A stretch of 32,432 nucleotides of DNA, taken from contig CAJXNO010000034.1 in assembly GCA_913057205.1 (NCBI GenBank), positions 1 to 32,432 of the forward strand. The letters run 5' to 3'. The position numbers were made by a program, and so were the translations under genes. The DNA is from an uncultured Flavobacteriales bacterium (GTDB lineage Bacteria; Bacteroidota; Bacteroidia; Flavobacteriales_G; Salibacteraceae). Below the pieces are notes generated by a model. The model was not told where the DNA came from. It did not search any database and saw only the letters and a list, made by a program, of their open reading frames with translations. Shown here in pieces: positions 1 through 32,432 of the stretch; the stretch's first letter is position 1; every line of letters begins with the position of its first letter.

Positions 1-2790
1 CAAAAGGTGTTTGTACTGCTTCGTTTGTTGGAGTACATCAACTCTGAGAAGAGCGCTACGGAGCAAGAACTTGAGTTTGTAGATACGGTTTCTGACGTAT
101 TCAACATCCCTACGGAGGAGTTGAGCGATACCAAGAAGTTCGTTACCTGCAAGCATGACAGCATTGAGGATACCGAGAAGATCTTGATCATCGACGCGAA
201 GTCTTCCCTTGAAGGACGCACCAAGAACAAGCACATCCACCATGAGACCCTCTCCGGCTCCCTTGTTGTATTGAGCATTGAGAGCGTTGGTATGTACGCC
301 ATCAAGTATTTCGGTGATGAGGAATTGCTGTTGAACGGACAGATCATCGATCCAGAGCGAGTCTACATCCTTACGCAAGGATCGTCCCTGAGAAGTTCTA
401 AGGTAAGTCCGATCTACTACAGCGACATCATCAGTCGATTCTTGAGCGACCGCAGTGAAAGCAAGATCGTATTCACAGCAGATGACATCACCTACCGCTT
501 CAAGGGTGGAAAGATCGGTTTACACCCGCTGAGTTTTTCGGAGGAATCTGGTCGACTCATCGGCATCATGGGAGCGAGTGGTTCGGGAAAATCAACCTTG
601 TTGAACATCCTGAACGGGAACTACACCCCCTACTCCGGTAGCGTTACGGTGAACGGAAACGACATTCACCATGAACGTGACGAGGTGAGCGGTATGATCG
701 GTTACATCTCGCAAGACGATCTCTTGATCGAAGAATTGACGGTGTACCAGAACCTCTTCCTCAATGCAAAACTTTGTTTTGATGGATTGTCTGACGATCA
801 GATCCGCGAACGCGTAGATGAAACACTGACATCGCTTGGACTATACGAGATCAAAGACATCGAGGTCGGTAGTCCGATCAACAAGAAGATCAGTGGTGGA
901 CAGCGAAAGCGCTTGAACTGTGGACTTGAATTGATCCGAGAGCCATCGGTGCTGTTTGTGGATGAGCCAACGTCTGGACTTTCTTCCCGTGATTCGGAGA
1001 ACATCATGGACCTTTTGAAGGAATTGGCCTTGAAGGGTAAACTCATTTTCGTGGTGATCCACCAGCCTTCTTCTGAGATCTTCAAGATGTTCGATATGCT
1101 GATGATCATGGATACCGGTGGATACCCGATTTACTATGGAAACCCACTGGATGCTATTGTCTACTTCAAGACGGAGGTGCAGGCCATCAACCAGAGCGAA
1201 AGCGAGTGTGCGCGTTGTGGTAACGTGAACCCGGAACAGATCTTCAATATCATCGAAGCGAAGGTGGTAGATGAATACGGAAACCAAACCGAAAAGCGCA
1301 AGACCTCCCCAAAGGAGTGGAATGCCATCTTCAAAGAAAAGTTCGATGCTGAACTGAACAAGGAAGAGCCTGAACTCCCTGAGGTAGAATTCAAGACCCC
1401 CAACTTCTTCAACCAGTTGAAGGTCTTTGTGACCCGTGATGTACTTTCAAAGATTACCAACAAGCAATACTTGGCCATCAACTTGCTTGAAGCGCCGTTG
1501 CTCGGCTTTATCCTCAGCTACTTCTTGCGTTACGTAATGATCGGTGAGCAAGATCCTGGTGAATACATCTTCTATGAGAACGATAACATTATCGTGTACA
1601 TGTTCATGGCGGTGATCGTTGCGCTGTTCTTGGGGCTCACCGTGAGTGCGGAAGAAATATTCAAGGATCAAAAGATCAGAAAGCGTGAATCGTTCTTGAA
1701 CCTGAGCAAGGGAAGCTACCTGTTGAGTAAGGTGGGCATCATGTTCTTACTGTCGGCGATTCAGATGTTCATGTTCATCGTGATCGGAAACAGTATCTTG
1801 GGCATCAAAGGGATGCTTTGGGACTACTGGCTCATCCTCTTCTCTACCGCTTGCTTTGCGAATATGCTCGGACTGAACATTTCGGCCAGCTTCAATTCAG
1901 CGGTTACCATTTACATCATCATTCCATTCTTGATCATCCCGCAGATCCTCTTCAGCGGGGTCTTGGTGAAGTTTGAGAAACTCAATCCAGTCATCACTTC
2001 ACAGAGCATCGTTCCAGCGATCGGTGAGATCATGGCTTCCCGATGGTCATTTGAGGCCTTAGCGGTGAATCAGTTCATGGAGAACGATTATGAGCAGCTC
2101 TTCTATGACTACGATCAACAGATGAGCGATGCGAACTTCAAGAAGAATTTTTGGATCCCCGAGTTGAAGGGGAAGGTTGGTCGATTCAAAGAGTACCTCC
2201 GCAATCCAGACAGCTTCACCAAGGAACAGATCGAGGAAGACCTTCGATTGATCAGAAACGAGATCGCAGAAGAAAACCGCATCAACGCTGCCATTACGTA
2301 TGACGAGCTGGATCAGTTCACACTAGAGGGTTTGAACAATGATCTTCTCAACGACTTCTCAACCTATTTGGCCACGGTGAACAAGCTCTATGTACGCCAG
2401 TGGAATTATAACAGCGACGAAAAGGATCGGGTAATCCGCGAGCACCAGACCAGCGACGAAGCGAAGGAAGCCTTCAATGAGCTCCGCAACGATTATGAGA
2501 ACGAAAGCTTGAGCGACTTGGTGACCAATAAAAATGAATTTAATCAGATTACCGAGTATGACGCACAACTCATTCAGCGCGCTGACCCTGTTTTCAACAT
2601 TCCGAACGGATTCCGCGCGCACTTTTACGCACCGATGAAACGCTTGTTTGGAAAGTACTACAGCACCATGAAAGTGAACATCATCGTGCTTTGGATGATG
2701 TCTCTGCTATTGGCCATCACCTTGTACTTTGATTTCTTCAAGAAGCTCATCGATACCTTTTCTGACATCAAGCTTTTCAATGGGAAGTAA
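1..2790 (+). CDS. ABCG-type ABC transporter, fused ATPase and permease, with TerB-like N-terminus (5' partial)
   Basis: The reading frame is open to base 1; the first possible start is a GTG at 7, so the true start is probably upstream. Numbering from that GTG, residues 1-60 look like a TerB-type helical domain, and about 75-150 are a small beta-rich region that could be FHA-like. The ATPase follows: Walker A GASGSGKST at 189-197, signature ISGGQ near 295-299, Walker B LFVDEP with D319/E320, and H-loop His352. The permease half is ABC2/ABCG-like with about six hydrophobic segments, five between roughly 490 and 655 and one near 889-912. About 225 charged, soluble residues separate the last two, far longer than the usual ABCG loop. 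The ATPase-then-membrane order is that of ABCG half-transporters, which export lipids or hydrophobic compounds. The substrate cannot be told. A hairpin terminator follows the stop. Confidence 0.85.
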   Translation, partial: QKVFVLLRLLEYINSEKSATEQELEFVDTVSDVFNIPTEELSDTKKFVTCKHDSIEDTEKILIIDAKSSLEGRTKNKHIHHETLSGSLVVLSIESVGMYAIKYFGDEELLLNGQIIDPERVYILTQGSSLRSSKVSPIYYSDIISRFLSDRSESKIVFTADDITYRFKGGKIGLHPLSFSEESGRLIGIMGASGSGKSTLLNILNGNYTPYSGSVTVNGNDIHHERDEVSGMIGYISQDDLLIEELTVYQNLFLNAKLCFDGLSDDQIRERVDETLTSLGLYEIKDIEVGSPINKKISGGQRKRLNCGLELIREPSVLFVDEPTSGLSSRDSENIMDLLKELALKGKLIFVVIHQPSSEIFKMFDMLMIMDTGGYPIYYGNPLDAIVYFKTEVQAINQSESECARCGNVNPEQIFNIIEAKVVDEYGNQTEKRKTSPKEWNAIFKEKFDAELNKEEPELPEVEFKTPNFFNQLKVFVTRDVLSKITNKQYLAINLLEAPLLGFILSYFLRYVMIGEQDPGEYIFYENDNIIVYMFMAVIVALFLGLTVSAEEIFKDQKIRKRESFLNLSKGSYLLSKVGIMFLLSAIQMFMFIVIGNSILGIKGMLWDYWLILFSTACFANMLGLNISASFNSAVTIYIIIPFLIIPQILFSGVLVKFEKLNPVITSQSIVPAIGEIMASRWSFEALAVNQFMENDYEQLFYDYDQQMSDANFKKNFWIPELKGKVGRFKEYLRNPDSFTKEQIEEDLRLIRNEIAEENRINAAITYDELDQFTLEGLNNDLLNDFSTYLATVNKLYVRQWNYNSDEKDRVIREHQTSDEAKEAFNELRNDYENESLSDLVTNKNEFNQITEYDAQLIQRADPVFNIPNGFRAHFYAPMKRLFGKYYSTMKVNIIVLWMMSLLLAITLYFDFFKKLIDTFSDIKLFNGK

Positions 2791-2823
2791 TCGGAAAGGA
2801 TGATTTAGGTCATTTAACGTTTG

Positions 2824-2844
2824 AAGGGGCTTTTGGCCCCTTTT
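2824..2844 (+). terminator. Rho-independent terminator after the ABC transporter
   Basis: AAGGGGC (2824-2830) pairs with GCCCCTT (2836-2842) around a 5-base loop. The 3' arm runs into TTTT. It lies 33 bases after the transporter stop and upstream of hpf. Confidence 0.8.
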
Positions 2845-2879
2845 GCATTTGTATATTCATAGCACAAAATGACGTAATT

Positions 2880-3182
2880 ATGAAATGGGATATTCAAACA
2901 GTAGGCTTCCACGCGAAGGACGAGTTGATGGAAAGCACAAAGGAAAGAGTGAGCAAATTGGAAAAGTTCTACAACCCTATCATCGGCGCTGAGGTTTATT
3001 TACGCCTGGAGTATGATGATCATAAAGAGAACAAGCGTGTATCGCTGAAGCTCAACATTCCTGGCGAAGATGTTTTCGCAGAACATCAATCTGACACCTT
3101 CGAGCATTCTCTGAATGAAGCAGTGGAGCAAGTGAAGCGTCAGTTGCTTAAGAAGAAGGAATTAGAACGATCGCACCGTTAA
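2880..3182 (+). CDS. hpf: Ribosome hibernation-promoting factor, short form (HPF/YfiA family)
   Basis: This 100-residue protein has the HPF/YfiA layout: an N-terminal strand of the form W-D-I-Q-T-V-G-F, a charged helix (MESTKERVSKLEKFY), a strand with YLRLEYDD, and a C-terminal helix rich in Lys/Arg (VKRQLLKKKELERSHR). The family binds the 30S subunit across the mRNA and tRNA channel and silences ribosomes in stationary phase. The length corresponds to the short form, which lacks the C-terminal dimerisation domain of long HPF. The ATG at 2880 fits the family start. There is no Shine-Dalgarno sequence and the upstream bases are A/T rich, as usual in Bacteroidota. The gene stands alone between two terminators. 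Confidence 0.85.
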   Translation: MKWDIQTVGFHAKDELMESTKERVSKLEKFYNPIIGAEVYLRLEYDDHKENKRVSLKLNIPGEDVFAEHQSDTFEHSLNEAVEQVKRQLLKKKELERSHR

Positions 3183-3204
3183 GGTCTCGTTGCTCACAAT
3201 AAAG

Positions 3205-3231
3205 AAAAAGCCCCAGCATTGGGGCTTTTTT
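3205..3231. terminator. Bidirectional terminator between hpf and fabI
   Basis: AAAAAGCCCC (3205-3214) pairs with GGGGCTTTTT (3221-3230), extended by A3215-T3220 over a GCAT loop. A-tract and T-tract flank the GC stem symmetrically, so it can end transcription of hpf from the left and fabI from the right. Confidence 0.85.
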
Positions 3232-3256
3232 CATTTATGAGGTATGGCAATGAAGC

Positions 3257-4063
3257 TTATTTAGCCCACTTCTCCATCACCTTTGATGAGATCCCAGTCG
3301 TAGAATATCCGCCATCATGGTAAAGATTCTGCATTGTCACATAGCGTGAGAGATCGCTGAACAAGGTCAAGCAGTAGTCTGCGCAGCTTTCTGCATCTGC
3401 ATTACCAAGCGGCGACATCTGATCTGCAAAGTCAAAGAATTTATCGAAGCCGGAGATACCGCTGCCTGCAGACGTTACGGTTGGTGATTGAGATACCGTA
3501 TTCACCCGCACCTTGTTCTTTACTCCGTAATGGTAACCAAAGCTGCGCGCAATGCTTTCGAGCATAGCCTTCGCATCCGCCATGTCGCTGTAGAACGGAT
3601 AGGCTTCTTGTGCAGCGATGTAGCTCAAACCAAGGATTGAGCCCCATTCGTTCATCGCGTCTTTGCTGTAGAGGGTTTGGAGTACCTTATGGAAAGACAT
3701 CGCTGAAATATCTAAGGTCTTGTGGTACCAATCGTGGTTGAGTTCCGTGTAAGCTTTATCTTTTCTCACGTTTGGCGACATACCGATGGAGTGCAATACG
3801 AAATCGAGCTTTCCGTACTTTTCCGTTGCTGCGTCTACAAGCTTGCCCAGGTCTTCCATGCTGGTAGCGTCTGCCGGCACCACTTCCGTTCCACACTTTT
3901 CTGCCAATTCATTAATCTTTCCCATGCGCAACGCAATCGGTGCGTTGGTTAAAAGGAATGATGCACCGTGCTCGTGTGCCTTTTCTGCCACTTTCCATGC
4001 GATGGAACGCTCGTCTAGCGCGCCGAAGATGATTCCTTTCTTGTTTTCCAGTAGTTTACTCAT
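3257..4063 (-). CDS. fabI: Enoyl-[acyl-carrier-protein] reductase (NADH), FabI
   Basis: This 268-residue short-chain dehydrogenase performs the last reduction of each fatty-acid elongation cycle, trans-2-enoyl-ACP to acyl-ACP. The N-terminus KGIIFGALDERSIAWKVAE matches the FabI cofactor-binding start, where the usual glycine-rich loop of SDR enzymes is replaced by the FabI form. The catalytic pattern Tyr-x6-Lys is present as Y158 and K165, with the second FabI tyrosine at Y148, equivalent to E. coli Y146/Y156/K163. SQSPTVTSAGSGISG corresponds to the substrate-binding loop. The gene stands alone, with the shared terminator downstream. A near-match to the -7 box (TATTTTTA) lies about 25 bases upstream of the ATG. 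Inhibitor response cannot be judged from this. Confidence 0.93.
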   Translation of the reverse strand: MSKLLENKKGIIFGALDERSIAWKVAEKAHEHGASFLLTNAPIALRMGKINELAEKCGTEVVPADATSMEDLGKLVDAATEKYGKLDFVLHSIGMSPNVRKDKAYTELNHDWYHKTLDISAMSFHKVLQTLYSKDAMNEWGSILGLSYIAAQEAYPFYSDMADAKAMLESIARSFGYHYGVKNKVRVNTVSQSPTVTSAGSGISGFDKFFDFADQMSPLGNADAESCADYCLTLFSDLSRYVTMQNLYHDGGYSTTGISSKVMEKWAK

Positions 4064-4116
4064 GCTCGATGTAGTTGTTTAGTTCGTCGTAAAAATAAGA
4101 TTGTTCTTCAATCGCC

Positions 4117-5775
4117 TCATTCTTCTGCTAGCAGGCTTTTAGCGCTATCTAGTGAAGCCTTGTTCAATTGTGCACCAGAGAACATGCTTGCAATCTCCTC
4201 TACCCGTTCATTCTCTTTAAGGTAATGCAAGCGAGATACCACGGCATCGCCTTCTTCTGACTTCTTGATCTTGATGTGGTGCTGCCCTTTTGCAGCTACT
4301 CCTGGTAAATGTGTAACTGCTATGATCTGTGCGTTCAGCGCGATGGTCTTCATCAAGCTGCCGATCTGCTTCGCGACCTCGCCGCTCACCCCAGTGTCGA
4401 CTTCGTCAAAAATGAGGGTCGGTGTTTCATCGTTCACCGCGATGATGCTTTTTAACGCCAGCATGAGTCGAGCAACTTCGCCACCAGAGGCACTGTCCTT
4501 CAAGGCAACCAAGTGTTTGTTACCATTCGCATCAAAACCGATCTCAAGGCGATCAAAGCCCATTGACTGCAATTGTTCCAAACGTTCAAGCTCCATCGAG
4601 ATCTCGGCTTTTGACATTCCCAGCTTTCTCACCTGATGCTGCATGGCCGCTTCAAAATCTTTCACAGCCTTCAACCTTCGCTCATGCAGCTCTTCCGCCC
4701 CTGCATTCACCGCTCCTGAGAGCTGATCGATCCGCGCTTCCAGTGCTTTTGCTTCCTCATCAAAGTTGCTGATGCCTTCAAGCTTGAGGCGATATTCCTC
4801 TTGTACAGCGATCAGTGCTTCCACTTCCTTTACACCATGCTTATGCATCAGTCGCTGGTATTCATCTAAGCGGTTTCGCACCTCTTCTAATCGGTTGGGA
4901 TTGGACTCGAAACTGGATTGGAGTCCACCTACCTCTCTGCGCAGATCGTCTAACTCGATGTTGACCGAGTCCAAACGTTTGGATAGTTCTGCAATGCTTT
5001 GGTGATAATTCTCTACGCGTTGTAACTGGTTCAAAGCGCTGTTCAAAGCGGAGATCACTCCATATTGGTCGCCTTCTAAGGTGTTGCTCACTTCACCGAG
5101 TGCCGACATAATGTCTTCTGCATGCTCAAGCGTAGCCCGTTCCTCCTCCAAGGCTTCATACTCGTCCGACTTCGGGTCTAAGGCCTTAATCTCACTGTAC
5201 TGAAAACTGAAGTAGTCTTCATCTTTGCGCACTTGACTCACCTGTTCCTTCAATTCATCCAACTTCCTCTGCGCTGCACGATATCGGGTGTAGTGTTGCT
5301 CGTATTGTTGTAAAACCGCCTTATTCTTTGCGTACAGGTCGAGCTGCTGCAGTTGATAGCCTGCGGATTGGAGGGCGATGTTCTCTTGCTGCCCATGCAT
5401 GTCGACCAACCTTCGAGCTATGACACTCAAGACGTTTAATGCAACGAGACTATCGTTGATGAAAGCCCTGCTTCTACCTGAACGCGTAAGCTCACGTCGA
5501 ATGATCAAATCATCCAAGATGTCCAGTCCCTCTTCTCGAAGTAGCTGGTCAACCGTATGATCCTTGTAGGTGAAGACTGCCTCCACTACGCTCTTGTCTT
5601 GTCCTTTTCGAATGGCATTGAAGTTTGCTCTGCTGCCCAAAACCAAGCCCAGAGCCTCCAGCAAGATCGATTTTCCCGCACCCGTTTCACCCGTGATTAC
5701 GGTAAATCCAGGCTCAAGCTTGACCTCCGTTTGATCGATCAAGGCGTAGTTTGATATGTACAGGCTTCTTAGCAT
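4117..5775 (-). CDS. recN: DNA repair protein RecN
   Basis: RecN is an SMC-like ATPase that helps hold and process broken DNA during recombinational repair. Starting at the ATG at 5775 the protein has 552 residues and begins MLRSLYISNYALI, the conserved family start. An in-frame GTG at 5844 would add 23 unlike residues and run into the divergent promoter region, so I reject it. Walker A is GETGAGKS close to the N-terminus. A long coiled-coil middle, rich in Glu, Leu and Arg, includes QRVENYHQSIAELSKRLD. The C-terminal ATPase lobe has signature ASGGEVARLMLALK and Walker B TLIFDEVDTGVSG. A perfect -7 box lies just upstream at 5788-5795. The gene diverges from the acyltransferase gene at 5845. 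Confidence 0.95.
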   Translation of the reverse strand: MLRSLYISNYALIDQTEVKLEPGFTVITGETGAGKSILLEALGLVLGSRANFNAIRKGQDKSVVEAVFTYKDHTVDQLLREEGLDILDDLIIRRELTRSGRSRAFINDSLVALNVLSVIARRLVDMHGQQENIALQSAGYQLQQLDLYAKNKAVLQQYEQHYTRYRAAQRKLDELKEQVSQVRKDEDYFSFQYSEIKALDPKSDEYEALEEERATLEHAEDIMSALGEVSNTLEGDQYGVISALNSALNQLQRVENYHQSIAELSKRLDSVNIELDDLRREVGGLQSSFESNPNRLEEVRNRLDEYQRLMHKHGVKEVEALIAVQEEYRLKLEGISNFDEEAKALEARIDQLSGAVNAGAEELHERRLKAVKDFEAAMQHQVRKLGMSKAEISMELERLEQLQSMGFDRLEIGFDANGNKHLVALKDSASGGEVARLMLALKSIIAVNDETPTLIFDEVDTGVSGEVAKQIGSLMKTIALNAQIIAVTHLPGVAAKGQHHIKIKKSEEGDAVVSRLHYLKENERVEEIASMFSGAQLNKASLDSAKSLLAEE

Positions 5776-5787
5776 CGGTAAGCTGTT

Positions 5788-5795
5788 CAAAGCTA
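5788..5795 (-). promoter_or_regulatory. -7 promoter box for recN
   Basis: The minus-strand sequence TAGCTTTG is a perfect match to the Bacteroidota consensus TAnnTTTG, 12 bases upstream of the recN ATG. I see no convincing TTG at the -33 spacing. Confidence 0.5.
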
Positions 5796-5829
5796 AAAAG
5801 CAAAAGCAGCCACCGCTCGAAAAAGCCGA

Positions 5830-5837
5830 TATTTTTG
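5830..5837 (+). promoter_or_regulatory. -7 promoter box for the LpxL-type acyltransferase
   Basis: TATTTTTG matches TAnnTTTG perfectly and ends 7 bases before the ATG at 5845. A transcript from it would have almost no leader. No clear -33 TTG is visible. The recN -7 box faces the other way 34 bases to the left. Confidence 0.45.
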
Positions 5838-5844
5838 CCAACAC

Positions 5845-6720
5845 ATGAATGCTGTTGCCATTGTTCTACTTCGCGCGCTCGCTCACTTACCGTTAGGCCT
5901 GCTCTATTCGGTTAGTACCGTGCTGCATGTGGTGCTTCGCGATGTTATAGGATACCGCAAACGAGTGATCATCCAGAACCTACAACGGGCATTCCCGGAT
6001 CGATCAACAGCAGAAGTCAAAGCAATCGCTCGCTCCTATTATCAATATTTAGCTGATTTAATCGTAGAAAGCATCTACTTACACGCCATGACCGCTGAAG
6101 AGCTTAGAGCGCACGTCGTGTTCGAGAACCCAGAACTCCTGCATGCGCTGGAAGCGGATGGCAAGCGTGGCATGATCATGATGGGCCATTCGGGCAATTG
6201 GGAATGGGCTGGATTGGCCACTGCAGAACGCTTTTCCTTCACCCTTCTCCCGATCTATCGAAAGATCAAGAACGATGCAATGGACGACTTCATGCGCAAA
6301 CTGCGCAGTAGGTTCAGTAGCCATCCAGTACATGATAAAGAAGCATTCGATGCAGCGGTTAAACATCCGCTTCCCCACACCTTCGCTGTACTTGCCGACC
6401 AGACTCCAAGTGGAAAGAAAGGCTGGTGGTTGAAGTTTTTGAATCAAGAGACACCTTTCTACCGAGGAGGTGAGGTACTAGCGGAACGCTTTGGTTATGA
6501 AGTTGTCTTTGCACATGTACTTAGAGCGGGACGCGGACAGTATCGGATCCACCTCGAACGCTATCATGAGCCGGCTAATAATGATCGGGGCGCGATGACC
6601 AAGGCTTTCGCATCGTTTCTCGAAGAACATATTCGTCAACAACCGGAGAATTGGCTGTGGTCACACAAGCGGTGGAAGCATCAGGCGAATGAACAAAGCG
6701 TTTGGATCGATCGCGGCTAG
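5845..6720 (+). CDS. Lysophospholipid acyltransferase family protein (LpxL/HtrB-like, lipid A late acylation)
   Basis: This 291-residue protein matches the LpxL/LpxM/HtrB family, which adds secondary acyl chains to lipid A at the inner face of the cytoplasmic membrane. The N-terminal hydrophobic stretch (IVLLRALAHLPLGLLYSVST) is the membrane anchor. VIIQNLQRAFPDRS is the usual N-terminal family motif. The catalytic H-x4-E motif is GHSGNWEW, with H115 and E120. ADQTPSGKKGWWLKFLNQETPFYRGGE is the conserved acceptor-site block. Length is near the family norm of about 290-310. The stop codon overlaps that of the convergent DUF4294 gene in a CTAG palindrome. Which acyl position it serves cannot be told. 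Confidence 0.85.
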   Translation: MNAVAIVLLRALAHLPLGLLYSVSTVLHVVLRDVIGYRKRVIIQNLQRAFPDRSTAEVKAIARSYYQYLADLIVESIYLHAMTAEELRAHVVFENPELLHALEADGKRGMIMMGHSGNWEWAGLATAERFSFTLLPIYRKIKNDAMDDFMRKLRSRFSSHPVHDKEAFDAAVKHPLPHTFAVLADQTPSGKKGWWLKFLNQETPFYRGGEVLAERFGYEVVFAHVLRAGRGQYRIHLERYHEPANNDRGAMTKAFASFLEEHIRQQPENWLWSHKRWKHQANEQSVWIDRG

Positions 6721-7307
6721 ATCATACCGGCCTCGATGAGGTGAATGATGTTTTCGATATCTGCATCCTCGCCATACGGGTCATACCTGCTCTTCAGGTC
6801 TTGGCCAAACATCCTTGATAAGCCTTGCCAGAAGAAGGCGGAGACATTCCCACGAAACTCTTGTACGATTTCGTAGCTTGACTCTCCCGTTTCCCGGTCG
6901 ATCAATTTGATCAATATCCTGCCTTGAGTGGTCGTCATCTTCCGCAGGTCGTCATCAAACTCAGCTTTGAGCTCTTGCTCGATTTTCTTGAAGTACTTCT
7001 TGCGCTGTCGCTCAGAGGTAACCGTATCCAGCTGTACTTGATATTTCTCTAAGAGCTGTCCGGCTAGTTTAGCATAGGGATAAACCTTCTTAACGTTCTT
7101 CTTAAGGCGCTCCCACTTTCTGCGCTCATAATCGCTCATGAAGCGGCGTTCTTCTACGATGGTAACGTAGGGCAAGTATTTCACCGGAACCGTATCCCCA
7201 TCGATCACCTCGGCCAGCATAACAATGCCGTCTTTCTGCGCTTGGGCAGTATGATTGAATGCTCCTAGTGTTAGCAGCATGAAGGAGATGTAAACGAAGT
7301 TCTTCAT
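6717..7307 (-). CDS. DUF4294 domain protein, secreted
   Basis: This 196-residue protein has a signal peptide (hydrophobic core YISFMLLTLGAF, cleavage likely after AQA near residue 23). The mature part resembles the Bacteroidota-specific DUF4294 family: V-I-D-G-D-T-V-P near the start, then a basic helical region (SDYERRKWERLKKNVKKVYP) and LIKLIDRETGESSYEIV. The family has no settled function that I know of; periplasmic location is inferred from the signal peptide. It sits 67 bases after the biotin carboxylase stop and has its own -7 box at 7351-7358, so it is probably a separate transcript. Its stop overlaps that of the acyltransferase gene. Confidence 0.75.
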   Translation of the reverse strand: MKNFVYISFMLLTLGAFNHTAQAQKDGIVMLAEVIDGDTVPVKYLPYVTIVEERRFMSDYERRKWERLKKNVKKVYPYAKLAGQLLEKYQVQLDTVTSERQRKKYFKKIEQELKAEFDDDLRKMTTTQGRILIKLIDRETGESSYEIVQEFRGNVSAFFWQGLSRMFGQDLKSRYDPYGEDADIENIIHLIEAGMI

Positions 7308-7350
7308 TCTTGGTGCCGTTGGCTTGCGTCAAAATGAGCCAACATCGTAC

Positions 7351-7358
7351 CAAAATTA
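7351..7358 (-). promoter_or_regulatory. -7 promoter box for the DUF4294 gene
   Basis: On the minus strand TAATTTTG is a perfect TAnnTTTG match, 43 bases upstream of the ATG at 7307 and downstream of the biotin carboxylase stop. A -33 TTG at standard spacing is not obvious. Confidence 0.45.
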
Positions 7359-7374
7359 AGTGACGTCAGGTGAA

Positions 7375-8859
7375 TCACTTACGCATCAAGCGCCATTTAG
7401 AAACAGCAGCTTGTTCAAGGACAGTTTGATCTGTTTTCACCGCATTTCCCTTATCAGCCGTGGCTCCAATGAAAGCAGCCAATGCACGCTCTCTTCGCTC
7501 ATCCACTTCATCCAGATACTCCGACTTGAAATGATCGTTCACAAAGTGGGTATCGAACTTGCCGGAACGGAATGCTTCATGATTGATGGCAAACTTGCAA
7601 AACCCTAATGTGGTGGTCACCCCACTGATCTGGTATTCATCAATGGCACGGGTCATGCGATCGATCGCCTTATCGCGATCTTCAGCGAAGGTCACCAGCT
7701 TAGCAATCATCGGGTCATAATAAATCGGAATATCCATGCCTTCCTCAAAGCCATCATCCAAGCGCACACCTGGACCCTGTGGCCTGCGATAGGTTTTGAG
7801 CGTTCCGATGTCTGGGAGGAAGTTGTTTTGCGGATCTTCTGCATAAACACGCACCTCTACGGCATGTCCGCGGATCTGAAGGTCTTCTTGCTTGAAGGAG
7901 AGCTGCTCCCCTCTTGCTACATTGATCTGCTCACGCACCAGGTCTACATCGGTAATCATCTCGGTCACTGGATGCTCAACCTGTAGCCGCGTATTCATTT
8001 CCAAGAAGTAGAAATTCATTTGATCATCCACCAAGAACTCCACGGTGCCGGCGCCCACATAGTTACAGCCCTTCGCGAGGTTTACCGCACACTCGCCCAT
8101 TTCCTTGCGCATCTCTGGTGTGAGGATAGCTGAAGGAGCTTCTTCCACTACTTTCTGATGGCGTCGTTGGATGCTGCATTCCCGCTCAAAGAGGTAGACA
8201 CAGTTTCCATGGGTATCTGCCATGACCTGGACCTCGATGTGTCGTGGAGAGGTAACATAGCGTTCGATGAAAACACTAGGATCACCAAAGGCAGATCGGG
8301 CTTCATTCATCGCTAGCGTCAACTGCTCATCGATGGAGGCTTCATCATAGACGGCACGCATGCCCTTACCTCCACCACCGGCAGAGGCCTTGATCAAGAG
8401 GGGGAAGCCGATCTCTCGCGCTACTTTCTTGGCTTCTTCAAGGTATTCTACTGCACCGTCAGAACCTGGGATCAAAGGCACATTTTGTTTGAGGGCGGTT
8501 TCCTTCGCAGCCAATTTATCGCCCATGACCTCCATGGCTGAGGCAGGTGGACCGATCAGTGTGATACCCTCCTGCTCCAATCTACGTGCAAACTTTGGGT
8601 TCTCACTCAGGAAACCGTAACCGGGATGAACCCCATCTGCGCCTGAGCGCTTGGCTACATCAATGATCTTCTCAATGTCAAGATATGACTGAGATGAGGC
8701 AGGCGGACCGATGCAATAAGCTTCATCTGCAAAGCGAACGAACAATGCATTTCGGTCGGCTTCTGAATAAACCGCTACGGTAGAAATGCCCATTTCACGG
8801 CATGTTCTCATGATCCTTAGGGTGATCTCCCCTCTGTTCGCAACTAGTATCTTTTTCAT
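7375..8859 (-). CDS. accC: Acyl-CoA carboxylase biotin carboxylase subunit (AccC type, long form)
   Basis: Biotin carboxylase uses ATP and bicarbonate to carboxylate biotin on a carrier protein, the first half-reaction of acetyl- or propionyl-CoA carboxylase. The 494 residues begin MKKILVANRGEITLRI, the family N-terminus. The ATP-grasp glycine-rich loop ASAGGGGKGMR is at about 157-167, and the catalytic block EMNTRLQVEHPVTE is near 287. The protein is about 45 residues longer than housekeeping AccC (about 450). The C-terminal extension after the SGKFDTHFV motif is typical of propionyl-CoA-carboxylase-like alpha subunits in Bacteroidota. No biotin carrier or carboxyltransferase gene is in the window. 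The start overlaps the preceding gene by 4 bases, so translation is probably coupled. Acetyl- versus propionyl-CoA use is unresolved. Confidence 0.9.
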   Translation of the reverse strand: MKKILVANRGEITLRIMRTCREMGISTVAVYSEADRNALFVRFADEAYCIGPPASSQSYLDIEKIIDVAKRSGADGVHPGYGFLSENPKFARRLEQEGITLIGPPASAMEVMGDKLAAKETALKQNVPLIPGSDGAVEYLEEAKKVAREIGFPLLIKASAGGGGKGMRAVYDEASIDEQLTLAMNEARSAFGDPSVFIERYVTSPRHIEVQVMADTHGNCVYLFERECSIQRRHQKVVEEAPSAILTPEMRKEMGECAVNLAKGCNYVGAGTVEFLVDDQMNFYFLEMNTRLQVEHPVTEMITDVDLVREQINVARGEQLSFKQEDLQIRGHAVEVRVYAEDPQNNFLPDIGTLKTYRRPQGPGVRLDDGFEEGMDIPIYYDPMIAKLVTFAEDRDKAIDRMTRAIDEYQISGVTTTLGFCKFAINHEAFRSGKFDTHFVNDHFKSEYLDEVDERRERALAAFIGATADKGNAVKTDQTVLEQAAVSKWRLMRK

Positions 8860-9671
8860 CTTCCTATTCTCAATGAGAGGCTAAATCTATTGTATGTGTT
8901 TGTATAAACCGCACGTTTACTATTCAAAGATTCGTAATACACCAATGTGGGATTCACACCAATGGTGTAGGAAAGCACAACGCCTCTGTAATGTAAGGAT
9001 AGTCTTGATACGGGAGTCCACCAAGCTGTGAATTCCTGATATTCCACACGCTCGTAACCAGCGATGAAGTTCATCTGCACCGGAGCAAACATGCGATGCA
9101 CTCCTGCACCAATGCTCAACCCCAAGGGAAAGGTGTTCTCATAGGTCGCTCCTTGCCATAGGTTAATTGACAGCATGGCGCCGGCTTCCAGGTGACCTAG
9201 GCCCAAGCCCGTTTCGCGTTCAACAGCAAAGATTCCCGCATTGAAGGCCGCCGTTGAAACGGTGTCTGCACTGTAACGAAACCCATCCTCTGTGGTGAGG
9301 TCTACAAGACTCAGGCTCCAAACCAGTGGAACATCCAACGACAGAGACGCCCAATTGCGGTACTCAATTAACCTGAACCGCGGTTCGTAGTGCAAGCTCA
9401 TCAAGCCAAACCCTCGATTGTATACAGGCTGTGGATACGCAATACCATCATCAACTTCGTAATGGATGGCCTGGTCTGGTGATCTGTAAAAATGGGAGAA
9501 CATAGACAGTCCCAATTCATGCCGAAAGGAACTTTTGAAGTGCTTCAAGCTGAACACGTACCAATCGCCTTCTAGTCCAAGCACCGTTTCTTTTTGCGCA
9601 TGGGTAGTGAAAGGAAGAGCACTTCCTAGGATCAGAAGCAACCTTATGATATGCACGAATGGCCGCATCAT
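8856..9671 (-). CDS. Hypothetical outer-membrane-type protein
   Basis: I do not recognise a family. The 271-residue protein has a signal peptide (hydrophobic core IIRLLLILGSALPF, likely cleavage after HAQ near residue 26). The rest is rich in alternating hydrophobic and aromatic strands, for example WASLSLDVPLVWSLSLVDL, GAMLSINLWQGATY, MNFIAGYERVEY and LHYRGVVLSYTIGVNPTLVYY. It ends in NRFSLSLRIGR, resembling a last beta strand. This suggests a small beta-barrel in the outer membrane, by inference only. It overlaps the lipoprotein gene before it by 4 bases and the carboxylase gene after it by 4, placing it inside a tightly coupled operon. Confidence 0.65.
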   Translation of the reverse strand: MMRPFVHIIRLLLILGSALPFTTHAQKETVLGLEGDWYVFSLKHFKSSFRHELGLSMFSHFYRSPDQAIHYEVDDGIAYPQPVYNRGFGLMSLHYEPRFRLIEYRNWASLSLDVPLVWSLSLVDLTTEDGFRYSADTVSTAAFNAGIFAVERETGLGLGHLEAGAMLSINLWQGATYENTFPLGLSIGAGVHRMFAPVQMNFIAGYERVEYQEFTAWWTPVSRLSLHYRGVVLSYTIGVNPTLVYYESLNSKRAVYTNTYNRFSLSLRIGR

Positions 9672-10849
9672 CGGGTTTCTTCGTCGAAAAGGTTCTTGAG
9701 GTAAGGCACCATAGTCAATGTGGCAAAGTCATAAACCAACAGTCCTGATTCCGTGCCGATGTAAAGCTCGGTGTTCAACAACGCCACGTCACGGATGGCA
9801 TTGCTGAATGGAAGCAAGATCGGGTCGCTCTGAACGCTGTTGATGTCGCAACTACCATCCTTCAGTCCGTAGGTATAGATATAGCCGACAACTTCATTTG
9901 CGGTGGTAAGTTGATTCGTGAAATACTGTACATAAACCACGGCTTCTTGGTCTGTCCATTTGAGCACCTTAACCGGACCGATCACATCTGCGCTTGGCGA
10001 ACACGCGCTCTCCAATCGAAGTCGCTGGCTGTTCTCCGCTACTAAGGGTAACTCTATGATTGCATCGAAAGGAGAAAAGAAGGCAGGTTCACTTGGCAGA
10101 CCATAGATCACATCATCCGTGTTCCACACCGGGTCCACCACTTGATCGAAAGTTGATTCGCGTGGAATCTCCTCAGCAACCACCTCTCCAGAGCGAAAAC
10201 TGCTTACGTGATAACTGGGATTGGTGAGGATGAGCAGTTCATCACCCTTGAAAACAGCATTAGGCGATGATAGGAGGTCTGAACGCACACTCAATTCGGT
10301 CTCAACGCTTTCCCAAAGTCCACTACCCGATGGCTCAAAGCGGTGAATCGCCAAGAAATAGTCAGACAAGAAACTACCGCTCTGTGGATCCCAAATTTCA
10401 TTGTAATAGTCTATACGATGCAATACACCATCATCTGACAGGCAGTAGTCAAAGTAAAAGCGTGTAGGTCGGTAGAATGCGGTTGTGTCTCGGTAGTTTG
10501 ATATCCGTTCACGGGAAAAGGTTATGATGAGCGAATCGCTTCGCAGCCAGAAGGTTTCATTCGCTCCACTGTAGAGGACCTCTACGTCAGTAGGATCGAT
10601 CTGATCAAGCACAGGATAATTGCTCACGGTGAAGGCATACTGTCGATCATCTGCATAGCGCGTCAAGATGCCACCTTCCGCGGCTATGAGCAGTACACTA
10701 TCTCCTGGAAAAGACTCTACCAAATAGTTAGGGGTATTCACCAACTCGGGAAGGATGAAGGGACGCAGGTTCTTTTCTTCAATGCAACCACTCAAGGTGA
10801 TCAGCACCAAGGCAGAAGAAAACGCATATTTCCAGATACGCTTACTCAT
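9668..10849 (-). CDS. Hypothetical lipoprotein, possibly propeller-like
   Basis: The 393-residue protein has a lipoprotein signal: a basic start (SKRIWK), hydrophobic core, then lipobox LSGC with Cys near residue 22. The mature part is rich in beta strands separated by acidic turns. Near the C-terminus LLNTELYIGTESGLLVYD resembles one blade of the regulator-propeller repeat, but I cannot identify a regular blade series. Membrane anchoring is supported; function is not. It overlaps the PEGA/HtrA-like gene by 8 bases upstream and the outer-membrane-type gene by 4 bases downstream, so the three were probably selected to be made together. Confidence 0.65.
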   Translation of the reverse strand: MSKRIWKYAFSSALVLITLSGCIEEKNLRPFILPELVNTPNYLVESFPGDSVLLIAAEGGILTRYADDRQYAFTVSNYPVLDQIDPTDVEVLYSGANETFWLRSDSLIITFSRERISNYRDTTAFYRPTRFYFDYCLSDDGVLHRIDYYNEIWDPQSGSFLSDYFLAIHRFEPSGSGLWESVETELSVRSDLLSSPNAVFKGDELLILTNPSYHVSSFRSGEVVAEEIPRESTFDQVVDPVWNTDDVIYGLPSEPAFFSPFDAIIELPLVAENSQRLRLESACSPSADVIGPVKVLKWTDQEAVVYVQYFTNQLTTANEVVGYIYTYGLKDGSCDINSVQSDPILLPFSNAIRDVALLNTELYIGTESGLLVYDFATLTMVPYLKNLFDEETR

Positions 10850-12434
10850 AGCTTATGCTTAAGACGTTAAGTACGGTTTGAGCGTCCAAAAAACGGGACG
10901 AAGGCCATTGAAACCCCATCCATTGATACGCTGCATCAAAGACAGGAACAGCCATCATTGCTCGTTCAGCAAGCTCATTCTGAGCCGTCTTTGACCACTC
11001 CACTCCTACCTTGTTGACTTCATCATAAACAGGCAATAGGTAGCGCACATCCGCTTGAAGACTCGACTCAGTAGGTAAGACCGCTTTTAGGTTCATGGCG
11101 TCGATCTTCAAAAGGCTCAGGTCTACGTCTTTGTCCGTGGCTTCAACGCGGGCATCGAGTTCTACCCCATTCACGAAGCGCAAACGGATGGTTTCACCCA
11201 CCGGCATATGATTGGGAATAACCGCGAGTCCACCTTTAGCTAACACTACGCCTACCTCGTTTATCTCGGGACCGCTCGCACTGGCCACAATGCTGGCTGA
11301 AGCATAGCGCTGATTGCTTTCTACCTTAGGTAAGGGAATGATTCTTTTAGGTCCTTTTTTCGCTGGAAGGCTTGCTGTAGCCTCGGTTTTGATGGGAAGG
11401 TCCATCACATTCTTTGAAGCCGGAGCTTCTTCACTAGCCTGCGGATCTAAAGGTTCATCGCCTCGGTGGCTGTTCACCGAATCCATGGCAACGCTATCTG
11501 CACTCGGCATCGTGTCGAGTTGATTCGGTGCAGTCATCAAGTCAACCACCTTGCCTGTACGATCGATTACCGTTCCGCTATCCCCCTCCGCTTCTTCAAA
11601 CCTGCCGATGGGCTCCATTGGACGGGGTTTATCCAATCGTTCAAAAGCTGCGATCAGCGCTGTATCAGACTGCACAAAGCGATAGAAGTTATCGACTACT
11701 GCATCATGAAAGCCAATGGTTGCTATGCCTCGGTACTCGTACACCGATGCAAAAGGTTGATCCAAGAGGAGGCTATCGTTTTCGCGATCCACGAGCTGCC
11801 AGCGAACAGACACCGTTGCCGTATAGGCCTTGTAATATGATGCATAGTTTTCTGAACGCAGACCTCTCCGCAGCGTGTATGACTCGACCAAGCCCTGAAG
11901 CATCAATCGGGCCGAATCACCTCCTTCAATACGCTGTCTTGCATTTGGCAAACTATCAAACAGGTTCAAATTCATCGCCGACAATGCCTCATGCAGTTCA
12001 TCCTTCGCCTGCACGTCAAGCACATCCTTTCTGAAGCGATAGAGCCAGCGGGTGCCTGCACCGAGTTCTGTTCCATAGGGAATACCAGAGATCACTTGGC
12101 GCCAATCGACCCGTGCGTTGATCGGCTCAGACACTGTTGGAAGCACACGGGGCAATCGCACGTTGATCGCTATGTCCTTCGGCATGTCTAGCGTATAGGT
12201 CCGCTCAAAAGGAACGTGGTCAGGGGCAGTAACGATAACGGTATGGGTATCTATGCCTTTCCGCTCATTGAACCCCATGTATACCGTGCGGTCATTGGCT
12301 GAACCCAAGGTATCGCCGTCGAGAAGTACAACGCTATTATCCGGAATCGCTTGAATATGCAGCTTAGCCTGTTGGCCAAGCACAGTGCTCGACCAAGCCA
12401 GTAAGATGAAGCCAATCAGCGAATTCCGCAGCAT
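10842..12434 (-). CDS. Secreted PEGA-like protein with C-terminal HtrA/trypsin-like domain lacking the nucleophile
   Basis: The 530-residue protein has a signal peptide (NSLIGFILLAWSSTVLGQQ). Residues 22-95 look like a PEGA-type beta domain (IPDNSVVLLDGDTLG then HTVIVTAPDHVPFERTYTLDM). About 100-270 is an unrecognised domain, and about 270-370 is a low-complexity acidic and Pro/Ala linker. From about 375 to the end it resembles HtrA-type serine proteases: GGLAVIPNHMPVGETIRLRF and DARVEATDKDVDLSLLKID parallel the strands carrying the catalytic His and Asp (H409 and D438). The expected GNSGGP nucleophile motif is absent; AVPVFDAAYQWMGF stands near that place. It is therefore probably a non-catalytic binding domain. 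It starts 11 bases after sucC and overlaps the lipoprotein gene by 8 bases. Confidence 0.65.
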   Translation of the reverse strand: MLRNSLIGFILLAWSSTVLGQQAKLHIQAIPDNSVVLLDGDTLGSANDRTVYMGFNERKGIDTHTVIVTAPDHVPFERTYTLDMPKDIAINVRLPRVLPTVSEPINARVDWRQVISGIPYGTELGAGTRWLYRFRKDVLDVQAKDELHEALSAMNLNLFDSLPNARQRIEGGDSARLMLQGLVESYTLRRGLRSENYASYYKAYTATVSVRWQLVDRENDSLLLDQPFASVYEYRGIATIGFHDAVVDNFYRFVQSDTALIAAFERLDKPRPMEPIGRFEEAEGDSGTVIDRTGKVVDLMTAPNQLDTMPSADSVAMDSVNSHRGDEPLDPQASEEAPASKNVMDLPIKTEATASLPAKKGPKRIIPLPKVESNQRYASASIVASASGPEINEVGVVLAKGGLAVIPNHMPVGETIRLRFVNGVELDARVEATDKDVDLSLLKIDAMNLKAVLPTESSLQADVRYLLPVYDEVNKVGVEWSKTAQNELAERAMMAVPVFDAAYQWMGFQWPSSRFLDAQTVLNVLSISYE

Positions 12435-12445
12435 GGTGTTGCCTT

Positions 12446-13657
12446 TTAAGCCAACACCTCTTTCACTTTGTCAGCAGCCTCTTGAAGCACGATGGCCGAC
12501 TCGACTTTAAGTCCAGACTCATCGATGATCTTCTTGGCTTCTTCGGCGTTGGTACCTTGTAAACGTACAATGATTGGAACTGGTATGTCGCCAATGTTCT
12601 TATACGCGTCTACTACTCCTTGTGCCACGCGGTCACAACGTACGATACCACCAAAGATGTTGATCAAGATCGCTTTCACATTCTCGTCCTTGAGGATGAT
12701 GCGGAAGGCATTCTCCACGCGCTCTGCGTTTGCTGTACCTCCAACATCCAAGAAGTTGGCTGGCTCACCGCCGCTCAGTTTGATCATATCCATGGTAGCC
12801 ATCGCCAAACCTGCACCGTTCACCATACATCCCACGTTGCCGTCTAGCTTCACGTAGTTCAAGTTGAACTTACCTGCTTCCACTTCGGTTGGATCTTCCT
12901 CTGTGGTGTCGCGCATTTCAGCGTAATCCTTATGACGGAACAAGGAATTGCCATCCAAGGTAACCTTTGAATCCACTGCCATGATTTTATCATCAGAGGT
13001 CTTCAAAACCGGATTGATCTCGAACATGGAAGCATCGCAACCCACGTATGCATGGTACAAAGCAGTAACGAACTTGGTCATCTCCTTGAACGCGTTTCCA
13101 GACAATCCTAGGTTATAAGCCACCTTTCTCGCTTGGAACGGCATCAAACCAACCTTTGGATCGATCTCTTCTTTGAAGATCAAGTGTGGAGTCTCCTCTG
13201 CAACGGTCTCAATGTCCATACCACCTTCTGTGGAGTACATGATCATGTTTCTGCCGGTTTGGCGGTTGAGCAATACACTCATGTAGAACTCAGACGGCTC
13301 GCTGTCGCCAGGATAATAAACGTCCTGCGCTACCAATACTTTGTTCACTTGCTTTCCCTTCTCACCGGTTTGCAAGGTCACCAATACATTACCAAGGATG
13401 TTCTTCGAGATGGTTTCCACGTCTTCAATCGACTTGGCCAAGGCAACGCCGCGTTGTTCTGAACCTACGATCTTGCCTTTTCCACGTCCACCTGCGTGGA
13501 TCTGTGCTTTCACTACCCACCACCCGGTGCCGGTCTCTTCTTGCAACTTCTTCGCTGCTGCAACTGCTTCTTCAGGTGTTTCAGCTACGATTCCTTCTTG
13601 TATTCTAACCCCAAAACTCTTTAAGATCGACTTTCCTTGGTATTCGTGTAAGTTCAT
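12446..13657 (-). CDS. sucC: Succinyl-CoA ligase [ADP-forming] beta subunit
   Basis: SucC is the nucleotide-binding beta subunit of the TCA-cycle enzyme interconverting succinyl-CoA and succinate with substrate-level phosphorylation. The 403-residue protein begins MNLHEYQGKSILKSFGV, the family start. The ATP-grasp region has WVVKAQIHAGGRGKG. The C-terminal half carries FEINPV, LDGNVGCMVNGAGLAMATMD, NFLDVGGTA and INIFGGIVRCD, all standard. Length is near the usual 385-400. The partner sucD is not adjacent, which is not rare in Bacteroidota. A good promoter lies upstream (13688-13718). There is no terminator in the 11 bases before the next gene, so the following four genes may be read from this promoter. 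Confidence 0.95.
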   Translation of the reverse strand: MNLHEYQGKSILKSFGVRIQEGIVAETPEEAVAAAKKLQEETGTGWWVVKAQIHAGGRGKGKIVGSEQRGVALAKSIEDVETISKNILGNVLVTLQTGEKGKQVNKVLVAQDVYYPGDSEPSEFYMSVLLNRQTGRNMIMYSTEGGMDIETVAEETPHLIFKEEIDPKVGLMPFQARKVAYNLGLSGNAFKEMTKFVTALYHAYVGCDASMFEINPVLKTSDDKIMAVDSKVTLDGNSLFRHKDYAEMRDTTEEDPTEVEAGKFNLNYVKLDGNVGCMVNGAGLAMATMDMIKLSGGEPANFLDVGGTANAERVENAFRIILKDENVKAILINIFGGIVRCDRVAQGVVDAYKNIGDIPVPIIVRLQGTNAEEAKKIIDESGLKVESAIVLQEAADKVKEVLA

Positions 13658-13687
13658 ATTGCTTTATTGAATGGTTCTATCGTGTGC

Positions 13688-13718
13688 CAAATGTAGGCCT
13701 CCGGTATAAAGTATCCAA
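13688..13718 (-). promoter_or_regulatory. Bacteroidota-type promoter for sucC
   Basis: On the minus strand TTG (13716-13718), a 20-base spacer, then TACATTTG (13688-13695) match the -33/-7 consensus TTG-N19-20-TAnnTTTG. It is 31 bases upstream of the sucC ATG. This is the most complete promoter in the window. Confidence 0.7.
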
Positions 13719-13729
13719 TCAATACTTCA

Positions 13730-14542
13730 TTAAGGTAACATGGCTTTAAAATCTGCGTAACTCGTTGGGTTGAATGGTTCGGTTGAACACCCCACCTCCT
13801 CTGCTTTTGCTCTAATGTCCTCCACCCTGTTCTCTGGACTCGGATGTGTACTCAGGATCTGTGGAATATTCACCCCATCATTCTGCTCAGATATCTTCTC
13901 AAAAAAGATCGCTGCGGCATCACAGCGGTAGGGTGTTCCTGAAAGATACTCCACCGAATATGCGTCAGCCTCCGTCTCATCACTTCTGCTGAATTTCAAT
14001 GCGGCACCTGTTCCTGCGATCTGTGCTGCCAGTTCAGCCGCTCCAGATGCATTGTTGCCCAAGGCAATGGAGAGCAAGGTCTGTACGCCATAAGTCTTGG
14101 TCATCTGCTTCACACTATGCCTGCGGTCAGCATGCGCAATCTCGTGGCCCATCACGCCCATCAGGGCATCCTCTTCATCCAGGTACTTAATCAATCCAGT
14201 ATAGAAATAGATGTAGCCACCAGGTGCCGCAAATGCATTCAGCACATCGGCGTCGATGATGTGTACCTCCCAAGTAAACTCATCACGATAGCGGATCGGC
14301 TCTGACTCCAGTACTTGGTCGCGGAGATTCTCTAAATAGGCATAGGCGTCTGCGTACGTCTCTCGATCAAGGATCGGATACTCCTGCGGGTTGCCATCGA
14401 TCTCTTCTTTTAATTGAAGACCGAGCGTTTTATCATCTTCTACTGTAAAGAGCAGATCTACGGGCTCACGATCCTCACAACCTGCTGTTGCAACGAGCAG
14501 TGCGGTGAGCAGTAATGACGAAAGCGTTCGGAGGTGGATCAT
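13730..14542 (-). CDS. M48-family zinc metalloprotease, lipoprotein
   Basis: The 270-residue protein carries a lipoprotein signal with lipobox ATAGC (Cys near 22). The zinc motif HEIAH is at H133-E134-xx-H137 within LMGVMGHEIAHADRRHSVKQ, and the third ligand is probably the Glu of ETEADAYSVEYL, as in M48 enzymes. It matches the single-domain periplasmic M48 group (BepA/YcaL/LoiP-like) without the TPR domain of BepA. These proteases help quality control of outer-membrane proteins; that role here is inferred from family and location. CDAAAIFFEKI and STHPSPENRVEDI are typical of the C-terminal part. It overlaps the 152-residue gene before it by 4 bases. Confidence 0.88.
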   Translation of the reverse strand: MIHLRTLSSLLLTALLVATAGCEDREPVDLLFTVEDDKTLGLQLKEEIDGNPQEYPILDRETYADAYAYLENLRDQVLESEPIRYRDEFTWEVHIIDADVLNAFAAPGGYIYFYTGLIKYLDEEDALMGVMGHEIAHADRRHSVKQMTKTYGVQTLLSIALGNNASGAAELAAQIAGTGAALKFSRSDETEADAYSVEYLSGTPYRCDAAAIFFEKISEQNDGVNIPQILSTHPSPENRVEDIRAKAEEVGCSTEPFNPTSYADFKAMLP

Positions 14543-14997
14543 TTTTGGCTTGCCTTTTCTAAGTGTGCGCTAAGCAGCGGGAAAGCAAAGATTTGAAAAA
14601 CGCTGGACCCTGCGTTGAATACACGGTTATAAAGCGTCTTTAAGTTTTCAGAAAACAAGGCGGAGAAGACTGGTCCAAGGTCATTCAAAATACCCATGGA
14701 TTCTTCCAACCTTTCTTTGATGAATGCTTCCTTCTCCTCATAGTCTTCCGGAAGTGAACTGCTGTATGCATCAAAATCACGCTCAAAGCGCTTGTCCACA
14801 TCCGCATAAATCGGCTTAAAGTAGTCTTCGGTGCTGAATGTTCTGATGTGGGTTTGCTTGATAGCTTCTGCTCGCTCTTCTAGCTCTATCACTCCGTCTT
14901 GGTGAACCGCTGCTAAAATGGTTGTCCATAGGATCGCGTCCCCCATTTTGGTCAGGTGATCCGGCTCAAATTCGTACATCTCGCTCATGCTTTTCAA
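14539..14997 (-). CDS. Hypothetical small soluble protein, possibly TerB-like
   Basis: This is a 152-residue, mostly helical and acidic protein with no signal peptide. ILWTTILAAVHQDGVIELEERAEAI recalls the TerB-type helix pair with a D-G-x-I-x-x-E-E turn, so a TerB-like fold is possible but unproven. The rest is charged helix (KERLEESMGILNDLGPVFSALF) with a hydrophobic C-terminal stretch FQIFAFPLL. Its stop overlaps the protease start by 4 bases, so the two are probably translated together. The upstream intergenic stretch holds nested inverted repeats and is shared with a divergent small membrane gene. An ATG 9 bases downstream of the chosen one (MSEMYEF) is an equally possible start. Confidence 0.65.
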   Translation of the reverse strand: MKSMSEMYEFEPDHLTKMGDAILWTTILAAVHQDGVIELEERAEAIKQTHIRTFSTEDYFKPIYADVDKRFERDFDAYSSSLPEDYEEKEAFIKERLEESMGILNDLGPVFSALFSENLKTLYNRVFNAGSSVFQIFAFPLLSAHLEKASQK

Positions 14998-15032
14998 ATC
15001 TGAAGCAAAAATGTGTTTTTAAGAAAAAATAG

Positions 15033-15082
15033 AAACCTCACCCTGTAACGAGGTTTTAAACAATTTAAACAGAGTTACCTCG
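15033..15082. repeat. Nested, mutually exclusive inverted repeats in a divergent intergenic region
   Basis: AAACCTC (15033-15039) can pair with GAGGTTT (15050-15056). The same right arm, read as CGAGGT (15049-15054), can instead pair with ACCTCG (15077-15082). Between them TTTAAA (15055-15060) and TTTAAA (15064-15069) are themselves inverted repeats. This could be an operator for the divergent genes or an RNA switch ahead of the small membrane gene. Confidence 0.4.
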
Positions 15083-15121
15083 ATAATCGAACCATTGGTC
15101 TGAGGATTGTGTTCAAAGGGT

Positions 15122-15346
15122 ATGAAGAAGTTGATCGTACCCATTTCGTTCACCACTACCGTATGGTTGTTCTATCAGTTTTCGCCACTGCTTTCCCCTA
15201 CCATGATGTGGCTGATGGTCATGCAGTTATTCATCACCGTTTTGATGGTGTGGATGGTTTTCCGCATCCTGAAGGACGGTGAACCTTCGGAAAGAACCTT
15301 CGAAGAACATTTCTACGACGATAGCGACTACAGACGAAACGTTTAA
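15122..15346 (+). CDS. Hypothetical small membrane protein
   Basis: This 74-residue protein starts at ATG 15122, preceded by AAAGGG. A TTG at 15107 would extend it by five residues but looks less likely. It has two predicted membrane segments, about LIVPISFTTTVWLFYQFSPLL and MMWLMVMQLFITVLMVWMVFRIL, then a short acidic cytoplasmic or periplasmic tail (GEPSERTFEEHFYDDSDY). I recognise no family. The Leu/Met/Trp-rich second segment is typical of real small membrane proteins rather than chance reading frames. Its TAA stop overlaps the msrA stop in a TTAA palindrome. Confidence 0.55.
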   Translation: MKKLIVPISFTTTVWLFYQFSPLLSPTMMWLMVMQLFITVLMVWMVFRILKDGEPSERTFEEHFYDDSDYRRNV

Positions 15347-16014
15347 GGTGCTTCCTTCAACTTATCTTTGAAAGCTTCTCGAAACTTCTCCAGTTTTGGC
15401 TGGATGACAAAGGTGCAGTACGGTTGTGAGCTGTTGTTGTTGAAGTAATTCTGGTGATAATCTTCCGCAGGATAGTACGCCTCCAACGGCTCAATGGTAG
15501 TGACGATCGGATTAGGATAGGCACCAGACTGGTCGAGCTTCTTCAAGTAGTACTCTGCCTGTTCTTTTTGCCATTGATTGTGGTAGAAGATCGATGATCG
15601 ATACTGTGTACCGATGTCATTGCCTTGACGATTCAAGGTTGTGGGATCGTGCGTTTTAAAAAAGACCTGTAAGATCTCATCAAAAGACACCACCTCAGGA
15701 TCGTAGATAATCTGAGCTACTTCCGCATGTCCTGTCCTGCCGGTGCACACCTCCTTGTAGGAAGGGTTCTTGATCATGCCTCCGGTGTACCCACTTTCCA
15801 CATGTTTTACCCCTTTCAACTCTTGAAAAACAGCTTCCACACACCAAAAACATCCGGCACCAAGGGTAGCCGTGTCCAAGCCTTCCTTGGCCTCATTCAA
15901 TTCCTCTGCTGACATTTCGTTGATCTTGTTTATGGCATTTTCTTCCGATGAAGCACAAGCGAATACCGCCGTACTGCACAAAAAGAAAAGCCCTGCATTT
16001 ACGATTGATTTCAT
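15343..16014 (-). CDS. msrA: Peptide methionine (S)-S-oxide reductase, lipoprotein-type
   Basis: MsrA repairs oxidised methionine (the S-sulfoxide) in proteins. The 223-residue protein contains the active-site motif GAGCFWC with nucleophile Cys55. It also has VSGYTGG-type residues (VESGYTGGMIKNPSYKEVCTGRTGHAEV), FFKTHDPTTLNRQGNDIGTQYRSSIFY and EDYHQNYF, all standard family blocks. The N-terminus has a lipoprotein signal, AVFAC with Cys near 20, followed by about 30 acidic residues. It should therefore act in the periplasm or at the outer membrane rather than in the cytosol. No MsrB domain is fused. YCII is the next gene upstream (54-base gap), so the two may share a transcript. Confidence 0.93.
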   Translation of the reverse strand: MKSIVNAGLFFLCSTAVFACASSEENAINKINEMSAEELNEAKEGLDTATLGAGCFWCVEAVFQELKGVKHVESGYTGGMIKNPSYKEVCTGRTGHAEVAQIIYDPEVVSFDEILQVFFKTHDPTTLNRQGNDIGTQYRSSIFYHNQWQKEQAEYYLKKLDQSGAYPNPIVTTIEPLEAYYPAEDYHQNYFNNNSSQPYCTFVIQPKLEKFREAFKDKLKEAP

Positions 16015-16068
16015 CTTATTTGTTCAACAAGATGCTGGACGAATGGTTGCGATCAACCTTACACCCGA

Positions 16069-16449
16069 CTACCCCTCGATGTCGCGAAAGCCGTCGTCGT
16101 CGTCATCGTCATGGAGGTCGTCCAAGTGCGATTCCAACTCCCGCACCTCAATGCTGCCACCGAAGTCGAAGATCGGACAATCAGACGCCATCTCTACGGC
16201 TGCTTCAATGTCTGTTGCCTCCAATATAAGGTATCCTGACAGGCTGTCTTCTCCCTGGTACTCCCAAGCCTTTGGTCCGTCTTTGGTCACCACAACCGCG
16301 GCATCCTTCATCGGGAGGCCATCGATCAGTACACCTTCGTCTTCCAACGCATCCATCCAACGGTCCCAAGCGCGCTCATGGGCAATCAATTCTTTATCGT
16401 TTGCGTCGGTCGTTTTTCCACCTCTGAATAGGTAAATGAATTCTTTCAT
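16069..16449 (-). CDS. YCII-related (DGPF) domain protein with acidic tail
   Basis: The 126-residue protein fits the YCII/DGPF family: KEFIYLFRGG at the start, a central VVTKDGPKAWEYQGEDSLSGYLILEATDIEAAVEMASDCPIF block and GGSIEVREL. YCII proteins are small ferredoxin-fold proteins; some act as dehalogenases, and others are linked to ECF sigma factors. No sigma gene is adjacent here. The C-terminus is unusual: about 20 residues dominated by Asp (HLDDLHDDDDDDGFRD), encoded by a GTC/ATC trinucleotide-repeat-like tract at 16091-16122. No cytosol-export signal is present. Function remains unknown. Confidence 0.78.
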   Translation of the reverse strand: MKEFIYLFRGGKTTDANDKELIAHERAWDRWMDALEDEGVLIDGLPMKDAAVVVTKDGPKAWEYQGEDSLSGYLILEATDIEAAVEMASDCPIFDFGGSIEVRELESHLDDLHDDDDDDGFRDIEG

Positions 16450-16483
16450 GGTTCGATCTGATTTCTCATGCTAAGTAATGGCA

Positions 16484-16508
16484 TTCCTTGATTTGAGCAA
16501 GCAAGGAA
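16484..16508. repeat. Inverted repeat in the YCII/PhoD divergent intergenic region
   Basis: TTCCTTG (16484-16490) and CAAGGAA (16502-16508) form a perfect 7-base inverted repeat around 11 bases. It lies 35 bases upstream of the YCII start and about 118 upstream of the phosphatase start. It has operator-like geometry, and no regulator gene is next to it. Confidence 0.35.
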
Positions 16509-16625
16509 CGAAAAAAATGATGCGACAAATAACAGACTTTGGTCATCTTTTTCGTGATGAAATCATCTCATCAATCGCTTTTTCAATCCATTGGCTTAAG
16601 CTATCATTGAAGCAAGTTTTAAACC

Positions 16626-17933
16626 ATGAAGAAGAACCTCTCCTTGCTCGCTGCTATTTTTCTGTCTGCAACCGCTTTTGCACAACCTGCCATCCTCTCC
16701 GGTCCTATGCCAGGCTATTCCGCTCTGAACGAAGTGGGTATTTGGATGCAGGTGAACAATGAAACCGACGTTATCGCACTGCATTACTGGGAATCTGGCA
16801 AACCAGCACTTTCTTGGACCACCTCACCCGACCATTACGATCGCATGGAAACGCGCATTGCGAAGTTCCGGGTGTCTGAACTCGAGCCTGGCACCACCTA
16901 TGAATATGAGATCATTCTGGATGGCGACACACAAGTGCTGGAGGATACGCTCCGTTTTTCCACCCAAGCACTCTGGCAATACCGCACCGACCCTCCAACC
17001 TTCCACGTGGCGCTTGGAAGCTGTGCCTACATCAATGAAGAGGCCTATGACCGCCCAGGGAAGGCCTATGGTGATGATTATGGAATTTTCAACGCCATCG
17101 CAGATAAGCGGCCTGATGCGATGCTCTGGCTAGGCGATAACATCTACCTCCGGGAATACGACTTTCAAACCTATAAGGGATACCTGCATCGATACAACCA
17201 TACAAGACAAACACCCGAACTGCAGCGACTCCTACGCTCTACGCACCACTACGCCATTTGGGATGATCATGATTTTGGTCCAAACGACGCTACCGGCTCG
17301 TGGATCCATAAGGACTGGGCGCTCAAGAGTTTTGAGGCCTATTGGATGAACCCTAGCTATGGAATCCCCGGAATTCCGGGCAATACAACCGCCTTCAGGA
17401 TGAACGACATCGACTTCTTCTTGCTCGATAATCGATATCACCGCACATCGCACGATAAGAAGTCAGGAACGCCTCAAATGCTGGGCAGCGAGCAGATCGA
17501 GTGGCTCATCGAGAATCTGAAGTACTCTCGTGCACCGTTCAAGATGATCGCTGTGGGAAGTCAAGTATTGAATCCGGCGCGTGTCTACGAGAACTTCGCT
17601 CAGTATGAGCAAGAGCGCGAACAACTCTTGACGCGTATTGTGGAAGAAAAGATCGAAGGCGTGGTATTCCTTACGGGCGACCGACACCACACCGAGCTGA
17701 GGAAAGTGGAAGTGGATGGCATAACGATCTACGATCTCACGGTGAGTCCGCTCACCTCCGGTGTACACGAAGCAACGAATGAAAGCACCAAGAATTTGGT
17801 GCCCGACACCAAGGTTGCGCAACATAATTTCGGGGTATTGGAATTTTCAGGAGAACGTTTGGCGAGGCGAATGAAAATATCCATTTTTGACCGAGATGGT
17901 TTGGAAATCTGGTCCAAAACCATCGACCCTTAA
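16626..17933 (+). CDS. PhoD-family alkaline phosphatase/phosphodiesterase, secreted
   Basis: The 435-residue protein has a signal peptide (NLSLLAAIFLSATAFAQPA, cleavage likely after FAQ). An N-terminal beta-sandwich of about residues 20-115 (TTYEYEIILDGDTQVLEDTLRFST) precedes a PhoD-type metallophosphatase domain. Metal-binding motifs seen are LGSCAYI, MLWLGDNIYLRE, the family signature WDDHDFGPNDA, IDFFLLDNRYHR and VVFLTGDRHHTEL. PhoD enzymes hydrolyse phosphomonoesters and diesters in the periplasm or outside the cell and usually use Ca2+ and Fe3+. Substrate is not predictable. The next gene begins 11 bases after the stop. Confidence 0.88.
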   Translation: MKKNLSLLAAIFLSATAFAQPAILSGPMPGYSALNEVGIWMQVNNETDVIALHYWESGKPALSWTTSPDHYDRMETRIAKFRVSELEPGTTYEYEIILDGDTQVLEDTLRFSTQALWQYRTDPPTFHVALGSCAYINEEAYDRPGKAYGDDYGIFNAIADKRPDAMLWLGDNIYLREYDFQTYKGYLHRYNHTRQTPELQRLLRSTHHYAIWDDHDFGPNDATGSWIHKDWALKSFEAYWMNPSYGIPGIPGNTTAFRMNDIDFFLLDNRYHRTSHDKKSGTPQMLGSEQIEWLIENLKYSRAPFKMIAVGSQVLNPARVYENFAQYEQEREQLLTRIVEEKIEGVVFLTGDRHHTELRKVEVDGITIYDLTVSPLTSGVHEATNESTKNLVPDTKVAQHNFGVLEFSGERLARRMKISIFDRDGLEIWSKTIDP

Positions 17934-17944
17934 ACTCATCCTTC

Positions 17945-18472
17945 ATGGCTACACTGCGCTCTCATGATACGGCTACCATCATCAATGAAACAGGCAAGAA
18001 CCTTCATCAGTGGTTCTCAGAATTAGAGGGACGTGGATTCGAGTGCATTCATTGGAAAAAGCAGGTGAAAGCCTTAGCTGAAGAGTATCAATTGGATCAA
18101 GAGTGGGCAGAGTTCATCGCAGAGGCGTTCTGTTCAGAATGTGGACTTCCCTGGAAGGATCAAGCCAGCCAAGGATACCAGATCTTAGTCACGAAGACCT
18201 TTCCCTTTCCATTGGAACATGTGCAGCAATTCACCAACGAATGGTTTGAGCATGAGCAACGAGCGGCTCCCAGCAAACAGCATCCATCCAATGGAAAAAC
18301 CAACTTTCAGTGGATGACGGATGATTCAACGGTAAGCGTGAAACTGGAGTCGAAGGGCAAGCAAAAAACGCGCATCCTACTTACCCACAAAGAACTTCCA
18401 AACTCATCTGACGCGGAGATCATGCGCAACTTTTGGAAGGAGAGCCTCCACGGCATGGTGGGCTCACTCTAA
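17945..18472 (+). CDS. Hypothetical protein with C-terminal SRPBCC-like domain
   Basis: The 175-residue soluble protein has two parts. Residues 1-75 are helical (INETGKNLHQWFSELEGRGFECIHWKKQVKALAEEYQLDQEWAEFI) and resemble the DUF4287-type helical domain found in front of START/AHSA1 domains. Residues 78-175 have strands such as FQWMTDDSTVSVKLESKGKQKTRILLTHKEL and a final helix, compatible with a shortened SRPBCC (AHSA1-like) ligand-binding fold. Assignment is by pattern only. It lies 11 bases after the phosphatase and is probably co-transcribed. It converges on hemF with only three bases between stop codons. Confidence 0.6.
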   Translation: MATLRSHDTATIINETGKNLHQWFSELEGRGFECIHWKKQVKALAEEYQLDQEWAEFIAEAFCSECGLPWKDQASQGYQILVTKTFPFPLEHVQQFTNEWFEHEQRAAPSKQHPSNGKTNFQWMTDDSTVSVKLESKGKQKTRILLTHKELPNSSDAEIMRNFWKESLHGMVGSL

Positions 18473-18475
18473 AAC

Positions 18476-19375
18476 CTATTTTGGAACATGCACGGTACGC
18501 AGGTAGTGCTGCGTTCGCTCCTCTTCACCGCCTTCTGGCCATGATTGCGTGTACTTCCACCCTGTTTCAGGTGGCAAACTCATCAAAATGGAATCGATGC
18601 GTCCGTCTGTATCCAAGCCGAACTTTGTTCCTTTATCCAGCACCAGGTTGAACTCCACGTATCGGCTTCTGCGGTGCATCTGCCAGGCCTTTTGTTGCTC
18701 ATTGTAGACCGCATCCTTGTACTTGCGCATCAAGGTGGTATAAATCGGAGCGAAGCGTTTTCCGACGTCTTGAACAAAAGCAAATAATTCCGCCTTTCCC
18801 TTGCCTTCGGTCTGGGTATTCAAGCGATCAAAGAAGATACCGCTCACTCCGCGTGACTCTTGCCGATGCTTGATGTAGAAGTATTCATCTGCCCATTTAG
18901 CAAAGCGCGGATAATACTGCGAGTCATATTGGTCGCAGACGGCTTTGAGTTCATTATGGAACCAATTGGCGTCTTCTTCCACCACATAATGCGGCGTGAG
19001 GTCTATGCCTCCTCCAAACCACCACACCTCATCGTTCATCTCAAAGTAGCGAACGTTCATGTGGATGATCGGCACATGCGGGTTCTCCGGATGCATCACA
19101 ATGCTGACACCGGTGGCGAAGAAGGCATCAGAATCCACCTTCAAAGCTGATTTGATCTTGTCAGGCAGGGTGCCGTGAACGGCAGAGAAGTTGACGCCGC
19201 CTTTCTCGATCACTGCCCCACGCTCGATCACACGTGTATGTCCGCCTCCACCACCTGGACGTTCCCAGGTTTCTTCTTCAAAGCGACCTTTTCCATCCTC
19301 CGCTTCAATGGCTGCGCTGATCTCCAGCTGCAAACCCCTAAACCAATCGGCTATTTCATCTCTTGTGTAGGCCAC
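18476..19375 (-). CDS. hemF: Oxygen-dependent coproporphyrinogen III oxidase
   Basis: HemF converts coproporphyrinogen III to protoporphyrinogen IX using O2, a late step of haem biosynthesis in the cytosol. The 299 residues equal the E. coli enzyme in length. Typical blocks are FGGGIDLTPHYVVEEDANWFHN, CDQYDSQYYPRFAKWADEYFYIKHR, RGVSGIFFDRL, YVEFNLVLDKGTKFGLDTDGRIDSILMSLPP and an N-terminal THVIERG-like TRVIERGAVIEKGGVNFSAVHG. Its start lies 25 bases inside the preceding LysM gene, so it depends on that transcript. Use of the oxygen-dependent enzyme suggests an aerobic lifestyle, though an O2-independent HemN elsewhere is not excluded. Confidence 0.95.
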   Translation of the reverse strand: MAYTRDEIADWFRGLQLEISAAIEAEDGKGRFEEETWERPGGGGGHTRVIERGAVIEKGGVNFSAVHGTLPDKIKSALKVDSDAFFATGVSIVMHPENPHVPIIHMNVRYFEMNDEVWWFGGGIDLTPHYVVEEDANWFHNELKAVCDQYDSQYYPRFAKWADEYFYIKHRQESRGVSGIFFDRLNTQTEGKGKAELFAFVQDVGKRFAPIYTTLMRKYKDAVYNEQQKAWQMHRRSRYVEFNLVLDKGTKFGLDTDGRIDSILMSLPPETGWKYTQSWPEGGEEERTQHYLRTVHVPK

Positions 19376-21206
19376 TGGGCAAACTTCTTTAATCGATAAG
19401 CATCGTATTCATAGAGCTGCACGCTTTGGTTCTCCGTACCGCTTTGGTCCATTACGCGAAACAGGTTGATGTCCATCATCAACCCGTCAAACGAAAAGCG
19501 CTCTGGTTCCTTGAACCATTCAATCTTCTGATAAGCGGCCTGGGTCAAAACATAGCTCGCAACATCATAGCCCATCAGCGTGTAGCGGTTTGGCTCAAAG
19601 CCCATGCGCTTGCGGAAGTTTTCAAAGAATCCGTTGATGCGATAATCCTGAAAGTCCAGGTGATTGCTGATTGGCAGGGTTACCTGAAGTTGGTGCAAAT
19701 ACTTCACCTCAAAATCGCTCTCAAATTTGAGCCAATCCTCCAAGCCGATGAGTCGGAAGCGGTACTTGCCTTCGTTCTCGTATTGAAAGTCATATAAACC
19801 GGTCAGGAGCTTTGTAACAAAGACCTTGTTGTTTGAAGGCACCACCAAGGTGTAGGAAGCAGAATCCTTGAATCGCATGCCGAGGGTTTCGTCGTTGATA
19901 TCCCACAACTTCACCTCACGTACCACGTCGTTGATGAAGGTATCCGGAATTCCGAGCGCCTTCCCCATACGAGATTTGAAGAACTCAATGTTGTCTTGGT
20001 CTTGGAACTTGTTGCTGTTCACCACGATCACGTTAGAATCCTTGTAGTTGGCCGCTAAGTACTTCGCAATTCCTTCGAGCTGCATGCGCTCACTGGGCGT
20101 GGTTTTGATGGCATTCGGGCGCTTGAAGAGGATCTTAGAGGGTTTGGGAACCGGACAGATCACCGGTACACCGCGTGGAAGCAGGTAGTCTGCCACTTGC
20201 TCGTACTGATCGGTAAAGAACGGACCTATGACCACCTCGGCAGAATCCAATTTACCAGAGCGGATGATGTTGCCCATGAACGCCGTGTCTTGTCCACCGT
20301 CTAGCACCTGAACGCTCAGTTTCAATCGCTGCGCCTCTGGCAAGGAGTCCATCGCATAGAGAAAGCCCCTGTAGAAGCTCAGTCCAACCCGCTGGATCTC
20401 ACTGATCTTGAAGTCTTCAATGGCCCCTGAATCTGGAAAGGTCGGACTGAAAGGCAGTAGCAGTGTGATGGACAAAGCAGCCCCAGAATCTGGTACGAGG
20501 GTGACGATGGAGTCCACAGTGTCTTTGAGCGGTGTGATCTTCTTTTTACCCTCCAGTTTGCTCGGTGCTGTCTTGGTTCCAGGAATACGCAGGGCCATGC
20601 CTTCTTTCAGACCGATTGGCAGTCCATCGTTGGCGGCTTTAAGCGCTTCTACCGTGGTATTGTACTGTTTGCTTAAGCCATAAAGGGTTTCCTTCGGCTG
20701 AACGATGTGCCGTTCTAAGGTGTCGGGTTGTGCCGGTGCGATGTGTTCTTCCTCCTTCACCTCCGCCTTTTCGATGGGCACCTGTAGGAGCATACCGATC
20801 TTCAATCCTTCCTGTTCCACGGCTGGGTTTGCCTTCAACAGCGCATTGAGGGGTACATCGTATTGCTTGCTGATCGCGTAGAGCGTTTCCTTTGGTTTCA
20901 CTTCGTGCGAAATGAAATCGCTGCTCTGTTCCACCACGCCGCCCAAATCGCGTTTGTTCTCCTTCGTTACCGGTATGAGTAAGGTTTGGTTCACCTTCAA
21001 GCCCTCCTCCTTGATCACCGGATTGTGCTGTTCAATATCGCCGATGGTGGTCTGGTAGAGCTTGCTGATCGCATACAGCGTATTGCCCTTCTCTACCACA
21101 TGCAGGTAGTATTTCTGGCCATTGATCTTGTGCACCTCAGGTTTCTCCTGAGCAAGCAGTGAAAAGCTGGTAAAAAGCGTGAGTAGCAGCGCTATGTAAG
21201 CGTTCT

Positions 21207-21216
<10 letters not shown>
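19351..21216 (-). CDS. LysM-repeat protein with periplasmic-binding-protein (type 1) domain
   Basis: The 621-residue secreted protein has a signal peptide ([18 protein letters not shown]). Three LysM repeats follow at about 37-82, 102-147 and 169-212, each carrying an ETLYAIS/NTLYAIS core. A short linker leads to a domain of about residues 255-600 that resembles type 1 periplasmic ligand-binding proteins ([54 protein letters not shown]). LysM domains bind peptidoglycan GlcNAc, so the protein probably sits on the cell wall. The binding domain resembles that of LpoA-like or amino-acid receptor proteins. The natural ligand is unknown. It overlaps guaA by 10 bases and hemF by 25. Confidence 0.8.
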
Positions 21217-22736
<1,520 letters not shown>

Positions 22737-22739
22737 GCG

Positions 22740-22772
22740 CAAATGTATTTCTTCACGTGCTTTTAACCCCAA
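22740..22772 (-). promoter_or_regulatory. Promoter for the guaA operon, abutting the start codon
   Basis: The minus strand carries TACATTTG (22740-22747), a perfect -7 box, with TTG at 22770-22772 and a 22-base spacer. The box ends 3 bases before the ATG at 22736 and 12 before the ATG at 22727. Transcription would start at or next to the first ATG. Confidence 0.5.
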
Positions 22773-22816
22773 AACATCTGGCGAATGTTTCCACGAAGGC
22801 GTTTGTTGAAAACAAA

Positions 22817-22838
22817 AAAGGGAGCCGAGGCTCCCTTC
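22817..22838 (-). terminator. Rho-independent terminator after the YceI gene
   Basis: On the minus strand AAGGGAGC-type arms (22818-22825 and 22830-22837) form a GC-rich stem over a 4-base loop, followed by TTTTTTG. It lies 23 bases after the YceI stop and insulates guaA from it. Confidence 0.8.
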
Positions 22839-22860
22839 TTCTTACTTAGGTCGTGATTCC

Positions 22861-23505
22861 TTAAGCTGCAGAAGCAACCAAAGTGATCTCTAACTCAATG
22901 TCATCAGACAGTACCGTGTCTTCTAGGAAGTGCTCCCATGCCACATCGTACTTCTGACGATCGAATACCAACTTACCAGTAGCGGTCATGGTACCGTCTT
23001 CGTTCATCTTCATATCGCTGATAACGATGGTTTCTTCGTTGGTGTTACCACGGATGGTCAAGTTTCCTTTGATGTTGTTTCCTTCTACTGAAGTGATCTC
23101 AAAGTTTGCCATTGGGTGCTCCTCTACTGCGAAGAAGTCAGCACTTGAAAGGTGTGCTACCAACTTAGAAGCTGGATTCTCTTCACTGTAGCCATCATCT
23201 GTTGGCTCGATGGTGTTCATGTCTACCACAAAGCTTCCACCAGTGATGTTACCACCTTCAGTGGTCAACGCGCCTTTCCTTACTTTGATGTTGCCGTAGT
23301 GTCCGTAAACGTTGGCACCTGCAGTACCTGCCTCCCATCGTATGTTAGACTGTGCTGGATCAACGCTCCAGCTCATGGCTACCGCCTCCGTTGTTTCCTC
23401 TGTAGCTGGAGCTTCTGTCTCAGCTGTTTCTGTTGATCCGCCTCCGCAAGACGCTAGCGCCAATGTGGTGGAGATCGCTGTGATAATCAAGATGTTCTTC
23501 TTCAT
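22861..23505 (-). CDS. YceI-family lipoprotein (lipocalin-like isoprenoid-binding fold)
   Basis: From the ATG at 23505 the protein has 214 residues and begins MKKNILIITAISTTLALASC, a lipoprotein signal with lipobox LASC. The in-frame ATG 48 bases upstream would hide this signal, so I reject it. An acidic Thr/Glu linker (STETAETEAPATEETTEAV) precedes the YceI domain: MSWSVDPAQSNIRWEAGTAG, GHYGNIKVRKGALT, GGSFVVDMNTIEPTD, HLSSADFFAVEEHPMANFEITSV and GNLTIRGNT. YceI proteins are periplasmic beta-barrels that bind polyprenyl-type lipids; the exact role is unsettled. It is followed by a strong terminator. The -7-like box TATCTTCG lies 19 bases upstream. Confidence 0.88.
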   Translation of the reverse strand: MKKNILIITAISTTLALASCGGGSTETAETEAPATEETTEAVAMSWSVDPAQSNIRWEAGTAGANVYGHYGNIKVRKGALTTEGGNITGGSFVVDMNTIEPTDDGYSEENPASKLVAHLSSADFFAVEEHPMANFEITSVEGNNIKGNLTIRGNTNEETIVISDMKMNEDGTMTATGKLVFDRQKYDVAWEHFLEDTVLSDDIELEITLVASAA

Positions 23506-23524
23506 TGTTTTGGTTATTTGGTTG

Positions 23525-23532
23525 CGAAGATA
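23525..23532 (-). promoter_or_regulatory. Probable -7 box for the YceI gene
   Basis: TATCTTCG matches TAnnTTTG at all but one of its fixed positions and lies 19 bases upstream of the ATG at 23505. No clear -33 TTG is visible. Confidence 0.35.
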
Positions 23533-23569
23533 AAAAATAAGATGTTGATACACTTAATGTCAGTACGGT

Positions 23570-25153
23570 TTATTTTATCGTAATGACCCTCACATAACCC
23601 TCCATCGGGTTGAATTGTTTACGCATTTCTTCTAACCCGTCTGACAATGAGCGATCTGTGAAGAAACTTAGCCAATTCAACACCCGCTCTTGAGGCACTC
23701 CACCAGGATGAACAACGTCCTTCCATTCGCTCAGGCGACGCTCCAAGGTCTCGTTCTTGCGCTTATCTGCCCGCAAGACTTTCTTTTTCAATGCTTCCAG
23801 TCGATTCAGGATGCGCTGGTGCTCGGCGCGGGTACTTTCCGCTAAGGTGGGATCGAACTGTTCTAGGGCTTCTTCCAATTCCTGCATGTGCACATCAATT
23901 CGCTTCCTACGCTCCTCTACTAGAAACTCATGGGTACCATTGGCACGCAACTGCTCTTTGAGCAATTCTTCCTCTGAGCGATAAACATCTGTTGGAGACA
24001 GTCCCAATTGCTCCATGCGCTTCGCCGTTTTGGCATCCATCAACACCGCCATGTCGCGCAGCATAAGCTGTGGAAAGAATACATCCATCGATGCGAAGGC
24101 TTGTTTGAACTGCAACCAATAGCTCAATTCTCCGGGTCCACCGATGTAGCATAGGTTTGGCAGGATCACTTCTTGGTACATAGGTCGCAAGACTACGTTC
24201 GGACTGAAACGCTCCGGATGTTCGTTCACATGTGCTTTCAGGGCTTCTGGCGTCCATTCATATTTCCCATCAACGGTCACCACTTTGCCCTCCTGCCATT
24301 CCAGTCGCTCCCGATACCCATCCAACATGTAGAACAGGTTGATGGCACGCGGCGTCACTTGGGTTCCATAGTCGTGCTTTGCCAGCGCATGCGAGGCTTC
24401 CTCCACTCCTTTTTGGGCTGTAGCTTCGAAAATATCTTTCAGCATTTGCGCTGTAAACAAGGATTTCAGCTTGGGGTCATCCGCATCGATCACCACCACC
24501 CCCATATCCCCAAAGGCCCACTGCACCAGGTCACGCGTTGCTTGTGCCAATGTCTTCTCTGCTGCAAAAAGCGATGCAATAAACGCTCCTGTCTCCTTCC
24601 ACCCCGGCAGTCCGTCGAATTCGCTGCTGAGTTGCTGCAAGGCCTGCTGAAATCCAGCTAAGCTGTGTCTACCCACTGGCCCAATGAGGTCTTCCCCCCA
24701 GTCGTATGTTTTTCCACCGATCTGTGTCGACCGGATCTCTTCAAAATCGTGGTCTTCTGAAGCCATCCAATACACCGGAACAGACTTGATGCCCTGCTCT
24801 TCTGCGAGCTGACTCCATTTTACCGCCGAGAGGATCTTGTAAAAGAAGAACAGCGGTCCACCCAACACGCATAATTGGTGACCAGTTGTTATGGTATAAA
24901 CATCAACCTCCAGCAGTCGATCAATGTTCGCCTTGGCGCTTTTTGAGGTGTGAGAAGATGCTTCGAATTGCGATTTCAGTACATCGACCAAGGTTTGTCG
25001 GTCAACCGGGAACTTCACTCGTTCTGCTGCAGCCGATCTCAATCCCTCCAAGCTGGGCGAAAAGGTGTAAAACTCCTTCAGCACAGCGCTTTCCTTCAAA
25101 TAATCTTGGATCAGTTTTGGCACAGAGGCCTCGATACACTCAACTTCTATCAC
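23570..25153 (-). CDS. bshC: Putative cysteine ligase BshC (bacillithiol synthesis)
   Basis: BshC adds cysteine to GlcN-malate in the last step of bacillithiol biosynthesis, a cytosolic thiol of Firmicutes and Bacteroidota. The 527-residue protein has the HUP/Rossmann start of the family, with TITTGHQLCVLGGPLFFFYKILSAVKW, VPVYWMASEDHDFEEI, LRPMYQEVILPNLCYIGGPGELSYWLQFK and a coiled-coil C-terminal region (MQELEEALEQF, RLEALKKKVLRADKRKNETLERRL). Length is near the usual 530-540. The start is GTG at 25153, supported by a good Shine-Dalgarno (GAGGAG about 5 bases upstream), unusual in this window. It follows the 147-residue lipoprotein gene by 11 bases. Its function has been inferred mainly in Bacillus. 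Confidence 0.9.
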   Translation of the reverse strand: MIEVECIEASVPKLIQDYLKESAVLKEFYTFSPSLEGLRSAAAERVKFPVDRQTLVDVLKSQFEASSHTSKSAKANIDRLLEVDVYTITTGHQLCVLGGPLFFFYKILSAVKWSQLAEEQGIKSVPVYWMASEDHDFEEIRSTQIGGKTYDWGEDLIGPVGRHSLAGFQQALQQLSSEFDGLPGWKETGAFIASLFAAEKTLAQATRDLVQWAFGDMGVVVIDADDPKLKSLFTAQMLKDIFEATAQKGVEEASHALAKHDYGTQVTPRAINLFYMLDGYRERLEWQEGKVVTVDGKYEWTPEALKAHVNEHPERFSPNVVLRPMYQEVILPNLCYIGGPGELSYWLQFKQAFASMDVFFPQLMLRDMAVLMDAKTAKRMEQLGLSPTDVYRSEEELLKEQLRANGTHEFLVEERRKRIDVHMQELEEALEQFDPTLAESTRAEHQRILNRLEALKKKVLRADKRKNETLERRLSEWKDVVHPGGVPQERVLNWLSFFTDRSLSDGLEEMRKQFNPMEGYVRVITIK

Positions 25154-25164
25154 ACTACTCCTCT

Positions 25165-25608
25165 TTAAAACGATGGGATATCAATGGTAAAACTTCTTGA
25201 CCAAACAGAGCTCCTTCCGTTCACCAATTCGATCCTATGCCGCATTTCATAGGATGACTCTGTTTTCAGATCGCTGCGTGCAACAAATCCTGCGCCAGCA
25301 TCGTCAAGGTTGACAACCGAGGTGAAACTTGATTCATTCGGATCACTGATCGATTGAAACTCAAGCGTCACTTGCTCCACTGCATCCCACTCTGATTGAA
25401 ACGATACCCGATCAAACTGCAGGTTGATCCGCACATCAGAGGATAGGCTATCCATGGCCTCTACTCGAATGCTATCCACTTGGATTGGATTGGGCACTTG
25501 CTCAACCCATCGGTTGTACTCCAACTCGGGAAGGTCATCGTATTTGGCACACGACCACAGACCCAACATCAAGATGAACATGCCGATATGTTGCCAAGGT
25601 AACTTCAT
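25165..25608 (-). CDS. Hypothetical lipoprotein
   Basis: The 147-residue protein has a clear lipobox (GLWSC, Cys near residue 20) after a hydrophobic core MFILMLGLW. The mature part is beta-rich with acidic surface (VRINLQFDRVSFQSEWDAVEQVTLEFQS, SSYEMRHRIELVNGRSSVWSRSFTIDI), compatible with one immunoglobulin-like or fibronectin-like domain. No family recognised. Its start overlaps the stop of the PEGA-like gene by 4 bases. The two probably form a module between rimO and bshC. Confidence 0.6.
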   Translation of the reverse strand: MKLPWQHIGMFILMLGLWSCAKYDDLPELEYNRWVEQVPNPIQVDSIRVEAMDSLSSDVRINLQFDRVSFQSEWDAVEQVTLEFQSISDPNESSFTSVVNLDDAGAGFVARSDLKTESSYEMRHRIELVNGRSSVWSRSFTIDIPSF

Positions 25609-26315
25609 CGATGCAGTGTGTAATGCAGTGCTATGCCTTGTCCTCCAACTCCACCGCTAAAGGTGAGTCGAGGTACTTCATTGTATTCGGGTGCATCCAA
25701 CCGAAAGGACAGGTATTCCAAAGCCACTACTGCCAAGCCACCCATGATGCCCGCCGTGACCAAGGTGTTCTGCCGGCGTTCAAAGCTCGCACGCTGGATG
25801 TTGTACAACTCCTTTTCGAACTCATAAATCGCTTCTACCGCTTGGATCTCTTCTGAAACCACCGAAGTGGATTGGAGGTCTGCCCATTCCAAGGCCTGGC
25901 TGTACGCGCGCTCCGTTGCCTGATTAGACCGCACATAGCCCATACCCTGGAAGGTCATCCAGCCGACATACGCAGCGGGAACAACAAAGCGCGTTCCATG
26001 CTTGATGACCTGGTATTCGCGCAGTTCTTGTAGATGCGCTTGATAGAGCTCACTCAAAGGAAGGTCTAAGGCGTAGGTGTAAGGTTCATCCAGCTTGACC
26101 TGAATGCTGTCTCTTTGGTAATCATGTCCGGCCTTCCAAACTTCTATGCGGTGCCACCCGCTTGCTAATTCAAGCGTATCGCTGCCTTCATGCTTCTTCC
26201 CAACGATGTGGATGAACGCATCATTGGGCGTAACCTCAAGGATGAGTGTGCCGCTTTGGGCCAACATCCCGAAGGGCAATAAGAAAACGAGCAGTGTGAG
26301 TTGAAGTATTCGCAC
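25605..26315 (-). CDS. Secreted PEGA-like protein with C-terminal membrane segment
   Basis: The 236-residue protein has a signal peptide (LQLTLLVFLLPFGMLAQ). Residues 20-90 look PEGA-like (TLILEVTPNDAFIHIVGKKHEGSDTLELASGWHRIEVWKAGHDYQRDSIQV). A helical part follows (YSQALEWADLQSTSVVSEEIQAVEAIYEFEKELYNIQRASFERRQ), then a hydrophobic segment TLVTAGIMGGLAVVALEYLSF. It ends in beta-like residues. PEGA domains are thought to bind cell-surface material. It lies 12 bases after rimO and overlaps the lipoprotein gene. Confidence 0.62.
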   Translation of the reverse strand: MRILQLTLLVFLLPFGMLAQSGTLILEVTPNDAFIHIVGKKHEGSDTLELASGWHRIEVWKAGHDYQRDSIQVKLDEPYTYALDLPLSELYQAHLQELREYQVIKHGTRFVVPAAYVGWMTFQGMGYVRSNQATERAYSQALEWADLQSTSVVSEEIQAVEAIYEFEKELYNIQRASFERRQNTLVTAGIMGGLAVVALEYLSFRLDAPEYNEVPRLTFSGGVGGQGIALHYTLHR

Positions 26316-26327
26316 GATGGAAAGGTT

Positions 26328-27641
26328 CTAGGTATGCAGCACTCCTTCCAAATCGAAACTGGTGTTATCCGTGATCTTTACATCAACAAAATCACCGATG
26401 CGCAGGTAAAGATCCTCTGCCTTGATCACCACTTCATTGTCAACCTCCGGCGAATCGTATTGCGTGCGCCCCACGTAGAATCCCGATTCCTTGCGATCGA
26501 TCAATACCTTTTCAATGTTTCCTACCCGCTCACGGTTCCGATCAAAGGAGATGCTTTCTTGCAATTCCATGATCGCCTCCATGCGTTCTTGCTTCACCTC
26601 TTCTGGCACATCGTCTTCGTATTGATAGGCATGGGTATTCTCCTCATGCGAATAGGTAAACACCCCCAATCGATCGAACTTGGTCTCTGCTACCCAATCG
26701 TAAAGCTCTTGGAAATGCTCATCGGTCTCGCCCGGGAAACCTACGATCAAGGTCGTTCGGATGGCGATGGCTGGATTATGCTCCCGCATCGCTTTTAAGA
26801 TGCGATCTGTCTTCTCACGCGTGGTACCGCGACGCATGCGCTTAAGCATTTCGTCGTTGATGTGTTGCAGCGGGATGTCGATGTAGTTGCAGATCTTCGG
26901 GTTCACCGCCATTTCGTCAATGACATCCATCGGGAAACCGGCTGGATAGGCGTAATGCAGGCGGATCCAATCGATGCCTTCCACCTCGCTGAGTCGCTTC
27001 ATCAACTCCGCCAAGTTGCGCTTGCCGTAGATGTCTAGTCCGTAGTAAGTAGAGTCTTGTGCGATGAGGATGAGTTCCCGCGTACCTTGAGCAGCCAGGG
27101 ATTTCGCTTGAGCCACGAGGTCCTCGATCGGTGTTGAGCGGTGCTTTCCGCGCATCAATGGGATGGCGCAGAAGGCGCACGGACGATCGCAGCCCTCACT
27201 GATCTTCAGATAAGCGTAGTGGATCGGCGTGGTGAGGAAGCGCTCCCCTACCAGTTCTTGCTTGTAGTCTGCCTTGAGGGCTTTGAGTAAGCGAGGCAAT
27301 TCCTGCGTTCCGAACCAGGCATCCACCTCGGGAATCTCTTTCTCGAGGTCGCCGCGGTAGCGTTCAGAGAGGCAGCCTGTGACGAAGACCTTATCTACCC
27401 ATCCGTTTTTCTTTGCTTCAGAGAATTGAAGGATGGTGTTGACCGATTCTTCCTTTGCGTTATCGATGAATCCACAGGTGTTAATGATCACCGTATCGAA
27501 ATCCTCATCTTCTCGTTCATGCGCCACATCGAATTGATTGGCTTTCAGCTGCGCCATCAGCACCTCGGAGTCGAAGATGTTCTTCGAGCAACCTAGGGTG
27601 ACCACGTTGATCTTTTCTGATCGTTTTCCTTTCGTCCTCAT
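26328..27641 (-). CDS. rimO: Ribosomal protein S12 (aspartate) methylthiotransferase
   Basis: RimO is a radical-SAM enzyme that adds a methylthio group to the conserved Asp of ribosomal protein S12. The 437 residues contain the N-terminal UPF0004 domain (NVVTLGCSKNIFDSE with the first cluster Cys), then the radical-SAM motif CDRPCAFC with C151, C155 and C158. Further blocks are IPLMRGKHRSTP, LILIAQDSTYYG and FPGETDEHFQEL. The C-terminal TRAM domain holds VLIDRKESGFYVGRTQYDSPEVDNEV. The extra sequence SKNIFDSE distinguishes RimO from MiaB. It lies 3 bases after ftsY. Confidence 0.95.
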   Translation of the reverse strand: MRTKGKRSEKINVVTLGCSKNIFDSEVLMAQLKANQFDVAHEREDEDFDTVIINTCGFIDNAKEESVNTILQFSEAKKNGWVDKVFVTGCLSERYRGDLEKEIPEVDAWFGTQELPRLLKALKADYKQELVGERFLTTPIHYAYLKISEGCDRPCAFCAIPLMRGKHRSTPIEDLVAQAKSLAAQGTRELILIAQDSTYYGLDIYGKRNLAELMKRLSEVEGIDWIRLHYAYPAGFPMDVIDEMAVNPKICNYIDIPLQHINDEMLKRMRRGTTREKTDRILKAMREHNPAIAIRTTLIVGFPGETDEHFQELYDWVAETKFDRLGVFTYSHEENTHAYQYEDDVPEEVKQERMEAIMELQESISFDRNRERVGNIEKVLIDRKESGFYVGRTQYDSPEVDNEVVIKAEDLYLRIGDFVDVKITDNTSFDLEGVLHT

Positions 27642-27644
27642 AGC

Positions 27645-28610
27645 TTATTCCTTTCCTCCAAAGAGCGAGTCCACAAACTGTCGGCGGTCAAAAAGCTGCA
27701 GGTCTTCCATCTTCTCACCCACACCGATGTATTTGACCGGCACCTTGAACTGCTCGCTGATACCGATCGCCACGCCGCCTTTGGCCGTACCATCGAGCTT
27801 GGTAAGCGCCATCGCATTCACTTCTGTAGCGGCGGTAAACTGTTTGGCTTGTTCAAAGGCATTCTGTCCGGTAGAAGCATCCAACACGAGCAGTACCTCT
27901 TGCGGCGCATCCGGTTGCAGTTTCTGCATCACCCGTTTGATCTTGTTCAATTCGTTCATCAGACCGGTCTTGTTGTGTAAACGTCCGGCCGTATCAATGA
28001 TCACCACATCGGCATCTTGGTTCAGGGCAGATTGCAGCGTATCAAAGGCCACGCTGGCCGGATCGGAGCCCATCTTTTGGGCGATGACCGGCACATTGGC
28101 GCGTTCACCCCACACCTTGAGTTGGTCGATGGCCGCAGCGCGGAAGGTATCAGCTGCACCGATCACCACCTTCTTTCCTGCTTTAGAGAATTGGTAGGCC
28201 AGCTTCCCGATGGTGGTGGTCTTCCCCACTCCGTTCACACCAACCACCATCATCACATAAGGCTTCTGCTTGAGCGCCTCTTCAAAGTCTTTGACCTCGC
28301 CCGCCTTGTTCTCTTCCAACAGGAGGCTGATCTCCTCGCGCAGGATCTCATTGAGTTCATCGGAGGTAACGTACTTGTCCTTGGAAACCCGCTGTTCGAT
28401 GCGCTCGATGATCTTCAGGGTAGTCTCCACGCCTACATCGGAGGTAACGAGCACTTCTTCCAGGTTATCGAGCACCTCGTCATCCACCTTCGACTTGCCG
28501 ACAACGGCGCGCGTGAGTTTAGAGAATACGCTATCACGGGTCTTCTCGAGTCCTTTATCGAGGGACTCCTTCGATTCCTTTTTGGATTTGAATAAGCCGA
28601 ATAATGCCAT
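27645..28610 (-). CDS. ftsY: Signal recognition particle receptor FtsY
   Basis: FtsY is the SRP receptor GTPase that delivers nascent membrane proteins to the Sec translocon. The 321 residues have an N domain (LTRAVVGKSKVDDEVLDNLEEVLVTSDVGVETTLKII) and G domain with P-loop GVNGVGKTTTIGKLA (K130), DTFRAAAIDQLKVW, VIIDTAGRLHNK and ALTKLDGTAKGG. The C-terminus VPVKYIGVGEKMEDLQLFD is standard. The acidic N-terminal extension found in enterobacteria is absent, as usual in Bacteroidota. It is separated from the DUF4295 gene by a terminator-like hairpin but may still be read through. Confidence 0.96.
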   Translation of the reverse strand: MALFGLFKSKKESKESLDKGLEKTRDSVFSKLTRAVVGKSKVDDEVLDNLEEVLVTSDVGVETTLKIIERIEQRVSKDKYVTSDELNEILREEISLLLEENKAGEVKDFEEALKQKPYVMMVVGVNGVGKTTTIGKLAYQFSKAGKKVVIGAADTFRAAAIDQLKVWGERANVPVIAQKMGSDPASVAFDTLQSALNQDADVVIIDTAGRLHNKTGLMNELNKIKRVMQKLQPDAPQEVLLVLDASTGQNAFEQAKQFTAATEVNAMALTKLDGTAKGGVAIGISEQFKVPVKYIGVGEKMEDLQLFDRRQFVDSLFGGKE

Positions 28611-28634
28611 TGAAATGATCTAATTGAAAACAAA

Positions 28635-28666
28635 GAAAGCTCCTTTCTCGGTAGAAAGAAGCTTTC
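28635..28666 (-). terminator. Terminator-like hairpin between DUF4295 and ftsY
   Basis: GAAAGCT (28635-28641) pairs with AGCTTTC (28660-28666). CTTTCT (28643-28648) pairs with AGAAAG (28653-28658), with one mismatch between the two stems and a 4-base loop. On the minus strand it is followed by TTTGTTTTC, so it may attenuate or end the rpmG transcript. Confidence 0.7.
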
Positions 28667-28687
28667 CAATCTTGTTATTACGTGCGA

Positions 28688-28843
28688 TTACTTGTCGTTC
28701 AAGAAATCCTGCACAGCGTCCTTCGGCAACACCTCTTCACGGAAGCTGTAAGAACCTGTTTTATCTGACTTCACCATTTTGATCACTTTGGTGTAGTCTT
28801 TCGCACCTTGCTTTCTTAGTCCTGCTACTGTCTTCTTAGCCAT
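28688..28843 (-). CDS. DUF4295 family small basic protein
   Basis: This short 51-residue gene reads MAKKTVAGLRKQGAKDYTKV at the start and PKDAVQDFLNDK at the end. It matches the Bacteroidota-specific DUF4295 family, which is repeatedly found beside rpmG and ftsY. It is basic at the N-terminus, and TGSYSFREE is a conserved family block. A ribosome-linked role has been suggested by location only. It follows rpmG by 22 bases, in the same transcript. Confidence 0.85.
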   Translation of the reverse strand: MAKKTVAGLRKQGAKDYTKVIKMVKSDKTGSYSFREEVLPKDAVQDFLNDK

Positions 28844-28865
28844 GGCTTAAAATTTTTCTAAGTTC

Positions 28866-29048
28866 TTACTTGATTTCTTTGTGAACGGTCATTTTACGCA
28901 AGATCGGGTTGTATTTCTTCAACTCGATGCGGTCTGGCGTATTCTTTCTGTTCTTCGTTGTGATATAGCGTGAAGTTCCTGGCATTCCGCTCTCTTTGTG
29001 CTCTGTACACTCCAGAATAACTTGAACTCTGTTTCCTTTCTTTGCCAT
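28866..29048 (-). CDS. rpmG: Large ribosomal subunit protein bL33
   Basis: The 60-residue bL33 begins [18 protein letters not shown] and ends [36 protein letters not shown] is the family core. Only one Cys (C14) is present, so it is the zinc-free form without paired CxxC motifs. I chose ATG 29048; an upstream in-frame start would add 16 unrelated residues. A promoter with a perfect -7 box lies 30 bases upstream. In many relatives rpmB precedes rpmG; here the 260 bases upstream hold no gene and then tRNA-Ser. Confidence 0.95.
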
Positions 29049-29078
29049 GATACCTAGTTGTCTTTGTAAATAGGGGCG

Positions 29079-29106
29079 CAAAAATAAATATTTCATGCGT
29101 AACCAA
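29079..29106 (-). promoter_or_regulatory. Promoter for rpmG
   Basis: On the minus strand TATTTTTG (29079-29086) matches the -7 consensus; TTG at 29104-29106 is 17 bases further upstream. The box ends 30 bases before the rpmG ATG. From 29107 to 29290 I see nothing else that I can support. Confidence 0.55.
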
Positions 29107-29297
29107 TCGATGTAGCATCAACTTTTTGAACCAAGAGGTCTTAATAAGCACAAAAACTGCGCATTTCAATGGAAGAAGCACGTCAAAACAGCCTAAAGGA
29201 AACCTAAAAATTTCAAATTATTCTTTTGAAGCACAAAGCATTAAAGTCGATCCCTGCCGAATATCCCCTCCTCTCTTCTGAGAATACGATACATTTT

Positions 29298-29305
29298 TAC
29301 TTTTG
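29298..29305 (+). promoter_or_regulatory. -7 box for tRNA-Ser
   Basis: TACTTTTG is a perfect TAnnTTTG match ending 4 bases before the first base of the mature tRNA, so the primary transcript would have almost no 5' leader. I see no clear -33 TTG. Confidence 0.5.
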
Positions 29306-29309
29306 CAGC

Positions 29310-29394
29310 GGAGAGTTGGCAGAGTGGTCGAATGCGGCGGTCTTGAAAACCGTTGACCTTTGCGGGTCCGGGGGTTCGAATCCCTCACTCTCCG
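29310..29394 (+). tRNA. tRNA-Ser (anticodon TGA)
   Basis: The acceptor stem GGAGAGT (29310-29316) pairs with ACTCTCC (29387-29393), with discriminator G at 29394. The anticodon stem GCGGT/ACCGT encloses loop CTTGAAA, with anticodon TGA at 29344-29346. A long variable arm (TTGACCTTTGCGGGTC) fits a class II serine tRNA. GGGGGTTCGAATCCCTC is the T arm. CCA is not encoded. The gene is the likely attachment site of the integrase-bearing element to its right. Confidence 0.95.
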
Positions 29395-29436
29395 CATAGA
29401 TACTGTACCAAAGTGTACCAAAATGCTCAAAACCAA

Positions 29437-29464
29437 CGTTTTGGGCATTTTTTTTGCCCAAACG
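29437..29464. terminator. Hairpin with T-rich loop downstream of tRNA-Ser
   Basis: TGGGCA (29442-29447) pairs with TGCCCA (29455-29460) around seven Ts. Outer pairs extend with one bulged T to CG/CG at 29437-29438 and 29463-29464. It may end tRNA-Ser transcription, although the U-tract is in the loop rather than after the stem, or it may be part of the attachment region. Confidence 0.4.
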
Positions 29465-29510
29465 GGTGTAACAAAATGCACCAAAATGTACCCACATTGG
29501 GTGGCTTAGC

Positions 29511-29545
29511 GGGTTGACTTTTTGGAAGTCTGAAAAAGTCAACCC
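29511..29545. repeat. Perfect 13-base inverted repeat upstream of the integrase
   Basis: GGGTTGACTTTTT (29511-29523) and AAAAAGTCAACCC (29533-29545) are perfectly complementary around a 9-base loop. There is no following T-tract, so it is not a normal terminator. It sits between the second and third repeat clusters. Confidence 0.6.
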
Positions 29546-29664
29546 AGCAATGTTACAAAATGGTACATAATGGTACTGATGTTCAGTTAGTTGTGAGTAG
29601 GTTTTTTCGGCTAAGTTTACCACTTTTGAAATGGAAATGGAGGGCTTAATTAACGTTAAGTCAG

Positions 29665-30912
29665 ATGTACAACGAAAGATCAAGTTACTCGCTGGTGTTT
29701 TTGATCAGCAGAACAAAACCGAAGGTAAATGGAGAATGTCCTATTTACCTAAAAATCAACATCAACGGGGACAAAACCAGGTTCCCAGTGAAGCGACACC
29801 TTCTACCCGAGAAGTGGGATTCTAAACGCACACGGATGAAAGGTCGCTCTAAAGAGGCCGAGGTATTCAACAAGTACCTTGACGCTATTAAATTAAGAGC
29901 CAATAAGTTATACAACGAACTATTGGCAAATAATGCGGAGGTAACATCCCAAATGCTAAAAGACGCCATTTTGGGAACCAATGAAGCGCGGCCTAAAACC
30001 ATCATCAGCGTGTTTGATGATTATGTGGAGCGACTCCACTCTTTATTAGGTAAAGAGACCACGTATGCCAATTTCCAGAAGTACAGAACAACTCGGAATC
30101 ACCTCCAGGCCTATTTGCAGAAGGCCTACCGGGTGAGTGATGTGAGTATCAAAAGAATTGACCACAGCATGATCGAAGGCTTTGAGCACTTTTTGAAAAC
30201 GGAAAAAGGTTGCAGTCACAATACGGCAATCAAGTTTCTTCAAAACTTCAAGAAGATTACCAAGGACTGCATCAAACGAGGTTGGCTTATCAAAGATCCA
30301 TTCATCAATAAGAGCCTCTCTCTAAAGGAAGTTAGCAGGCCTTATCTGAACGAAGAGGAACTAAATCGTATCATGGACCTCAATTTGCGAATTGAGCGCT
30401 TAGAACGTGTCAGAGACTATTTTCTCTTTGCTTGCTGCACTGGCTTGTCCTATGCCGATGTCAAGAAGTTTACCCGGAAGGAAATCGAAATCACCGATTC
30501 CGGCAAGTGGGTCAAAACCCGCCGACAGAAAACGGGTGGCGTGGTTTACGTGCCGATCCTAGATGTAGCCTGGCAAATCATTCAGAAGTATAACCCCTAT
30601 TTCGATCAACTCATGCCGGAGGACCCCGTTTTTCCAATCATGAGCAATCAGAAAATGAATGGTTACCTGAAAGAAATTGCGGACTTAGCCAAAATCACCA
30701 AGCCGTTGAGTTACCACATCGCGCGTCACACGTTTGCTACAACAGTGACCATGCTCAATGGAGTGCCAATCGAAACAGTAAGTAAGATGCTTGGGCATAA
30801 AAACATCACTTCCACCCAGCACTACGCGAGAATCGTAGATACCAAGGTAAACAAGGACATGAAGGTCCTAGCTGACCAGTTGGATGGAAAGATGGTCGTG
30901 AATTGGAGTTAA
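29665..30912 (+). CDS. Tyrosine recombinase/integrase, IntDOT-like
   Basis: The 415-residue integrase has an N-terminal arm-binding region (residues 1-90; [26 protein letters not shown]), a SAM-like core-binding domain (about 105-210) and a catalytic domain. Catalytic residues visible are K289, H351 and R354 (HIARHTF), H378 (LGHKN) and nucleophile Y387 (HYARI). The first catalytic Arg is replaced by S262 in [10 protein letters not shown], and R287 lies two residues before K289. That pattern is known from the CTnDOT integrase, where Ser259 replaces Arg and R285 helps. It lies directly downstream of tRNA-Ser and the repeat clusters. Composition (about 47% GC in one sampled line) is like the host, not like the AT-rich genes to its right. 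Confidence 0.9.
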
Positions 30913-30925
30913 GAAAAACAAAAAA

Positions 30926-30952
30926 GGCCCGCAGGAGCAATACCTGCGGGCC
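30926..30952. terminator. Strong hairpin after the integrase, better oriented for leftward transcripts
   Basis: GGCCCGCAGG (30926-30935) pairs perfectly with CCTGCGGGCC (30943-30952) over 7 bases. Rightward, it is followed only by ATTAATAC. Read leftward it is followed by TTTTTTGTTTTTC, a proper terminator tract. It lies 12 bases before the DUF4248 start. Confidence 0.65.
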
Positions 30953-30964
30953 ATTAATACTATT

Positions 30965-31189
30965 ATGGACGAAGAGAAATTCAGAATCAAAACCTATGGC
31001 TTTGGTGAGCTCGCTCAGCTCTACTTACCCGATGCTACTCCTATGAGCGCGTCTAACCGACTACGCATCTGGATTACCCGGAATAAAACCTTGATGGACA
31101 AACTTCACAACCTAGGCTACGTTAAAAAAGCACGCCTACTAACTCCTGAGATGGTTAAGGAAATTGTGGCTGTCATTGGGGAACCGTGA
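30965..31189 (+). CDS. DUF4248 family small protein
   Basis: The 74-residue protein matches DUF4248, common in Bacteroidota genomes and often near mobile elements: KTYGFGELAQLYLPDATPMSASNRLRIWI, then LGYVKKARLLTPEMVKEIV and a closing GEP. It looks like a small winged-helix or helix-turn-helix type protein, an inference from size and basic residues. It follows the integrase in the same direction after a strong hairpin. An excisionase or repressor role is possible but unproven. Confidence 0.72.
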   Translation: MDEEKFRIKTYGFGELAQLYLPDATPMSASNRLRIWITRNKTLMDKLHNLGYVKKARLLTPEMVKEIVAVIGEP

Positions 31190-31241
31190 AGTAGTTTAAA
31201 TGTAGATCTGCACGATGAAAGCCGAATTCAAAAATTCATAA

Positions 31242-31826
31242 CTAAAGTCCTTTAAATAATTTTTTAATTACTTGCCAAAGCATAGTTCCTTCTTTCTTCA
31301 AATCATCGGAATAGTTATTTAATCTCCATTGAAGAATAGTAAAACGCATACTACCCATAAATACAGAAGCTAGTTGATTCGGATCTACATCTGGGCGAAT
31401 AGAACAATCTTTTTGTCCTTGATGAATAATGCTAACGATCCTTTCTTTTTTATTCTTTAGAATATTATGTACGGTACTTGAAAGTTTCTCTTCATACTGG
31501 AAACTTGTTTCTGCAAAAATAACCATGACAATGGCGGGGTGGTTTGAGAAATGTTCAAACTGAAAATCAATGATCTGTTTTAACTTTTCTATACCTTTAT
31601 CTTCACTTTGAATCAATTCGGTCATCTTTGTTTTCAACCCCATTCCAAAGTAATTCAAGACAGACGATATAATATCCATCTTGTTTTTGAAGTGACGATA
31701 AATTGCTGGTTCACTAAATCCCATTTTTTCAGCTAATGCTTTGGTGGTTAACTTTTGAATTCCTCCCTGATTAATCAGTTCGGTTGCTGCATTGATTATC
31801 TCTATTTGTCGTGCCGTGTACTCCAT
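31242..31826 (-). CDS. TetR/AcrR-family transcriptional regulator
   Basis: The 194-residue protein has a TetR-type N-terminal DNA-binding domain: IINAATELINQGGIQKLTTKALAEKMGFSEPAIYRHFKNKMDIISSVL, with the recognition helix in FSEPAIYRHF near residues 34-43. The C-terminal helical ligand-binding part is divergent, as usual. It lies 31 bases downstream of the RND pump gene on the same strand. A 7-7-7 palindrome overlaps its own -7 box, so autorepression is likely. The gene is AT-rich (28% GC in 31261-31320), unlike the chromosome (53% at 8401-8460). It probably controls the pump. Confidence 0.88.
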   Translation of the reverse strand: MEYTARQIEIINAATELINQGGIQKLTTKALAEKMGFSEPAIYRHFKNKMDIISSVLNYFGMGLKTKMTELIQSEDKGIEKLKQIIDFQFEHFSNHPAIVMVIFAETSFQYEEKLSSTVHNILKNKKERIVSIIHQGQKDCSIRPDVDPNQLASVFMGSMRFTILQWRLNNYSDDLKKEGTMLWQVIKKLFKGL

Positions 31827-31830
31827 ATTA

Positions 31831-31838
31831 CAAAGGTA
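31831..31838 (-). promoter_or_regulatory. -7 box for tetR
   Basis: TACCTTTG on the minus strand is a perfect TAnnTTTG match ending 4 bases before the tetR ATG. It overlaps the left half of the palindrome at 31837-31857. Confidence 0.5.
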
Positions 31839-31857
31839 AGTTAGTGTAATTAACTTA
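31837..31857. promoter_or_regulatory. Putative TetR operator
   Basis: TAAGTTA (31837-31843) and TAACTTA (31851-31857) form a perfect inverted repeat around 7 bases, between the RND stop codon and the tetR start. It overlaps the tetR -7 box, as expected for an autoregulatory operator. Confidence 0.6.
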
Positions 31858-32432
31858 TTATTGTTTTACAAGTGTTTTTTTACTTGTAAAGCGTTCTTTA
31901 ATTGAATCAACCACATAGTACACAACTGGAACTAGATATACTGTTAGAATGAGTGATGATGTTACTCCTCCTATAATTACCCATGCCAATCCATTTTTCC
32001 ATTCGCTTGCTGTTCCTTGCGCCATGGCAATTGGTAACATCCCAACAATCATAGAAATACTTGTCATTAAAATGGGACGCATACGACCTTTTCCTGCTTC
32101 AATTAGTGCATCCTTGTAATACATGCCTTGTGCCTTTAGTTGGTTGGTAAAATCGACTATTAAAATGGCATTTTTCACAACCAATCCCATCAACATAATC
32201 ATTCCTAATAGCGCAAATAGACTCAGATGACTTTGCGAAAGATTTAGTGCTAGGAAAGCCCCAATAACAGCAACTGGTATAGAAAACAATACCACAAATG
32301 GATAAATGAAACTATCATATAATGCAACCATAATGAGGTAAATAAGAATAAATGAAATTAAAAGAACAGAACCTAAAGCACCAAAACTATCGTTCTGTCT
32401 TTTAATGTCACTTCCCCAAGTCATTTGCATAC
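31858..32432 (-). CDS. RND-family efflux permease, C-terminal part (partial)
   Basis: About 190 C-terminal residues of a large RND (AcrB/HAE1-type) pump; the remainder lies beyond the right edge. The visible part has several membrane segments: SVLLISFILIYLIMVALYDSF, PFVVLFSIPVAVIGAFLAL, FALLGMIMLMGLVVKNAILIVDF, MRPILMTSISMIVGMLPIAMA and WVIIGGVTSSLILTVYLVPVVYYVV. GLVVKNAILIVDF and GRMRPILMT are diagnostic of RND pumps. These use the proton gradient to extrude drugs or lipids together with a periplasmic adaptor and an outer-membrane channel, probably encoded upstream outside the window. The gene is AT-rich (27% GC in 31861-31920). The substrate is unknown. Confidence 0.9.
   Translation of the reverse strand, partial: MQMTWGSDIKRQNDSFGALGSVLLISFILIYLIMVALYDSFIYPFVVLFSIPVAVIGAFLALNLSQSHLSLFALLGMIMLMGLVVKNAILIVDFTNQLKAQGMYYKDALIEAGKGRMRPILMTSISMIVGMLPIAMAQGTASEWKNGLAWVIIGGVTSSLILTVYLVPVVYYVVDSIKERFTSKKTLVKQ

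Follow-up and report, generated by a model that had tools for sequence, protein, structure and literature searches.

A probable tRNA-Ser genomic island of an uncultured Flavobacteriales bacterium with two classes of candidate protein-binding sites in its integrase-side attachment arm

The integrases of the Bacteroides mobilizable elements NBU1 and NBU2 target the 3' ends of tRNA genes, that of tRNA-Leu in the case of IntN1 (NBU1) and that of tRNA-Ser in the case of IntN2 (NBU2), and the N-terminal domain of phage lambda Int binds the 10-bp tandem sites P'1-P'3. NBU1, NBU2 and CTnDOT are included in the IntCTnDOT subgroup of integrases (PMC8138268), NBU2 integrates at tRNA-Ser (PMC9259675; PMC5704250), and excision of NBU1 requires element-encoded factors (PMC5704250). 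The CTnDOT enzyme, a complex integrase, makes contact with subterminal arm sites through an arm-binding domain at its N terminus (PMC8138268); in lambda, arm sites distant from the core bind the N-domain of Int, and a second protein, Xis, binds other sites (PMC4880445). The promoter of the KplE1 prophage int gene (intS) lies inside attL beside a tRNA gene, with autoregulation by Int and a directionality factor (PMC2951348), and for RdfS of ICEMlSym, oligomers have been proposed to bind about one DNA turn per subunit (PMC11963761).

We analysed a window of 32,432 bases, the entire contig C34 of a genome of 68 contigs from an uncultured Flavobacteriales bacterium, in which an intact tRNA-Ser gene is followed by a tyrosine integrase gene, int (Table 1). 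The arm-binding (PF17293), SAM-like core-binding (PF13102) and catalytic (PF00589) domains of the integrase each scored above the profile cut-off, and from these domains and the distribution in Bacteroidota we infer that the enzyme fits the subgroup of NBU1, NBU2 and CTnDOT. Judged by its sequence, the segment from the tRNA gene to int probably represents the integrase-side attachment arm (attL) of a genomic island at tRNA-Ser, with the crossover presumably within the tRNA 3' end. The locus resembles NBU1 and NBU2 in that a tyrosine integrase lies beside a tRNA 3' end, a likeness of target and subgroup; none of the NBU mobilization genes appeared in the small part of the island at hand. It resembles CTnDOT in its complex integrase with an N-terminal arm-binding domain, a likeness of domains; unlike CTnDOT, which to our knowledge does not integrate at a tRNA 3' end, the island uses one. 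Part of the attL layout described here may already have been published for NBU1, NBU2 or CTnDOT. No relatives of the integrase were found in viral contigs, and blastn of the tRNA-int segment against plasmid and phage collections returned no match.

Table 1. Features at the left end of the island (positions in the window)
Feature	Position	Strand	Basis
tRNA-Ser(TGA), target gene, intact at left junction	29310..29395	+	ARAGORN
attL core CTCTCCGCA, common to presumed attR on contig C48	29388..29396	+	sequence match C48:10088-10095 reverse strand, plus one base
Genomic island left end: int, DUF4248, TetR regulator, RND efflux subunit; runs off contig	29396..32432		gene content
X cluster A: two 10-bp units GTACCAAAGT, GTACCAAAAT	29405..29424	+	unit starts 29405, 29415
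Hairpin 1, element-carried intrinsic terminator: stem 29420-29433/29438-29451, T-run to 29455	29420..29455	+	RNA fold
X cluster B: three 10-bp units GTAACAAAAT, GCACCAAAAT, weak GTACCCACAT	29468..29497	+	unit starts 29468, 29478, 29488
Site Y (hairpin 2): direct pair GGGTGGCTTAGC/GGGTTGACTT, 12-bp spacing, plus inverted AAAAAGTCAACCC, perfect 13-bp palindrome	29499..29545		sequence
X cluster C: three 10-bp units, inverted, just upstream of int promoter region	29552..29581	-	unit starts 29552, 29562, 29572
Likely -7 element of the int promoter, TAAGTTTA, ~30 bp beyond cluster C on its right	29612..29619	+	sequence reading
Tyrosine integrase, 415 aa: Arm-DNA-bind_5, Phage_int_SAM_5, Phage_integrase	29665..30912	+	domain profiles
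DUF4248 protein, 74 aa, candidate directionality/regulatory protein	30965..31189	+	profile; position downstream of int

As in KplE1, with which it shares neither host nor related integrase sequence, the locus has a likely int promoter inside attL adjoining the tRNA gene. At the position of the -7 element, relatives carry TAGTTTTG, TAATTTTG and TATTTTTG; the Bacteroidota -7 consensus is TAnnTTTG-like, and a sigma-70-type promoter scan gave no match, as expected for Bacteroidota. A conserved sequence resembling TGTTCA...TGAACATCTTG precedes the int promoter, about 60-90 bp upstream of int, in many distant relatives (L022, L023, L027-L032).

The right end of the island is probably on contig C48, whose reverse strand shows CCTCTCCGCA, next to it what looks like a displaced terminator (AACGCAATCATC...GATGATTGCGTTTTTT) and, further on, a gene of the OmpA family. 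This assignment is made because that gene is located downstream of the uninterrupted tRNA-Ser gene in four sister genomes (by alignment for L064, L067 and L068, in genomes G020, G021 and G012, and by reading of the printed sequence, with the same gene start, for L070 in G019); we infer the join of the separate contigs C34 and C48. Other tRNA-Ser matches in the genome (C36, C22) were considered as right ends and are ordinary tRNA genes. The core common to attL and the presumed attR is only 9 bp in this element; in six relatives, the right end carries a duplicate of 13-23 bp from the RNA 3' end. The cargo at the two presumed ends comprises RND efflux subunits, a TetR regulator and an IS. RND efflux genes lie at both ends (window 31858-32430, AcrB-type, left; L076 4029-6425, right), of which the right-end gene is CusA/heavy-metal-type by sequence reading, and both contigs terminate inside their RND genes.

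The initial annotation had described variants of GTACCAAAATG in three clusters between tRNA-Ser and int, regularly spaced and separated by two hairpins. The unit starts confirm the exact 10-bp spacing inside all three clusters, and likewise the distances between cluster starts (63 from 29405 to 29468, and 84 from 29468 to 29552). The layout required two amendments: there are three clusters as claimed, but the units of cluster C, which we call X as in the other clusters, are in the opposite orientation (GTTAC/GGTAC/GGTAC, the reverse complement of GTACC), which had been missed; and the pair and triplet arrangement is real, but cluster B contains three units. The inversion is clearest in the relative L019, where clusters A and B read GTCTA and cluster C reads TAGAC. 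At lag 10, the 269-bp tRNA-int segment has a self-match score of 22, a value reached by none of 3000 mononucleotide shuffles (maximum 7), and in the rest of the contig no stretch scored above 9 at any lag from 7 to 30. Because GTACCAAAATG alone, with up to 2 mismatches, is only weakly enriched in the whole window (14 matches vs. 8.5 expected), the signal is the spacing and not the word. Eight matches to the array pattern in viral contigs were rejected; they have no tRNA gene nearby and on inspection look like chance.

Both hairpins claimed between the clusters are present. The first is an intrinsic terminator (RNA fold -18.3 kcal/mol, z -3.59), whose stem is kept in relatives, with a G-U pair replaced by A-U in L012, and in most relatives the RNA gene is followed by a similar terminator; after integration, this element-carried terminator probably ends the tRNA-Ser transcript. 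The second, site Y, is a palindrome with 13 of 13 pairs (arms 29511-29523/29533-29545) and an additional direct copy 12 bp upstream, at 29499. Among the 55 loci that have an RNA gene and a terminator, 47 have such a palindrome (score >= 9), compared to 2% of shuffles, and 77% of these palindromes start 107-117 bp from the RNA gene (median 111), compared to 0% in shuffles. An extra Y half-site directly upstream of int, in the presumed int 5' untranslated region, was observed in L024, L035, L038, L040 and L042, which suggests control of int by the Y-binding protein.

Across a family sample of 96 integrase loci, we compared the corresponding segments. Six relatives (L008-L013, 87-96% identical) share the segment, which starts at a tRNA-Ser 3' end (TGA, GGA) or an att copy; the tRNA-Ser genes that it occupies differ, the host sequences around them look unrelated, and, on this comparison, it is a segment that moves with the integrase. 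Conservation of the motif in homologous elements, which the initial annotation had proposed as a check, was found: the array is kept at the same place and travels with int, and the claim that the repeats bind protein within the attachment region of an element at tRNA-Ser is thereby supported. The array is probably bound cooperatively. Cluster A is kept in L009, L011-L013, L016 and L017, and is reduced to a single unit in L008; where integrases are 54-57% identical, the same layout is found with the letters changed. The lag-10 score is 112 in the nearest clade of 8 loci (2.1 in shuffles) and 74 in 26 distant loci (6.6 in shuffles), and in the latter the lag-12 score, which corresponds to the spacing of Y, is 50 (5.7 in shuffles). 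From the RNA 3' end to the int promoter, the recurring order is X units, intrinsic terminator, a second set of X units, palindrome Y and a third, often inverted, set of X units, and it was found beside tRNA-Ser, Arg, Lys, Glu, Asp, Tyr, Phe, Pro, Val and tmRNA genes.

The distance from cluster B to cluster C is 84 in 8 of the 10 loci checked, whereas that from A to B varies between 61 and 63. The initial annotation had placed all clusters on one face of the helix, which holds for B and C in most close relatives but is broken in L013 and L008: L013 has lost 12 bp of Y, leaving 72 between B and C, and perfect phasing is therefore not universal, and L008 lacks one 10-bp unit from cluster A and one from cluster C. 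Such gain or loss of single units, together with the position of cluster C against the int promoter, is what would be expected if the repeats had no part in recombination and were merely tandem duplications of local origin or an operator of the promoter. We consider this very improbable, however: one unit type occurs in three separated clusters of which one is inverted, the B-Y-C distances (33/51 or 34/50) are fixed down to 54% integrase identity, and tRNA-Ser, Lys, Asp, Glu, Phe, Tyr and tmRNA genes all have elements with this layout beside them.

In L008 (L008:5613-5736), tRNA-Ser and the array are separated by an insert of ~113 bp. A second copy resembling the tRNA 3' end closes this insert, which would fit the insertion of another element at that site or a remnant of one. 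In L077 (G146:C10:567061-578607), tRNA-Ser is separated from the relative of our element by ~11.5 kb that encode, on the opposite strand, another integrase with 22% identity, which is tandem occupancy of one tRNA site. In L165-L167 (G238:C1), element L109 seems to end on its right where the left end of another family member, L108, lies, giving two tandem islands.

The two site classes are distributed differently over the two arms. Y is present inside the other end in all seven elements with a located attR, six found by script and our own element by hand (the copy on C48 is TTGGGTTGCTTAGCGGGTTGACTT). In the six, Y has the same orientation and lies 89-104 bp from the duplicated RNA end, and each match was equalled in at most 5 of 400 random windows. 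By contrast, motifs A, B and C of X were not consistently above random windows in 178 bp at the seven right ends; isolated matches were B in L016 (overlapping Y), C in L116, and A and C in L153.

Pairwise comparison of the sites with the integrase domains separates them further. Similarity of Y follows the identity of the arm domain (rank r = 0.28, N = 55), with partial correlations of 0.24 given the catalytic domain and 0.23 given the SAM domain (permutation p = 0.001, N = 55), whereas Y is not significantly correlated with the catalytic domain given the arm domain (0.05). The correlation of X with the arm domain is 0.14 for cluster A and 0.03 for cluster B; a weak but non-zero link thus remains for cluster A, with a partial correlation of 0.11 given the catalytic domain (p = 0.009). 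A smaller, earlier set of 23 loci gave the same picture for Y and no correlation between X and the arm domain; in distant, AT-rich loci the similarity of X is difficult to score, and a weak link to the arm domain could escape detection. Individual pairs illustrate the pattern. L023 and L106 share 95% identity in the catalytic and 96% in the SAM domain but only 33% in the arm domain, and differ in Y and also in X, while L022 and L106, with arm domains 55% identical, both have the Y sequence CGGTTACCC. L034 and L036 have catalytic domains 86-87% identical to that of L037 and arm domains 53-54% identical, with X kept and Y changed; L016 and L105 have arm domains 76% and SAM domains 90% identical, and their X sequences are entirely different. 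Such swaps of arm domains between elements suggest that arm specificity is exchangeable.

Because Y follows the arm domain and occurs on both arms, and X follows that domain weakly at best and was not found on the other arm, Y appears to be the better candidate for the arm-type sites of the integrase, and X probably binds another element protein, perhaps the directionality factor. The assignment of the 10-bp array to the integrase, one of the binders proposed in the initial annotation, is not supported, given array-arm correlations of 0.03-0.14 and no array found on the other arm. By analogy with lambda, X as integrase arm sites had also been our own first choice, which we dropped after the arm-domain comparison. 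The reading in which X units are arm-type sites like P'1-P'3, and Y binds a directionality factor or other partner, agrees with the 10-bp tandem spacing on the integrase-side arm, the Arm-DNA-bind_5 domain of the integrase, the weak correlation of cluster A with the arm domain, and the lambda precedent of arm sites on the P' arm (PMC4880445). We nevertheless judge it clearly the less probable assignment, as complex integrases normally carry arm sites on the right arm too, where X was not found, and as X is the same in L034 and L036 as in L037, to which their arm domains are 53-54% identical, but differs between L016 and L105, whose arm domains are 76% identical. The array here also differs from the lambda P' arm in having one cluster inverted, and we know of no lambda counterpart for the palindrome with 12-bp repeats.

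A further proposal of the initial annotation, that DUF4248 binds the array, makes this small protein an excisionase or regulator acting on X. Its gene directly follows int throughout the clade, and 10-bp arrays are stronger in loci with DUF4248 (mean 8.3 vs. 1.8, p = 0.002), an association confounded by relatedness, as these loci are mostly of one clade; L008, the only close relative with no detectable DUF4248, is also the one that lost an X unit in each of clusters A and C. Against this, X is still GTACC in L012 and L016, although their DUF4248 proteins are only 57% and 54% identical, weaker arrays occur without DUF4248 (L025, L040, L134), DUF4248 was not found near most family members, and 17 of the 28 DUF4248 genes found have no such integrase within 1.5 kb. 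Searches with an AlphaFold model (pLDDT 87) gave weak unrelated matches only; this lack of a structural match tells nothing about whether the protein has the winged-helix DNA-binding fold looked for in a directionality factor. No DUF4248 relatives were confirmed in viral contigs. With evidence on both sides, we regard DUF4248 as a possible but rather unlikely candidate for the X-binding protein. The likeness to ICEMlSym RdfS lies in the spacing of about one DNA turn, host and integrase sequence being unrelated.

Taken together, we favour, with a probability of about 0.6, a reading from sequence comparison in which the attL arm combines a terminator, Y as the site of the integrase arm domain and X as the site of a second element protein. 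The element's terminator would replace the displaced terminator of the tRNA gene, and the N-terminal arm-binding domain of the integrase would most likely recognise Y, also near the other end of the island. The X units (2 direct, 3 direct, 3 inverted), which flank the terminator and Y and end at the int promoter, would most likely bind cooperatively a second element-encoded protein, for example a directionality factor that also controls int transcription.

In Bacteroidota, genomic islands and resistance genes are moved by integrases of the NBU/CTnDOT group, and NBU1 and NBU2 vectors based on such integrases are laboratory tools. The present comparison separates two site classes that would otherwise be pooled as 'arm repeats', and it yields a testable rule for attachment sites: the RNA gene is followed by a terminator and, ~111 bp from its 3' end, by a palindrome, of which a further copy lies ~90-105 bp inside the far end. 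More speculatively, and in our estimate improbably as a whole, there may be a large family of tRNA-targeting Bacteroidota islands with one attL architecture, in which X, confined to the int side, would be the nucleation site for a helical filament; the filament would consist of a new type of directionality factor (DUF4248 in this clade) that couples excision to int transcription. The shared architecture would comprise an element-supplied tRNA terminator, an integrase arm palindrome at a near-fixed distance of 111 bp and a partly inverted 10-bp array.
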